The notes under the pieces: generated by a model | What the model was told of the DNA's origin: nothing | What the model saw: only the letters and a program-made list of their open reading frames with translations | Databases searched by the model: none | Origin: Nocardiopsis sp. FIRDI 009 | GTDB lineage: Bacteria > Actinomycetota > Actinomycetes > Streptosporangiales > Streptosporangiaceae | DNA length: 64,000 bases | Assembly: GCF_003386285.1 (NCBI RefSeq) | Contig: NZ_QPNC01000006.1 | Coordinates: 1-64,000 of the forward strand | Direction of reading: 5' to 3' | In this document: piece after piece, positions 1-64,000 of the stretch | Layout of the letters: each line of letters starts with the position of its first letter | Numbering within the stretch: the first letter of the stretch is position 1 | Program-made: the position numbers and the translations under genes

Positions 1-33
1 AAGGCGTCTGCGTTTCCGCTTTGTTGTGTCTTT

Positions 34-62
34 ACTTTATCAGGTGTTCCGTGTCCCGCCAA
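34..62 (-). promoter_or_regulatory. Leftward promoter, proximal (rrn-type)
   Basis: On the minus strand TTGGCG (62-57), a 17-bp spacer and TAAAGT (39-34). It is the third member of the tandem leftward promoter set and would start a transcript near the left edge of the window. Confidence 0.45.
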
Positions 63-280
63 ACCGGCGGTTTCGGATCAACCGAACGGGGTAAAGCACC
101 CGTCTGTCACTCCATCTGTCGCTCGTCCGTCTCGGCTGTTTCACCGGTGTGGAAAGCGACCCCCCGAGCCTACCGGGCTCCAGCGAGTGCTCGAACCACG
201 ATGGCGAGAGGAAGGTGTGTCACGGCCCGGTTCCGAGTCGACCTATGAGGGCCGCTCGCCGTCCCGCAGCGACTCTTTCG

Positions 281-309
281 AGTATAGGGACGTGTTCCCT
301 GAACGTCAA
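281..309 (-). promoter_or_regulatory. Leftward promoter, near-consensus (rrn-type)
   Basis: On the minus strand TTGACG (309-304), a 17-bp spacer and TATACT (286-281) form the best sigma70-type promoter in the window. Strength, orientation and the long untranslated stretch behind it suggest an rRNA operon promoter. Confidence 0.7.
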
Positions 310-414
310 ACCAGACCCCGGATCGGGTGGGAACCCGTGGATCCGGGGCCCTGTCGCCCCTGTCCGGGCGGCATCTTCAGGCCCCTGACGCGTCCGGTCC
401 ACACACCTGGACCG

Positions 415-443
415 ACTAACCGCGTCGGCTCTGTCACTGTCAA
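415..443 (-). promoter_or_regulatory. Leftward promoter, distal (rrn-type)
   Basis: On the minus strand TTGACA (443-438) is followed after 17 bp by GTTAGT (420-415). It lies just beyond the tyrS terminator and reads away from tyrS, so it must serve whatever is left of the window. A 6-bp hairpin GGTCCA/TGGACC (397-414) lies right downstream. Confidence 0.5.
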
Positions 444-534
444 CATGTTATCTGCCCAGGACATTCCTCATCGAAACCCTCATCCCGCCAACAACAGCCC
501 GCTCTCCCTCGTCCGTGCGGTACTCCGCGCACAC

Positions 535-570
535 GTCGGGGCCGACGCCGCGGAGGACGTCGGCCCCGAC
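535..570 (-). terminator. tyrS terminator hairpin
   Basis: A perfect 13-bp stem (535-547 with 558-570) encloses a 10-nt loop 20 bases beyond the tyrS stop codon. There is no U-tract, as is common for actinobacterial terminators. Confidence 0.6.
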
Positions 571-590
571 CGGTACGGAGACGGCGCTGG

Positions 591-1895
591 TCACTCCCGG
601 GTGAGGATGACTCCACCGATGTTGCGCTTGCCCTTGCGCAGCACGACGAACCGTTCCTGGAGGATGTCGGACGCACCGATCCGCGCCTCGACGTCCGTGA
701 CCTTCACGTTGTTCACGTACGCCCCGCCCTCCTGGATGGCGCGGCGGGCGGCGGACTTGCTGTTGGTCAGGCCGCTCTGCGCGAACAGCTCGGCGACGGT
801 CGGCAGTTCCTCGACCGGCCCCGAGACCTCGGCCTTGGGCACCTCGGACAGCGCGGCGTCCAGGGTGCGGGCGTCCAGCTCCGCCAGGTCGGCACGGCCG
901 AACAGGGCCAGGCTCGCGTCGATGACCTTGCGGCACTCCTCCTCGCCGTGCACGAGCGTGGTGAGCTCCCGCGCCAGGGCGCGTTGGGCGGCACGGGCTT
1001 GCGGCCGCTCCTCGGTCTGGCGCTCCAGGTCCTCGATCTCGCTCCTGCTGAGGAAGCTGAACACCTTGAGGTACCGGATGACGTCACGGTCGTCGGCGTT
1101 GAACCAGAACTGGTAGAAGGCGTACGGCGACGTCAGTTCGGGATCGAGCCAGACACTGCCCGACTCGGTCTTGCCGAACTTGGTGCCGTCGGCCTTGGTG
1201 AGCAGGTTGGTGGTCAGGGCGTGCGCCTGACCGTGCGGCTCGTTGCCGTCGATCCGGCGGATCAGGTCCAGACCCGCGGTGATGTTGCCCCACTGGTCCG
1301 AACCGCCGGTCTGGAGAACGCATCCGTAGCGCCGGTAGAGCTGGACGTAGTCGTAGGACTGGAGCAGCACGTAGCTGAACTCGGTGTAGCTCATCCCCTC
1401 GCCGTCGAGGCGGCTGCGGACGGTCTCGCGCGCGAGCATCTGGTTGATGCTGAAGTGCTTGCCGACGTCGCGCAGCAGTTCGATCGCGTTGATCTCGCCC
1501 AGCCAGTCGGCGTTGTTGGCGAGGATCGCGTCGGTCGGCCGCGGTTGCTCCCCCTCGGGGGTGAACCGGAGGAAGGCCGACAGCTGCGCCCCCAGGTTGT
1601 CGACCCAACCGCGCACGGTCTCGACCGAGTTCATCTGCCGCTCGGCGGTGGGCTTGGGGTCACCGATGAGCCCCGTGCCGCCGCCGACCAGGGCGATGGG
1701 ACGGTGACCGGCCTGCTGGAAACGGGCCAGGGTGAGGATCTGGGTGAGGTGGCCGACGTGCAGGCTGCCCGCCGTCGGGTCGAATCCGCAATACAGGGTG
1801 ATCGGACCATCGGCGAGCGCCTTGCGGAGTGCGTCAAGGTCGGTCGTCTGCGCGAGCAGGCCGCGCCACTGGAGTTCGTCGATGATGTCGGTCAC
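591..1895 (-). CDS. tyrS: Tyrosyl-tRNA synthetase
   Basis: Charges tRNA-Tyr with tyrosine in the cytoplasm. The 434-residue product has the class I signature HVGH at residues 46-49, the GGTGLIGDP segment at 71-80, the tyrosine/tRNA segment QTGGSDQWGN at 195-204 and a KMSKS-equivalent KFGKT at 239-243. It ends in an S4-like RNA-binding domain of about 65 residues with the GGAYVNN turn. Length is normal for bacterial TyrRS. I chose the GTG at 1895 (VTDIIDELQ...) because family members begin here; the frame stays open upstream to 2138 but that part has no family resemblance. It is transcribed alone, toward the rRNA-type promoters, and ends at a strong hairpin. Confidence 0.97.
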   Translation of the reverse strand: MTDIIDELQWRGLLAQTTDLDALRKALADGPITLYCGFDPTAGSLHVGHLTQILTLARFQQAGHRPIALVGGGTGLIGDPKPTAERQMNSVETVRGWVDNLGAQLSAFLRFTPEGEQPRPTDAILANNADWLGEINAIELLRDVGKHFSINQMLARETVRSRLDGEGMSYTEFSYVLLQSYDYVQLYRRYGCVLQTGGSDQWGNITAGLDLIRRIDGNEPHGQAHALTTNLLTKADGTKFGKTESGSVWLDPELTSPYAFYQFWFNADDRDVIRYLKVFSFLSRSEIEDLERQTEERPQARAAQRALARELTTLVHGEEECRKVIDASLALFGRADLAELDARTLDAALSEVPKAEVSGPVEELPTVAELFAQSGLTNSKSAARRAIQEGGAYVNNVKVTDVEARIGASDILQERFVVLRKGKRNIGGVILTRE

Positions 1896-2086
1896 TGTCG
1901 TCTCTCTGTCGCTAGGGCGGGCCCCGGGCCCGATCTGCCTGGAAGTGTAGGCCGGGTCATTGCGGACGATCACCCGGTTTTCCTCGTACCCCACGCTATC
2001 GGGCCCGCCGGACTGAGCATCCGTCACACACAACGCCGGGGGCCGCCGGGAAGAGTCCCCGGCGCCCTCCTCGGCGTCCGAGGCCC

Positions 2087-2119
2087 TTGACATACAAAAG
2101 CTAATAGTATTAGCTTTTG
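2087..2119 (+). promoter_or_regulatory. Promoter overlapped by a 25-bp TetR-type operator
   Basis: TTGACA at 2087-2092 with TAGCTT at 2111-2116 (18-bp spacer) forms a promoter for the rightward hydrolase-TetR operon. Bases 2095-2105 (CAAAAGCTAAT) and 2109-2119 are a perfect 11-bp inverted repeat separated by AGT. The dyad sits exactly between -35 and -10 and stands out as AT-rich in this GC-rich DNA. Its placement predicts repression, most simply by the TetR protein encoded downstream. Seen: dyad and hexamers; inferred: the regulator. Confidence 0.75.
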
Positions 2120-2154
2120 GGCTATAGGCCATAGCCAACTGGGGAGAGCCGACC

Positions 2155-2964
2155 GTGCACCACCTCCACCGTCCGCGGGGACGGATCGCCTACGACCTCT
2201 ACGGCCCCGGAAACGACGGCACCCTCGTCGTCTGCGTCCCCGGGATGTTCGACCACCGCGCCTCCTTCCGATTCGTCGGCGCCGCCCTCGCCGACGCCGG
2301 ACACCGGGTCGCCGTCATGGACCTGCGCGGCCACGGTGACAGCGACACCACGTTCGACCGGTACGACAACCGCGCGGCCGCCGAGGACGCGCTCGCCCTC
2401 ATCGAGGAACTCGACGGGACCGGCGCCGTCGTGGTCGGCTGCTCGATGGGCGGGGCCGCGGCGACCATCGCCGCCGGGGAACGCCCCGAGCTGGTCGCCG
2501 GAATCGCCCTGCTGGGTCCGTTCCTGCGCAGCGCCACGCCGAACCTGTTCACCAGGGTCATGCTGCGGCTGCTGCTCCTGCGCCCCTGGGGGCCCAAGGC
2601 GCTGACGTCCTACTACGACAGCCTGCACACCGGCCGAAAGCCGGAGGGGCACGAGGAACAGAAGGCACGCGTCATGGCGATGCTGCGTCCCCCGGACCGC
2701 TTCCGAGCCGTGCGCTCCACCATCCACGCACCCCACGAAGAGGTCCTGGACGCGGACGGCCTCAGCGCGAGGGCCGTGGTGCTGGTCGGTGAGCAGGACC
2801 CGGACTGGCCCGACCCCGCGGCCGAGGCCGCGTGGGTGGCCTCGGTGGTCGGCGGATCCGTGCGGATGGTCCCCGAGTGCGGCCACTACCCGCAGTCCCA
2901 GCGCCCCGATCTCGTCGTACCCGCCCTCCTGGACCTGGTCGAGGAGGTGCGTGCCGGTGCCTAG
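2155..2964 (+). CDS. Alpha/beta hydrolase
   Basis: A 269-residue alpha/beta-hydrolase-fold protein, substrate unknown. It shows the oxyanion segment VPGMFDH (about 28-34), the nucleophile elbow GCSMGG with Ser97, a C-terminal acid in VLVGEQDPDW and the catalytic histidine in CGHYPQ near residue 245. The GTG start at 2155 is preceded by GGGGAGAG at 2141-2148. It is the first gene of a rightward operon; its stop overlaps the start of the TetR gene by 8 bases. A hydrolase translationally coupled to its probable repressor suggests induction by the hydrolase's substrate or a related small ester. Cap-domain details are too poor to name the substrate. Confidence 0.85.
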   Translation: MHHLHRPRGRIAYDLYGPGNDGTLVVCVPGMFDHRASFRFVGAALADAGHRVAVMDLRGHGDSDTTFDRYDNRAAAEDALALIEELDGTGAVVVGCSMGGAAATIAAGERPELVAGIALLGPFLRSATPNLFTRVMLRLLLLRPWGPKALTSYYDSLHTGRKPEGHEEQKARVMAMLRPPDRFRAVRSTIHAPHEEVLDADGLSARAVVLVGEQDPDWPDPAAEAAWVASVVGGSVRMVPECGHYPQSQRPDLVVPALLDLVEEVRAGA

Positions 2965-3583
2965 GGCCGGACTGACCCCGCGGCTGGTGGCGGAGGAGGC
3001 GGCCCTGCTCATCGACGAGCAGGGGCTCGACGCCCTCTCCCTCGCCGCGGTCGCCAAACGGCTCGGGGTGGCGGTCCCGAGCCTGTACAAGCACGTCGAC
3101 GGCCTGACGGGACTGCGACGCGAGATCGGCCTGCTCGCGGCGGCCGAACTCGGTGACCGGCTGCGCGTGTCCGCCACCGGACTCGCCGGGCCCGACGCGC
3201 TGCGCGCCGTGGCCGTGGCCTACCGCCGCTACGCGCACACCCACCCGGGACGGTACGCCGCGCTCCAACGGGCCCCCGCCGCGGACGACACCGAGGCCCA
3301 GCGGATCTACGCCGTTCCGGTGGAGGTGCTCACGGCCGTCCTGCGCGGGTTCGGGATCGACGGTGACCAGGCGGTGCACGCCGTCCGTACCCTGCGCAGC
3401 GCCCTGCACGGTTTCGTGGACCTGGAGAGCCGGGGCGGTTTCGGCCTGCCCGAGGACGTCGACGAGAGCTACGAACTCCTGGTGGAGGGGTCCGTGCGGG
3501 CCGTCCGGAGCTGGCCCGACACCGTCTCCGCGCGGTTCGGGGAGGAGAGGAACGGCGGAGGCCGCCCCGGAGGGGGACCCTGA
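2957..3583 (+). CDS. TetR-family transcriptional regulator (WHG-type C-terminus)
   Basis: A 208-residue regulator. The N-terminal helix-turn-helix is clear: ALSLAAVAKRLGVAVPSLYKHVDGLTGL at about 31-58, the usual TetR recognition helix. The C-terminal ligand domain resembles the WHG subfamily (AYRRYAHTHPGRYAAL). I chose GTG 2957 because the homologous part begins within a few residues (PRAGLTPRLVAEEAALL) and GAGGAGG at 2941-2947 is a fitting ribosome-binding site inside the hydrolase gene. It probably binds the 25-bp palindrome at 2095-2119, controlling the hydrolase and itself. Its stop overlaps the ATG at 3583 used by one version of the next gene. Confidence 0.9.
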   Translation: MPRAGLTPRLVAEEAALLIDEQGLDALSLAAVAKRLGVAVPSLYKHVDGLTGLRREIGLLAAAELGDRLRVSATGLAGPDALRAVAVAYRRYAHTHPGRYAALQRAPAADDTEAQRIYAVPVEVLTAVLRGFGIDGDQAVHAVRTLRSALHGFVDLESRGGFGLPEDVDESYELLVEGSVRAVRSWPDTVSARFGEERNGGGRPGGGP

Positions 3584-3732
3584 TGCCGGCCGGCCGCCTC
3601 GGCGTCACGGAGGTGGTCAGGGCCCGGCGCGTGGATCCCCACCAGCCCGGTACCGTTTCCGCGTACGTCAAGCTGGTGGAGCGCCCCGGAGCACCCCGCG
3701 TCCGGGGAACCCGGACCGCGTTGGAGTTCTCC

Positions 3733-4434
3733 GTGCCCAAGAAGATCCTCACCGGTGCCGCCGGTGCCCTCGTCGTCGTCGCGGTAGTCGCCCTGTACCA
3801 ACTGGGGGTGATCGACCTCCCGACCCAGGGCTCGCCCCGACCCGACACCGGTGCCAGCGCTCCCCCCGCCGACGGAACGTCGGCGGGCGGATCCCCCGAC
3901 GTGGAGGAGGCGCTCCGGTGGCTGGAGGAGTTGGACGTCGTGGCGGAGACCGACCCGCCCGGCTACGACCGTTCCCTGTTCCCGCACTGGAGTTCCGGCG
4001 TGCGGGACGGCTGCACCACCCGCCAGGTGGTCCTGCTGCGCGACGGTGAGGACGTGGAGGTCGACGACGACTGTCAGCCGGTGTCGGGTACCTGGTACAG
4101 CGTCTACGACGGCGAGACCCTCACCGAGGCCGGTGACCTCGACATCGACCACATGGTTCCGCTCAAGGAGGCGTGGCGTTCGGGCGCGAGCGAGTGGACG
4201 ACCGCCGAGCGCGAACGCTTCGCCAACGACCTCGACGCCTCTCCCCAGCTGTGGGCGGTCAGCGCCTCCAGCAACCGGTCCAAGAGCGACGAGGACCCGG
4301 GTGACTGGCTGCCCCCGCTGGAGTCCTTCCACTGCGACTACGCGGTGTCCTGGATCGAGGTCAAGCACGTCTGGGAGCTGACCGTGGACCAGGACGAGGC
4401 GGAGTCCCTGCGCGAGGTGCTCGCCGGCTGCTGA
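3733..4434 (+). CDS. Secreted or membrane-anchored HNH nuclease (DUF1524-like)
   Basis: A 233-residue protein with a hydrophobic N-terminal segment (residues 5-26, after VPKK) followed by a low-complexity linker and an HNH-type nuclease domain. The metal/catalytic motif is DIDHMVPLKEAW with DIDH at 137-140, and NRSKSDEDP is the downstream part of the motif. This fits the actinobacterial extracytoplasmic DUF1524/HNH family, whose members degrade DNA or RNA outside the membrane. I prefer GTG 3733 (GGAG at 3723-3726) because it puts the export signal at the N-terminus. The alternative ATG 3583 overlaps the TetR stop (ATGA) behind AGGGGGA and would add 50 residues unlike the family. Confidence 0.7.
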   Translation: MPKKILTGAAGALVVVAVVALYQLGVIDLPTQGSPRPDTGASAPPADGTSAGGSPDVEEALRWLEELDVVAETDPPGYDRSLFPHWSSGVRDGCTTRQVVLLRDGEDVEVDDDCQPVSGTWYSVYDGETLTEAGDLDIDHMVPLKEAWRSGASEWTTAERERFANDLDASPQLWAVSASSNRSKSDEDPGDWLPPLESFHCDYAVSWIEVKHVWELTVDQDEAESLREVLAGC

Positions 4435-4453
4435 ACCTCCGCGTCGAACCGTC

Positions 4454-4494
4454 GCCACGGCTGCCGTCCGCCACCACGGACGGGCGGCCGTGGC
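4454..4494. terminator. Bidirectional terminator between convergent genes
   Basis: Nested inverted repeats, outer GCCACGG/CCGTGGC (4454-4460 with 4488-4494) and inner CCGTCCG/CGGACGG (4464-4470 with 4477-4483), lie between the HNH gene stop and the stop of the minus-strand secreted protein. Confidence 0.6.
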
Positions 4495-4501
4495 CGACCG
4501 C

Positions 4502-5005
4502 TCAGCCGAGGGGACGCTGGCTGATCCCCCGAGCGGTCGCCAGCAGCTCCTCCTGGCCGAGGAGGCCGAAGGCGTCCCGGACCTCCACCGCGACCCCCGG
4601 TTCGGGGCACCAGAAGGCCTCGGTCTCCCCGTGCAGGGCCGGGACCCCCCGGTTGTCGAACGGGGTGAGCTCCCAGCCGTCCGGGGAGCGCTCGTGGTAC
4701 TCGGCCAGGAACGCGCGGACCGCGTCCAGGTCCGAGAGCCGGTCCCCGCGCATCACGAGGACCTGGAGGACGACCCTGGCGCCTCCGCCCTCCAACGCCC
4801 TCTCCCACACACGGGTGGAGAAGGACACGTCGCCCCACTCGTAGTCGAACTCGTCGACCGACGTCTGATCGTCGACCTGAGCGGGCAGGTACCCGACGGT
4901 GAAACCGTCCACGTCTCCTCCAGGGTCGGCGGCGGCCGGAGCCGCGGTGAACACGAGTGCGATCAGGGCGGTGACCGCCGCCACGAGCCGTCCGAGCATG
5001 GTCAT
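4502..5005 (-). CDS. Secreted protein of unknown function
   Basis: A 167-residue protein with a Sec signal peptide: MTMLGRLVAAV then a hydrophobic run ending in APAAADPGG, with likely cleavage after AAA near residue 27. The mature part has no family I can name; it contains two cysteines at most and an acidic, tryptophan-containing composition. The start at 5005 is supported by GGAGGT six to ten bases upstream. The gene stands alone between the terminator at 4454-4494 and the 3' end of the oxidase gene. Function cannot be assigned from sequence. Confidence 0.7.
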   Translation of the reverse strand: MTMLGRLVAAVTALIALVFTAAPAAADPGGDVDGFTVGYLPAQVDDQTSVDEFDYEWGDVSFSTRVWERALEGGGARVVLQVLVMRGDRLSDLDAVRAFLAEYHERSPDGWELTPFDNRGVPALHGETEAFWCPEPGVAVEVRDAFGLLGQEELLATARGISQRPLG

Positions 5006-5174
5006 GGGCACCTCCGACGGTGGTTCCGGGCCCTTCCCGACTCCCCGTCCCCATCCATGATCGAAGCGCTCGGGGCACCTCACCAGGGTGCGCCCGAACC
5101 TGTGGACAACTCCGCTCCGACACGCCCCGGGCACCCCGGGCTCGCCTGCGGACGCCCCCGTGGAACCGCCCCCG

Positions 5175-6392
5175 TCAGCGTTCGGGGACGTGGTGGTCGG
5201 CGAGGAACTCGGCGATCGCCAGCGACGACGTGGCCGCGGGCGAGGGCGCGTTGCGCACGCACACCACCCGCCCGTGGGTGTCGACACGGAAGTCGTCGAG
5301 CAGCGTGCCGTCCCGGCCCAGCGCCTGCGCCCGGACCCCGGATCCGGCGGGACGCAGGTCGGCGGCGCTGATCTCGGGTACGAGCCGACGCGCCTGGCGG
5401 GCGAACACCGCGCGCGAGGAGGACACGAGGACCTCGCGGGCGCCCATCGGCCAGTGGCGGCGGGCCAGCTTCCAGAAGCCGGGCCAGGAGAGCGTCCGCG
5501 CGAGGTCGTCCGGGGCGAGGTCACGTGCCCGGTAGCCCTCGCGTGCCGCCGCGAGGATGGCGTTGGGACCGGCCATGACCTCACCGTGGACGTGCCGGGT
5601 CAGGTGCACCCCGAGGAACGGGTACCGCGGGTCGGGGACCGGGTAGACCAGCCCGCGCACGAGATGGCGGCGCTCGGGGACGAGTTCGTGGTAGTGGCCG
5701 CGGAACGGCACGACCCTGGGGTCGGCGCCCGCCCCCGCCATCCGCGCGAGTTCGTCGCCGTGCAGCCCACCGCAGACCACGAGGCGGTCGAAGCGGTGGA
5801 TGCGCCGCTCGCCGTCGGGGTCGCCGGTGAGGACCTCGACGCCGTCGTGGTCCTGCCGCATGTCGATGACGGGGGTGTGCAGGAGCACGCGCCCACCGGA
5901 GCGGCGCACGTCGTCGGCGAGCTGCTCGGCGACGGCGACGAAGTCGGTGATCGCCGTGGTGGGCGAGTGCAGCGCCGCCACGCCCGCGGCGTGCGGCTCG
6001 ACGTCGCGCAGCCCCCGGGGGCCGAGACGGACCACCCCGGGCACGCCGTTGTCCCTGGCCCGCCGCTCGATGTCCGCCAACCGCGCCGTGTCCTCGTCGT
6101 CGACCGCGACCAGGACCTTGCCGACCTCCCGGTAGGGCAGGCCGTGCTCCGCGCAGTACTCCCTGAGCAGGCCGACCCCGCGACGGCACAGGGTGGCCTT
6201 GAGCGACCCCGGCCGGTAGTACAGACCGGCGTGGACGACACCGCTGTTGTGGCCGGTCTGGTGCGCGGCGACCCGGTCCTCCTTCTCCAGGACCGTGACG
6301 CGGGCACCCGGCCTGTGCAGGGAGAGCCGCCGGGCGAGGGCCAGTCCGACGATTCCGGCGCCGACGACGCCGACGTGTTCGGTGCTGCGCAT
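5175..6392 (-). CDS. lhgO: L-2-hydroxyglutarate oxidase/dehydrogenase
   Basis: An FAD enzyme of 405 residues that oxidises L-2-hydroxyglutarate to 2-oxoglutarate, a metabolite-repair and glutarate-degradation step. The dinucleotide-binding GAGIVG lies at residues 11-16. The family signature HQTGHNSGVVHAGLYYRPGS (about 44-63) and the C-terminal FAD segment (FRVDTHGRVVCVRNAPSPAATSSLAIAEF region) are both present. Length matches the family. The ATG start at 6392 begins right at the Rossmann fold. It is unlinked functionally to its neighbours; the next gene upstream on the same strand stops 48 bases away at 6440. Confidence 0.9.
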   Translation of the reverse strand: MRSTEHVGVVGAGIVGLALARRLSLHRPGARVTVLEKEDRVAAHQTGHNSGVVHAGLYYRPGSLKATLCRRGVGLLREYCAEHGLPYREVGKVLVAVDDEDTARLADIERRARDNGVPGVVRLGPRGLRDVEPHAAGVAALHSPTTAITDFVAVAEQLADDVRRSGGRVLLHTPVIDMRQDHDGVEVLTGDPDGERRIHRFDRLVVCGGLHGDELARMAGAGADPRVVPFRGHYHELVPERRHLVRGLVYPVPDPRYPFLGVHLTRHVHGEVMAGPNAILAAAREGYRARDLAPDDLARTLSWPGFWKLARRHWPMGAREVLVSSSRAVFARQARRLVPEISAADLRPAGSGVRAQALGRDGTLLDDFRVDTHGRVVCVRNAPSPAATSSLAIAEFLADHHVPER

Positions 6393-6439
6393 GGCGGAAC
6401 GCTAGCAACACCGCCCGCGGGCGCCCCGGGCAGGGTCGG

Positions 6440-6946
6440 TCAGAGCGACTTCAGCCCCACCAGGACCGCGTGCAGGATGTCCTGGTGGGCCAGCGGGCGT
6501 GAGGGGCCACAGAGCTGGAGCGCCCCCTCGCCCACCATGTCGGCGACGATCTCCCGGACCTGGCCCACCGGCAACCGCACCTCCGCCGCCAGTTCGACCA
6601 GCGTCCGCGCGTGCCGGGCGTGCTCCAGGATGGCGCCGCGCTCGGGCCGCAGCCGTTCCCGCCGTCCGGGGGTCCGGGCGGCGACGACGTGCCCGAGCAG
6701 GTCGATCCCGCGCCCGCGCGCGGTACCGTGCGACCGCACCGCGTCGGGGTCACCCGCGTCGACCGCGAACGGGCGCAGGAACCTCTCCCTCCCGGCTCCG
6801 GCGCTGTCCAGGCCGAGCCACACGGTGTCGGGGGCCTCGGCCTCCGCTGCGGGCGGGACGGCGACCTCCGGAACCGGGACCGGACCGGTGTCGGGGTGGG
6901 GGAGGTGCCCGTGGCCGCCCCCGGCCTTCGATCCCTCAGCGCTCAC
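6440..6946 (-). CDS. DUF742 protein (CvnC-like), conservon 1
   Basis: A 168-residue DUF742 protein. The C-terminal half has the winged-helix-like DUF742 core: HARTLVELAAEVRLPVGQVREIVADMVGEG followed by DILHAVLVGLKSL. In conservons such proteins are the third component of a membrane-associated complex with an atypical kinase, a roadblock protein and a GTPase. The GTG start (6946) lies inside the end of the kinase gene (overlap 11 bases), so it is translationally coupled. No roadblock or GTPase gene accompanies it here: the next downstream gene is the unrelated lhgO. Confidence 0.85.
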   Translation of the reverse strand: MSAEGSKAGGGHGHLPHPDTGPVPVPEVAVPPAAEAEAPDTVWLGLDSAGAGRERFLRPFAVDAGDPDAVRSHGTARGRGIDLLGHVVAARTPGRRERLRPERGAILEHARHARTLVELAAEVRLPVGQVREIVADMVGEGALQLCGPSRPLAHQDILHAVLVGLKSL

Positions 6947-9122
6947 CGTGGCCCCCGTGCGGCGGGTGGGGAGGCGGGATGACCTGGGGTCCGCTGGGGT
7001 GGGTGGGGTGGGGTGGGACCCCGCCCGGCGGAGCGGCGACCGGCGGCCCGCCGTGCCCGGGGTCGGTCACGGGCACCCCTCCCCCTTCCTCGGGGTGGCG
7101 TGTGGGGTCCGGTATCCGGCCGCCCGTCGGCACACCCGACGGTGGGGTCCCCCGCCCCGCGACCGGCGCCGCGTTCTCCAGCGGTTCGAGGAGGGTGTCC
7201 GGGATGAGCACGGTCGCCCGGGTCCCTCCGTAGGGGGACGGACGCAGCCAGACACGGACCCCGTGCCGTCCGGCGAGCCGGGCCACGACGAACAGTCCGA
7301 GGCGCGGGTCGTCGGGCAGGGCCATCACGTCGAACTCCGGGGGCTGGTTGAGCGTCCGCTCGGCGGCCGCGTACCCGTGCTCGGACATGCCCACCCCCCG
7401 GTCCTCGACCTCCACCGTCAGACCGTCCGCCACGGGTGCGCAGCCGACGTCCACGGGGGTTCCGGCCGGTGAGAACTGGGTGGCGTTCTCCACCAGCTCC
7501 GCCAGCAGGTGGACGATGTCCTCGACCGCCTGCCCCTGGAGGAGCGCCCGCGGCGCCGAGGTCAGCCGTACCCGTTCGAAGTCCTCCGTCTCGGCGATGG
7601 CCGCGCGCAGCACGTCCACGAGCGGACGCGGCTGGCGCCACCGGCGGGCCGACTGGCCACCCCCGAGGATGATGAGGTTGTCGGCGTAGCGGCGCGCCCG
7701 CGTGGCCAGGTGGTCCAGCCGGAACAGGCGGTGCAGTGCCTCCGGGTTCTGCTCGTGGTACTCGATCTCGTCCAACAGGCGCAGTTGGCGCTGGACCAGC
7801 GTCTGGTTGCGGAAGGCGACGCCGAGGAACGCCCGGTTGGCGCCGCGTCGGATCTCCGCCTGGCGGACCGCCGCCTCCACCGCGGCGACCTGGGCGCTGT
7901 CCAGGGCCTCGGCGACCTGCCCGATCTCGTCGTCCCCGCACTCGTCCAGCAGGGGCAGTTCCTCGTGGACGTCGACCCGGTGCCCCCGCTGGGCCCGGTC
8001 CAGGATGGCGGGCAGATCCTCGTCGCGGTCCAGGATCTGCTCCCGGAGCCGGGCCAGCCGGTCGGTGAGCCGGCGCGACGAACGGCTGACGACGGCGATC
8101 GCGGCGACGCCCGCGCCGAGGGTGGCCGCCCCGGCCGCCACGCCGAGCGAGACGCGCAGCAGCGCGGTGCTCCAGGCCAGGTCGACGGTGCGTTCGATCT
8201 GGGCGCGGGTCAGGCCGTCCAGGACCAGCGCGGCGGCGGCCGAGGAGGCGTCCCACTCGACGTCGGTGACGTCGATGCGGGTGTTCCATCCGGGGGGTGC
8301 GCCCTCGACCGCCTGGTCGCCCTCCCCCGTGGCGGATTCGGCGATCGGCGGCCGGGTGACCACGCGGCGGCTGACTCTCTCGGTCCGCGCCCAGGCGTCC
8401 TGGGCGACCATCGCCTCGTAGCGTTCCCTCACCGTGGGGTGCATGGCGGGTTCGGCGTTCTCCAGGGCGTCGCGGTAGGAGGCGGTCAGGTAGGTGAAGT
8501 GGGCGGTCTCCTCGTAGCTCATCTCCCCCGCGGCGATGACCCCGGCCAGGAGCGCGTCCGCCCGGGCGAAGGCGGACCGGGCGCCGAGCAGTTCCTGGGT
8601 GAGGATCGCGTCGGTCAGGTTCTCGCCGCCGTCGGTGGAGTGCAGGAGCGCGGTCGTGGCGTCCTGGAGGGCGTCGAGGACGTCGCCGTACCGGATCAGC
8701 GCCTCCCCTCGACCGGCGTTCCCCTCGTCGATGTCCGTGCGCAACTCGGTCACCGCCGTGGGCGCCTCCTCGAGCGGCGGTGGCGGGGCGCCCACCGCGG
8801 TGACCGCCCGGGTCAGGGACGCGTCGGTGCGCTCACGCTGGGCGTCGAGCTCCGCCCGCAGCGCGGCGTCGGCCGCCTCCCGCTCGCCGAGGCCGAGGTG
8901 CACGACGGTCAGCCGCCGCTCGGCCCGCAGTTCGTTGGCGGCGGCGGAGTAGGCGCGGGCCCCTTCCCTCGCCTGGGCGACCGCGCTCATCAGCTGGACC
9001 GCCTGGGCCGTCCCCACTGCGGCCACGACGAGCCAGAGCGCCAGGAAGCACAGGCTCGGGATCAGCACGATACGGGTGAGCTGCGCGCGGATCGTGGGCG
9101 CGCGGTCGCGGGTTCTACGCAT
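6936..9122 (-). CDS. Conservon-type sensor histidine kinase (CvnA-like), conservon 1
   Basis: A 728-residue membrane sensor with an N-terminal transmembrane helix (about 15-40), an extracytoplasmic helical sensor region, a second transmembrane segment near 315-345, then a cytoplasmic linker. The dimerisation region contains the LDHLATRARR histidine helix. The ATPase domain shows the N box ELVENATQFSP, G1 EVEDRGVGMS and G2 DPRLGLFVVARLAGRHG. The last 60 residues are proline/glycine rich. ATG 9122 is preceded by GGAGGGGG; a TTG at 9134 is possible but less likely. Resembles Streptomyces CvnA proteins in architecture. It is coupled to the DUF742 gene, without roadblock and GTPase partners. Confidence 0.88.
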   Translation of the reverse strand: MRRTRDRAPTIRAQLTRIVLIPSLCFLALWLVVAAVGTAQAVQLMSAVAQAREGARAYSAAANELRAERRLTVVHLGLGEREAADAALRAELDAQRERTDASLTRAVTAVGAPPPPLEEAPTAVTELRTDIDEGNAGRGEALIRYGDVLDALQDATTALLHSTDGGENLTDAILTQELLGARSAFARADALLAGVIAAGEMSYEETAHFTYLTASYRDALENAEPAMHPTVRERYEAMVAQDAWARTERVSRRVVTRPPIAESATGEGDQAVEGAPPGWNTRIDVTDVEWDASSAAAALVLDGLTRAQIERTVDLAWSTALLRVSLGVAAGAATLGAGVAAIAVVSRSSRRLTDRLARLREQILDRDEDLPAILDRAQRGHRVDVHEELPLLDECGDDEIGQVAEALDSAQVAAVEAAVRQAEIRRGANRAFLGVAFRNQTLVQRQLRLLDEIEYHEQNPEALHRLFRLDHLATRARRYADNLIILGGGQSARRWRQPRPLVDVLRAAIAETEDFERVRLTSAPRALLQGQAVEDIVHLLAELVENATQFSPAGTPVDVGCAPVADGLTVEVEDRGVGMSEHGYAAAERTLNQPPEFDVMALPDDPRLGLFVVARLAGRHGVRVWLRPSPYGGTRATVLIPDTLLEPLENAAPVAGRGTPPSGVPTGGRIPDPTRHPEEGGGVPVTDPGHGGPPVAAPPGGVPPHPTHPSGPQVIPPPHPPHGGHGER

Positions 9123-9194
9123 GGCCCCCTCCAACCTGTGGATCCGCCGTGCTCCTTGGCGGGCGCTTCGACGGAGTGCGGTCGTTGCGAGGCT

Positions 9195-9223
9195 ATCGGA
9201 GTTTCATTGCCCTACGCTGTCAA
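9195..9223 (-). promoter_or_regulatory. Putative promoter of conservon 1
   Basis: On the minus strand a consensus TTGACA (9223-9218) with TCCGAT (9200-9195) 17 bp downstream lies about 75 bases before the kinase start. The -10 is a poor match, so this is tentative. Confidence 0.4.
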
Positions 9224-9327
9224 ACAATCACGAATAGTTATCCTTCGAGGCGGAAACGGACTCCCTCGATGTGCTACGGAACCCGTGTTCACTTCGAAAA
9301 CCCAGGTCACACCGGTACGCACGCGAA

Positions 9328-9354
9328 GGGGCCACCCGTGGAACGGATGGCCCC
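9328..9354 (-). terminator. Terminator after the CbiX-like gene
   Basis: GGGGCCA (9328-9334) pairs with TGGCCCC (9348-9354) and the interior adds CCG/CGG. It lies 53 bases beyond the stop of the minus-strand chelatase-like gene. Confidence 0.55.
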
Positions 9355-9406
9355 GTGTGTCCTCCCGTGGAACCCGGCGTGTCGCGACCTCGTGTCACGT
9401 CCCGGA

Positions 9407-10324
9407 TCAGGACTCCGGGCGGTGCCGGGAACCCACCGGTGCGGGGAGCTCGTCGACGGTCGGCGGCTGCTCGACCCCCAGCGAGTTGAGGATCTCGGCG
9501 TAGCGCAGGGCGGCGATCTTGCCCAGCAGGCTGTCCGCCCCCAGCGGCGTACCCAGGCGCGCCCCGACGCGCTCGGCCAGCGCCTCCAGCTCCGCGCGGG
9601 GCAGCTCGGGGCCCAGGGCGCTCGGCGCGATCACCGGGCGCTGGCATCCGCCCTGGCGGAGCTGGGCGACGGTCTGTTCCACCGACTCCGCGCTGTCCAG
9701 GTCGGCGGGCAGGACGGTCAGTCCGAGACGGGCGGCGAGCAGGACCGCGCTCACCCCGGCCGCGCCCACCGCGCCCTCACCGCCGACCGCGCCGACGACG
9801 ACGCCGTCGGCCATCGTCGTGTCCCGCGCCACCACGCTGATCAGGCGCATGCGGTCGGCCCGCACGAACCCGGCCTCGGCCAGCCGCAGGTGCAGGACCT
9901 CGGCCAGCATCGGGTGGGGGCCGAGCCCCTCGGTGACGCGCACGTTCGCGCCCGAGTCGGCCACGGCCGCGGAGATCGCCGCGGACGCGGCCTCGTGCGG
10001 GGCGGTGACCAGGGGCACCACGACACCGGCCAGCGGACGGTCCTCCCCTTCGTCCAGGCCGGTGAGCGCCTCGGCGAGCGTCTGTTCGTCACCCTCGGTG
10101 TGCCCGAAGCGGATCGTGACCTCGGGGCGGTAGGCGCGTACCAGATCGGCCATCCGGGCACCGATCGACCCGCCGTCGGCGTCCCTGGCCTGTTCGGCCG
10201 TTCCCGGGACCGCCATGACGAGCGCGGGCGTACCGAACCAGTTGTCGAAGGACAGCGGGTTGCGGTGTCGACCGGAACGACGCTTGGGGAGTTCGCGTGG
10301 AGGAAGTCGGTCTGAGTTTCGCAT
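9407..10324 (-). CDS. CbiX/sirohydrochlorin chelatase-like protein
   Basis: A 305-residue two-lobed chelatase-like protein. The first lobe starts at about residue 32 with PALVMAVPGTAEQARDADGG and contains the histidine-bearing segment GHTEGDEQTL. The second lobe starts near VTEGLGPHPMLAEVLHLRL, whose GPHP histidine corresponds to the metal/tetrapyrrole site of CbiX/CbiK proteins. Family members insert cobalt, nickel or iron into sirohydrochlorin. No tetrapyrrole genes lie nearby, so the metal and role are unknown. It sits alone between the two conservons. The start at 10324 has no obvious Shine-Dalgarno sequence. Confidence 0.7.
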   Translation of the reverse strand: MRNSDRLPPRELPKRRSGRHRNPLSFDNWFGTPALVMAVPGTAEQARDADGGSIGARMADLVRAYRPEVTIRFGHTEGDEQTLAEALTGLDEGEDRPLAGVVVPLVTAPHEAASAAISAAVADSGANVRVTEGLGPHPMLAEVLHLRLAEAGFVRADRMRLISVVARDTTMADGVVVGAVGGEGAVGAAGVSAVLLAARLGLTVLPADLDSAESVEQTVAQLRQGGCQRPVIAPSALGPELPRAELEALAERVGARLGTPLGADSLLGKIAALRYAEILNSLGVEQPPTVDELPAPVGSRHRPES

Positions 10325-10457
10325 ACCAGGATTCAGATAAGAGGCGGATGGGGCGATCGGGGCAGATCACGGCCAAGGTCACTGCCGCGACATTGTAGCG
10401 TTCAACACCGCATTCGAGGGTGTGTGTCCCGAACGTATACCGGACCGCCCCGTCGGC

Positions 10458-10475
10458 CCGGCGCGGGGGCGCCGG
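10458..10475 (-). terminator. Terminator of conservon 2
   Basis: A 7-bp perfect stem CCGGCGC/GCGCCGG around a GGGG loop lies 4 bases beyond the GTPase stop on the minus strand. Confidence 0.5.
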
Positions 10476-10478
10476 ACC

Positions 10479-11096
10479 TCATCCGCTCAGGGCCGGACTC
10501 CGCACCCTGAGGACGTGCGTGATCAACTCGACGAGGACCTCCTTGCACGACGTGCGCACCCGGGCGTCGGCCATCAGGATCGGGACCCCCTCGCTGACGT
10601 CCAGCGCCTCGCGCACCTCCTCCACCCGGTAGTCCTCGGCGCCGTCGAAGCGGTTGACCGCCACGACGAACGGCACGCCGCGCCGTTCGAAGAAGTCGAC
10701 GGCGTGGAAGCAGGTGTCGAGCCTGCGCGTGTCGGCGAGCACCACGGCGCCCAGCGCCCCCGCGGACAGCTCGTCCCACATGAACCAGAACCGGTCCTGG
10801 CCCGGTGTCCCGAACAGGTACAGCACGATGTCCGGGTTGATGGTGATGCGGCCGAAGTCCAGGGCGACCGTGGTCGTGGTCTTGTCCTCCACGCCTCCGG
10901 TGTCGTCCACCCCGCAACTGGCCTCGGTCATGAGTTCCTCGGTACTCAGCGGGGCGATCTCACTGACGGAGCCGACCAGGGTGGTCTTGCCCGCGCCGAA
11001 CCCCCCGGCGACGATGATCTTGACTGCCTGCGGGATCGGCTCCTGCTGGGCCGCTTCCCGCGCCCCCGGCCGGGTCTCAGAGTCTGCGGATGCCAT
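10479..11096 (-). CDS. Small GTPase (CvnD-like), conservon 2
   Basis: A 205-residue Ras-like/MglA-type ATP/GTP-binding protein, the last gene of a complete conservon. The P-loop is GGFGAGKTT at residues 31-39, the switch region contains TTTTVALDFGRI, the Walker B-like segment is LYLFGTPGQDRFWFMW (G3) and the base-specificity motif is VAVNRFDG (G4). Conservon GTPases cycle between nucleotide states and bind their DUF742, roadblock and kinase partners at the membrane, acting as a bacterial analogue of a G-protein relay. Its ATG start overlaps the end of the DUF742 gene by 20 bases. Confidence 0.93.
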   Translation of the reverse strand: MASADSETRPGAREAAQQEPIPQAVKIIVAGGFGAGKTTLVGSVSEIAPLSTEELMTEASCGVDDTGGVEDKTTTTVALDFGRITINPDIVLYLFGTPGQDRFWFMWDELSAGALGAVVLADTRRLDTCFHAVDFFERRGVPFVVAVNRFDGAEDYRVEEVREALDVSEGVPILMADARVRTSCKEVLVELITHVLRVRSPALSG

Positions 11097-11595
11097 CGAG
11101 TACCGCCTGAAGTACTTTCTTCTCGGGAAGTTGGGTCACGGGCACGGAGGCCCGTGTGCGGACGTCTCCCTCGGCGACGAGGTCGCTCAGGAGCACCTTC
11201 ACCACGGTCATGGGGATGTCGAGCCGGGCCGAGATCTCCGCGACCGAGATCGGCCGCCGACACAACCGCAGGATCTCCCGTTGCTCGGGTTCCAGGGGTC
11301 GCGCGTCCCGGCCGCGGACGGCGACCACGATGGTGATCATGTCCAGCCGCGGCCCGTGGTCGCGGGGGCGCGTGCGCCCCCGCGTCATCGTGTAGGGGCG
11401 GACCAGGGACCCCCCCGGCGCGTCACCCGCCAGGACGCCCGGGGAGGGCCCCTCGGAGGTCGGATGGGTCCTCCCCCGGTACCAGGGCTCGGAGCGGTCG
11501 CCGCCGGGTTCCAGGCCGGAGGCCCCGGTACCCGCCCCCTCCGCGGGTACGGGTCCCGGAAGGACGGCGTCGCGTTGTTCGCCCGATGTGTTCAC
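11077..11595 (-). CDS. DUF742 protein (CvnC-like), conservon 2
   Basis: A 172-residue DUF742 protein. The N-terminal 60 residues are variable and low complexity; the C-terminal core (RPYTMTRGRTRPR, then REILRLCRRPISVAEISARLDIPMTVVKVLLSDLVAEGDV) is the conserved winged-helix-like domain and ends in KVLQAVLDGIRRL. The GTG start at 11595 forms a GTGA overlap with the roadblock gene stop, and its own end overlaps the GTPase gene, so translation of the four conservon genes is coupled. Confidence 0.9.
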   Translation of the reverse strand: MNTSGEQRDAVLPGPVPAEGAGTGASGLEPGGDRSEPWYRGRTHPTSEGPSPGVLAGDAPGGSLVRPYTMTRGRTRPRDHGPRLDMITIVVAVRGRDARPLEPEQREILRLCRRPISVAEISARLDIPMTVVKVLLSDLVAEGDVRTRASVPVTQLPEKKVLQAVLDGIRRL

Positions 11596-12026
11596 GAACC
11601 TGTCCCTCCCATGGCGCTGAGCCCCGCGGACCGCCGCGGCGCGGCCGTGAGGAACTGCCCCACCCGCTTGACCCGCAGGTTCATCTCGTAGGCGACCAGA
11701 CCGACGTCGGCGTCCTCGCTGGCCAGCACCGCCAGACAGGCCCCCGACCCCGCCGCGGTGACGAAGAGGTAGGAGTGCTCCATCTCGACCACGGTCTGGC
11801 GGACCTCTCCCCCGCCGAAGTGCCGTCCCGTCCCCCGCGCCAGGCTCTGGAACGCGGACGCGAGCGCCGACAGGTGCTCGGCGTCCTCGGGGGCCAACCC
11901 GCGGGACCGCCCCAGGGACAGCCCGTCAGCCGACAGCACGATCGCGTGGTCGGCGCCGACCACGCGATCCACCAGATCGTCCAACAACCAGTCCAGGTTG
12001 TCCGCGGCCTTGCTCTTGCCCACCAT
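11592..12026 (-). CDS. Roadblock/LC7 domain protein (CvnB-like), conservon 2
   Basis: A 144-residue roadblock protein: MVGKSKAADNLDWLLDDLVDRVVGADHAIVLSADGL begins the single roadblock fold, followed by ASAFQSLARGTGRHFGGGEVRQTVVEMEHSYLFVTAAGSGACLAVLAS. Roadblock proteins act as GTPase-activating or scaffolding partners of MglA-type GTPases. I chose ATG 12026, one base after the kinase stop codon, because the domain starts there and GGGAGAG precedes it; upstream codons in the frame belong to the overlapping kinase gene. Confidence 0.93.
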   Translation of the reverse strand: MVGKSKAADNLDWLLDDLVDRVVGADHAIVLSADGLSLGRSRGLAPEDAEHLSALASAFQSLARGTGRHFGGGEVRQTVVEMEHSYLFVTAAGSGACLAVLASEDADVGLVAYEMNLRVKRVGQFLTAAPRRSAGLSAMGGTGS

Positions 12027-12027
12027 C

Positions 12028-14526
12028 TCAGTCGCTCTCTCCCGTGTGATCGTCGGTGTCCGCACCGACCTGACCGTCAATTCCGTGTTCGCTCCCGTCG
12101 ACGTCCTCGGCCCGCCCACGGCGCGTACCCGCGCTGAAGGCGTTCATCATCCGGCGTGCCTGCTCCGGGCTCCGGCCCGCCGACCTCGGAGCGGGGCCCG
12201 TGCCCCGGTCCTCCCTGAGCTGCGGTGCGAGGTTGGCCTGCCGCCTGCGTCTGGGCAGGCCGGGCCGGTCGGAGCCGGCCCCCACGCGACCGTTGCCGTG
12301 GTCGGCGACCTCACCGGTACCGGCTCCGTCAGCGCCCGAGACCGCCAGGTCGGGAACCTGCCGGAGCACGGGCGAGCCGGTGCCGCGCGGGGACCGGGCC
12401 ACGCTGGCGTCACCGTCGGAGTGCGGGGGGACCGGCCGCAGCAGGGGCCGCTGACGACCGGAGGCCCCGCCCGCGGTGGCGAGGAGGTCGTGTGTGTCCC
12501 CCCGATCCCGCCGCTCCGGCGCGGCGTTGACCCCCGCACGCGCGACGCCGCCGATCCGGGGCCGCTCGGTCCCCCCGGCCGAACCGGAGGTGATGAGCGC
12601 CGACGGGATGAGCACGACGGCGCGCGTGCCCCCGTAGGGGGACGAACGCAGCTGCACTCCGATGCCGTGTTTGTGCGCGAGGCGGGCGACGACGAACAGG
12701 CCCAGCCGGGCGTCGGTGCCCGGGCCCATGACGTCGAACTCGGGCGCCTCGCTGAGGGTGGTGTTGGCCTTGGCCAGGGCGTCCTCGGTCATGCCGAGTC
12801 CGCGGTCCTCGACCTCGACGGCGACCCCCTTGGGCACGGTCTCGGTGGCGATGGTGACCTCGGTGTGCGGCGGGGAGTAGGCGGTGGCGTTCTCGACCAG
12901 TTCGGCCAACAGGTGGATGACGTCGGCCACCGCGGCGCCGGCCAGCGACAGTTCGGGCACGGACGTCACCCGCACCCGCGCGTACTCCTCCGTCTCGGAG
13001 ATGGCGCCGCGCAGGATGTCCACCAGGGGGATGGGATGGCGCCAGCGCCGACCGGGCTGCGCCCCGCCGAGGATGATGAGGTTCTCGGCGTGGCGACGCC
13101 CGCGGGTGGCCAGGTGGTCGAGCTGGAAGAGGCTCTCCAGCAGGTCGGGGTCCTCCTCCTCGCGTTCGACCCGGTCCAGGAGCTGGATCTGGCGCTGCAC
13201 GAGCGACTGGTTGCGGTGGGCGATGCCGAGGAAGACCCGGTTGACGCCCGCCCGGAGGTCGGCCTGCTTGACGGCGGCGCTGACGGCGGTGCGCTGGGCG
13301 ATGTTGAAGGCGTCGGCGACCTGGCCGACCTCGTCGTCGCCGTGGTCGAGCTGCTTCATCTCGGTGTCGAGGTCGACGGTCTCGCCCGCCTCCAGCCGCC
13401 GCACGATGCGGGGCAGGTCGGAGCGTGCGGTGCCGAGGGTGTCGGAACGCAGTTTGGCCAGGCGGTAGGTGAGCCGGCTGGCGGAGCGGGCGGCCACGCC
13501 GTAGGCCACGGTGCCCGCGAAGAGGGAGACGATGCCGCCGCCCAGGGCGAGGGTGAGCATCCAGGAGCTGGCCTCCTCCCCGGCGGCGACGACGGATCCG
13601 GTTCGGGCGCCGATGACGGCCTCGAGATCGTCGGTGACCCGGTCGGCCGCCGCGCGCCAGGCGTCGGTCCCGGGGGGCGGGGTGGTGTCGCGGGTCCGCT
13701 CCGCGGTCACCGGGTCGACGGTGACCGCGGGGTCGTGGTGGATGAGGGTGTCGGTGATGTCGAGGGCCTCGCGCCAGGCGTCGCTCTCGGCGAGGGCTCG
13801 CGCGGTGGGGGCGGCGGGGTCGGGGGCGGCCCGACCGGGACCGGTGGTGGTCACCCGGTGGCGGGCGTCGGCGGCGAGTTCGGCGACGCGCAGTTGGTCC
13901 GTGCGGGTGAGGCGGTCCCGGGCGAGGATCGCGCTGACGCGGGCGTCGGCGTGGCTGAAGCTCTCCAGGGCCCACATGAGATCGGTGGCGGCGGCGGCCT
14001 CGGCGGAGGCGGGTCCGTCGTCGAGGGCGCGCGCGATGCTGGCGTAGAGCCGGATGCCCTGGTGGACGGAGGAGGTGTAGCTCGCGATCGTGTCCTCGAT
14101 CCCGCCGGGATCGGCGAGGTTGTCGGCGCGGGTCCGCTCGACCTCGTCCAACGAGGCGAAGAACGCGTCGGCGAGCTCGGGGACGCCCGGTTCGTCGCGT
14201 GCGCCGAGGCTGCCGCGCAGGTCCCGCACACGGTCGAGGGCCGCGTCCGTGGAGTCGGCGGCGTCGACGAGGGGGCGGCGTGTCCGCGGTCCGGGGTCCG
14301 CCAGGTACTCGACGCTGAGTCGGCGCTCCTCCTGGAGCCGGGCGAGCGCGTCGGCGAGTTCGATGCCGTCGCGGCCGTCGCCGACGGCCGCTCGGAGGGA
14401 GACCGCCTGGACGAGCGTGGCCGCGCTCAGGACGACGAACAGGACCAGGAAGGTGATGCTGGGGATCAGCACCATCCTGTTGAGCTGTGCTCTGATGCCG
14501 TGACCGGTGGTGCCCGGCTGTCCCAT
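12028..14526 (-). CDS. Conservon-type sensor histidine kinase (CvnA-like), conservon 2
   Basis: An 832-residue membrane sensor, first gene of a complete conservon. An N-terminal transmembrane helix (about 15-40) follows GHGIRAQLNRMVLIPS, the same motif that opens the conservon 1 kinase. An extracytoplasmic helical region, a second transmembrane helix near 330, a linker and the histidine helix LDHLATRGRRHAENL follow. The ATPase domain has ELVENATAYSPP, EVEDRGLGM and DARLGLFVVARLAHKHG. About 200 C-terminal residues are low complexity, as in Streptomyces CvnA. ATG 14526 is preceded by GGGGAGGAG; the frame is open to 14679 without family support. Confidence 0.93.
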   Translation of the reverse strand: MGQPGTTGHGIRAQLNRMVLIPSITFLVLFVVLSAATLVQAVSLRAAVGDGRDGIELADALARLQEERRLSVEYLADPGPRTRRPLVDAADSTDAALDRVRDLRGSLGARDEPGVPELADAFFASLDEVERTRADNLADPGGIEDTIASYTSSVHQGIRLYASIARALDDGPASAEAAAATDLMWALESFSHADARVSAILARDRLTRTDQLRVAELAADARHRVTTTGPGRAAPDPAAPTARALAESDAWREALDITDTLIHHDPAVTVDPVTAERTRDTTPPPGTDAWRAAADRVTDDLEAVIGARTGSVVAAGEEASSWMLTLALGGGIVSLFAGTVAYGVAARSASRLTYRLAKLRSDTLGTARSDLPRIVRRLEAGETVDLDTEMKQLDHGDDEVGQVADAFNIAQRTAVSAAVKQADLRAGVNRVFLGIAHRNQSLVQRQIQLLDRVEREEEDPDLLESLFQLDHLATRGRRHAENLIILGGAQPGRRWRHPIPLVDILRGAISETEEYARVRVTSVPELSLAGAAVADVIHLLAELVENATAYSPPHTEVTIATETVPKGVAVEVEDRGLGMTEDALAKANTTLSEAPEFDVMGPGTDARLGLFVVARLAHKHGIGVQLRSSPYGGTRAVVLIPSALITSGSAGGTERPRIGGVARAGVNAAPERRDRGDTHDLLATAGGASGRQRPLLRPVPPHSDGDASVARSPRGTGSPVLRQVPDLAVSGADGAGTGEVADHGNGRVGAGSDRPGLPRRRRQANLAPQLREDRGTGPAPRSAGRSPEQARRMMNAFSAGTRRGRAEDVDGSEHGIDGQVGADTDDHTGESD

Positions 14527-14829
14527 CGCACTCCTCCCCACCGACTGGTCGCGGGCGCCGATCGATGTGGCCCCTCCGCACCCGGTCGGACCGACCGTCC
14601 GAGGGTCCGTCGCGTGGCGGGCCGAGCCCGTGGAGGCACGCGCGATCCCGCTGTACGCGGGGAGTACAGGCAAGGCCACGTTTGGTGCCCGCAGACTCAG
14701 GACGCTATCGCACTCGGGGGTCCGCTGCCGGGGGAACGCGGAAATGGATACGCGGTGGTCGCCGGAGCGAGGACGACGGGCGGGCGGGTCCCTCCGGAGG
14801 GACCCGCCCGCCCGTGGCGCCGTGTGCCG
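14527..14829. other. Intergenic stretch between conservon 2 and argH
   Basis: No gene seen. It contains the argH terminator palindrome and, presumably, the conservon 2 promoter, for which I could not pick convincing hexamers. Confidence 0.5.
14776..14815 (-). terminator. argH terminator, perfect 40-bp palindrome
   Basis: Bases 14776-14795 are exactly complementary to 14796-14815, giving a very stable GC hairpin 15 bases after the argH stop codon. Confidence 0.7.
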
Positions 14830-16347
<1,518 letters not shown>

Positions 16348-16367
16348 CTACTTCCTGGGGTGGCCGA

Positions 16368-16510
16368 CCCGAGGGGGTTTCGTTCGGGTACCGGCCAGGG
16401 TTGTGCACGACGAGGCGAGCCGCGCGCGAGGAACGAGCGGCGGGCGCCGCCGAGGATGAGGAGTCCCCGGCCTTTCGGGCACCCGGACACGAGTCGAGGC
16501 GGAGCGGAAG
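16368..16510 (-). repeat. Dispersed intergenic repeat, copy 1 (full length)
   Basis: Read on the minus strand, this stretch aligns along its whole length with 26219-26370: a start CCGCTCCGC, a middle CTCATCCTCGGCGGCGCC, a core CGCTCGTTCCTCGC and an end CCCGAACG...ACCCCCTCG. It begins about 18 bases after the argR stop codon and lies in the argR-argH gap. It encodes no evident protein. Confidence 0.75.
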
Positions 16511-16527
16511 CTCAAGGCACGCACGGC

Positions 16528-20231
<3,704 letters not shown>

Positions 20232-20235
<4 letters not shown>

Positions 20236-21032
20236 GTGGGGATTCCGTGGTCGGTGGCGGGGACGTCGTCACTCGTGGCGCCGGTGTCGGTGCCGACCTG
20301 GGCGGCCAGGTCGGCGCAGACCTCGGTGAGCAGCGCGGCGAAGGCGTCCTGGTCGGGGCGGACACCGCTGGCGCCGCTGGCCATGAGCAGAGCGGCGTCG
20401 TTGGTGGCGGTCAGCGGGGCGAAGGACGTCGACAGGGCCGGGACCAGCAGCTCCTGGCACTGTCGGGCGGTCAGCTCCGCGTCGGTGGTGAGCACGCACT
20501 GGACGGTGGAGACGGAGGGGTCGGGCCCCTTGGCCATCGCCCCGACGGTGTAGCCGTCGCCGCGCCGGAAGACGATCTTGGCGACGGTGTCGGTGGTGCG
20601 GATCGCGTCGGCGGCGGCCAGTCCCCCGCCGCGGCTCGCCTCGTCGAGGGCGGCGGTGACGCCGTCGCGCAGGACGTCCAGGGGCGGGCGCACGTCGGCG
20701 GGGCCGCTGGAGCACACCACGATCTCGGCGGCGGAGTCGGACAGGGCGTCGGCGGCGTGTTCGGCGACGGCGTGTACGTCCTGGAAGCCGAGGGGTCCGG
20801 TGCCGGCGTTGGCGCCGTCGGAGTTGAGCACGACGGCGCGCACCCGCCCGCCCGCGGCGACCTGCGCGGACCACAGGACCGGTGCGGCACGGTCGGTTCC
20901 GTCGGTGAAGACGGCCCCGGCCGCGCGGGAGGGGCCGTCGTTGACGACGACGGCGACGTCCCGTGCGCCGTCGGTGGACAGACCCGCGGCGACTCCCGCG
21001 GCGCGGAAGCCCCGGGGTGCGGTGACACTCAC
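20232..21032 (-). CDS. argJ: ArgJ-like protein, truncated and altered at the active site
   Basis: Bifunctional ArgJ normally transfers the acetyl group from acetylornithine to glutamate and cleaves itself at an internal threonine. This product is only 266 residues, against roughly 380-400 for the family. The N-terminal half is clearly ArgJ ([47 protein letters not shown]). The oxyanion-hole STG is CSSG (107-110). The cleavage region, usually KGAGMIAPNMATML, reads [10 protein letters not shown] (167-176), keeping a threonine (Thr176) but losing GM-AP. The C-terminal ~140 residues are missing; the gene ends by an ATGA overlap with argB. No other frame restores the missing part. GTG 21032 is the start. 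Activity is doubtful. Confidence 0.8.
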
Positions 21033-21052
21033 GGTGTGCCTTTCTGTTCTGT

Positions 21053-22142
<1,090 letters not shown>

Positions 22143-22154
22143 GTACACGAAAGA

Positions 22155-22177
22155 GGCCCGGCCGGTCCGGCCGGGCT
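22155..22177 (-). terminator. Terminator of the FAD oxidoreductase gene
   Basis: A 10-bp perfect GC stem (22156-22165 with 22167-22176) 13 bases beyond the stop codon, followed on the minus strand by CTCTTTCG, a partial U-tract. Confidence 0.65.
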
Positions 22178-22189
22178 CCCGCTTCGGGG

Positions 22190-23641
22190 TCAGCGACCGG
22201 CGATGCGGGTGGCCAGTCCGGCGAACCGGGAGGTGTGGGCTCGCTCCTCGGGGGTGCGGGACTCACGGCGGTCGGCCGTGCGGTACAGGCCGTAGATGAC
22301 CTGCGTGCCCACCCAGCGCAGGGGTTCGGGCTCCCAGCCGCGGACCCGGTGGCCCACCCACGGCAGACGGGTGAGGTCGGTGCTCCGGCCCAGGACGAGA
22401 TCGCGTAGGGTCCGCCCGGCGAGGTTGCTGGTGGCCACGCCGCTGCCCACGTAGCCGCCCGCCCAGCCCAGACCGGTCTCGGTGTCCAGGTCCACGGTCG
22501 GGCACCAGTCGCGCGGCACGCCCAGCACGCCGGACCAGGCGTGTTCGACCGGGACGTCGGCCACGTCGGGGAACATGCGGGTGAGCGCGCGCCAGAGCTC
22601 GGCGATCGCCTGCGGCTGGGTGGCTCCGTCCCGGTCCTGGGCGGAGCCGAAACGGTAGGGCACGCCCCGGCCGCCGATGGCGATGCGGTCGTCCGCGGTG
22701 CGCTGGGCGTAGACGTAGGAGTGCGCGGTGTCGCCCAGGACCTCGCGCCCGTTCCAGCCGATCTTCTCCCACAGGGCGGGGGCGATCGGCTCGGTGGCGA
22801 TCATCGAGGAGTTCATCGGCAGCCACTCGCGGCGCTGGCCGCGCAGGGTGGAGGTGAACCCCTCGGTGGCGCGGATGACGTGGTCGGCGTACACGGTGCC
22901 GTGGTCGGTGACGGCGGCGGGGCGGTCGGCGTCGCGGCGGGGGCGGATCTCCTCCACGGAGGTGCCCTCGAAGATGTCCACGCCCAGGGACTCGACCACA
23001 CGGGCCAGGCCCGTGACGAGTTTGGCGGGCTGGACGCGGGCGGCGTGCGGGGAGTAGGCGGAGGCGACGGCGCCGTGGACGGCCAGCCGGGGCTCGTGCT
23101 CGGGCTCCAGCACGTGGATATCGTCGGGCCAGTAGCCCCACTCCTGGAGGTACTCGATCTCCTCGACCAGGCGGTCGCGCTGGGCGGCGTTGGTGGCGAC
23201 CAGGCGCATACCGCCCTTGACGATGTCGGCCTCGATCCCCTCGGTCTCGGCGACGGAGACGACCTCGTCGACGGTGGCCATCATCGCGCGTTGCAGGGCG
23301 ATCATGGCGGCCTTGCCGTGTGACTGCGCGTAACGTTCGCGGGAGCCGGCGAACTCGGCCGACAGCCACCCTCCGTTACGCCCGGAGGCTCCGAATCCGG
23401 CGAACTCGCGCTCGACGATCGCGACCCTCAGGTCCGGTTGGGCCTTCTTGAGGTAGTAGGCGGTCCACAGCCCGGTGTAACCCGCTCCGACGACGCAGAC
23501 GTCGTAGTCGGCGTCGCCGGGCAGCGCCGCCCTGCGATCGGGCAGCCCGGACTCGCGGAACCAGAACGAGACGGCGCCGTTGCAGAAGCGCGAGGATCGG
23601 GGAATCGGCCTCATCTGCGCGGCAGTGGTGAAAAGTCTCAT
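22190..23641 (-). CDS. FAD-dependent amine/glycine oxidoreductase (PuuB-like)
   Basis: A 483-residue DAO-fold flavoprotein. The FAD motif VCVVGAGYTGLWTAYYL and the following EREFAGFGASGRNGGWLSAEF match the gamma-glutamylputrescine oxidase/glycine oxidase group. The C-terminal FAD-contact GLGWAGGYVGSGVATSNLAGRTLRDLV is present. It probably deaminates an amine oxidatively with FAD. ATG 23641 is preceded by GGGGGG; the nearby ATGs at 23644 and 23614 are possible alternatives and the frame is open to 23743. Its neighbours on the same strand are a MarR regulator and a class III aminotransferase, a combination fitting polyamine or omega-amino compound catabolism. Confidence 0.82.
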   Translation of the reverse strand: MRLFTTAAQMRPIPRSSRFCNGAVSFWFRESGLPDRRAALPGDADYDVCVVGAGYTGLWTAYYLKKAQPDLRVAIVEREFAGFGASGRNGGWLSAEFAGSRERYAQSHGKAAMIALQRAMMATVDEVVSVAETEGIEADIVKGGMRLVATNAAQRDRLVEEIEYLQEWGYWPDDIHVLEPEHEPRLAVHGAVASAYSPHAARVQPAKLVTGLARVVESLGVDIFEGTSVEEIRPRRDADRPAAVTDHGTVYADHVIRATEGFTSTLRGQRREWLPMNSSMIATEPIAPALWEKIGWNGREVLGDTAHSYVYAQRTADDRIAIGGRGVPYRFGSAQDRDGATQPQAIAELWRALTRMFPDVADVPVEHAWSGVLGVPRDWCPTVDLDTETGLGWAGGYVGSGVATSNLAGRTLRDLVLGRSTDLTRLPWVGHRVRGWEPEPLRWVGTQVIYGLYRTADRRESRTPEERAHTSRFAGLATRIAGR

Positions 23642-23810
23642 CATTCCCCCCGGAACCTCATCGCCCACGGCCCACCCCGCGTGGAACCCCAGAACTCTCG
23701 CCAACCTACACGGGAACGGAGGCGCGTGGGATGTTTTCGACACGTTCGGGCGGATCGGTGTGGGAGCGTCGGAGGGAAACGACTACGCAGCGTCCAGGCC
23801 GGGCACCCCG

Positions 23811-24293
23811 TCAGCGGCACGCACTGTCACGAAGGGTACGCGCCAGCGAGGCCAGCTGTCGAACTCCGTCGGCGCCCAGCGGGTCCAGGACGTGCTCGCG
23901 GAGCCGTTCGACGTGCTTGACGCGGACCTGGTCGATGAAGGCCAGTCCGGCGTCGGTCAGAGTCGCGTACACGACCCGGCGGTCGGAGTCGCAGGCCGCC
24001 CGTTCCAGGTAGCCCTCGCGCTCCAGCCGGTCGGCGAGCTTGGTGAACCCGCCCGTGCTCAGGCTGACCTCGCGCGCGAGGCGGCTCATCGGCAGCCGGT
24101 GGCCGGGGGTGCGCTGGAGACGGATGAGCACCTCGAACCAGGGGCCCGCCATGTCCCTGCCGTCGGGCGTCACCCCGCCGAGCAGTTTGGGCTGGAGCGC
24201 GTTCATCGCCTCGTGGAGCAGCCCCCAGGCGGTGATGAGGTCGTCGTCGCTGGGGCTCGCGCCCGTCGCGCCGTCCGCCGTCCGTGCCGTCAT
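23811..24293 (-). CDS. MarR-family transcriptional regulator
   Basis: A 160-residue MarR protein: dimerisation helices (LITAWGLLHEAMNAL), then the winged helix with LPMSRLAREVSLSTGGFTKLADRLEREGYLERAACDSDRRVVYATLTDAG, including the conserved DxRR wing. The ATG at 24293 has GGGGGAG at a good distance. It probably binds the imperfect dyad at 24348-24368 in its own promoter region and may govern the flanking oxidoreductase and aminotransferase genes; that link is an inference from position. Confidence 0.92.
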   Translation of the reverse strand: MTARTADGATGASPSDDDLITAWGLLHEAMNALQPKLLGGVTPDGRDMAGPWFEVLIRLQRTPGHRLPMSRLAREVSLSTGGFTKLADRLEREGYLERAACDSDRRVVYATLTDAGLAFIDQVRVKHVERLREHVLDPLGADGVRQLASLARTLRDSACR

Positions 24294-24347
24294 GTCCCGC
24301 TCCCCCGTCGTCCGAGGGTGGGTCGCTCACGCTTCTCACCCTCAAGA

Positions 24348-24368
24348 AATATCTTCCCAGAAAATATT
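24348..24368. promoter_or_regulatory. Candidate MarR operator
   Basis: AATATCTTC (24348-24356) and GAAAATATT (24360-24368) form a 9-bp inverted repeat with one mismatch and a 3-bp spacer. It lies 55-75 bases before the marR start and is AT-rich against the background, as MarR and promoter elements often are. Confidence 0.5.
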
Positions 24369-24396
24369 ACTCGATGGCTGAGATCCGGGCCAGTGC

Positions 24397-24419
24397 GTTT
24401 CGGGCAGTGCGCCCGAAAC
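24397..24419. repeat. 9-bp inverted repeat GTTTCGGGC/GCCCGAAAC
   Basis: A perfect 9-bp dyad with a 5-bp spacer in the gap between the aminotransferase terminator and the marR promoter. It could be a second operator or a backup terminator; nothing decides between these. Confidence 0.4.
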
Positions 24420-24496
24420 ACGACGAAACCCGTCGGACCGGGCATCCAGTGGGGGTCGGGGGTGGGGAGGAGGGGGTTGAGGAAGGGGGTTCGTCT

Positions 24497-24541
24497 TCGA
24501 TCGTGTCCCTGCCGTGCCTCGGGAACGGCAGGGACACGATC
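24497..24541 (-). terminator. Terminator of the aminotransferase gene
   Basis: A perfect 17-bp stem (24497-24513 with 24525-24541) and an 11-nt loop start 3 bases after the stop codon. No U-tract follows. Confidence 0.75.
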
Positions 24542-24543
24542 GC

Positions 24544-25851
24544 TCAGTGCCTCGCGGCCACCGCGTCCAGGGAGGCCGTGAGGGTGGAGACCATGTGGTC
24601 GATCTGCTCCCACGCGATGATCAGGGGCGGTGAGACGAGCAGCGCCCGGGGCACCGGACGCAGGATGACCCCGCGGGAGCGCGCCTCGGCGAACACCTCC
24701 GCCGTGGTGATCCCCCGCTCGGTGAGCGCCTCCTCGGTGAGTTCCACCGCGCCCATGACGCCCACGCCCGACCGGACCTCGGCCACCAGCGGGTGGTCGG
24801 CCAGGGTGCGCAGCGCGCTGTCGAGGTGGCGCTCGACCTCCAGCGAGACCGTGAACAGGTCCTCGCGCTCCAGGATGTCCAGGTTGGCTATGGCCGCGGC
24901 ACAGCACGCGGGGTGCCCGGCGTAGGTGGTGCCGTGCATGAACGGGTTCCCCGGTTCGTTCCAGAACGGGTCGGCGATCCGTCCGCTGACCACCACCCCG
25001 CCGAGAGGCAGGTACCCGCTGGAGACACCCTTGGCGAACACGATCATGTCCGGGCTGACGCCGAAGCGCTCGATGCCGAACCAGTTGCCCATCCGTCCGA
25101 AGCCGCAGATGACGCTGTCGACGACGAACAGCACCCCGTACCTGCGACAGACGCTCGCCACCTCGGCGAAGTAGCCCTCCGGCGGCGCGAACACGCCCCC
25201 GGCCCCGATGACCGGTTCGGCGAAGAAGGCCGCCACCCGGTCCGGTCCCACACGCAGGATCTCGGCCTCCAGCGCGGCCGCGGAGTCGTGCGGCACCACG
25301 GAGGCGTCCTCGACCAGCGGCCCGTAGCCGTCGCGGAAGCGCTCCATCCCGATGATGCTGGTCCCGAAGCCGTGCAGCCCGTGGTAACCGCCGGTCCGGG
25401 TGATGATGTGGGTGCGCTGCGGCTGCCCGACGACCCCCCAGTAACGGCGGGCCAGTTTGGCGGCGGTCTCGATCGACTCGCCTCCCCCGCAGGTCAGGAT
25501 GACCTTCGGGTCGTCGACCGGCGCGTGCGCGGCCAGACGTTCGCTCAGGTCCCGTGCGGGCCGGTTGCTGAAGTCCCCGTAGACGGTGTACGCCTCCAGG
25601 GTGTTGATCTGCCGGTGGACCGCGTCCGCGATCTCGGTGCGGCCGTGTCCGACGTTGCAGTACCAGAGGCTGGACGTCCCGTCCAGGTATCGGTCGCCGG
25701 ACGCGTCCCAGAGCCACACTCCCTCCGCGCGCTCCACGACGAACTCCGGGCCGGTGGCCACGGCGTTCATGTCGCAGAAGGTGTGCCAGAGGCGGCTGGG
25801 TTCCCTGTGTTCCTTGGGGACGAGCGCGGACGAGACAACCGTTTCGGTCAT
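24544..25851 (-). CDS. Class III PLP aminotransferase (omega-amino acid/polyamine type)
   Basis: A 435-residue aminotransferase. It shows YLDGTSSLWYCNVGHGR near the N-terminus, the cofactor loop CGGGESIETAAKLARRYW, the PLP-ring TGGYHGLHGFGTS, the VDSVICGFGRMG aspartate motif and the Schiff-base lysine in IVFAKGVSSGYLPLGG. Such enzymes move amino groups from putrescine, beta-alanine, taurine or similar to pyruvate or 2-oxoglutarate. ATG 25851 has GGAGGT at a spacing of seven. The frame is open to 26259 but the extra part shows no family similarity. It stands with a MarR gene and a DAO oxidoreductase, suggesting an amine-degradation group. Confidence 0.85.
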   Translation of the reverse strand: MTETVVSSALVPKEHREPSRLWHTFCDMNAVATGPEFVVERAEGVWLWDASGDRYLDGTSSLWYCNVGHGRTEIADAVHRQINTLEAYTVYGDFSNRPARDLSERLAAHAPVDDPKVILTCGGGESIETAAKLARRYWGVVGQPQRTHIITRTGGYHGLHGFGTSIIGMERFRDGYGPLVEDASVVPHDSAAALEAEILRVGPDRVAAFFAEPVIGAGGVFAPPEGYFAEVASVCRRYGVLFVVDSVICGFGRMGNWFGIERFGVSPDMIVFAKGVSSGYLPLGGVVVSGRIADPFWNEPGNPFMHGTTYAGHPACCAAAIANLDILEREDLFTVSLEVERHLDSALRTLADHPLVAEVRSGVGVMGAVELTEEALTERGITTAEVFAEARSRGVILRPVPRALLVSPPLIIAWEQIDHMVSTLTASLDAVAARH

Positions 25852-26167
25852 ATGGCGACCTCCGAGCCGAGTCATGCGCATGAGCGCAGCGGAAAACTCA
25901 GGTTGAACCGACCCACACTTGGGCGCCCAGAGTGTGTCAGGTGCTTGCAGGCTAAGTTCTCCACCCACCGGTGGGCAAGAGCCAAAACGATGCTTCATGC
26001 CCCGAAACCCAAACTTCATGCGGGCTACCCTCGGTGACCATCGCCAAAACCCCTGATACGCAGGAAAAACAGGGCGAAAATCAGTCGGGATCCGATCCCC
26101 TCCGATCGACGTTTTCGCCGTGCTCCGGGTGTCCCGGTTCACGCGCGCGGCATCCCCCGGACACGGC
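25852..26167. other. Intergenic stretch upstream of the aminotransferase gene
   Basis: No gene seen. The base composition is clearly more AT-rich around 25900-26080 than in the surrounding coding DNA, consistent with a promoter region for the leftward aminotransferase gene, but I could not fix hexamers. Confidence 0.4.
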
Positions 26168-26208
26168 GGCGGGGCCGGTCCCCCGTGAGGGGTCGACCGG
26201 CCCCGCCG
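26168..26208. terminator. Terminator hairpin downstream of pheST
   Basis: A 13-bp GC stem GGCGGGGCCGGTC/GACCGGCCCCGCC with an inner CCCC/GGGG, extended by ACAC/GTGT across a small bulge. On the plus strand it is followed by GTGTTTGTTC. It ends the leftward pheS-pheT transcript after the repeat at 26219-26370. Confidence 0.6.
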
Positions 26209-26218
26209 TGTTTGTTCT

Positions 26219-26370
26219 GGTCCTCCGCTCCGCTTTGGACCGTGTTCGGGCGCCCTCAAGGCAGGGGTGCTTCATCCTCGGCGGCGCCTGTCGCTCGTTC
26301 CTCGCTACGCGGCTTGCCTCGTCTTGCAGCACCCTGCCGGCGCCCGAACGGAAGACCCCCTCGAGTGACC
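26219..26370 (+). repeat. Dispersed intergenic repeat, copy 2 (full length)
   Basis: On the plus strand: GGTCCTCCGCTCCGCTTTGG, GACCGTGTTCGGGCGCCC, CATCCTCGGCGGCGCC, CGCTCGTTCCTCGC, then CCCGAACGGAAGACCCCCTCG. It aligns end to end with copy 1 (minus strand, 16368-16510) and its two ends match copy 3 (38947-39022). It lies between the pheT stop and the hairpin at 26168-26208, opposite to pheT in orientation. Confidence 0.75.
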
Positions 26371-26389
26371 GCTCCAGGAGAACGAGAAA

Positions 26390-28879
26390 CTACGCCCGCG
26401 GGGTCGCCCCCGTGCGCTCGACCGCCTCGGCCACCGCGGCGTCACGCGCCGCGGCGCTCTCCTCGGCGGTCAGCGTGCGGTCGGCGGCCCGGAACCGCAG
26501 GGTGAAGGCGACCGACTTACGTCCCTCCCCGACCTGCTCGCCGGTGTAGACGTCGAACAGGCGGACGCTCTCCAGCAGGTCTCCCGCGCCCGCGGCCAGG
26601 GCGTCGCCGACCGCTCCGGCCGGGACCGCCTCGTCCACGATGAGGGCGACGTCCTGGGTGGCCACCGGATAGGTGGACACCTCGGGCGCGACGGTCTCGG
26701 CGCGGGCGCCCTCCATGCGGTCCAGATCGACCTCGACGGCCGCGCTCCGCTCGGGCAGGGAGAACGCCTTGACCGTGCGCGGGTGCAGCTCACCGGCGTG
26801 ACCCACGAGCACGCGCTCACCGTCCACCCGCGTGTAGAGCGCGGCGCAGCGGCCGGGGTGCCAGGGGGCGTGCTGGTCGGCCTCGACCTCCAGCTCGACC
26901 CCGGCGACCCGGGCGATGTCCCGGGCCACCTGGATCGCGTCGGCCCAGCAGGCCCGTCGGCCCTGCCCCCACCAGCCCGCGCGTTCGACGTCGCCCGCCA
27001 GGACAGCGCCGACCCGGCGCGGCTGGTCGGGCAGGGCGGCGTCGATCTGGCGGAGCTCCTCGGCGCTGGGCCCCCGGTCGACCGGCAGCAGCGGCGCACG
27101 GGTCGATCCGGGCTTGGGCCGGTAGACCAGGCCCATCTCGAAGAGCGCGACGTCGGGGAAGCCGCGGCCCACGTTGCGCACCAGGGCCTTGAACAGGCCC
27201 GGCAGCAGCGTGGTGCGCAGCAGCGGCTCCTCGTCGTTGAGCGGGTTGGCCAGACGCAGGCTCACCCGGCGGGCGTCGTCGGCCTCCAGTTGGAGCCCGT
27301 CGAGGTCGCGCTCGCCCACGAAGGGGTAACTGAGCACCTCGTTGTAGCCGGTGGCGGCCAGGGTCCGCCCGACCGCGCGGCGCAGCCGCTGGCTGGCGGT
27401 CAGCCCGCGTCCGGCGGGGGCCCGCGGCGGGACCGAGGGGATGTTCTCGTACCCCTCCAGCCGGATGACCTCCTCGGCCAGGTCGTTGGGGTCGGTCAGG
27501 TCGGGCCGCCAGGTGGGCGGGGTGACCGCCAGGGTGTCGCCGTCGGCCTCGACCTCGCAGCCCAGGAGGCGCAGCCACTTCTCCGTGGTGCCCTCGGGGT
27601 AGTCCACCCCGGCGACGGCGCCCGCGTGGGCGGCACCGACGCGGATCGGCGTGCGGGGTGTGGTCTGGTCGACGTGGGTGTAGGCGCCCTCGACGGTGGC
27701 GCCGCCCAGCTCGGCGAGGAGCTCGACCGCGCGGGTGGCGGCGGCCAGCTGCACGGCGGAGTCGATACCGCGCTCGAAGCGGCGGGAGGACTCCGAGGAC
27801 AGCTGGTGGCGGCGCGAGGTCCGCGCGATGTGCATCGCCTCGAAGTGCCCGGCCTCCACCAGGACCTCGGTGGTGGTCAGGGAGATCTCCGTGGACAGTC
27901 CGCCCATGACGCCCGCGATGTTGACCGGGCCGGTCTGGTCGGCGATGACGATGTCGTCGGGGTCCAGGGCGCGCTGGACGTGGTCCAGGGTCTCCAGCTT
28001 CTCCCCCTGCGCCGCGGGACGCACGGTCAGGGCGCCCCTGAGTCGGCCGCGGTCCCAGGCGTGCAGCGGCTGTCCGAGTTCGAGCATCACGTAGTTGGTG
28101 ACGTCGACCGCCAGGGAGATCGGACGCACGCCGCTGTGGTGGAGCCGACGGCGCATCCACATCGGCGTGGGCGCCTGCGGGTCGAAACCGGTGGCGCCGC
28201 GCAGGACGTAGCGGTCGCACACCTTCGGGTCGACCTCGGCCGGGTGGCCCCCGCCGGTGGGCTCGGCGGTCTCGACGGCGGCGGGGTCGCGGAAGTCCAC
28301 CCCGTACAGGGCGGCGACGTCCCGGGCCACCCCGCGCATGGACAGGGCGTAGCCGCGGTCCGGGGTGACGGCGATGTCGAGGACGTCCTCACGCAGGCCG
28401 AGCGGACCGATGGCGTCCGTCCCCACCTCCCCGAAGCCCTCGGGCAGGACGATGATGCCGTCGGGGTCCTCCCACAGCCCGAGCTCGGGCGCGGAGCAGA
28501 TCATGCCGGCCGACATCCGGCCGTAGGTCTTGCGGGCACCGATGCGGAAGCCGCCGGCCAGCTCCGCTCCGGGCAGGGACACCACGACGAGGTCGCCCTC
28601 GCCGAAGTTGCGGGCGCCGCAGACGATCTCCTGCGGTTCACCGGTTCCGTTGGCCGGTCCGACGTCCACCCGGCAGAAGCGGATGGGCTTCTTGAAACCG
28701 GTGAGCTCCTCGATCTCCAGCACACGGCCGACGACGACGGGGCCGCTGATGTCGGAGCCGAGCTCGTCGACGGTCTCGACCTCCAGGCCGGCCAGGGTCA
28801 GCTTGGCGGCGAGGTCGCGGGCGGTGACGTCGGACGGCAGGGCGACGTACTCCCGCAGCCAGCTCATGGGGACGCGCAT
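26390..28879 (-). CDS. pheT: Phenylalanyl-tRNA synthetase beta subunit
   Basis: The 829-residue beta chain of the (alpha-beta)2 PheRS. It starts with the B1 domain [31 protein letters not shown] and an OB-fold tRNA-binding part. It continues with the B3/B4 editing domain, the catalytic-like core ([46 protein letters not shown]) and a C-terminal ferredoxin-fold anticodon-binding domain ([24 protein letters not shown]). Length is normal. Its ATG overlaps the pheS stop codon by one base plus two (ATGA), so synthesis is coupled to the alpha subunit. Confidence 0.97.
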
Positions 28880-29997
28880 CAGTTCTCACTCCCGAACGCC
28901 GAGGTGAAGCGAACGTCGCCCTCGACCATGTCGTGCATGTCGCGCACCCCGTGCGCGAACATCAGTGTCCGTTCGATTCCCAGACCGAAGGCCCATCCGC
29001 TGTAGACCTCGGGGTCCACCCCCGCGGCGGTGAGCACGCGCGGGTTGACCACACCGCAACCGCCGATCTCGATCCACCCCTCGCTGGAGCAGGTACGGCA
29101 CGGCGCCTCCGGGTTGCCCACGGACGCGCCGCGGCACGCGAAGCACTCCATGTCCACCTCGGCGGACGGCTCGGTGAAGGGGAAGTAGGAGGCGCGGAAC
29201 CGGGTCCGCAGGCCCTCGCCGAACATGCCGTGCACGAAGGCGTCGATGGCGCCGCGCAGGTGGGCCAGGGTGATGCCCCTGTCCACCACCAGGCCCTCCA
29301 GCTGGTGGAAGACCGGGCTGTGCGTGGCGTCGAGCTCGTCGGTGCGGAAGGTCTTGCCGGGCGCGACCACGTAGACGGGCAGCTCACGCGAGAGCAGGGC
29401 GCGCACCTGGACGGGGGAGGTGTGGGTGCGCATGACCAGACCGGTCTCGCCTCCGTCGGGGCTCTCGACGAAGAACGTGTCCTGCATGGTGCGGGCCGGG
29501 TGGTCGGGCAGGAAGTTGAGGGCGTCGAAGTTGAACCACTCCGCCTCGACCTCCGGTCCCTCGGCGACCTCGAAGCCCATACCGACGAAGATGTCGGCCA
29601 TCCGCTCGGCGACGGTGGTCAGCGGGTGCCGGGCCCCGCGCGGCGCGCGGTCCCAGGGCAGGGTGACGTCGACCCGCTCCTCGACGAGGACGCGCTCGTC
29701 GCGCTCGGCCTCCAGGACCGCCTGGCGGGCCTTGAGCGCCTGGCCCACGTCGCGGCGGGCGCCGCCGACGCGCTTGCCCGCGTCGGCCCTGGCGGCCGGG
29801 GGCAGCGCGCCGATCTCCCGGTTGGCGAGCGCCAGCGGCGAGCGGTCGGAGGCGTGCGCGAGCCGGACCTCCTTGAGTTCGGCGAGGTCTTTGGCGGCCT
29901 CGATGGCGGCCAGAGCCTCCTCACGCATACGGGCGACCTCGTCGGGGTGCAGGGGGGTCACCTCGACGGGGTCGAAGGAATCGTTCGGTGCAGACAT
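28879..29997 (-). CDS. pheS: Phenylalanyl-tRNA synthetase alpha subunit
   Basis: The 372-residue catalytic alpha chain, a class II synthetase. An N-terminal coiled coil (about residues 10-100) binds tRNA. Motif 2 is [19 protein letters not shown] and motif 3 is [20 protein letters not shown]; a CFACRG...CRTC cysteine pair precedes motif 3, as seen in some actinobacterial PheS. ATG 29997 ([16 protein letters not shown]) fits the family N-terminus; the frame stays open upstream without support. A hairpin at 30049-30069 lies in the 5' region and could be an attenuator or the terminator of the kinase gene before it. Confidence 0.97.
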
Positions 29998-30048
29998 GGT
30001 TGGTTGCCTCGCCGCCGGACCCCGCGACGGGGGTGGGCGGCAGTCACG

Positions 30049-30069
30049 GTCCGCCCTCGGGGGGCGGAC
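30049..30069 (-). terminator. Hairpin between the PAS kinase gene and pheS
   Basis: GTCCGCCC/GGGCGGAC, an 8-bp perfect stem with a 5-nt loop, 52 bases before pheS and about 107 bases after the kinase stop. Position allows either a terminator or a pheS leader attenuator; there is no U-tract. A second small dyad GTCTGA/TCAGAC (30166-30181) spans the kinase stop codon. Confidence 0.4.
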
Positions 30070-30175
30070 GAAGCCGACAGGACAAGCACAGGCGGGTTGC
30101 GGGCGGCCCGGGTGACGGGTCCACCACCGTGGCCCGGGCACGCTGGGACGCCCACCGGGGCCGAAGTCTGAGGGT

Positions 30176-31417
30176 TCAGACGAACTCGGGGGTCCCGGCG
30201 GGCATGGTAAATCGGAACTCGGCGCCGCCGCTGGGGGCGCGCCCGACGGTGATCGTGCCGCCGTGGGCCTCGACGAGGCCCTTGACGATGAACAGCCCGA
30301 GGCCGGTCCCGCTCCGGTGCTTGCTGCGCCAGAACTGGCGGAAGACGCGCGGAATGGTCTCGGGCGCGATGCCCTGGCCCTCGTCGCGCACCGACACCGC
30401 TGCTCCTCCCTCACACGGCTCGATCACGATACTGACAGTACCAGCGCCGTGCCGCACCCCGTTTTCCACCAGGTTCGCCAGGATCTGGTCGATCTTGTCG
30501 GCGTCGAGCCACATCTGCGGGAGTTCGCCGCGGGTCTCCACCCGGAAGCGGCCCTCCGGCTCTCCCGCGGCCACACGCCCGGCGACGACCCGGCGCACGG
30601 CGTCGGGAAGGTCGACGACCTGGCGGCGCACCTCCAGGCGACCGGACTCGATCCGGGAGACGTCGAGGAGGTCGTGGATGAGGCGCGTGACGCGGTCGGC
30701 GTCGGCGTTGACCGTCTCCAGCATGAACAGCTTCTGCTTGTCGGTGAGCCGTTCCCACTTGGTCAGCAGGGTGGAGGTGAACCCCTTGACGCTGGTCAAC
30801 GGGGAGCGCAGTTCGTGGGCGACCTCCGAGACGAGGTCGGCGCGGCTGCGGTCGGCGCTGGTGGCGGCGTCCCTGAGGGTGATGACCAGACGGACGAGGT
30901 CGCCGCCGGGCCGGGCGCGCACGTACCGGGCGGCCACCAGGATCTCGCGGTCGTCGGGCAGGTAGAGGGAGCGTTCGGCCTGGCGGACGCGCTCGCGGTC
31001 ACCGCCGTAGGGGTCGCTGGCCTCCCACCAGTCGTGGCCGTCGGGACCGATGAGGGGGAGGACCTCGCGGAAGTCGCGGCCGAGGGCGGAACGGGCCGGG
31101 GTGCCGGTCAGATGGGACGCCTGGGCGTTGAACAGGACGACACGACCACGCGCGTCGGCGACGACCACGCCGTCGGGGAGGTCGTCGGCGTGCAGGGGGG
31201 CGCCACCGGGTCCGCCGGAGACTCCGTCGACCTCCCAGAGGGCGGCGGTGTCCGTTTCCGGAGCACGGGCGAAACGAACGCCCGAATCGGGCGTATTCTC
31301 CGAATCAACGGGAATATCGGTAGCTGGTTCGGCCCCCCGCCCGGGGTCCCCCGTGGTGTGCCCGGTTCCACCGCCTGAGTCCTCCGCCGGGTGATCCGCC
31401 TGCCGGCCGCTGCCCAC
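30176..31417 (-). CDS. PAS-domain sensor histidine kinase, soluble
   Basis: A 413-residue kinase with no transmembrane segment. After a low-complexity stretch of about 75 residues comes a PAS domain (DLPDGVVVADARGRVVLFNAQASHLTG). The HisKA helix LVSEVAHELRSPLTSVKGF carries the phosphoacceptor histidine. The ATPase domain has ILANLVENGVRHG (N box), VRDEGQGI (G1), FRQFWRSKHRSGTGLGLFIVKGLVEAHGG (F/G2). No response regulator gene adjoins it, so it is an orphan kinase. The GTG start at 31417 has GGGGAGAGG just upstream. Confidence 0.9.
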   Translation of the reverse strand: MGSGRQADHPAEDSGGGTGHTTGDPGRGAEPATDIPVDSENTPDSGVRFARAPETDTAALWEVDGVSGGPGGAPLHADDLPDGVVVADARGRVVLFNAQASHLTGTPARSALGRDFREVLPLIGPDGHDWWEASDPYGGDRERVRQAERSLYLPDDREILVAARYVRARPGGDLVRLVITLRDAATSADRSRADLVSEVAHELRSPLTSVKGFTSTLLTKWERLTDKQKLFMLETVNADADRVTRLIHDLLDVSRIESGRLEVRRQVVDLPDAVRRVVAGRVAAGEPEGRFRVETRGELPQMWLDADKIDQILANLVENGVRHGAGTVSIVIEPCEGGAAVSVRDEGQGIAPETIPRVFRQFWRSKHRSGTGLGLFIVKGLVEAHGGTITVGRAPSGGAEFRFTMPAGTPEFV

Positions 31418-31912
31418 GCCTCTCCCCGCTCCCCTTGAAGATCCACGACCGTACGTGCGCCGGGCCGAGGACCGCTGACCGGCGGTGTCCGCCCCACGTC
31501 CGCGGGCACCACCGCAGGTTGTCTACCCTGCACTCCGACCTGGTACGCCTTGTGGACCGGGATCGGGCCGTCCGACGGTAGACGAGCGTACAAGCACTCC
31601 CCGAGCACCCCACCCTCCGTGGACGGGGATCCTCCGTCCGGCTGGCGCGGCGCGTGCTCACACGGTGTCGTCAAGCCTGCCCGGCGACGACGGTTCACCC
31701 CACCGCCCACCCGTGACGCGGGTGGGCGCGCGGCCGCCTACGCGGAATCCGCATGGGCCTTCCGTGGCCCGAGGACGACCCTATCGGCACCGGCCGTCCG
31801 AGGATGTGCGTTTCGGGTGGAACGCGCGACCGACCGCGCGCACGTCCGGCCCGCGCGGACTCCGGAGGACACGGAGAGTGAGGGCGCACCCCGTGGTCGG
31901 GGTACGTCCTGG
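31418..31912. other. Intergenic stretch between the methyltransferase and PAS kinase genes
   Basis: No gene seen on either strand. It contains the terminator at 31704-31728 and presumably the kinase promoter; a GGTAGACAAC near 31510-31520 on the minus strand resembles a -10 but lacks a good -35. Confidence 0.4.
31704..31728 (-). terminator. Terminator after the infC-rpmI-rplT-trmH operon
   Basis: CGCCCACCCG pairs perfectly with CGGGTGGGCG across a 5-nt loop. It lies about 185 bases past the methyltransferase stop codon on the minus strand. Confidence 0.55.
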
Positions 31913-32770
31913 TCAGACCACCGTGTTCGGGGATCGTCGCTGCTGACGGGCGGTGGTGTAGAGACAGACCGCCGCGGCGGTGGCCAGATTCAGGCTTTCG
32001 GCCCCGCCGTAGATCGGAACGCTGACCGCTCCGTCGGTGAGACGCACCGTCTCCTCGGGCAGTCCCCATGCCTCGTTGCCGAAGACCCAGCCGACGGGAC
32101 CGTCGAGGTCGCCGCCGTCGGCGACCTCGTGCAGGTCGCGGGGGCCTCCCCCGTCGGCGGCCCACACCGTGGCGCCGCGCTCGCGCAGGAACTCCACCGC
32201 ACGGGCGACCGGGACGCCGACGACCACCGGCAGGTGGAACAGGCTCCCGGCGGAGGCGCGCACGCACTTGCCGTTGTAGGGGTCGACGGAGGCGTCGGTG
32301 AAGACGACGACGTCGGCCCCCGCCGCGTCGGCGGTCCGCAGGACGGTGCCCGCGTTGCCGGGATCGCGCACATGGGAGAGCACGACCGCCAGGCGGACGT
32401 CGCCGACACGGTCGAGGGGCACGTCGACGAACTCGCAGACCGCGATGATCCCCTGGGGGGTCACGGTCTGGGCCAGCTCCGACATCACGTCGAGACTGAC
32501 CCGGTGGGTGGGGACACCGGCCTCCCGGGCGGCGTCCACCAGAGTGAGGTGGCGCTGCATGGCCTCCGCCGTGGCGAAGACCTCGACCACCCCGGCGCCG
32601 GGCCCCTCCGGGGACCGAGCACCGTCGGCCGCGGCGGCCAGGGCCTCCCGTACCGCCTGCGGCCCCTCCGCCAGGAAGCGCCGCTCGCGCTGGCGGAAGG
32701 TGCGCTTGGCGAGCCGCCGAACCCCCTTGATCCTGGGTGAACGGATACTCGTGAACTCGTGGCTCGCCAT
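31913..32770 (-). CDS. SpoU/TrmH-family RNA 2'-O-methyltransferase
   Basis: A 285-residue SPOUT methyltransferase that likely methylates a ribose 2'-OH in rRNA or tRNA using S-adenosylmethionine. The N-terminal RNA-binding part (IRSPRIKGVRRLAKRTFRQRERRFLAEGPQ) precedes the knotted domain. SpoU motifs are visible: VRDPGNAGTVLRTADAAG (motif 1), VFGNEAWGL (motif 2) and VPIYGGAESLNLATAAAVCLY (motif 3). ATG 32770 starts 20 bases after the rplT stop, so it is the last gene of the infC-rpmI-rplT unit, the usual actinobacterial arrangement. The modified nucleotide cannot be named. Confidence 0.92.
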   Translation of the reverse strand: MASHEFTSIRSPRIKGVRRLAKRTFRQRERRFLAEGPQAVREALAAAADGARSPEGPGAGVVEVFATAEAMQRHLTLVDAAREAGVPTHRVSLDVMSELAQTVTPQGIIAVCEFVDVPLDRVGDVRLAVVLSHVRDPGNAGTVLRTADAAGADVVVFTDASVDPYNGKCVRASAGSLFHLPVVVGVPVARAVEFLRERGATVWAADGGGPRDLHEVADGGDLDGPVGWVFGNEAWGLPEETVRLTDGAVSVPIYGGAESLNLATAAAVCLYTTARQQRRSPNTVV

Positions 32771-32790
32771 CGCGTCGTCTCCCAGGGGCG

Positions 32791-33162
32791 TCAGGCCGCG
32801 GCGGAGGCGGGGAGGGCCTGCTTGGCCTTCTCCACCAGGGCGGCGAACGCGGCCTCGTCGTTGACGGCCAGCTCGGCCAGCATGCGACGGTCGACCTCGA
32901 TGCCGGCCAGCTTCAGGCCCTGCATGAGGCGGTTGTAGGTGAGGCCGTTGGCGCGGGAGGCGGCGTTGATGCGCTGGATCCACAGACGACGGAACTGCCC
33001 CTTGCGGTCCTTGCGGTCCCGGTAGGAGTAGGTCATCGAGTGGAGCATCTGCTCCTTGGCCTTGCGGTACAGGCGCGAGCGCTGACCGCGGTAACCACTG
33101 GCGCGGTCGAGGACGACCTTGCGCTTCTTCTTGGCGTTGAGAGCCCGCTTCACGCGTGCCAC
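32791..33162 (-). CDS. rplT: Ribosomal protein L20
   Basis: The 123-residue bL20 of the large ribosomal subunit: [38 protein letters not shown] is the long basic N-terminal helix and [42 protein letters not shown] the globular part. It binds 23S rRNA early in assembly. In several phyla L20 represses its own operon through the infC leader; whether that happens here is not shown. The GTG start follows GAGGGAG. Confidence 0.97.
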
Positions 33163-33318
33163 TGTGACTCCCTCGTTGTCTCTTCCGGCGCGCACGGCGC
33201 ACGGAGGCGCCCGGCTCGGACGAGCCCGGCGGCCGTGTTCGCTTCAGGTGGTCCCCCTCCGGGTGCCGTCGTCGCGCCGGGCGCGTGGGCACTCCCGCGG
33301 GAGGGGGAAGGGTTCGGC

Positions 33319-33513
33319 CTACTTGCCGAGGAGCTTCTTGATGCTCTTGGTGTCGGCGGGAGCAAGCACGGCCTCGTTGCCAAGCTTGCGCTTGCGCTTG
33401 GAGGTCTTGTGCTCAAGGATGTGGTTCTTGTTGGCACGGCGGCGCATGATCTTGCCGGAACCGGTGACCTTGAAGCGGTCCTTGGCTCCACTGTGGGACT
33501 TGTTCTTCGGCAT
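33319..33513 (-). CDS. rpmI: Ribosomal protein L35
   Basis: The 64-residue bL35, highly basic: MPKNKSHSGAKDRFKVTGSG then IMRRRANKNHILEHKTSKRK. Normal length and the canonical MPK start at 33513. Second gene of infC-rpmI-rplT; a 156-base gap with short GC hairpins (for example CTCCCGCGGGAG at 33292-33303) separates it from rplT. Confidence 0.97.
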   Translation of the reverse strand: MPKNKSHSGAKDRFKVTGSGKIMRRRANKNHILEHKTSKRKRKLGNEAVLAPADTKSIKKLLGK

Positions 33514-33702
33514 GTCGCCGTCGTCTCCTACTCCGTCGGCGCACCACCAGCGGTGGGCTGGTGACGCGGTTCTTCCGCTGCTATGGCGGGCCCCCAGCAC
33601 GCCGTCCTACCGACGCGTCCGGGCCGTTCGCGCACAGCCCACCCCACCACCCGGCTTCCGTTCACACGGCGACCGGGCGGTGGGGGACTTCCCCTGACGC
33701 CG

Positions 33703-34287
33703 CTACGCCTGTTCGCGCTGCTGGCGGCGGGTCCTGTCCCCCGCCGCTGCACGGGCCTCGGCCTTGTGCTCGGACCGCCGCTTGTGCGGACCGATCACCA
33801 TGACCATGTTGCGGCCGTCCTGCTTGGGCTGGGACTCGACCGTGCCAAGATCCTGGACGTCCTCGGCCAGCCGCGCCAGCAGCCGACGGCCGAGTTCGGG
33901 CCGGGACTGCTCGCGCCCGCGGAACATGATCGTCACCTTGACCTTGTCCCCGCTCTTGAGGAACCGGACGACGTGACCCTTCTTGGTCTCGTAGTCGTGC
34001 GGATCGATCTTCGGGCGGAGCTTGATCTCCTTGATGATCGTGTTCGACTGGTTCTTGCGCGACTCGCGCGCCTTCACCGCGGACTCGTACTTGAACTTGC
34101 CGTAGTCCATCAGCTTGGCGACCGGCGGGCGGGCGGTCGGCGCGACCTCGACGAGATCGAGGTCGGACTCCTGGGCCAGACGCAGCGCGTCCTGCACGGA
34201 GACGATGCCGACCTGCTCACCGTTGGGTCCGACAAGACGGACCTCGGGCACCCGGATGCGGTCATTGATGCGGGGCTCGGCGCTGAT
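33703..34287 (-). CDS. infC: Translation initiation factor IF-3, ATC start
   Basis: A 194-residue IF3 that binds the 30S subunit and checks initiator tRNA and start codons. The N-domain ([35 protein letters not shown]), linker and C-domain ([42 protein letters not shown]) are complete. No ATG, GTG or TTG lies in frame near the conserved N-terminus; the codon at 34287 is ATC, behind GGGAGGGG at a good distance. IF3 genes are known for AUU/AUC starts that let IF3 limit its own synthesis, so ATC is my choice. The frame is open to 34464 but that part is not IF3-like. Confidence 0.93.
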
Positions 34288-34403
34288 GAGACCCCTCCCT
34301 AGCTTTCTCGGATTACCTGGGACCGGCCGTCCGCCGGGCGGAGGACGGCCTGTGCGGCCGAGGTGCCCGAACCCGTCGGGCCTCCCGGCCTCGTCGGGGT
34401 CCT

Positions 34404-34440
34404 CGAAAAGCGAAAACCCCGCCAGCATGTGCAAGCGGGG
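34404..34440 (-). terminator. Intrinsic terminator/attenuator in the infC leader
   Basis: On the minus strand CCCCGC (34440-34435) pairs with GCGGGG (34422-34417) across a 12-nt loop and is followed immediately by TTTTCGCTTTTCG. It is one of the few hairpins in this window with a real U-tract, and it lies about 120 bases before infC and over 200 bases after aroE, so it looks like a leader attenuator rather than the aroE terminator. Confidence 0.6.
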
Positions 34441-34588
34441 CGATCCGACCGATGTTCCCGACAACGGGCACGCATGTGCGCCGGATCCCCTGGGGAACCC
34501 CGGCGAGCACGACGCGGCTGCCTGTCATCGAACCGGAACCCACACGGACCGAGCCCGGCAGGTGGGAGGATCATTCTCCGCTTGCGGT

Positions 34589-34610
34589 TCCGGTGTGCGC
34601 GCACACCGGA
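34589..34610. terminator. 22-bp perfect palindrome after aroE
   Basis: TCCGGTGTGCG/CGCACACCGGA has no unpaired centre. It lies 47 bases past the aroE stop and may be the aroE terminator or the first hairpin of the infC leader. Confidence 0.45.
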
Positions 34611-34656
34611 CCAAGTCGATACTGCACCACTTTAGCACCACGCCCGGGGTGCTCGG

Positions 34657-35487
34657 TCACGCGGCGGTCTCCGAGCGGCGGGCCAGTTCCGCCTCACCCG
34701 CGGCGCGCATGGCCGCGACGGGGACGTCGGCGATCCCGGTCATCAACCGGACCTGGGCGACCGCTTGGTGCAGGAGCATCGGGAAGCCACCGACCACATG
34801 ACCGCCGCGTCCGGCCACCGCACGGGCGGCGGCGGTGGGCCACGGCGAGTAGACGACGTCGAACAGGTCGGCGCGCGAGGCGGACAGGAGGTCGGCGTGG
34901 CGGTCGGCAGCCCCCGAGGGCAGGGACGACACGACCAGGTCCACGTCCAGGTGGGCGTCGATCTCGGAGAGCGGCGCGACCCGCACGGGGTGCCCGAGCC
35001 GCTCCGCCGCCGCGGTGACCTCGCCGGTGCGGGACGTGTCCCGGGCCAGGACGGTGACGGTCGAGGTGAGGCCCATCCGGAGCAGCGCCGCGAGCGCGGA
35101 GGCCGCCGTGGCCCCCGCCCCCAGGACGACCGCCTCGCGCGGCGCGCCGATCCCGGCCTCGGCGAGCGCTGCGGCCACGCCCTCGACGTCGGTGTTGTGG
35201 GCCTGCCAGCCCCCGTCGGCACGGACGAGGGTGTTGGCCCCGCCCACCCGGCGGGCCAGGTCGCTGACGCCGTCGGCCAGGTCCAGGGCGCGGCGCTTGA
35301 GCGGCATGGTCAACGACAACCCGGCCCACTCCGGTCCGAGTCCGCCCAGGAAGGGCGCCAGACCCGCCTCGTCGCACTCGTATCGGCCGTAGGACCACCC
35401 GTCCAGGCCCATCGCCGCGTAGGCGGCGGTGTGCAGGACCGGTGAGAGTGAGTGGGCCACCGGTGAACCCAGGACCGCGGCGCGCAC
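34657..35487 (-). CDS. aroE: Shikimate dehydrogenase
   Basis: A 276-residue enzyme reducing 3-dehydroshikimate with NADPH. The substrate segment VLGSPVAHSLSPVLHTAAY (SxS) and SLTMPLK (catalytic lysine) are present, with HNTDVEG in the middle. The cofactor loop is VLGAGATAASALAAL. The GTG start at 35487 is directly at the domain start. It follows mltG by 15 bases and is part of the alaS-ruvX-mltG-aroE unit found in many actinobacteria. Confidence 0.95.
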   Translation of the reverse strand: MRAAVLGSPVAHSLSPVLHTAAYAAMGLDGWSYGRYECDEAGLAPFLGGLGPEWAGLSLTMPLKRRALDLADGVSDLARRVGGANTLVRADGGWQAHNTDVEGVAAALAEAGIGAPREAVVLGAGATAASALAALLRMGLTSTVTVLARDTSRTGEVTAAAERLGHPVRVAPLSEIDAHLDVDLVVSSLPSGAADRHADLLSASRADLFDVVYSPWPTAAARAVAGRGGHVVGGFPMLLHQAVAQVRLMTGIADVPVAAMRAAGEAELARRSETAA

Positions 35488-35502
35488 GGGCGTCTCCCTT
35501 CC

Positions 35503-38031
35503 CTACCAGCTGTCGCTGTACTCGTTCACCATCTGTGTGTGCTCGTCCAGGGTCCTGGAGAACCCGGTCTCCCCGGTCTCGGGGTTGATGAGCGCGAAGT
35601 AGAGGTAGTCCGTGTCAGCCGGTTCCAGCGCGGCCTCGATGGCGGCCCTCCCCGGCGCCACGAACGGCCCGGCGGGCAGACCGACCCTGCCGTAGGTGCC
35701 GTACTCCCCCGGGTCGTTCTCACAGGCGATCTGCTGTTCCTGTGTGAGGGCGAGACCGTGGGTGCCGAGCACGTAGAAGCACGTGCTGTCCATCTGGAGC
35801 GGCATGCCCTGGTCCAGACGGTTGTGCACGACCGAGGAGATGTTGGCCATGTCCTCCTCCCGACCGCTCTCGGCCTGGACGATGGAGGCGATCGCCATGA
35901 CCTGGTTGGGGTCGTACCCGATCGCCTCGGCGCGCCGCTCCAGCTCGACCTCCTCGGCGACCTGGCGGAACTGCGTGACCATGGTGCGCAGGACCGCCCC
36001 CGGTTCGGCCCCGGGGTCGAACCGGTAGGTCTCGGGGAACAGGTAGCCCTCGGGGCCCTGGGTCGCGTACTCGGGCAGCCCCAGGGAGTCGGTGTCGGCG
36101 TAGGCCGCCTCCAGGTCGGCGACCGGGATGCCCAACTGCTCCGAGAGGCTCTGGAGGATCCCGTCACCGCCCTCGACGGCCTGGGCGCGCAGCCCCTCCG
36201 GCACGGTCACCCGTCCGCCGAGGCGGTTGGTGTCGTCGAGCAGGGCGGCCACGGCGCTCTCCGCGCTCATGTTCTCCGCCAGGGAGTAGGTGCCGGGCTC
36301 CAGCCCGCCCCCGCCCTCGGCCTCGGCGTCACCGAGCGCCTCGGTGAAGGCGCGGACACTGGCGACCACACCGGCCTCGACCAGGGCCTCGCCGACGGCG
36401 GAGCCGGACTGGCCGCTCTCGATGACGAAGACGACCTCGCCCGTCCCCTCCCCGCTGTAGTCGGCGGGCACGAGGTAGCGGAACGCTCCGTAGCCGCCCG
36501 CGCCGATGACGAGGACGAGCACGACGGCGGCGGCCGTCAGCTTCCCGCTCCGGCGTCCGCGGCCCCTGGATCCGCCCGCACGCCTGGACTTCTGCGCCTG
36601 TTTGAGCTGTTTGCGCTTCCTGCGGCTGCCGCCGTAGGCCTCGGCGATGTCGTTGAGGTTGGGCTCCTCGTACCCGTCGTCCTCGTCGTCCACCGCGTCG
36701 GACCGTTCGTCGGCGGGCTCGGGTTCGGCGGCCGCCGCGGCGCGCCGACCGCCGCGCCTGCGGCGACCCCGACGGCCGGCGGGCTCCTCGTCGCCGCGAC
36801 CGCGTCGGCGCCGGCGGCCCCGACGGCCGGCGGGCTCGTCGTCGCCGGACGCCTCCTCCTCGGCCGCAGCGGTGTCGTCGCGGGCGTCGTGGTCCTCGTA
36901 GGCGTCGTAGGCCGCGGAGTCATCGGCGGACGCGTCGGTCCGGCCCTCGTCGCGGCGGGGGTCGGACGGGGCCTCCTCCCCGGCTCCGAACGCGGCCAGG
37001 GCGGCGGTGTCGGCGGGGACGTCGGCGAGGAAACCGGTCTCCTCGGCGGCGGGCTCCGGGGCCGCGCCCCGGGAGGCCCGGCGCCGACCGCGGCGGCCCG
37101 GGGGCTCCTCGGCGGGCGGCGGGGTGTGCGGCTCCTCCTGGCGGGCACGCCTGCGCCGACCACGGCGGGGTCCGTCGACCACCGGTGTGGGGCCCGTGGC
37201 GGGGCCGTCGAACGCCTCGGAGGGGGGTCCGGCCTCCTCCTGGGGGGGGTCGGGGGCCGGCCGCCGACCGCGTCCGGCGGCCGGGGGGCCGTCGGGCGCC
37301 TCACGCTTGCGGCGGCCACGCCGGGGACGGCGCTCCTCCTCGGGCTCGTCGGCGAGGAAGGAGGGCATGGGGCCGTCGTCCTCGCCCCACAGCGGTGACG
37401 GGGAGCCGGGCTCCTCGGCTGGACGGGCCCGCCGACCGCGTCGGGGCGGGTCCTCGGGCGGCGCGGAGGGTGCCGTCGGGGGGTTCTGACCGCCGAGGTC
37501 GGCCAGGGCGGCGAGCGCGTCCCGGGTCGGGTCGGCGGCCCCGCGTCGGGGCTCGGCGGCAGCGGGTGGCTGGTGGTCGGGGGTGCCGGGCGGCTGGGGG
37601 CGGTCCGCCTCGAGTCCCCGGGGGCGGCCCGTGGCGGAGCGGGCGGCACGTCCGCCGCGCAGGGCGTCGGCGGCTCCGCCGCGGCGCGGCGGCTCACCGG
37701 GGGGAGGGCCCGGTTTGCGGCGGCGCCCGGGGGCCGGGGCACCGGGGCCCAGGGGGTCCTCGGCCGCACCACCGTGGGGAGCGCGGCCGGGCGTACGGGG
37801 CTCTCCGGGAGCTCGACGGTCACCCCGCGCTCGGGGGTCGCCCGCGGCGCGGCGCGGCTGGGGGCGGCCGTCGCCGTCGAACCGCTCGTTCGGGGTCTCC
37901 GGTTCGGGGCGGGCCCGGCGTCCGCGCGGCCTCGGCTGGGTGGGGACGGGGTCGGTCAGCGGATCGTAGTCGTAACCGCGGTCGACGCGTCCACGAGAGG
38001 GATCGTCGGGGTAGGAATCCCTGTCGTTCAT
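35503..38031 (-). CDS. mltG: Endolytic murein transglycosylase with long basic disordered N-terminus
   Basis: MltG cleaves nascent peptidoglycan strands outside the membrane. The 842-residue product has a single transmembrane helix at about 498-520, a LysM-like segment, then the YceG domain with the catalytic glutamate Glu721 in SIVQAESGREED and the substrate motifs VVHNRLDQGMPLQMD and YGRVGLPAGPF. The cytoplasmic part is 497 residues of Pro/Arg/Glu/Asp-rich low complexity with repeated RRGRR clusters (at least seven), far longer than in enterobacteria. ATG 38031 overlaps the ruvX stop (ATGA). The low-complexity part is in frame and continuous with the domain, so it belongs to the protein. 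Confidence 0.93.
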   Translation of the reverse strand: MNDRDSYPDDPSRGRVDRGYDYDPLTDPVPTQPRPRGRRARPEPETPNERFDGDGRPQPRRAAGDPRARGDRRAPGEPRTPGRAPHGGAAEDPLGPGAPAPGRRRKPGPPPGEPPRRGGAADALRGGRAARSATGRPRGLEADRPQPPGTPDHQPPAAAEPRRGAADPTRDALAALADLGGQNPPTAPSAPPEDPPRRGRRARPAEEPGSPSPLWGEDDGPMPSFLADEPEEERRPRRGRRKREAPDGPPAAGRGRRPAPDPPQEEAGPPSEAFDGPATGPTPVVDGPRRGRRRRARQEEPHTPPPAEEPPGRRGRRRASRGAAPEPAAEETGFLADVPADTAALAAFGAGEEAPSDPRRDEGRTDASADDSAAYDAYEDHDARDDTAAAEEEASGDDEPAGRRGRRRRRGRGDEEPAGRRGRRRRGGRRAAAAAEPEPADERSDAVDDEDDGYEEPNLNDIAEAYGGSRRKRKQLKQAQKSRRAGGSRGRGRRSGKLTAAAVVLVLVIGAGGYGAFRYLVPADYSGEGTGEVVFVIESGQSGSAVGEALVEAGVVASVRAFTEALGDAEAEGGGGLEPGTYSLAENMSAESAVAALLDDTNRLGGRVTVPEGLRAQAVEGGDGILQSLSEQLGIPVADLEAAYADTDSLGLPEYATQGPEGYLFPETYRFDPGAEPGAVLRTMVTQFRQVAEEVELERRAEAIGYDPNQVMAIASIVQAESGREEDMANISSVVHNRLDQGMPLQMDSTCFYVLGTHGLALTQEQQIACENDPGEYGTYGRVGLPAGPFVAPGRAAIEAALEPADTDYLYFALINPETGETGFSRTLDEHTQMVNEYSDSW

Positions 38032-38516
38032 GATTCTCCCTGGCTGGAGCGGACGATCTCGCCCGGGGGGTGGCCTGTTGACCGTTCCTGGTCCAAGGTG
38101 CTCTGGAGGAGCACGGTGGCCGCGGCCTGGTCGATCACCGACCGGCGCGCCCTGCCACCCTTGGCGCCCTTCTTGGCGAAGGCGGCTCCCGAGAGCAGCT
38201 GTGCCTGGGCCGTCACCGTGGTGAGGCGCTCGTCGACCAGGCGTACGGGGATGGGGTGAAGGGTCGCGGCGAGTGCGGTCGCGAACTCGCGGGCGGACCG
38301 GGCGGCGGGTCCCTCCTCGCCGGACAGCGACGCGGGGTAGCCCACGACGACCTCGCGTGCCTCACGCTCCACGACCAGCTGGGCGATGCGACGGATGTCG
38401 CCCCTGCCGCGTCGGACGGTCTCCACCGGGCTGGCGAGCACGCCGCTCGGGTCGCTCGCCGCGACGCCGATACGGGCGTTACCGGGGTCGATCGCCAGGC
38501 GTACACCGTGCCTCAA
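38028..38516 (-). CDS. ruvX: Putative pre-16S rRNA nuclease/Holliday junction resolvase-like YqgF
   Basis: A 162-residue RNase H-fold protein, thought to mature the 16S rRNA 5' end. It begins RLAIDPGNARIGVAASD (catalytic aspartate), contains VVVGYPASLSGEEG (the GLP-like motif) and RLVDERLTTVTAQAQL (glutamate), and ends with RSVIDQAAATVLLQ. The only fitting start is TTG 38516 (TTG AGG CAC GGT) with GGAGAC seven bases before; the next upstream candidates are far outside the domain. It overlaps mltG by four bases. Confidence 0.92.
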   Translation of the reverse strand: MRHGVRLAIDPGNARIGVAASDPSGVLASPVETVRRGRGDIRRIAQLVVEREAREVVVGYPASLSGEEGPAARSAREFATALAATLHPIPVRLVDERLTTVTAQAQLLSGAAFAKKGAKGGRARRSVIDQAAATVLLQSTLDQERSTGHPPGEIVRSSQGES

Positions 38517-38904
38517 GGGCGTGTCTCCCCCGGACCGGGGACGGCGTACGGGCGGGCCGCGCCATGAACGGCGCGGCACCGCGGTCGGGAAATCCTCAAC
38601 ACGGTGGTCCTGTTCGTCAGCTGGATCGCGGGAATCGCCGCGTGGACAGCCGCGTGATCGGCTGTGACGCGCCACAGTATGCCCGATTCGGTGACAGTGC
38701 GCAGCCTCGCAGGTGGTGACCGGTCGGCGGCTCCCCGTGGAGCGGAGACCGCGGTCTCGCCCACACGGGCAGCGGTTCCGGCGGCCCGCATGTCCCGTCC
38801 GAGTGTATGCCACCCACGTGGGATGTCCGGGCAGGCCGCTTTCTGACGGAGTGTTCCACTACGTACCGTGGTGGCCCGGCACGCGCTGGTACACGGGAAC
38901 GCGA

Positions 38905-38936
38905 AGGCGGGTGCGGAACCGGTTCCGCACCCGCCT
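38905..38936. terminator. 32-bp perfect palindrome downstream of alaS
   Basis: AGGCGGGTGCGGAACC is followed directly by its complement. Like the hairpin at 26168-26208 it directly precedes a copy of the dispersed repeat and would end the alaS transcript. Confidence 0.65.
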
Positions 38937-38946
38937 GGCGTGTCGT

Positions 38947-39022
38947 GTTCGTCGTGGTCCTCCGCCGCGCTTCGGACCGTGTTCGGGCACCCCGAACGGC
39001 GTCCGAACGTCAGACCCCTGGG
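38947..39022 (+). repeat. Dispersed intergenic repeat, copy 3 (internal deletion)
   Basis: GTTCGTCGTGGTCCTCCGC...CTTCGGACCGTGTTCGGGC matches the first third of copy 2, then CGTCCGAACGTCAGACCCCT matches its last part; the CATCCTCGGCGGCGCC-CGCTCGTTCCTCGC middle is missing. It fills the space between the palindrome at 38905-38936 and the alaS stop codon. Confidence 0.65.
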
Positions 39023-39025
39023 ACC

Positions 39026-41698
39026 TCAGGAGGCGGCCACGCGCGCCTCCACCGCGCGCAGCGCCTCGTCGACCTTGCCCGGGTCGCTGCCGCCGCCCTG
39101 GGCGATGTCCGGCTTGCCGCCGCCGCCGCCGCCGAGCGCGCGCGCCGCGAGGCCGACCAGTTCGCCCGCCTTGATCCCGGACTTCTGCGCCGCCTTGTTC
39201 ACCGCGATCACCACGACCGGACGGTCCTTGGGCACCGACGTCATGGCGACGACGACGGGCTCGTCCTCGCCGAGCCGCCCGCGCACGTCGAGGACGAGCT
39301 TGCGCAGGTCGTCGGCGCTCGCACCGTCGGGCGCCGGGGTGGCGACCACCCGGGCGGAGCCGTGGCGGCGCGCGCCGTCGGCGATGGATCCCGCCGCCTG
39401 GAGCACCTGGGCGGCACGGAGACGCTCGATCTCCTTCTCCGCGGCCTTCAGGCGGGAGACCATGGCGTCGATCCGCTCGGGCAGCTCCTCACGCGGCGTC
39501 TTGAGCTGTTCGGAGAGCTGCCCGACCAGGGCCGACTCCTTGGTCAGGCGGCGGAAGGCGTCGACGCCGACGGCGGCCTCGACACGGCGCACGCCCGAGC
39601 CGACGGAGGACTCGCCGAGCAGCTTGACGATGCCCAGCTTGCCGGTGGAGCCGACGTGGGTGCCGCCGCACAGCTCGATGGAGTAGTCGCTCATCTCGAC
39701 CACGCGGACGCGGTCGCCGTACTTCTCGCCGAACATGGCCAGGGCGCCCATCCTCAGCGCCTCGTCCAGGCTCTTCTCCTCGGTCTGGACGTCGATGTCG
39801 CCGGAGAGGACGTGGTTGACCTCCTCCTCGACGCTCGCCAGCCGTTCCCCGCCGAGCGGGTTGTCGGCGGTGAAGTCGAACCGCAGGTGGCCGGGGCGGT
39901 TCTCCGACCCCGCCTGGCCCGCCGAGGGGCCGAGCGCGTTGCGCAGGGCGGAGTGGATGAGGTGGGTCGCCGAGTGGGAGCGCTCGATCGCGTGGCGGCG
40001 GCCCGTGTCGATGGCCGCGTGCACGGTGTCGTCCAGGACGACCTCGCCCGAGCGCACGGTGCCCCGGTGTACGAACAGGCCCGGCAGGGGCTTCTGGACG
40101 TCCTCGACCTCCACCACGCCGCGACCGTCGACGGTGAGCGTGCCGGTGTCGGCGATCTGACCGCCGCTCTCGGCGTAGAACGGTGTGCGGTCGAGGACGA
40201 TCTCGACCTTCTGTCCGGCGCGCGCCACGGGCACGCCCTCGCCGTCGACCACGATGCCGCGTACGAGCGACTCGCTCTCGGAGTCGGTGTAGCCGAGGAA
40301 GTCGGTGTCCCCCGCGTTCTCGTGCAGCTTCGCGTACAGGGAGATGTCGGCGTTGCCGAGTTTCTTGGCTCGCGCGTCGGCCTTGGCGGTCTCGCGCTGG
40401 CGCTGCATGAGCTCGCGGAACTGGCCCTCGTCGACGCTCAGGCCCTGCTCGGCCGCCATCTCCAGGGTGAGGTCGATGGGGAAGCCGTAGGTGTCGTGCA
40501 GCTGGAAGGCGTCCGCGCCGGAGAAGACGGTGCCGCCCCCCGCCCGGGTGCGCTCGGCCGCCCGGCTGAACAGGGCCGTGCCCGCGCGCAGGGTGTCGGC
40601 GAAGTTGCGCTCCTCGGTGTCGATGACGCCGTGGATGACCTCCGCCTTGTCCAGCAGGTCGGGGTAGATGTCCTTCATCGCGTCGATGCTGACGTCGGTC
40701 AGCTCGTGCAGGAAGAGGGTGTCGCTCTCCCCGGACAGCAGGCGCAGGTTGCGGACGGAGCGGCGCAGGATGCGGCGCAGGACGTAGCCCGCCTTCTCGT
40801 TGCCGGGCTTGACGCCGTCGCCGACGAGCATGACGGCGCTGCGGACGTGGTCGGCGACCACGCGGAGCATCACGTCGTCGTCGTGGTTCTCGCCGTAGCG
40901 GGTGCCGGTGAGCTCGGCGGCGCGGTGCAGGACACGGCCGATGATGTCGGTCTCGTAGATGTTGTCGACGCCCTGGAGGACCGCCGCGAGCCGTTCGAGG
41001 CCCAGACCGGTGTCGATGTTCTTCTTGGGCAGTTCGCCGAGGATCGGGAAGCCGCTCTTGTCGCCGCCCTCACCCCGCTCGTACTGCATGAAGACGAGGT
41101 TCCAGATCTCGATGTAGCGGTTGTCGTCCGCCGCGGGACCGCCCTCGGCGCCGTACTCGGGGCCGCGGTCGTAGAAGATCTCCGAGCACGGGCCGCAGGG
41201 TCCGGGGACGCCCATGGACCAGTAGTTCTCCTCCATGCCCATGCGCTGGATGCGCTCGGGCCGGACGCCGACCTTGTCCCGCCAGATGGCCTCGGCCTCG
41301 TCGTCGTCGAGGTAGACGGTCACCCACAGCCGCTCCGGGTCGATACCGAAGCCGCCGTCCTCGACGGGTGTGGTGACCAGCTCCCACGCGAGCGGGATCG
41401 CCCGCTCCTTGAAGTAGTCGCCGAAGGAGAAGTTGCCGAGCATCTGGAAGAAGGTCGCGTGTCGGGAGGTCTTGCCGACCTCCTCGATGTCCTTGGTCCG
41501 GATGCACTTCTGGACGCTGGCGGCGGTGGAGTACGGGGGCGTGCGCTGGCCCAGGAAGTAGGGCTTGAACGGGACCATGCCTGCGGGCACCAGCAGCAGG
41601 GTCGGGTCCTCGGCGATCAGGCTTGCCGAGGGCACGACGGTGTGTCCGTTCTTCTCGAAGAAACTGAGGAAGCGGCGCGCGATCTCTGCCGTCTCCAT
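39026..41698 (-). CDS. alaS: Alanyl-tRNA synthetase
   Basis: The 890-residue class II AlaRS with a proofreading domain. The catalytic core starts [27 protein letters not shown]. The editing domain carries [15 protein letters not shown] (HxxxH) and [13 protein letters not shown] (zinc-binding C and H). The C-Ala domain with [15 protein letters not shown] closes the protein. ATG 41698 has AGGAGG nine bases upstream. It leads the alaS-ruvX-mltG-aroE unit; upstream on the same strand are the DUF6167/DUF948 and membrane protein genes. Confidence 0.97.
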
Positions 41699-41915
41699 TG
41701 ATGCCCTCCTGTGCTTGCCTGCGCCGCCCGGGGCGGCGTGGGGGTCCCTCGGGACCGTCGTGACGCGTGATCTGGTGACCGGCCCATCGTAGAGGGGACC
41801 GCACCGCACGCGCGCGTGGTCTGCGGTGGCCGCCGGGGCCCGTGCTGATGACGACAACGGCGGCAGCCTGGTTGTTCCAAGGCTTCGGGTGTTGGTCCAA
41901 GGCTATCGCCGCTGG

Positions 41916-42315
41916 CTACCGCGCGGGTCCCCGGCGGCCTCGGCGGAAGTACGCGCGACCGTCCGAGGTCATCAGGAGCGCGACGGCCGGGATGGCGAAG
42001 AACCCGAAGGTGGCGGCCGGGAGGAAGCCGAGCACAGCGAGGAGCAGCGCGAACGGAATCGACAGGGCGTGGAAGGCGACCGCGGACCAGCGCACGATCG
42101 GCCCGCCGCCCCTGAGCGGGGAGGCCGGGGAACCGGAGGTGATCCCCCACCCCGACGTGGCCAGGAGCACGACGAGCGCCTGTGGGGGGATCGGTTTCCA
42201 CACCGGCCAGGAAGGCGCTGCCCGGATGGAGGAGGTACGAACCGTACGCCCCGGCGGTCAGCAGCTCCAGGAGGGCTCCGACGATCATCACGGTCCCGGC
42301 CGTCGTCACGACCAC
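41916..42315 (-). pseudogene. Frameshifted membrane protein, tandem copy of the 42391-43107 gene
   Basis: Two overlapping minus-strand frames make one coherent membrane protein. From GTG 42315: VVVTTAGTVMIVGALLELL... to GVETDPP. After a one-base shift at the C6 run complementary to 42184-42189: PPQALVVLLATSGWG... GGGPIVRWSAVAFHAL ... TSDGRAYFRR. Removing one C gives a 132-residue product whose GPIVRWSAVAFHAL resembles GPVVRWSLVTFFAL of the intact upstream gene. No Shine-Dalgarno sequence is evident. It may be a pseudogene, a phase-variable gene or a sequencing error. Confidence 0.6.
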
Positions 42316-42390
42316 GGGTATCCGCCCGGCGGCCCGTGACCGCCGGGCGAAGCCGGTAGCCGCCGCGGTCCGTGGTGTGGGGGGTGGGGG

Positions 42391-43107
42391 TTACCTCGGA
42401 CCGTGGCCGTTGGGAGTGGCCATCGGCGGCTGGGGGTGGGCCGGGTGTCCGCCGTGCGGCTGGGCCGGTCCGTGTCCCCACGGAGCCGGGGCGGCCCGCT
42501 CCGACGCCTTGCGGTAGTAGCTCCCCGTGGACGGGAGGAGAACGAGGATCAGACTCAGGAGCCAGAACACTGTGACCGGCCCGGTCTCACCAGGCGGATC
42601 CAGCCCCGCCTCCACGTTGAGGGCGAACGTCACCACCATGAGGATCAGGCCCAGGGCGAAGAAGGTCACGAGGGACCACCTGACGACCGGGCCACGGCGG
42701 CGTGCGAGGAACCCCAGTGTGAGGGCGACCAGCGCGAGGACGATGCCCCCGACCGCCCCCACGAGAGTGCTGACGAACACCTCCGCGGGCATGTCGTCGG
42801 GGGCCAGCGGGGCCGTGAGGAGCACGAAGACTCCGCCCAGCAGACTGAGCCCGGCGTAGACGAACAGGAGCACCTGGACGGTTTTGACCGCTCCCGGCAC
42901 CCGCGGTGACATGGGGTACTGGTACCCCGGGACGGGTGTCCAACCGGGCTGGGGCGCGTGGCCGGGCGCCGGAGCCCGGCCGGGATGGACCGGCTGTCCC
43001 GCGTACGCCGGGGGTCCGGCGTGAGGGGCGGGGCCGGACTGGCGCGGGGGCCGCGGCACGGGGCCCGGCTCGTGCGGGAACTGCCCCTGCGAGGGGTTGG
43101 GGTTCAC
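42391..43107 (-). CDS. Proline-rich membrane protein of unknown function
   Basis: A 238-residue protein. About 70 N-terminal residues are Pro/Gly/His/Gln-rich (PGPVPRPPRQ, PPAYAGQP), followed by four hydrophobic segments (VKTVQVLLFVYAGLSLLGG; LVGAVGGIVLALVALTLGFL; VVRWSLVTFFALGLILMVV; VTVFWLLSLILVLLPS) and a short basic tail SYYRKASERAA. This architecture is common in actinobacterial small membrane proteins with no known role. GTG 43107 is preceded by GAAGG. It lies between DUF6167 and alaS and has a frameshifted partial duplicate just downstream. Confidence 0.75.
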   Translation of the reverse strand: MNPNPSQGQFPHEPGPVPRPPRQSGPAPHAGPPAYAGQPVHPGRAPAPGHAPQPGWTPVPGYQYPMSPRVPGAVKTVQVLLFVYAGLSLLGGVFVLLTAPLAPDDMPAEVFVSTLVGAVGGIVLALVALTLGFLARRRGPVVRWSLVTFFALGLILMVVTFALNVEAGLDPPGETGPVTVFWLLSLILVLLPSTGSYYRKASERAAPAPWGHGPAQPHGGHPAHPQPPMATPNGHGPR

Positions 43108-43180
43108 TGCGTACCTTCTCGTGGTGTGGGATCGGGACCCGAGAACCCTACTGAGTGTTCCTGACGAATCACGAAAAGTA

Positions 43181-43214
43181 CGGGTCGCGCACGGGGAGCA
43201 CCGTGCGCGACCCG
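43181..43214 (-). terminator. Terminator of the DUF948-DUF6167 unit
   Basis: A perfect 14-bp stem (43181-43194 with 43201-43214) and a 6-nt loop, followed on the minus strand by TACTTTTCG, a short U-tract. It starts 8 bases past the stop codon at 43222. Confidence 0.75.
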
Positions 43215-43221
43215 GTGCCCG

Positions 43222-43503
43222 TCACCGGCCGGGCAGACGCTCCGGCGCCTCCTGCCGCGCGGGCAGCGCCGCACGCCCCCTCATGGGCGCGTAGCGCGCC
43301 AGGAGCTCGGCCTCCCGCTCCCGGACCTCCTCGGCCAGGTCCTCGTTGAGTTCGCGCAGGGCCCCTCGGTACTCGGTGACCTGGCCCTCGACCCGTTCGG
43401 CGATCCCGCCGGGGGTGAGCGCGCGGCGCGCCCGGTTGACCCGATGCACGACGTACCCGCCCAGCGCGGCCCCCGCCGCGAGGTAGAACAGCCTGCCGAT
43501 CAC
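43222..43503 (-). CDS. DUF6167-like small membrane-anchored protein
   Basis: A 93-residue protein with one N-terminal hydrophobic segment (VIGRLFYLAAGAALGGYVVHRV) and a charged helical tail (GQVTEYRGALRELNEDLAEEVREREAELLARY). In many actinobacteria such a protein lies between a DUF948 protein and alaS, as here. GTG 43503 overlaps the DUF948 stop (GTGA) and has GGAG upstream. Function unknown. Confidence 0.8.
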   Translation of the reverse strand: MIGRLFYLAAGAALGGYVVHRVNRARRALTPGGIAERVEGQVTEYRGALRELNEDLAEEVREREAELLARYAPMRGRAALPARQEAPERLPGR

Positions 43504-43892
43504 CGGTTCTCCTTCCGCCTGCGGGAGCGCACGACCGCCAGGGCTCGGCGCTGCCCCATGACCCGGCGCACCGCGTAGGTGAACGAGGCCACGCGCACCA
43601 GCGGCCCGGTGACCACCGAGCGGGTCAGCGCCGTCATCGTGGACACGTCCTCGGAGGTGGCCTGCACGTTGGCGGTGATCTCCTCGACGCGTTCGAGCGA
43701 GGAGTTGGTCCGTTCCACCGTGGAGGCGACGTCCTCCAGCAACGGCGGGGTCCGGTCCCCCAGTTCCGAGACCACCGCGGTGGCCGCGTTGATGAGTTTG
43801 ATGAGTTTGACGAGCGCCACGCACATGAACGTGGCCAGCACCGCCCAGACCACCGCGGCGACGAGCGCGGCGACCTCTCCTCCGGTAAGCAT
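43500..43892 (-). CDS. DUF948-family membrane protein
   Basis: A 130-residue protein with an N-terminal membrane helix (GGEVAALVAAVVWAVLATFMCVALVKLIKL) followed by an amphipathic coiled-coil-like region (LLEDVASTVERTNSSLERVEEITANVQATSEDVSTM) and a basic C-terminus. It matches the DUF948 family. ATG 43892 follows ACGGAG. It is the first gene of a short coupled unit with the DUF6167-like gene. Confidence 0.85.
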   Translation of the reverse strand: MLTGGEVAALVAAVVWAVLATFMCVALVKLIKLINAATAVVSELGDRTPPLLEDVASTVERTNSSLERVEEITANVQATSEDVSTMTALTRSVVTGPLVRVASFTYAVRRVMGQRRALAVVRSRRRKENR

Positions 43893-44259
43893 GCGGGCTC
43901 CGTGAGCAGATAGAGGATGACTTCGAGGGTGTGAACGGTCCCTCACGCGGGGGCGTCGAGGGGGGCTCCCGGGTGCGGGCGTCGACTGCGCCGGGTCGGG
44001 CCGCCGGGATCGTGACCGGGGCCCCGGGGTGGGTCGGAGCTCGCCGGTTTCGGCTGACCCTATCGCGTCCGGCCGCCGTCCGGCGGAGGGAACCACCGCG
44101 CGCCTCGGGACGGAACGGTCACGGGTGCATCACCAATCCGCTGGTGGGCACGGTGGGGGATCGACGGTCGCCCACTCGTCCGGGAGAATCACTACAGAAT
44201 GGGATCTTCCCTATGAAGTCCAGACACTCCCCCGCGCTGGAAGCACCGACAGGACCCCC
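43893..44259. other. Divergent intergenic stretch
   Basis: No gene seen. It must hold the promoters of the leftward DUF948 unit and the rightward pseudokinase gene. ACTACAGAATGGGATC near 44190-44205 contains a plausible rightward -10 but no clear -35. In many actinobacteria rpsD occupies this neighbourhood; it is not here. Confidence 0.45.
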
Positions 44260-45852
44260 ATGAGCGCTCGTCCTCCCCGAGAGATCTCCGTACTGGTACC
44301 CCCGGACCTGTCTCCCCTGTACCCCGCCGATCCCGAGCGGATCGGCCCCTACCTGGTCCTGGGCAGACTCGGCCAGGGAGCCACCGGTACCGTCTACGCC
44401 GCCGTCGACGTGACCTCGCCGTCCCCCGGTGACCGCCTGGTCGCCGTGAAGACACTGGTCTGCCCGGAACTGGACGAGCCCGAGGTCTACCCCGCCCTCG
44501 ACCGGCGCCTGCGCGCGCTGTCCGGGGTCGACTCGACACGCGTGGTCACGCCCCTGACCTTCGACTCCGAGGCCAACCCCCCGTGGCTGGCCATGCCCTA
44601 CGTCGGCGGGCAACGCCTGTCGCACTACGTCACCAGGCGCGGCGGCCTCGGCAGCGGCAAGCTGATCTCCCTGGCCGTCGGCCTGGCCGAGGCCCTGTCC
44701 GCGCTGCACGCGCGCGGCGTCGCCCACGGGTCGCTGCGCCCCAGCGACATCGTGGTGGGACCGGACGGGCCTCGGGTGATGGAGTGCGCCGTGGCGGCCT
44801 CGCCGGAGCGCCTGCGCCACACGGCGGCCAGTTGGACGAGCCCCGAGCGGGCCCGGGGCGGTGCCGCCGCCCCGGCGGCGGACGTGTTCGCCTGGGGCGC
44901 CCTGGTGGCGTTCGCGGGAACCGGACGCCTGCCCTTCGGTTCCCGCGAGCCGGAGGAGATCGCCGAACGCGCCGCGGCGGGCCGCTTCGACCTCGGCGAC
45001 CTGCACGCGGGTCTGCGTCCGATCGTCTCCCGGGCGCTGGACCCGGATCCGGACCGCCGTCCCACCGTGGCGGAGGCGGTCGAGGCGGTACTGGACGTGT
45101 GGACGGCCGAGCTCGCGGCGGCCGCGGCCGCCGAGGAGGACGAGGAACGCGAGGACGGCGGGACGGTGGGGCGCCCCGCCCCCGACCGCGCGGAACTGCT
45201 GCGGCTGCTGGGGCACGAGTGGGAGGCCCTCGAACCGCCGGCGCGCGTGCCCGAGGTGGTACGGCTGGAGGGGCGCCTGTCCCGGCACCGGCCGCGCCGG
45301 GCCCTGTTCCTGTCCGGGACGGTGGCGCTCGCCCTCGGGATGATCGGCGGCGGCGGGTGGGTCCTCACCGGCCTGTTCTCCGACGACGAGCCCGAGGAGG
45401 CACTGGTCTCCGAGGTGGCCGAGGAGCCCTCGCCCTCACCGAGCGAGGAGGCCGAACCGCTGACCCTGGTGGTCCGGTTCGACCCCGCCGAGCAGGAGGA
45501 CCCGGTGGAGGGCCCGTGGGTGTTCACCCCCGTCGACCGCGAGGACGACCCCGTGCGCGGTCAGGGGGTGCCGACCCACGAGGAGTGGGCCGAGCAGTGG
45601 GACGTGGCGGGCGAGCCCCGGGAGGCGGTCATCCGGGAGGACGCCGAGGTGCTGTGCGCGAAGTTCTGCGCCGCCCCCGACCACCTGTTCATCGACGCGG
45701 ACGGGCGGGGCACCTGGGAGCTCACCGGCTCCGACTTCATCGACTACCTGTCGTGGGGTCCGGTGATGATCGTCGAGGTCACCTTCGCCGAGGGCGGCGG
45801 GGAGGACGAGCCCCGGGAGATCGTCGCGGTCACGGAGCTGTTCACGGACTGA
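44260..45852 (+). CDS. Membrane Ser/Thr kinase-like protein, predicted pseudokinase
   Basis: A 530-residue protein with an N-terminal PknB-like kinase fold, a transmembrane helix at about 348-373 and a 155-residue extracytoplasmic domain of unknown type. The glycine loop [14 protein letters not shown] (35-48) and VAVK Lys64 are intact. The catalytic loop HRDLKPxN reads HGSLRPSD (156-163), so the catalytic aspartate is Ser158, and DFG reads ECA (175-177). It should therefore lack normal phosphotransfer and act as a binding or sensing module. Rightward and monocistronic, its end overlaps the convergent rarA gene by 11 bases. ATG 44260 follows AGGA. Pseudokinase status is inferred from the motifs. 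Confidence 0.85.
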
Positions 45853-47179
45853 CGCCGCGCAGCACGTCCTTGATCCGGCGCAGGACCTCGCCGAACCGGC
45901 GTTCCGCGCCGTGTCCGGTGGGCCGGTAGTACTCGCGGTCGACCAGCCCGTCGGGGGCGTGCCGCTGGGGAGCGACCCCGCCCGGGTAGTCGTGGGCGTA
46001 ACGGTAGCCCTCTTCGTGGCCGAGTTCGGCCGCGCCCTTGTAGTGGCCGTCGCGCAGGTGGACGGGGACCGGGCCGGCGTTGCCCGCGCGCACGTCGCCG
46101 ATCGCCTCGTCGATGGCGGTGATCACGGCGTTGGACTTGGGCGCCAGGCTGATGTGGATGACCGCCTGGGCGAGGTTGATCCGCGCCTCGGGCAGACCGA
46201 CCAGGTCGACCGCCTGCGCCGCGGCCACCGCGGTCTGGAGGGCGGTCGGGTCGGCCATGCCCACGTCCTCGCTGGCGTGCACGACGAGGCGCCGCGCGAT
46301 GAACCGGGGGTCCTCCCCCGCCTCGATCATCCGCGCCAGGTAGTGCAGGGCGGCGTCGGGGTCGCTGCCGCGCATGCTCTTGATGAACGCGCTGACGACG
46401 TCGTAGTGCTGGTCCCCGGAGCGGTCGTAGCGGACGGCGTGCCGGTCGACGGCGCGTTCGACGTGCTCGGCGGTGACGGTGACGGGCTCGGGCCCCGCAG
46501 TTCCGGCCACCAGCGCCGCGGCCTCCAGGTAGGTCAGGGAACGGCGACCGTCGCCCCCCGCCAGGCGGACCAGGTGCTCGACGGCCTCGTCGGTGAGCGT
46601 GTAGCGACCGCCCAGACCGCGTTCCTCGGTCAGCGCCCGGTCGAGCAGCGCGCGCACGTCGGAGTCGTCCAGGGACTCCAGCGACAGCAGCAGGGAACGG
46701 GACAGCAGGGGGCTGACCACGGAGAAGAAGGGGTTCTCCGTGGTGGCGCCGATGAAGCTCACCCAGCGGTTCTCCACGGCCGGCAGGAGGGCGTCCTGCT
46801 GGGTCTTGTTGAAGCGGTGCACCTCGTCGACGAACAGGAGCGTCCGGGTGCCGTGCATCCCCAGCCGGCGTCGGGCCTCGTCGACGACGGCGCGCACGTC
46901 CCTCACCCCGGCGCTGACCGCCGACAGCTCCACGAAGCGGCGCTTGGTGACGTGGCTGACCACGGTGGCCAGGGTGGTCTTGCCGGTTCCGGGCGGACCC
47001 CACAGGAACACGGACATGGGCGCGTCGTCCTCGACCAGGCGGCGCAGCGGGCTGCCCTCGCCCAGGAGGTGGCGCTGGCCCACGACCTCGTCCAGGGTGC
47101 GGGGCCGCATACGCACGGCGAGCGGTTCCTGTCCCCGGGCGGCTTCGGCTCCGGCGTCGTCGAACAGTGTTTCGGACAC
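45842..47179 (-). CDS. rarA: Replication-associated recombination protein A (RarA/MgsA) AAA+ ATPase
   Basis: A 445-residue clamp-loader-like ATPase acting at stalled replication forks. It shows [17 protein letters not shown], Walker [10 protein letters not shown] (61-69), Walker [13 protein letters not shown], sensor 1 GATTENPFF and the RarA C-terminal tetramerisation part ([36 protein letters not shown]). GTG 47179 ([10 protein letters not shown]) fits the family N-terminus; an upstream start at 47197 is also in frame. It lies close to the alaS region as in other actinobacteria. Confidence 0.95.
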
Positions 47180-47202
47180 CCACCCAGGGTAGGGCACGCG
47201 GG

Positions 47203-49242
47203 TCAGGCCACCGGCCGGTTCGCCCCGTCGGGGTCGGTGCCGGGTTCGGCGTCCGCGTCCTCGCTGATGCGGGTGATGAGCAGGGCGATGTCGTCCCCGC
47301 GGCCGGCGGGTGCCATCTCCGCCAGGACGTGCGCGGCCGCCTCGGGGTCCTCACCGTGCTCGGCCAGGGCCTCCCCGACCAGGGCGAGCCCCTCGTTCAT
47401 GGGCAGCTCCGAGCTCTCCACGAGCCCGTCCGAGCAGAGCAGCAGCGTGCCGCCGGGCGGCAGGGTGCGCGTGGTGACGGCGTACTCGGTGTCGGGCAGG
47501 ACGCCCAGCGGCGGCCCGGTCTCGGGTTCCCAGAGCTCGTAGCTGCCCTTGGAGGCCAGGACGACGGGCGGCTGCCCCGCCCACGCGGCCTGCATGACCC
47601 CCGTCTCCCGGTCCAGGACCAGGTAGCCGCACGTGGCGAAGACGATCTCGCCGGTCTCGGTGAGCAGACGGTTGGTCTCGCCCAGGACCACGCCGGGGTC
47701 GGACTGGTTGGTGGCGTAGGCGCGGAAGGCGACACGGATCTGCCCCATGGCGGCGGCCGCCTCGACACCGTGGCCCTGTACGTCGCCGACGAGCAGACCG
47801 ACGCGGTTGTCGGGGAGTTCGATGACGTCGTAGAAGTCGCCGCAGATGCGCCAGTCGGCGCGCGAGGGCAGGTACTTGGTGGCGATGGCCATGTCGGGGA
47901 AGCTGGCGACCTGGCGCGGCAGCATGCGGCGCTGGACGGCGTCGGCGAGTTCGAGCTCGGCCTGTTGGGCCTTGATCCGCTGCAACGCCTGACCGGCCAG
48001 TCCGGCGAAGGTGAGCATGAGGGCGCGCTCGTCGCGGCTGGCGTGGTGGGGGCGGTCCCAGGTCATCTGCCACACGCCCAGGGCGACCTTGCCGTCGCCG
48101 AAGATCGGGACGGTCGCCCATGCCTGGCCGCTGACGTTGCGCATGAGCTCGACCGCGGCGGGGAAGCGGCTGATGATCTCGGCGCGGCTCTCGAAGAACC
48201 GGGGCTGGCGGTCCTGGATGACCGCGCCCATGGGGAAGTCGGTGTCGTCGGCCCGGCGGCCGTCGAGCTGTTCGATGTTGCCCCCGCGCGTGCGGGCCCC
48301 GGGCGAGGTGCGCAGCAGGCCGTCCTCGACGTAGAGGGCGGCGGCGTTGATCCCGCCGAAGATCGGCAGGAACTCCTCGCTGAGCAGGTCCATGACGTTG
48401 TCGACGGTGGTGGCCGACACGAGCTTGGACGACAGCTCGGTGACCAGGCGGCCGTGTTCGGCCTCGGTGCGGCGGCGGTCCGCCAGGCGGCGGACCAGCT
48501 GCACGTGTTCGGTGACGTCGTCCACGATGCCGACGAGCCGGTCGGGGCGTCCCGGAACGAAGCGGGCCCGCACGTGGAGGGAGCGCTCGTCGCCGAGGCG
48601 GTCGAAGACGCGGAAGCGCTGTTCGTAGTCGCGGCCGCGGAAGGCGGCCGACATGGCGTCGCGCACCCGGGCGATGTCGTCGGGGTGCACGCGCTCCAGG
48701 ATGTGTTCGAGCTGGCGTTCCCCGCCCGCGAGGAGGTCGCCCAGGGGTGTGGGCCCGAACAGTTCGCGCAGGCGCCCGGTGCTCAGGTCCAGGCTCCAGA
48801 GCACCGAGTCGGAGTTGTCCGTGCGCAGTTCGCCGACCACGCGCAGGTCCGCGTCGTCGGCGGAGAGGACGTGCAGGAGCACGACCACACGGGGTTCCGG
48901 CGCATGGCCGCCCGCGGAGGGCACCGGCCGCAGGTCGACCTCGACCAGGTGGGGGCGCGCGGAGTCGGGGGACAGGCGCAGGTGGATCCGCCCGGTCCGG
49001 CTCCCGTCGAGGGCCCTGGCGTGGGCCCGCGCCCCACGGGCGGCGTCGTCACCGTCGAGGAGGTCGTACCAGGCGCGCCCGGCCAACTCCGCGGCGTCGA
49101 GCCCGACCAGCTCGGCGAAGGCCAGGTTGGCGTGCAGGATCGCGCCGTCGTCCCGGGTGAGGACCATGGGTTCGGGGGCGTGGGAGAACGCCCCCGCGAG
49201 CGCGTACTCGGAGCCATCGCCTGAGGCGCGTTTTCCGTTCAC
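47203..49242 (-). CDS. PAS/GAF-sensing PP2C-type (SpoIIE) protein phosphatase
   Basis: A 679-residue soluble phosphatase. Domains: PAS (residues ~15-120, [29 protein letters not shown]), a second PAS with PAC-like end (to ~270), a GAF domain (~290-420, [17 protein letters not shown]), a coiled linker and the SpoIIE PP2C domain (~430-660). The metal-binding aspartates lie in RICGDFYDV and [14 protein letters not shown], and [12 protein letters not shown] closes the domain. Such RsbU/RsbP-like proteins dephosphorylate anti-anti-sigma factors in stress signalling; no sigma-factor gene is adjacent. GTG 49242 is the first start at the PAS domain. Confidence 0.93.
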
Positions 49243-49842
49243 GTATGACTCATCCTCATGTCGTCTCGGACGTCACACCCGCGCCCGGACGCGGTACCCC
49301 CGGAACGTTCCCATTCGGCCCATTCTAGTGTCCGGGACCGGGCGCCTCAGGTGGGGAACCGACGGCCGTGGCCGCCGGTCGACCCCCTCACCACCCGCGT
49401 GACCTGGGCAGGCGCGGCGCATCACGGCTGGCTGGGAACAGGGGGAGCTGCCGACCCCGCCTGAGGTGGGGCTTTGACCGACCCCAGGGCGTAAATCGTT
49501 ACGCTCGTGTGACTCATTGGCGCACAATGCGCTCGGCCACCGACCCGACCGCGAAAGTGGGCGGACCCACCGTTTCACCGTGCTCACTCCACAACACGTG
49601 CGAACCGCGGTTCGGAAAGGGTGATTCGCCCCCAACCGTAGGGGATGAGGGTGCCCGCCGCATCCGTAGCGGCCCACCACGGGCGGCGGAGACCGAGACC
49701 GGTCACAATTCCCGCACCAAGGTTACTCCGAATAATCCCCGAATATCGCCAAGTGACCGAATACGGCAGGTTCAAAGTCGCGCGAATCCGGGCACCGAAC
49801 ATGTCAGGTTCGAAAACTCGCCGGAGCCCCAAGGACGCATTC
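49243..49842. other. Long non-coding stretch before the zinc-ribbon gene
   Basis: No gene of over 60 residues is supported. A dyad GCGTAA-ATCG-TTACGC (49489-49504) lies just after TTGACC (49474-49479), a possible rightward promoter with operator. From 49690 to 49830 the DNA is AT-richer and runs straight into the zinc-ribbon gene, so a long 5' leader is possible. Confidence 0.4.
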
Positions 49843-49983
49843 ATGTACCCGGTACGCGAGGCCGCCGTCGTGGACCTGGCCGCCCACGGCACCACCTGGA
49901 ACTGGACCTGCCGACTCTGCAACCACAGCAACCCCGACGACGAGGACATCTGCTGCCAGCACTGCGGAGCGATGAAGCGCTGA
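49843..49983 (+). CDS. 46-residue zinc-ribbon (RanBP2-like) protein
   Basis: A very small protein: MYPVREAAVVDLAAHGTTWN followed by WTCRLCNHSN and DICCQHCGAMKR. The CxxC...CxxC spacing (C-RL-C, ten residues, C-QH-C, with an extra cysteine) and the W at -2 of the first cysteine fit a RanBP2/zinc-ribbon knuckle that binds one zinc. ATG 49843 has AAGGA seven bases upstream; ATG 49801 in the same frame lacks a ribosome-binding site. The role is unknown; such domains usually bind RNA or protein. The convergent aspS gene shares its terminator. Confidence 0.65.
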   Translation: MYPVREAAVVDLAAHGTTWNWTCRLCNHSNPDDEDICCQHCGAMKR

Positions 49984-50033
49984 GGCGCCGCCCCCGCACC
50001 GCGCGGCGCGGCGTCCGCGGTCCCCGAGGACGA

Positions 50034-50062
50034 GGGGGCGGTGCGCGTCGCGCACCGCCCCC
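50034..50062. terminator. Bidirectional terminator between the zinc-ribbon gene and aspS
   Basis: A perfect 13-bp stem GGGGGCGGTGCGC/GCGCACCGCCCCC with a GTC loop lies between two convergent stop codons (49983 and 50142). Confidence 0.75.
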
Positions 50063-50141
50063 GGGGTACCGTCATCGCCGTCCCGGTACCCACCGCCCCT
50101 GCTCGGCGGTCACCGCCGTGGGCCTGACCCGCGTCCGGCCG

Positions 50142-51914
50142 TCACTGCTTCTTCTGGTGCTCGGGGGGCAGGACCGTGCGGATGTGCACGTCGTGCAGCT
50201 GCTGGTCGGAGACCGTGGAGGGCGCGCCCATCATCAGGTCCTGGGCGTTCTGGTTGAGCGGGAAGGCGATGGTCTCGCGGATGTTGGGTTCGTCCGCGAG
50301 GAGCATGACGATCCGGTCGATGCCGGGCGCGATGCCGCCGTGCGGCGGGGCGCCGAACTTCAGGGCCCTGAGCATGCCGCCGAACTCGGCCTCGACGGCC
50401 TCCTTGTCGTATCCGGCGATGTCGAAGGCCCTGTACATGATCTCGGGCGAGTGGTTCCGGATCGCTCCGGAGGACAGCTCGACACCGTTGCAGACGATGT
50501 CGTACTGCCACGCGAGGATGTCCAGCGGGTCCTGGGTGTTCAGGGCCTCCATACCGCCCTGCGGCATGGAGAAGGGGTTGTGGCTGAACGCGACGTCGCC
50601 CTGCTCGTTGATCTCGAACATCGGGAAGTCGACGATCCAGCAGAAGCGGTAGGCCTTCTCCTCGAAGAGGTCCGCGCGCTTACCCGCCTCGACGCGGACC
50701 GGCGCCATGATGCGGTTGATCTCCGCCTCGTCCTCGCTCGCGCAGAAGAAGAGGCCGTAACCGGGGCCGGCGCCCAGGGTCGACAGGAGTTCGTCGCTGA
50801 TCTCGGTGACGAACTTGGCGATGGGACCGGTGAGTTCGCCGTTCTCTCCGACCTTGAGCCAGGCCAGCCCCTTGGCCCCCTGCTCGACCGCGAAGTCGCC
50901 GATGCCGTCGAAGAACTTCCGCGGCTTGTCGCCGACCCGCGGCACGGCGAGGGCACGCACCTTCTTGCCCTCGAAGGCACGGAAGTCGGTCTTGTCGAAC
51001 AGCGCGGTGACGTCGAGCATCTTCATCGGCACGCGCAGGTCGGGCTTGTCCGTCCCGTACCACTCCAGGGCGTCCCGGTAGGCGATGCGGGGGTAGGGGG
51101 AGGTGATCTCCCAGCCGTCGGAGAACTCCCGGAAGACGTCGGTCATCACCTTCTCGATGACCTCGAAGACGTCCTCCTGCTCGACGAAGCTCATCTCGAC
51201 GTCGAGCTGGTAGAACTCACCGGGCGAGCGGTCCGCGCGGCTGTCCTCGTCACGGAAGCAGGGCGCGATCTGGAAGTAGCGGTCGAACCCGGCGATCATC
51301 AGGAGCTGCTTGAACTGCTGCGGCGCCTGGGGAAGGGCGAAGAACTGGCCCGGGTGGAGCCGCGAGGGCACCAGGAAGTCGCGGGCGCCCTCGGGGCTGG
51401 AGCTGGTCAGGATGGGGGTCTGGAACTCGTTGAAGCCCAGGTCCGTCATCTTCTGGCGGATCGAGGCCACCACCTGGGAGCGGAGCATGATGTTGCGGTG
51501 CATCCGCTCACGGCGCAGGTCGAGGAAGCGGTAGGTGAGACGACGCTCCTCGGACGTGTTGTCCTCGGGGAAGACGGTGAGGGGGAGTTCCTCGGTGGTG
51601 CCCAGCACCTCCATCTCCGTGGCCTCGATCTCGATCTCCCCCGTGGGGAGCCCGGGGTTGACGTTCTCGTCACTGCGCGCCGCGACCCGGCCGGTGACCT
51701 GGATCACCGACTCCTTGGAGATGCGGCTGAGCTGCTCGAACACCGGGGACTCGGGGCGCGCCATGAGCTGCGTGATGCCGTAGTGGTCGCGCAGGTCGAC
51801 GAAGAGCAGCCCACCGAGATCACGGCGGTTGTGCACCCAGCCCGAAAGGCGCACCTGCTGCCCGACGTGCTCCTTACGGAGCTGACCACACGAATGAGTC
51901 CTGTAACGATGCAT
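50142..51914 (-). CDS. aspS: Aspartyl-tRNA synthetase
   Basis: A 590-residue bacterial-type class II AspRS. The N-terminal OB-fold anticodon domain starts [35 protein letters not shown]. The catalytic core has motif 2 [24 protein letters not shown], the bacterial GAD insertion (about 290-420) and motif 3 [28 protein letters not shown]. Whether it also charges tRNA-Asn (non-discriminating, with GatCAB) cannot be decided from sequence by eye. Start at the ATG at 51914; a single gene ending at a strong bidirectional terminator. Confidence 0.97.
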
Positions 51915-52070
51915 GAGTTACCAAGTCCACTAACTACACGGCTGGGCGAGGATGCCGGGTTTCCCGGAGGCGGGCCCGACTGGAGGCACGGCATGCCCCT
52001 TGACATCTGGAATCCTACCGCCAACGGCTCGGCCGGGCCGCCCGGCCGAGAACGCCCCGGGCCGGGGACG

Positions 52071-52751
52071 TCACCCGGTCAGGGCGCGCAGGTAGGGGTT
52101 GGTGGCCCGCTCGCGTCCGACGGTGGTGGCCGGTCCGTGGCCGGGCAGGATCTGGGTGTCGTCGGCGCGCGCCAGGACGGCCGAGGAGAGGCTGGCGTTC
52201 ATCGCCGCCGGATCGCCGCCCGGGAAGTCGGTCCGGCCGATGGAACCGGCGAAGACCAGGTCCCCGGCGAGCATGACCGGGGGCTGCCCGGCGCCGGCGG
52301 CCAGGTGGTAGACGACCGACCCCGGGGTGTGGCCCGGGGTGTGCTCGACGGTGAACTCCAGTCCGGCGAGGGGGAGGGTGTCACCGCCGTCGACCGCCAC
52401 GAGGTTCTCCGGCTCGCGGAAGGGGCCCGGGCCGAGCAGCGCGGACAGCTGCGCGGCGAAGCCGGGGTCGACGCCCGCGGCGGGCTCGGTGAGCAGACGC
52501 CGGTCGGCGGCGTGCAGGTGGACCGGCAGGCCCGACCGGTCGGCCAGTTCGGCGGCCGACCACACGTGGTCGAAGTGGCCGTGGGTGAGCAGGACGGCGG
52601 TCGGGGTCAGGCCGTGTTCGGCCAGGGCCTTGCCCACCTGTTCGGTGGCGTCCTGCCCCGGATCGACGAGGACGCAGTCACCGCCCGGGGCCGGAGCGAG
52701 CACGTAGCAGTTCGCGGCGAGGGGCCCGGTGGCGAGTGCGGCGATGAGCAC
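52071..52751 (-). CDS. Metallo-beta-lactamase-fold hydrolase (glyoxalase II-like)
   Basis: A 226-residue MBL-fold enzyme with the metal motif THGHFDHVW, a second metal histidine in EHTPGHTPGSVVYHL, the bridging aspartate in LAGDLVFAGSIGRTDFPGGD and a last histidine in ILPGHGPATTVGRE. It belongs to the hydroxyacylglutathione-hydrolase-like group widespread in actinobacteria, where it lies near aspS/hisS. Substrate is likely a thioester but unproven. The start is GTG at 52751. Confidence 0.88.
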   Translation of the reverse strand: MLIAALATGPLAANCYVLAPAPGGDCVLVDPGQDATEQVGKALAEHGLTPTAVLLTHGHFDHVWSAAELADRSGLPVHLHAADRRLLTEPAAGVDPGFAAQLSALLGPGPFREPENLVAVDGGDTLPLAGLEFTVEHTPGHTPGSVVYHLAAGAGQPPVMLAGDLVFAGSIGRTDFPGGDPAAMNASLSSAVLARADDTQILPGHGPATTVGRERATNPYLRALTG

Positions 52752-53243
52752 GGCGTCGTCCTGTCCTCGGTCGGTTCCGGTTGCTGGGTTCGGGGTGCGG
52801 GGCCGGCGGGGCGCCGCCCGGCACGCGATCCGCCCGTCGCGACTGACCGGGCGGACGTACCCTACGAGTACAGAGCCTACCGACGCGCGCGGGGACGGCG
52901 AACCGGCCCGTGAGGGGGTGCGCGGCTTTGATCACCATTCGATCACCGCACGCGTCGGGCCTCTTTGCCAAACCGCGTGGTAATGCCATATTGGTCACCG
53001 GTGCCGTGTGCGCCGCGTCCGCCGACCAGCGCCTCTCCACGGCGGGGTCCCCGGCCCGGCCGGACGCACGAGGGCGCCGCCGCAGACACGGTGATCTGCG
53101 CAAGTGTGAACCACGGCGCGTCGATGCCCACCCAATCGTATGGATATCGTGCTGAGCACGGTGGTACCCGTCACGAACCGGTGCGGAACGCCGCGACGAC
53201 CCGAACCCGCCTACGGCCGGGCTCACGACAGCAGGAGGACACG
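52752..53243. other. Divergent intergenic stretch
   Basis: No gene seen; open frames across it have no family resemblance. It holds the start regions of the leftward MBL gene and the rightward DUF349 gene. TTGCCA at about 52964 with CATATT 16 bases on is a possible rightward promoter. A direct repeat GATCACC...GATCACC lies near 52929. Confidence 0.4.
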
Positions 53244-54476
53244 GTGACCACGGACCCTTGGGGCCGCGTAGACGACGACGGCACGGTCTACGTGCGCACG
53301 AGCGAAGGCGAGCGGGTCGTCGGATCGTGGCAGGCGGGGGCCCCGGAGGAGGCCCTGGCCTTCTTCCGCCAGAAGTACGACGCGCTGGTCACCCAGGTGG
53401 AGCTGTTGGAGAAGCGGCTCCGCAGCACCGACCTGTCCGCGTCGTCGGCGATGTCCAGCATCGACAAGCTGCGCTCCCAGGTCCGCGAGGCGAACGCGGT
53501 CGGTGACCTGGACGCCCTCTCCCGGCGGCTGGACGCGCTCGCCGAACGCGCCGAGGAGCGCAAGGTCGAGCAGAAGCACGCCCAGGAACAGGCGCGCGGA
53601 CACGCCCGCGAGATCAAGGAGCGCATCGTCGCCGAGGCCGAGCGGGTCGCGGTGGAGACGACGCACTGGAAGTCCGGCGGCGAGCGGATGCTCCAGCTCA
53701 TCGAGGAGTGGAAGAAGGCGCCCCGCGCCGACCGCCCGACCGAGCAGGCGCTGTGGAAGCGCATGTCGGCGGCGCGCAACTCCTTCTCCAAGCGGCGCAA
53801 GGCCTACTTCGCCAACCTCGACCAGCAGCGCGAGGAGGTCCGCGCGGCCAAGGAGCGCATCGTCGCCGAGGCCGAGGCCCTGTCGGACTCGCAGGACTGG
53901 GGCCCCACGGCCCGCGCCTACCGCGACCTGATGCAGCGGTGGAAGAACAGCGGGCGCGCGGACCGGGCCAGCGAGGACCGGCTGTGGGCTCGGTTCAAGG
54001 CGGCCCAGGACACGTTCTTCGACGCGCGCAACGCGGTCTTCGCCGAGCGTGACGCCGAGCTGCGCGTCAACGCCGAGGCCAAGGAGCGGATCCTGGCGGA
54101 GGCCAGGGAGGAGATCTCCGCGATCTCCGACCCGCGCCGGGCCCGCGCGCGCCTGCGCGACTTCCAGGAGGCGTGGGAGGAGGCCGGAGAGCTGCCGCGC
54201 GACGTACGCGACCAGCTGGAGGGCGCCTTCCGCCAGATCGAGGAGGGTGTGCGCCGCGCCGAGGACGCCGAGTGGGAGCGGACCAACCCCGAGGCCCGGG
54301 CCCGCGCCCAGGCCACGGTCGAGCAGCTGGAGACCGCGATCAGCGACCTGGAGGCCAAGCTGGAGAAGGCGCGCGAGCGCGGCGACGCCCGGCGGGTCAA
54401 GGAGCACGAGGACGCCCTGCAGGCGCGGCGCTCCTGGCTGGCCGAGGCGGAGAAGGCGCTCAGCGAGCTGAGCTGA
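53244..54476 (+). CDS. DUF349 protein, coiled-coil
   Basis: A 410-residue, almost wholly helical protein with DUF349 repeats of about 75 residues (KERIVAEAERVAVETTHWKSGGERMLQLIEEWKKAPRADRPTEQALWKRMSAARNSFSKRRKAYF; then AKERIVAEAEALSDSQDWGPTARAYRDLMQRWKNSGRADRASEDRLWARFKAAQDTFFDARN; a third, weaker copy follows). A long coiled coil closes it (ATVEQLETAISDLEAKLEKARERGDARRVKEHE). DUF349 proteins have been tied to chromosome or cell-envelope processes but have no agreed function. GTG 53244 is preceded by AGGAGG at 53233-53238. Confidence 0.9.
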   Translation: MTTDPWGRVDDDGTVYVRTSEGERVVGSWQAGAPEEALAFFRQKYDALVTQVELLEKRLRSTDLSASSAMSSIDKLRSQVREANAVGDLDALSRRLDALAERAEERKVEQKHAQEQARGHAREIKERIVAEAERVAVETTHWKSGGERMLQLIEEWKKAPRADRPTEQALWKRMSAARNSFSKRRKAYFANLDQQREEVRAAKERIVAEAEALSDSQDWGPTARAYRDLMQRWKNSGRADRASEDRLWARFKAAQDTFFDARNAVFAERDAELRVNAEAKERILAEAREEISAISDPRRARARLRDFQEAWEEAGELPRDVRDQLEGAFRQIEEGVRRAEDAEWERTNPEARARAQATVEQLETAISDLEAKLEKARERGDARRVKEHEDALQARRSWLAEAEKALSELS

Positions 54477-54490
54477 CGGTTCGGCACGAC

Positions 54491-54523
54491 GGGCCGTGTC
54501 CCCCGACGGGGGGCGCGGCCCGC
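54491..54523 (+). terminator. Terminator of the DUF349 gene
   Basis: CGGGCCG/CGGCCCG (54491-54497 with 54517-54523) encloses CCCCC/GGGGG and lies 15 bases past the stop codon. Confidence 0.65.
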
Positions 54524-54597
54524 CCGTGTTGGTGACGACGGAGGGGGTCCGGGGCCGTACCGGGACCGGCCGCCCGTCGACGCGCTCCGAGGTCCGC

Positions 54598-54901
54598 ATG
54601 CCCGACCCCGCCCCGCCGTCACCGACCGTCCTGGTCGTGGACGACGAACCGAACATCCGCGAGCTCCTGGCCGCCTCCCTGGAACTGGACGGCTTCACCG
54701 TGGTCCGGGCCGGGGACGCGGCGGGCGCACGGACCGGCGCTGGCGGTCGTGGACGTCATGCTCCCGGACGGCGACGACAGCCGGGCCGTGGAGACCTACA
54801 TCAGCTACCTGCGGCGCAGGGTGGACGTGGGCGGGCCGCCGTTGATCCACACCGTCTGGGGTGTGGGGTACAGCCTGCGGCGGAGCCGGGACCGTGGCTG
54901 A
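54598..54901 (+). pseudogene. OmpR-type response regulator, decayed
   Basis: ATG 54598 starts a clear receiver domain (PTVLVVDDEPNIRELLAASLELDGFTVVRAGDA), which then loses frame near 54725-54740. In the next frame LAVVDVMLPDGDD, the phosphorylation-site aspartate region, continues. It jumps directly to RAVETYISYLRRRVDVGGPPLIHTVWGVGYSLR, the end of an OmpR/PhoB DNA-binding domain. About 130 residues between the phosphorylation site and the last winged-helix part are missing. It cannot make a working regulator. Confidence 0.85.
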
Positions 54902-56032
54902 GCGTGGGCGTCGTCTGCCGCCCGCGAGCCTGTGGGACGGCTGGTGCTGTCGGTACTGGTGCTGACCACGGTGGCGATGGTGGTGTTCGGCGTGGCCGGG
55001 TCCGTGCTGCTGCGCCGGTCCCTGACGGCGGAGGTGGACGAGCGGCTGGAGCGGATGGCGGCACCGTCCGTCGAGCGCGAGAGGCCGCCCCCGGACGGGA
55101 CCGTGACGATGGTGGCGCAGTCCCTGTCCGGGGTGGACACGACACCGGCCCTGCTGACGTGGGTGCAGGTCGGCGCGGGCACGGTGGTGCTGCTGGCGCT
55201 GGCCGCGGGAACGGTCGCGATCGTCCGTGTCCAGCTGCGCCCGTTGGCGCGCATGCAGCGTGCCGCCGACGCCATCGCCGGCGGTGACTTCGCGGCACGC
55301 GTTCCCGAGGACGGTCGACACGGCTCCGCGTCCGAGACCGCGCGCCTGGGCGCCGCGCTCAACACGATGCTGGGAAGGCTGTCGGAGGCGTTGCGGGAAG
55401 GGGAGGCCACGGCGGAGCGGATGCGACGGTTCGTGGCCGAGGCCTCGCACGAGTTGCGCACCCCCTGGCGTCGATCCGGGGGTTCGCGGAGCTGTTCCAG
55501 CTGGGGCGGGAGCGCGGTCGGTTCTCGGCCGACCCGGTGGCGGACGACTGGATGCGGCGGCGCGGGCCCGGGAGGGGGACGCGCCGGACCGGGCGGCGTC
55601 GGGCGCGGTGCCCGGGGTCCGGGTGGTCGGCGACCGACCGCGCCTGCGACAGGTGCTGGACAACCTGATCGGCAACGCGCAGGTGCACACACCGCCCGGA
55701 ACCCCGGTCCGGGTGTGGGTGGAGGTGCTGGAGGCCCCGGACCGGTGGGCGCCGTCGGAGGAGGCGTCCGGGTGGGCGCGCTGCCGTCGAAGGTGCGGGG
55801 TGTGGCCGCGGTGTGCGTGCACGACGAGGGCCCCGGGATCCGGGCGCAGGACCGGGAACGCCTGTTCGACCGGTTCTTCCGGGCGGACGGGGGCCGTTCG
55901 CGCCACACGGGCGGCGCGGGTCTGGGGCTGGCGATCTCGGCCGCCGTCGTGTCCGCGCACGACGGGGTCCTGGAGGTGGTCAGCGAACCCGGGGAGGGCA
56001 CGCTGTTCCGCGTGTTGCTGCCGCTCGGCTGA
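54895..56032 (+). pseudogene. Sensor histidine kinase, multiply frameshifted
   Basis: Pieces of one two-component sensor kinase in three frames. A start GTG 54895 (AERGRRLPPASLW) shifts near 54935 into VLSVLVLTTVAMVVFGVAG (transmembrane 1). A second helix, a HAMP domain and the phosphoacceptor FVAEASHELRTP follow in the same frame. At the C5 run 55461-55465 the frame breaks (LASIRGFAELFQ continues in another frame). The N box LRQVLDNLIGNAQVH lies in a third frame, and the G boxes VHDEGPGI and GGAGLGLAI are back in the long frame. It follows its decayed regulator directly. Confidence 0.85.
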
Positions 56033-56084
56033 CGGGTACATCCCCCGTACCGGTCGTGTCCCGCGGGTCCGGCCGCCGCGGCGT

Positions 56085-56708
56085 TCAGCGGCGCGAGTCC
56101 AGGTGGTAGACGTTCGCGGGAGCGGGCTCGGCGGTCTCCTCGGGCTCCGGCCCGGGCGGCGCGGGTTCCTCCGCCTGGGCGGGCCCGGATCGCCGCAGGA
56201 GTCGGCGGAGTCCGACCGCGCCCGCCACCAGCAGCGCCGTCAGGGCGGCGCCCCCGGCGACCCACGGCGCGATGACCGGACCGCGCAGGGTGTGGACCGC
56301 CGAGGAGCACGACGCCAGTGTGGCGTCGGGGGCGGGGCGCACGCACACGGTGGTGACCGAACGGTTCCCGTCCGGGACCCCGGTGATCTCGCCGACCGCG
56401 GTCAGTACCGCGCGTTCCCCGGGCTCCAGGGAACCGGACCAGACGAGCCGCCCGTCCTCGACCGCGGCCTCGGGCGAGGTGGAGGTGATCGTCATGGTCG
56501 GCGGGACGAACTGCACCACCTGCGCCTCGGGAAGGTGGTCGCCGCCGGAGTTGCGGACCCGGATGGTGAGGTCGACCGTGTTTCCCTCACGCAGGGGCTC
56601 CTCCTCGACCACGGCCTCCACCACGACGTGGAGTGTGTCGGCCCCCGGAACGGGCACCATCAGGAGAGCCGAGAGCCCCCCGGCTGACAACGCCGTGAAC
56701 ACGGACAT
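56085..56708 (-). CDS. Exported DUF11-like protein with C-terminal membrane anchor
   Basis: A 207-residue surface protein. A signal peptide (MSVFTALSAGGLSALLMVPVPGA) leads to one DUF11/CARDB-type immunoglobulin-like repeat (VVEEEPLREGNTVDLTIRVRNSGGDHLPEAQVVQFVPPTMTITSTSP...). A cysteine pair (VCVRPAPDATLASC) follows, then a transmembrane helix (VIAPWVAGGAALTALLVAGAVGLRRLL) and a charged proline-rich cytoplasmic tail. I chose ATG 56708 because GGAGGGGG precedes it and the signal peptide begins there; GTG 56747 is a possible longer start. Function unknown, probably adhesion or wall attachment. Confidence 0.8.
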   Translation of the reverse strand: MSVFTALSAGGLSALLMVPVPGADTLHVVVEAVVEEEPLREGNTVDLTIRVRNSGGDHLPEAQVVQFVPPTMTITSTSPEAAVEDGRLVWSGSLEPGERAVLTAVGEITGVPDGNRSVTTVCVRPAPDATLASCSSAVHTLRGPVIAPWVAGGAALTALLVAGAVGLRRLLRRSGPAQAEEPAPPGPEPEETAEPAPANVYHLDSRR

Positions 56709-56735
56709 GACGGATCCCCCTCCGACAACCAGAAT

Positions 56736-56751
56736 CACTATGCGCACATAG
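56736..56751. promoter_or_regulatory. Dyad upstream of the DUF11 gene
   Basis: ACTATG-CGCA-CATAGT, a perfect 6-bp inverted repeat 28 bases before the start codon at 56708, in a locally AT-rich patch. It may be an operator; no regulator is obvious. Confidence 0.35.
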
Positions 56752-56804
56752 TATGTCGCAATGTGTGATATTTCCAGGTCGGAAGGGGATCCACCCGTGC
56801 GACG

Positions 56805-57998
56805 TTAGGCGCCGACAGCCGACCGCAGCGCGGCGGCGCGGTCGGTCCGCTCCCAGGTGAAGTCGGACAGCTCGCGGCCGAAGTGGCCGTAGGCCGCGGT
56901 CTTGGCGTAGATCGGGCGCAGCAGGTCGAGGTCGCGCACGATGGCGGCGGGCCGTAGGTCGAAGACCTCCTTGACCGCCTTCTCGATCAGCTCCGGGGCG
57001 ACCTTCTCGGTCCCGAAGGTCTCGATGAACACACCGACCGGGTGCGCCTTGCCGATGGCGTAGGCGACCTGGACCTCGGCGCGCTCGGCGAGCTCGGCGG
57101 CGACGATGTTCTTGGCGACCCAGCGCGTGGCGTAGGCGGCCGAGCGGTCCACCTTCGACGGGTCCTTGCCGGAGAAGGCGCCGCCGCCGTGGCGGGCGTA
57201 ACCGCCGTAGGTGTCCACGATGATCTTGCGGCCGGTCAGACCGGCGTCACCCATGGGGCCGCCGATCTCGAAGCGGCCGGTGGGGTTGACCAGCAGCCGG
57301 TAGTCGTCGGCCTCCAGGCCGAAGGCGGACACGACCGGCTCGATCACGTGCTCGCGCACGTCCGGGGCGAGCATCTCGTCGAGGTTGATGTCGGCGGCGT
57401 GCTGGCTGGAGACGACGACGGTGTCGAGGCGGACCGGGGTCTGGCCCTCGTACTCGACCGTGACCTGGGTCTTGCCGTCCGGGCGCAGGTAGGGCACCGT
57501 GCCGTTGCGGCGGACCTCGGACAGGCGCTCGGAGAGCGAGTGCGCCAGCTTGATCGGCAGCGGCATGAGCTCGGGGGTCTCACGGTTGGCGTACCCGAAC
57601 ATCAGTCCCTGGTCGCCCGCGCCCTGCCGGTTGAGGGCGTCGTCCTCGTTCTCGACGCGCGCCTCGTAGGCGGTGTCGACGCCCTGGGCGATGTCCGGGG
57701 ACTGCGCGTCGATGGAGACGTTGACCCCGCAGGAGTCACCGTCGAACCCCTTGGCGGACGAGTCGTAACCGATCTGGAGGATGCGCTCGCGCACGATGGC
57801 GGGGATGTCGACGTAGGTCTGGGTGGTGACCTCACCCGCGATGTGGACCTGACCGGTGGTGATCAGCGTCTCGACCGCGACCCGGCTCGTGGGGTCGTTG
57901 GCGAGCATCGCGTCGAGGATCGAGTCACTGATCTGGTCGGCCATCTTGTCGGGATGGCCTTCGGTGACCGACTCGGAGGTGAAAAGGCGGCGGGACAC
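56805..57998 (-). CDS. metK: S-adenosylmethionine synthetase
   Basis: Makes S-adenosylmethionine from ATP and methionine. The 397-residue product begins [28 protein letters not shown] (methionine/ATP histidine and metal aspartate). It contains [12 protein letters not shown] and the glycine-rich signature [23 protein letters not shown]. Length is normal. GTG 57998 has AAGGAG upstream. I examined the leader on the minus strand and saw no SAM-riboswitch core. It follows coaBC by 190 bases, with a modest hairpin between. Confidence 0.97.
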
Positions 57999-58108
57999 GT
58001 TGCCTGACTCCTTGCAGCGGCTGCTGGCTGACATGTACCGGCCGGCACGGGGCCGACCAGCGCGGTTGGTTGTCGCTCCACTGTAACGGGACCGATGAGG
58101 GCGGAAAT

Positions 58109-58130
58109 CCCGTGGTCGGAAGATCACGGG
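58109..58130 (-). terminator. Weak hairpin between coaBC and metK
   Basis: CCCGTG/CACGGG with a 10-nt loop, about 60 bases past the coaBC stop; on the minus strand it is followed by ATTTCC. It may be the coaBC terminator or part of the metK leader. Confidence 0.35.
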
Positions 58131-58188
58131 TTCCCGAAGGAAGTGTGGCGTACTCGGAGGTAGGAATCCAGCCCCACACCGTGGCGAT

Positions 58189-59406
58189 TTACGGCAGGCG
58201 CTCGACCACGAGGTCCCAGACGCGGTCGGCCAGGTCCTCCTTCGGCCCGAACGGTACGTCCACGGCGGCGCCGTCGGAGGCGAGGATCACCGCCTGGTTG
58301 TCCTCGGTGCCGAAGGCGCGACCGCCGCCGACCTGGTTGACCACGAGGAGATCGCAGCCCTTGCGCGCCAACTTGGCGCGCCCGTGGGCGAGCACGTCGT
58401 CGGTCTCGGCGGCGAAGCCCACGATGGTCTGCGTCACGCCGTCCGCCTCCCGGGAGGCGACCAGCCCGGCGAGAATGTCGGGATTCTCTGTCAGGTCGAT
58501 CGGCGCGGGCGCGGCGCCGGACTTCTTGATCTTGCTCCCGGCGCTGGCGGCGGGACGGAAGTCGGCCACCGCGGAGGCCATGACCACGGCGTCGGCCGCG
58601 ACGCGCTCGGCGGCCATGACCTCGGCCATGTCGAGCGCGGACTCCACCCGGACGACACGGACCCCGGCCGGGTCGGGCAGGGCGACGTTGGCCGCGACGA
58701 GCGTCACCTCGGCGCCGCGGGCGGCGGCGGTCCGGGCCAGGGCGTACCCCTGTTTGCCCGAGGAGTGGTTGCCGATGAAGCGGACCGGGTCGATCGCCTC
58801 ACGCGTGCCCCCGGCGGAGATCACCACGCGCCGACCGGTGAGGTCGGCGGTCCCCCCGCGCAGGGCCATACGGGCCGCGTCGAACAGCTCGGCGGGCTCG
58901 GGCAGACGGCCCCTGCCGGTGTCCGCACCGGTCAGGCGCCCCTCGGCCGGGTCGAGCACGATCGCTCCGCGCTGGCGGAGGGTGGCGACGTTGGCCTGGG
59001 TGGCGGGGTGCTCCCACATCTCGGTGTGCATCGCCGGGGCGAACACGACCGGGCACCGGGCGGTCAGGAGCGTGTTGGTCAGCAGGTCGTCGGCCAGCCC
59101 CGCGGCGGCCTTGGCCAGGATGTTGGCGGTGGCCGGGGCGACGAACACGAGGTCGGCGGACTGGCCGATGCGCACGTGGGGCACCTCGTGCACGTCGTCC
59201 CAGACGGCGGTCGCCACGGGCTGTCCGGACAGCGCCGCCCAGGTGGGCTCGCCGACGAAGCGCAGCGCGTCGGCGGTGGGTACGACCCGGACCCGGTGAC
59301 CGGACTCGGTCAGTCGACGGAGCAGCTCGCAGATCTTGTACGCGGCGATGCCGCCTCCGACGCCGAGGACCACCTGGGGCGCGCGGGCGGGTTCTGTCTC
59401 ACTCAC
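58189..59406 (-). CDS. coaBC: Bifunctional phosphopantothenoylcysteine decarboxylase/synthetase
   Basis: Couples phosphopantothenate to cysteine and decarboxylates the product, in coenzyme A synthesis. The 405-residue protein has an N-terminal flavoprotein decarboxylase domain ([59 protein letters not shown]) and a C-terminal synthetase domain ([46 protein letters not shown]). GTG 59406 is the likely start: no Shine-Dalgarno sequence precedes it, and TAGAAC 7 bases upstream could be the -10 of a leaderless transcript. It follows rpoZ with a degenerate repeat copy between. Confidence 0.95.
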
Positions 59407-59461
59407 GAGAGGAGTTCTACCAGGTGCCGACCCGGACACCGCGAGGGGCGTACGGGGTTCC

Positions 59462-59520
59462 GCGGGAGGAGTCGAGCCGCCGGCGAGGAACGAGCCAGGC
59501 GAGGGCGACGACGAAGAATC
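59462..59520 (-). repeat. Dispersed intergenic repeat, copy 4 (degenerate, partial)
   Basis: Read on the minus strand it contains CTCGTTCCTCGCCGGCGGCT, closely matching the core of copy 1 (CTCGTTCCTCGC..GCGGCTCG), flanked by weaker similarity (GGATTCTTCGTCGTC against GGACTCCTCATCCTC). It lies between rpoZ and coaBC, the same kind of site as the other copies. Confidence 0.4.
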
Positions 59521-59574
59521 CCGGTTCTCCACGCGCCGAGCCCCGTGCGAGCCCGCGGGCACGCACAAACGCGG

Positions 59575-59841
59575 TCAGTTCCCCTCGTAGGGCTCGGCGG
59601 TCAGCAGGCCGGCCTTGACCTCGCGCAGGGCGATGGACAGGGACTTCTCCTGGACGTGGGTCTCCACGAGCGGGCCGACGTACTCCAGCAGGCCCTCGCC
59701 GAGCTGGGCGTAGTAGGCGTTGATCTGGCGGGCGCGCTTGGACGCCATGGTGACCAGGCTGTACTTGCTGTCGACGCACTCCAGCAGGTCGTCGATCGGC
59801 GGGTTGGTGATGCCTTCGGCGACGGGCTCGGTACCAGCCAC
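59575..59841 (-). CDS. rpoZ: RNA polymerase omega subunit
   Basis: The 88-residue omega subunit that helps assemble beta-prime. [38 protein letters not shown] contains the conserved KY-LV-AAKRARQI motif; the C-terminus [16 protein letters not shown] is the usual actinobacterial tail. GTG 59841 has GGGGGAT upstream. Standard order gmk-rpoZ-coaBC-metK. Confidence 0.96.
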
Positions 59842-59921
59842 TTCGTATCCCCCCAGGGACGGTCTCCGGCTCGTCGGAAGCCGTGACGTGATTGACAGGT
59901 GGGCGCCCGCGGGCGGCGGTA

Positions 59922-60512
59922 TCACGCCTTGGGCGCTCTGATCAACGCTAGCAGCTCGTCGCATACGTCCCGTACGGACGTGTTGACCAGCGTGGTGTCG
60001 AATTCCTTCTCCGCCGCGAGCTCGACCCTGGCCGCGTCCAGCCTGCGCTGGACGACCTCCTCGGACTCGGTGCCGCGACCGGTCAACCGGCGGACGAGCT
60101 CCTCCCAGGAGGGCGGCGCGAGGAAGACGTGCAGGGAGTCGGGCATGGACGCGCGCACCTGGCGGGCGCCCTGGAGCTCGATCTCCAGCAGGACGGGGAT
60201 CCCCGCCGTCAGCCGCTCGGTCACCGGGGTGCGCGGGGTGCCGTAGCGGTTGCCCGCGAACTCCGCCCACTCCAGCAGTTCGTCGTCGGCGATGAGCCGG
60301 TCGAACTCCGCCTCGGAGACGAAGTGGTACTGGACGCCCTCGCGCTCACCGGGCCGGGGCGCGCGGGTGGTCACCGACACCGAGAGCCACACGTCGGGGT
60401 GGTCGCGGCGGATGGCGTCGATCACCGTGCTCTTTCCCACGCCCGAGGGGCCGGACAGGACGGTCAGCCGTTTCTCCTGCGGGCTGGTCTGGGCTCCGGA
60501 CGCGTCTGGCAT
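59922..60512 (-). CDS. gmk: Guanylate kinase
   Basis: Phosphorylates GMP to GDP. The 196-residue product has the P-loop [15 protein letters not shown] (about 19-33), the GMP-binding [19 protein letters not shown] and the lid [12 protein letters not shown]. Full length, with ATG 60512. It follows mihF on the same strand after a 233-base gap in which I see no gene. Confidence 0.96.
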
Positions 60513-60745
60513 GGGTGGATCGGGCTTCCCTTCGAGGTCTCCGCGGTCGCGGGAAGCTCCATTTATACCACCGCGCCGCGGTACGGAGGACGCGCCGACC
60601 TGGGGCCGTGCGTCCGCCGTCCGCGGCGCGGGTCAAGCCTCACCGGGGGTTCGGCGCCACTGTGGCGCGCCGCCGCTCCCGCGTGGTCGGGAACGGTCTC
60701 CGCCGCGACTGTGGGGGACGCGGACGGGCCGGTGCACTACGGGAC

Positions 60746-61069
60746 CTACTTGGTCAGGTCCCCGAACTCGCTCTCGAGAGCGGCGCGCTGGTTCGTGCCC
60801 AGACCTCGGACACGGCGGGACTCAGCGATGTTGAGCCGCTCCATGATCTGCTTGGCACGGACCTTGCCGACGCCGGGCAGGGATTCCAGCAGAGCCGAAA
60901 CCTTCATCTTGCCGATGACGTCGTCCTTGAGGCCGTTCGAGAGGACCTCGGACAGCGAGATGCCGCCGTTCTTGAGCTTGTTCTTGACCTCCGCGCGCTC
61001 TTTTCTGGCCTTGGCGGCCTTCTCAAGAGCGGCACTGCGCTGCTCGGGTGTGAGGGGAGGAAGGGCCAC
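60746..61069 (-). CDS. mihF: Integration host factor, actinobacterial type (mIHF)
   Basis: A 107-residue nucleoid-associated protein that bends DNA; mIHF is essential in mycobacteria and affects development in streptomycetes. MALPPLTPEQRSAALEKAAKARKERAEVKNKLKNG is the basic N-terminal helix and SALLESLPGVGKVRAKQIMERLNIAESRRVRGLG the helix-two-turn-helix DNA-binding fold. The GTG start at 61069 has GAGGTG upstream. Between pyrF and gmk, its standard position. Confidence 0.95.
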   Translation of the reverse strand: MALPPLTPEQRSAALEKAAKARKERAEVKNKLKNGGISLSEVLSNGLKDDVIGKMKVSALLESLPGVGKVRAKQIMERLNIAESRRVRGLGTNQRAALESEFGDLTK

Positions 61070-61410
61070 GCCGGGTCACCTCGGATTTCTACTCGTTTGT
61101 AGAGGGCGGACGCCTGCGCAAGTTAGTAGGTCTGACCCCTCTTAGGCAACGCAAAGTGGCCCTTCAGCGGCTATTTCATTGAAGGAACTACGGAGAGTTA
61201 CTATTCCATTGCGGTCGGAGACGAAAACCAGGACCTTGGTCCCGATTAAGGGACCCGAAAACCATGCCACCAGTGCAGGTCACACAGGGGTGACGCACGT
61301 CACTCTCGGCTTCACGATCCTATTTTCGGTCACACTTAATTGGTGACCGTCTGTGATCCGCAACTGCGCGTGATGGGATCACTGCGACATCCCGCCCGCA
61401 CCTCCCTCCA
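61070..61410 (-). promoter_or_regulatory. mihF upstream region with dyads
   Basis: A 341-base non-coding stretch, clearly more AT-rich than its surroundings. It contains GGTCCC-GATTAA-GGGACC (61238-61255), the Crp-like GTGACGCACGTCAC (61290-61303) and GGTCAC-n9-GTGACC (61328-61348). GGAATAGTAACT near 61200 on the minus strand is a plausible -10 for mihF. A long, dyad-rich leader suggests multi-input control of this nucleoid protein. Confidence 0.5.
61290..61303. promoter_or_regulatory. Crp-type binding site
   Basis: GTGACGCACGTCAC matches the GTGA-N6-TCAC core of CRP/FNR-family sites and the GTG-N6-GNCAC form described for Streptomyces Crp. It lies about 220-235 bases before the mihF start and 165-180 bases past the pyrF stop, so mihF is the likely target. 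Confidence 0.5.
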
Positions 61411-62124
61411 CTAGGAACGGACCCCGGCGCGCCGCACCGCGGCGGCGATCGCCGCCGCGGCGGCGCCGGGGTCCGCCGCCCTGGTGATCGGCCGACCGAC
61501 GACCAACAGGTCCGCCCCGGCCGCGACGGCCTCCTCCGGGGTGGCCACCCGGGACTGGTCACCCCTGTCCGCCCCCGCCGGGCGCACGCCCGGCGTGATC
61601 AGGGTGATGCCCGGACCCACCTCGTTCCTCACCAGGGCCACCTCCTGCGGCGAGCACACCAGGGCACGGGCCCCGGCGCCCACCGCCATCGCCGCCAGAC
61701 GCCGCACCGCGTCGCGAGCCGGACCGAGCAGCCCCACCTGCTCCAGATCCTTCTCACTCATCGAGGTGAGCACCGTCACGGCGGCGATCCTCGTGTCCGG
61801 GGCGGCCTCCACCGCCGCCCGGACCATGTCCGCTCCCCCACTGGCGTGCACCGTGAGGATCGACGGGCGCAGGCCCGCGACGCTGCGCGCCGCACCCGCC
61901 ACCGTCGCCGGGATGTCGTGCAGCTTCAGGTCGAGGAAGACCCCGACACGGTTGGCGCCGCGTACCGCACTGACGACCTCGGGGCCGTACCTCAGGTACA
62001 GCTCCAACCCCACCTTCACCGTGCTCACGTGCGGTGCCACGGCGGAGGCCCAGGTGGCGGCGGTCTCGATGTCGTCGGCGTCGATCGCGACGGCGATCGG
62101 CGCGGGCGCGGTGGGCGCGGTCAT
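61411..62124 (-). CDS. pyrF: Orotidine 5'-phosphate decarboxylase
   Basis: Last step of UMP synthesis. The 237-residue product is of the usual bacterial barrel type: the metal-free active-site motif [17 protein letters not shown] (Asp-x-Lys-x-x-Asp), [31 protein letters not shown] and the phosphate loop [15 protein letters not shown]. It starts at the ATG at 62124. pyrF follows pyrD on the same strand with a 316-base gap that contains several repeats. Confidence 0.95.
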
Positions 62125-62440
62125 GTCGGTTTCCCCTCTTCGTCCGACACCGTACAGTCGGTGTCAGCACCTGCACCTGTGCTTACGAATGTGCTTACGA
62201 AAGCACTAGCCAATGCACGTTCACTGTCATGTGCACACACCAAAGTGTGCGATTCCCCGGATGAGGCGCTTCATGCGCCCCAGTCATGTCACTTCCCCGT
62301 AACGGCTGCCGAGACGGCCGTGAGCGGGCCTTTCTCCGGATCGGATCGCGGAGTGCCGGATGCGCTCCCCCGGCCGGAGAACGCCGTCTGAGCGCCGTCC
62401 AGCCCGGTCGGGGCGGTGCGCACCCGGCCCGTGCCGGGCC
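62125..62440. other. pyrD-pyrF intergenic region with repeats
   Basis: No gene seen. It carries a tandem 12-bp direct repeat and dyad (62178-62206), GCACAC-n6-GTGTGC (62233-62250) and GGCGC-n5-GCGCC near 62264-62278. The spacing and AT-richness near 62140-62260 suggest a promoter/operator region for pyrF. Confidence 0.5.
62178..62206. repeat. Tandem 12-bp repeat with overlapping dyad before pyrF
   Basis: TGTGCTTACGAA occurs twice in tandem (62178-62189, 62190-62201); the second copy also forms GTGCTT-ACGA-AAGCAC (62191-62206). This arrangement of repeated half sites is typical of a regulator operator. It is 54-82 bases before the pyrF start codon. Confidence 0.55.
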
Positions 62441-63382
62441 TCAGGCCCCCATCCCCGCCCCGTGGGCCGCGCCGACCAGGTCGGCGGCCCGCTCCACCCC
62501 GCGCGCCTCCAGCGCCTCGGTGAACTGCCGGAGCACGCGCGCGCACGCGGACGGATCGGAGAAGTTGGTCGTGCCCACCGCGACGGCGCTCGCCCCGGCC
62601 GCCATGAACTCGACCACGTCCTCGCCCGTGCGCACCCCGCCCATGCCCACGATCGGCACGTCGGGCAGGGCCTCGTGCACCCGGTAGACGCAGCCCACCG
62701 CGAGCGGGCGGATCGCCGGACCCGACAGCCCGCCGATCCCGCCCGACACGGCGGGGCGCAGCGTCCGGGTGTCGATCGCCATACCGCGCACGGTGTTGAT
62801 CATCGACAGTCCGTCCGCCCTGGCCTCCACGCACGCCGTGGCCAGCGCCACGACGTCGGGCACGTCGACGGAGAGCTTGGCCAGGACCGGGACGTCCGAC
62901 CGGGCGTGCGAGCGCACCGTGCTCACCACCGCCGCCGCGCTCGCGGGGTCGTCGACGAAGTACCGCCCGGCCGGGTCGGCCGGGTCCGGGCAGGCGAGGT
63001 TGACCTCGACCGCGATGACGCCGTCGGCCTCGGAGACGCGTCGGGCCAACTCCCCGAACTCACCCATGCCCGTCCCGGCGATGGACACGATCGCCCGTCC
63101 GCCGTGGGAGAGCAGCCAGGGCAGGTCGCGTTGGAGGAAGACGTCGATCCCGGGCCCCTGCATGCCGGTGGTGCTCAGCATCCCGCTGGGCGTCTCGGCC
63201 ATCCGCGGCGCGGGGCGCCCCGCACGCGGTTCCAGCATCACCGACTTGGTGGTGACCGCGCCGATCGTGGAGACGTCGAAGAAGCGCGCCAGTTCGCGAC
63301 CGGTTCCGGCGCACCCGGCGGCCGTCACCACCGGGTTGGGCAGCTCGGCGGCGCCGAGCAGGATCCTCAGGTCCGTGTTCAC
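62441..63382 (-). CDS. pyrD: Dihydroorotate dehydrogenase, class 1B catalytic subunit
   Basis: Oxidises dihydroorotate to orotate with FMN; class 1B enzymes pass electrons through PyrK. The 313-residue barrel shows ILLGAAELPNPVVTAAGCAGTGRE, TTKSVMLEPRAGRPAPRMAETPSGMLSTTGMQGPG, the catalytic cysteine in VEVNLACPDPAD, the FMN-phosphate loop GMGGVRTGEDVVEFMAAGASAVAVGT and PVLAKLSVDVPDV. GTG 63382 has CAGGAG upstream. A 9-bp hairpin lies just before the ribosome-binding site. pyrK lies 450 bases upstream on the same strand instead of adjoining directly. Confidence 0.92.
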   Translation of the reverse strand: MNTDLRILLGAAELPNPVVTAAGCAGTGRELARFFDVSTIGAVTTKSVMLEPRAGRPAPRMAETPSGMLSTTGMQGPGIDVFLQRDLPWLLSHGGRAIVSIAGTGMGEFGELARRVSEADGVIAVEVNLACPDPADPAGRYFVDDPASAAAVVSTVRSHARSDVPVLAKLSVDVPDVVALATACVEARADGLSMINTVRGMAIDTRTLRPAVSGGIGGLSGPAIRPLAVGCVYRVHEALPDVPIVGMGGVRTGEDVVEFMAAGASAVAVGTTNFSDPSACARVLRQFTEALEARGVERAADLVGAAHGAGMGA

Positions 63383-63400
63383 GTCATCTCCTGCAGGACG

Positions 63401-63420
63401 CCCCGGTCCTCGGACCGGGG
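63401..63420 (-). promoter_or_regulatory. Hairpin before the pyrD ribosome-binding site
   Basis: CCCCGGTCC (63401-63409) pairs with GGACCGGGG (63412-63420). On the minus strand it ends about 10 bases before CAGGAG of pyrD. It could terminate transcription or hinder translation initiation. Confidence 0.5.
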
Positions 63421-63529
63421 AGGAAATCGGAACCCCCGGTCCACGGGAGGACGGCGGCCGGACCGCCCTCGGGCGGCGCGTCGTCCGCCCATGCCCGGGA
63501 CGGGATGACTCACACAGGTCAAAGCTCCC

Positions 63530-63609
63530 CTCCTCTGTCGTGGGTTCCCGCCAGATCGCCGAACGCGACGGCACCACGGCAGAGGGGCGAGAGGCCCGGC
63601 AACGCCGGG
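63530..63609 (+). ncRNA. Candidate structured RNA element
   Basis: CCTCTGTCGTGG (63532-63543) pairs with CCACGGCAGAGG (63574-63585) with one G-U wobble on the plus strand and extends by a second wobble and a C-G pair. Inside, GCC-AGA-TCGC pairs with GCGA-C-GGC around CGAAC. CCCGGC-AAC-GCCGGG follows directly. The wobbles favour a plus-strand RNA, yet the neighbouring genes are on the minus strand, so it could also be a leader of pyrD. I do not recognise a known riboswitch. Confidence 0.35.
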
Positions 63610-63832
63610 GCACCGCCCGTACACGGACCAGGAACTCCGCACACGTGATACCGGACCGGGCGGGTCTGTGCCCGGCCGGTGTCGAGGGCACAGGAGCCGA
63701 GCGGCCGCAGGACGTTCGGGCCGCCTGAGCCAGGAATCCCCGCGCGTCTCATGGCGGGAGGGGACTCAGCCAAGGGTCTCCTTCCTTCGGAAAGGGGAGC
63801 GGTCGGGTTCCCACCCTCCAGGTGCGTGTCAC

Positions 63833-64000
63833 TCAGGCGATGTCGCGCGCGGACTCGGCCGCGCGGGCGACCTTGGAGCCCTTCCAGCCCGGCGCGCCCA
63901 GGGCGTCGAAGGGGATGGAGCCGACGTCGTCGAAACGCACCCGCTCACCCCGGAAGACCGGGCCGTCGACGCAGGAGCGCACCATGCGGGTGACGCCGTC
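63833..64000 (-). CDS. pyrK: Dihydroorotate dehydrogenase electron-transfer subunit, C-terminal part (partial)
   Basis: Only the last 55 residues are in the window; the gene continues past base 64000. They read DGVTRMVRSCVDGPVFRGER, then RFDDVGSIPFDALGAPGW and AESARDIA. The cysteine in RSCVDGPVF is the last ligand of the 2Fe-2S cluster and VDGPVF is a PyrK family end motif. PyrK carries FAD and the cluster and links class 1B PyrD to NAD. It precedes pyrD on the same strand. Confidence 0.85.
   Translation of the reverse strand, partial: DGVTRMVRSCVDGPVFRGERVRFDDVGSIPFDALGAPGWKGSKVARAAESARDIA

Follow-up and report, generated by a model that had tools for sequence, protein, structure and literature searches.

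A candidate family of REPIN-like hairpin DNA elements behind gene ends in Nocardiopsis

The Nocardiopsis genome examined here (5.80 Mb, 60 contigs) carries a dispersed, structured repeat of about 135–150 bp, which we interpret, with a probability of roughly 0.6, as a family of non-autonomous, non-coding, REPIN-like hairpin DNA elements, a single strand of which would be recognized by a putative mobilizer. Four copies lie in the window, the stretch of 64,000 nucleotides that was analyzed (C56:1-64000), in the gene settings argR/argH, pheT, alaS (next gene ruvX), and rpoZ/coaBC. The sequence-only reading of the window had named the flanking genes argR, pheT, alaS, and rpoZ, and Pfam domains agree with it (ArgR, ArgH [Lyase_1], PheT, and AlaS, with RpoZ as a member of the Rpb6 family and a CoaBC-type protein). 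That reading had also proposed a BLAST search with copy 2 and a covariance model of the copies. The model that was built (R1) matched all four window copies in a search of the source genome, with scores of 149.4, 107.1, 66.1, and 47.9 bits; copies 1 and 2 were included in its training set, and copies 3 and 4 were not.

Copy 1 lies between argR and argH, with hairpin 1 and the main hairpin at 16380..16517 on the minus strand (107.1 bits), an apical loop, GCTCGTTCCTCGC, at 16426..16438 (minus strand), and a right tail that runs to about 16368. The argR stop codon, a TGA read from the sequence, occupies 16528..16530 (minus strand), and hairpin 1 starts 14 nt on, at 16513. A BLAST query from copy 2 matched copy 1 at 16370-16508(-) with 80% identity (E 5e-27), which bears out the suggestion that the two are related along their full length. 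Copy 2 itself (R1 match at 26215-26351, plus strand, 149.4 bits) is immediately preceded by a terminator-like palindrome (26168..26207, plus strand; the stretch 26164-26212 folds at -45.0 kcal/mol). On the plus strand there follow the leader, GTGTTTGTTCT (26208..26218, assigned by the leader profile), hairpin 1 (26219..26241, with the minus-strand loop GC-GGA-GC, assigned by covariation), and the main hairpin (26244..26349, assigned by folding and covariation), which has a 5-nt bulge, two-base mismatches, and a conserved tip. The apical loop of the main hairpin, GCTCGTTCCTCGC (minus strand GCGAGGAACGAGC), lies at 26293..26305 and is identified by its conservation in alignment A2 (see below). 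The right tail (26350..26370, plus strand) differs among copies, and the pheT stop lies beyond it, at 26390-26392 on the minus strand.

Copy 3, on the 3' side of alaS (38952..39010, plus strand, 47.9 bits), consists of hairpin 1 and the foot of the main hairpin. It had been described as lacking its middle, and this description holds, because the main hairpin is lost while its foot remains, as in other short copies. Copy 4, between rpoZ and coaBC (59439..59567, minus strand, 66.1 bits; RpoZ and CoaBC-type domains by Pfam), had been taken for a bare core and proved instead to be a subtype with different outer arms. The observation that copies 2 and 3 adjoin palindromes was confirmed (26168-26207 and, on the plus strand, 38905..38936), and in each case the palindrome precedes the left end of the copy, that is, the leader and hairpin 1. 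The claim that all four copies directly follow stop codons stands for copy 1 (argR TGA) and copy 4 (rpoZ TGA, 59575..59577, minus strand), whose left ends are on the stop side; copies 2 and 3 have their left ends behind a palindrome and their right ends facing pheT and alaS. Nor does orientation simply vary, as had been thought: the left end adjoins a stop codon or, in other copies, the foot of a terminator-like palindrome.

The 147-nt query from copy 2 returned at least 51 matching pieces in the source genome (a lower bound, as 40 of 136 first-look candidates were scored), so that the further genomic copies sought by the sequence-only reading exist. R1 gave at least 87 matches at E<=1 and at least 50 at E<=0.001, again lower bounds, with 150 of 9898 candidates scored. 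The unit comprises an 11-nt leader, a small hairpin 1, and a long imperfect main hairpin. With the orientation of copy 2 defined as plus, the leader consensus is GTGTTTGYTYT, and hairpin 1 takes the form GGNCC-TC-CGC-TTC-GC-TTC-GGNCC. The long outer arms of the main hairpin in this genome are TTCGGGCGCC...GGCGCCCGAA, interrupted by a one-sided 5-nt bulge, above which single pairs are parted by two-base mismatches; the structure closes in the tip GC-TCGTTCCTC-GC, which on the minus strand is the conserved GC-GAGGAACGA-GC. Some copies, but not all, have a right tail (ACCCCCTGGGGTGACC...). Short forms, of which copy 3 is one, have lost the main hairpin and kept its foot, and the subtype with other outer arms comprises copy 4 and three further loci (L028-L030). 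A second repeat module (CGCCCTCCACCACCCTCAACGGACGCCTACGGCGCGG and variants) occurs within or beside the main hairpin at eight loci of the source genome (L012, L014, L017, L023, L024, L121, L123, and L128), in tandem at L017, and is also present in three loci of relatives (L046, L047, and L326). A separate G-rich minisatellite (CCCCCTGTGGTGGAGGTGTGTGGGCGGGACTCGTG-like, about 35 bp) is repeated behind the element in N. eucommiae and N. terrae (L054, L033, L035, and L056).

The structure is supported by covariation. A 39-pair structure was drawn by hand on 33 copies chosen by their tip motif (alignment A1), from which R1 was built. In A1, 89.7% of cells are paired, a percentage that is biased because the structure was drawn from the same sequences, and 19 pairs show two-sided changes; the covariation score was 0.194, compared with 0.075 in 500 shuffles, none of which scored as high, and with at most 0.075 when the structure was slid along the alignment. 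Alignment A4 draws its 53 matches, 51 of them distinct, from Nocardiopsis and four further genera of the same family, with one genome from a second family, and is the stronger set, although its rows were aligned to the model, which favors the structure. All 39 pairs show two-sided changes in A4 (349 cells), and covariation reached 0.420, compared with 0.115 +- 0.008 in shuffled alignments and at most 0.112 in slid controls. MAFFT and RNAalifold, applied to A1, returned only part of the fold (15 pairs). Among the sequences listed from other genera, the stems differ considerably in sequence, whereas the minus-strand tip GAGGAACGA recurs, either exactly or with one base changed. Of the 111 distinct rows of A2, which were gathered with the model built on the tip-selected A1, 56 have the exact 13-base tip, 4 have it exact with an insert alongside, 28 differ from it by one to three bases, and in 23 it is of another length or missing. 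In one copy-rich relative (G012), the apical stem around the tip alternates between ACATCC/GGATGT, ACACGC/GCGTGT, and ACGCCC/GGGCGT, with occasional mixed copies. Covarying arms could come in part from template switching within palindromes, without selection; template switching would be expected to repair the conserved internal mismatches too, yet these stay unrepaired.

Several features point to the minus strand as the one that folds. The two-base mismatches, which are C.T/T.C on the plus strand, are tandem G.A/A.G on the minus strand, a stable arrangement. Among non-Watson-Crick cells, A-C/C-A (wobble pairs on the minus strand) outnumber G-T/T-G (wobble pairs on the plus strand) by 174 to 111 in raw counts that include relatedness among copies. 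The minus strand was the more stable in 49 of 53 sequences with RNA parameters and in 49 of 53 with DNA parameters; copy 1 of the window is one of the four RNA-parameter exceptions, in which the plus strand is the more stable. On the minus strand, the hairpin 1 loop in 300 distinct contexts is GNA in 199 (GAA 164, GCA 17, GGA 13, and GTA 5) and GNNA in 65. Mini-hairpins of DNA are described as extraordinarily stable when they have two or more G-C pairs and a loop of the form GNA or GNNA, whatever the N; GCGAAGC has a Tm of 78 C (PMC4686876). Hairpin 1 has this loop type in 264 of the 300 contexts, the difference being that the mini-hairpins are described there as a structural motif and not as a family of mobile elements. 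The 65 four-base loops divide into 59 GNYA and 6 of the RNA type, GNRA, and this argument for DNA over RNA is a moderate one because 46 of the 59 come from a single genome of another genus (G074), leaving 13 GNYA to 6 GNRA elsewhere. Taken together, the loop types make single-stranded DNA a somewhat likelier candidate than RNA for the form that would fold in cells.

We examined placement relative to genes at 70 loci of the source genome (30 found by BLAST and another 40 by the model, with E values up to 0.1). The stop of an open, codon-biased frame lies at most 25 nt before hairpin 1 in 48 of these copies and at 12-15 nt in 38; the leader begins 1-3 nt past the stop codon. Among the other 22, several lie behind terminator-like palindromes or behind another copy, the stop at L131 was missed by the frame test, and a few are anchored on an internal match. 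Over all loci, a collection that overlaps the first set, a stop is present at 74 of 139 distinct sites, with a distance of 12-15 nt in 63, and in the eleven named genomes the figure is 33 of 74 (28 at 12-15 nt), with many of the others behind copies, palindromes, or tRNA. TAG stops are enriched beside copies, both in the source genome (27/48, compared with 23/72 in the window background) and in the eleven named genomes (22/33, compared with 117/347). We considered a TAG supplied by the element and rejected it: the stop is not part of the unit because TAG is absent from -16 to -14, before the leader, in copies that do not adjoin a stop, and conservation starts at about -11. Placement beside stops could combine a targeting preference with the loss of insertions inside genes, two contributions that are inseparable here. 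At five loci (L037, L056, L057, L255, and L258) in N. terrae, N. prasina, and G001, copies lie directly behind what is apparently one tRNA gene, possibly a recurrent insertion site. An encoded CCA at one tRNA junction, in G001, was considered as a sign of a retro-event and dropped, as it fits the leader consensus and is absent in N. terrae (G003).

The element has very probably been mobile in the recent past, judging by comparisons of sites and copies. We compared 27 sites with the closest relative, G043, one locus of which, 2704 bases long, exactly matches a record from N. lucentensis DSM 44048 (L181 and L209). The element is absent from G043 at three sites. At one of them (L123/L170), the flanks meet behind the same TAG with a few bases near the junction changed, and this is the only clean empty site; at the other two (L128/L162 and L011/L178) the flanks have diverged, and at L011/L178 the stop in G043 is TGA instead of TAG. 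The check for empty sites suggested by the sequence-only reading thus gave sites without the element, and the accompanying check for target-site duplication found none at those three; such a duplication, together with terminal inverted repeats, is what would be expected of a DDE-type MITE. At two sites (L002/L166 and L006/L173) the copy in G043 has the opposite orientation; at L002/L166 the left end lies behind the stop of the convergent gene, so that each of the two convergent genes has a left end behind its stop. G043 has a copy or a remnant at 21 sites, nearly intact at L007/L187 and L022/L181, and the one further site falls at a contig end and could not be read. Many of these 21 are remodeled, with the main hairpin lost, the inner module swapped, or the unit in tandem.

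Other comparisons are of the same kind. Among 30 loci each, the copy between argR and argH is present in two (the sole other R1 match among these, L086, lies beyond argH) and the copy at pheT in five (the source genome, G043, G045, G022, and G048), where G043 and G022 carry it in the orientation opposite to that in the source genome. In G012, a counterpart at another locus with at least 0.95 identity (best 0.99) exists for 16 of 28 distinct units; in G074, this applies to only 2 of 29 units. Tandem arrays have periods of 134, 141, 179, and about 201, some with identical units. Whole units lie inside the apical loop of another unit, with the host halves on both sides, at seven loci of G074, which may not all be independent events; the host is cut between GCTCGT and CTCGC at L307, L309, L311, and L321 and similarly at L312, L323, and L324. 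The proposal that the repeat is mobile and non-coding is supported by its copy number, its presence or absence and opposite orientations in a sister species, near-identical dispersed copies in a relative, tandem arrays, and nesting. Against the REPIN-like reading stands the finding of no transposase, excision product, or target-site duplication, with Y1 enzymes covered by the transposase search and three empty sites by the search for duplication.

BLAST with the consensus matched 22 of 41 genomes, namely 22 of 25 in the genus and none of 16 outside it; several members of the genus have few or no copies by this measure, and one Nocardiopsis, G006, was without a match both here and in the model searches across the order and the class. 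The exact hairpin 1 pattern was found in 65 stretches among 84,980 species genomes, all of them from Nocardiopsis and 'Glycomyces fuscus' TRM 49117. Records of the latter (NYMS01000053.1 = L215, and others) contain Nocardiopsis-type copies, and the genus name looks outdated or wrong. Of 150 genomes searched across the order, the model matched 40 at E<=1e-4, of which 28 belong to the genus and the other 12 to different genera of the same family; G074 has 50 copies and G099 has 18 at E<=0.001. Across the class, at least 9 of 296 genomes matched at E<=1e-5 under strict filters, with at most 11 candidates scored per genome, and one match outside the family (G201) is a single copy with the full architecture. 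At E<=1e-5, the copy 2 query matched none of 50,697 phage records and none of 72,556 plasmid records, and the exact hairpin 1 pattern did not occur in viral contigs. Rfam 15 gave no match on the window at gathering scores; in seven loci from several genera, searched at E<=1, its only match was a SAM riboswitch (RF00162, 76.5 bits) near the copy of one relative, at L043:73-214(+). Among the papers listed by literature searches on such repeats in Nocardiopsis or actinobacteria, none has a title or abstract opening that describes this one, which is weak evidence of absence.

Two kinds of enzyme that might move the element were sought with Pfam models. The Y1 transposase model (PF01797) has no match in the source genome or in the copy-rich G012, G013, G019, and G003; it matches 13 of 40 genomes of the genus, including the sister G043 (2) and G022 (1), and none of the 10 Y1 loci examined, of 27 matches in relatives, carries a copy. 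The suggestion that the repeat depends on a transposase has no support from these searches for the Y1 enzyme. Reverse transcriptase (PF00078) has no match in the source genome, G043, G012, G013, G019, or G003 and is present in 12 of 40 genomes of the genus; in G007 and G015 there are 22 and 10 matches, many of them equal-scoring, which suggests recent spread of intron-like elements. In other genera, the genes that neighbor copies appear unremarkable: the scan covered 60 of the 85 flanking frames, and no transposase is among the 25 of 83 Pfam families listed. A GTAG/CGTC tag on either strand occurs in none of 33 copies before hairpin 1 and in 5 of 33 in windows at the feet of the main hairpin. 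A resemblance to attC was considered and discarded: the arms run GTT...AAC, which is the reverse of their order in attC.

Four other explanations were weighed against the reading of the repeat as a REPIN-like mobile DNA element. A structured RNA, in which a minus-strand transcript (read-through from the convergent side) would act in cis or in trans (it might shield 3' ends, terminate transcription, or use GAGGAACGA to bind a protein), with recombinational spread as a secondary matter, would account for the pervasive covariation and the conserved loop, both typical of such RNAs, for the better folding of the minus strand with RNA parameters too, and for the location at gene ends, which suits a role in 3' UTRs. 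We nevertheless consider it rather unlikely: orientation follows the left-side gene, whose transcript corresponds to the opposite strand, the four-base loops are predominantly GNYA, as counted above (albeit mostly from G074), Rfam has no match on the element itself, and nested and tandem copies indicate mobility. The earlier suggestion of an RNA-acting element keeps a minor probability: it is the strand antisense to the left-side gene that carries the conserved fold, and the small-hairpin loops fit the rule for DNA mini-hairpins, although one genome supplies most of the informative four-base loops. A repeat with no dedicated mobility, a MIRU-like palindromic minisatellite spread by recombination, hairpin-tip breakage, and template switching, is to our minds decidedly unlikely; in its favor are tandem arrays, in part made of identical units, nesting at the tip, and, at shared sites, mosaic swaps and hairpin loss, but tight spacing to the stop codons of unrelated genes and conservation of the tip across genera suggest a specific recognizer.

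Mobilization of a classical REP/REPIN by a Y1 transposase (RAYT) would match two published descriptions, one of which places REPs <20 bp from the 3' ends of genes, with ends that often supply a TAG stop (PMC3733652), and the other of which describes REPINs in tandem clusters and their insertion into existing REPINs (PMC3116915); in addition, some copy-bearing relatives have Y1 genes. It is nonetheless very improbable given the distribution of PF01797 described above and a unit of 135-150 bp with two unlike hairpins. To a SINE-like retro-element, in which the precise left end would be the 3' end of a minus-strand RNA and the ragged right end would reflect 5' truncation, we give almost no weight: one end is constant and the other variable, and left ends do lie behind a tRNA and behind gene 3' ends, but PF00078 is missing from the six genomes named above. 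Both the RAYT model and the retro model lack their enzyme in the source genome, as far as Pfam models see. The REPIN-like, non-autonomous reading is the most economical.

The element is of the REP/REPIN kind but falls outside the RAYT-mobilized family, where we do not place it because tests for the enzyme and for the tagged foot were negative. REPINs and REPs of the GTAG and CGTC types resemble it in being short, intergenic, hairpin-forming, and many-copy, in lying near gene 3' ends, and in forming tandem clusters and inserting into copies, and CGTC REPs likewise have no known transposase (PMC3116915, PMC3733652). The present unit differs from REPINs in its larger size, its asymmetric pair of a small and a long hairpin, its conserved internal loops, its 9-nt tip, and its leader GTGTTTG, as well as in having no GTAG/CGTC tag at the foot of hairpin 1 and no Y1 transposase in the source genome. 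Set against the definition of a REP as a 20-40 bp palindrome tagged at its foot, it is a high-copy, intergenic, palindromic repeat at gene 3' ends, but of about 135-150 bp. The MIRUs of mycobacteria are likewise intergenic actinobacterial repeats beside stop codons and in tandem arrays; they are not known to have hairpin structure, whereas the unit described here is strongly structured. The ends of IS200/IS605 and other HUH elements carry a single-strand hairpin fixed 11-12 nt from one end, which has its likeness here, and are not known to make target-site duplications, of which none was seen at the three empty sites compared here. No HUH enzyme is linked to the repeat, in a search that covered Y1 (PF01797).

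Under the REPIN-like reading, the strand antisense to the left-side gene would fold as single-stranded DNA, probably while replication or repair leaves it exposed. A putative trans-acting protein would recognize the GC(GNA)GC hairpin, the internal loops rich in G.A, and the conserved tip, and would copy the unit beside gene ends or into hairpin tips; insertions within genes would be removed by selection. Copies may secondarily end or stabilize transcripts. A broader proposal, which we advance tentatively, is that the repeat represents an undescribed class of single-stranded-DNA mobile element in the Streptosporangiales and perhaps beyond, whose folded strand, with sheared G.A pairs and GNA mini-hairpins, would be recognized by a putative enzyme that inserts units right behind stops and into hairpin tips.

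Short palindromic repeats behind genes are classic in Proteobacteria and are linked there to Y1 RAYT transposases. The present element is a larger and more elaborately structured REPIN analogue in high-GC actinobacteria, without Y1 in the source genome and with a 9-nt tip kept across genera. The element offers a concrete bait for finding a new mobilizer and may be a case in which selection on the secondary structure of DNA, not of RNA, is visible as covariation. It also sharpens an old question, namely why such repeats lie at a fixed distance behind stop codons.
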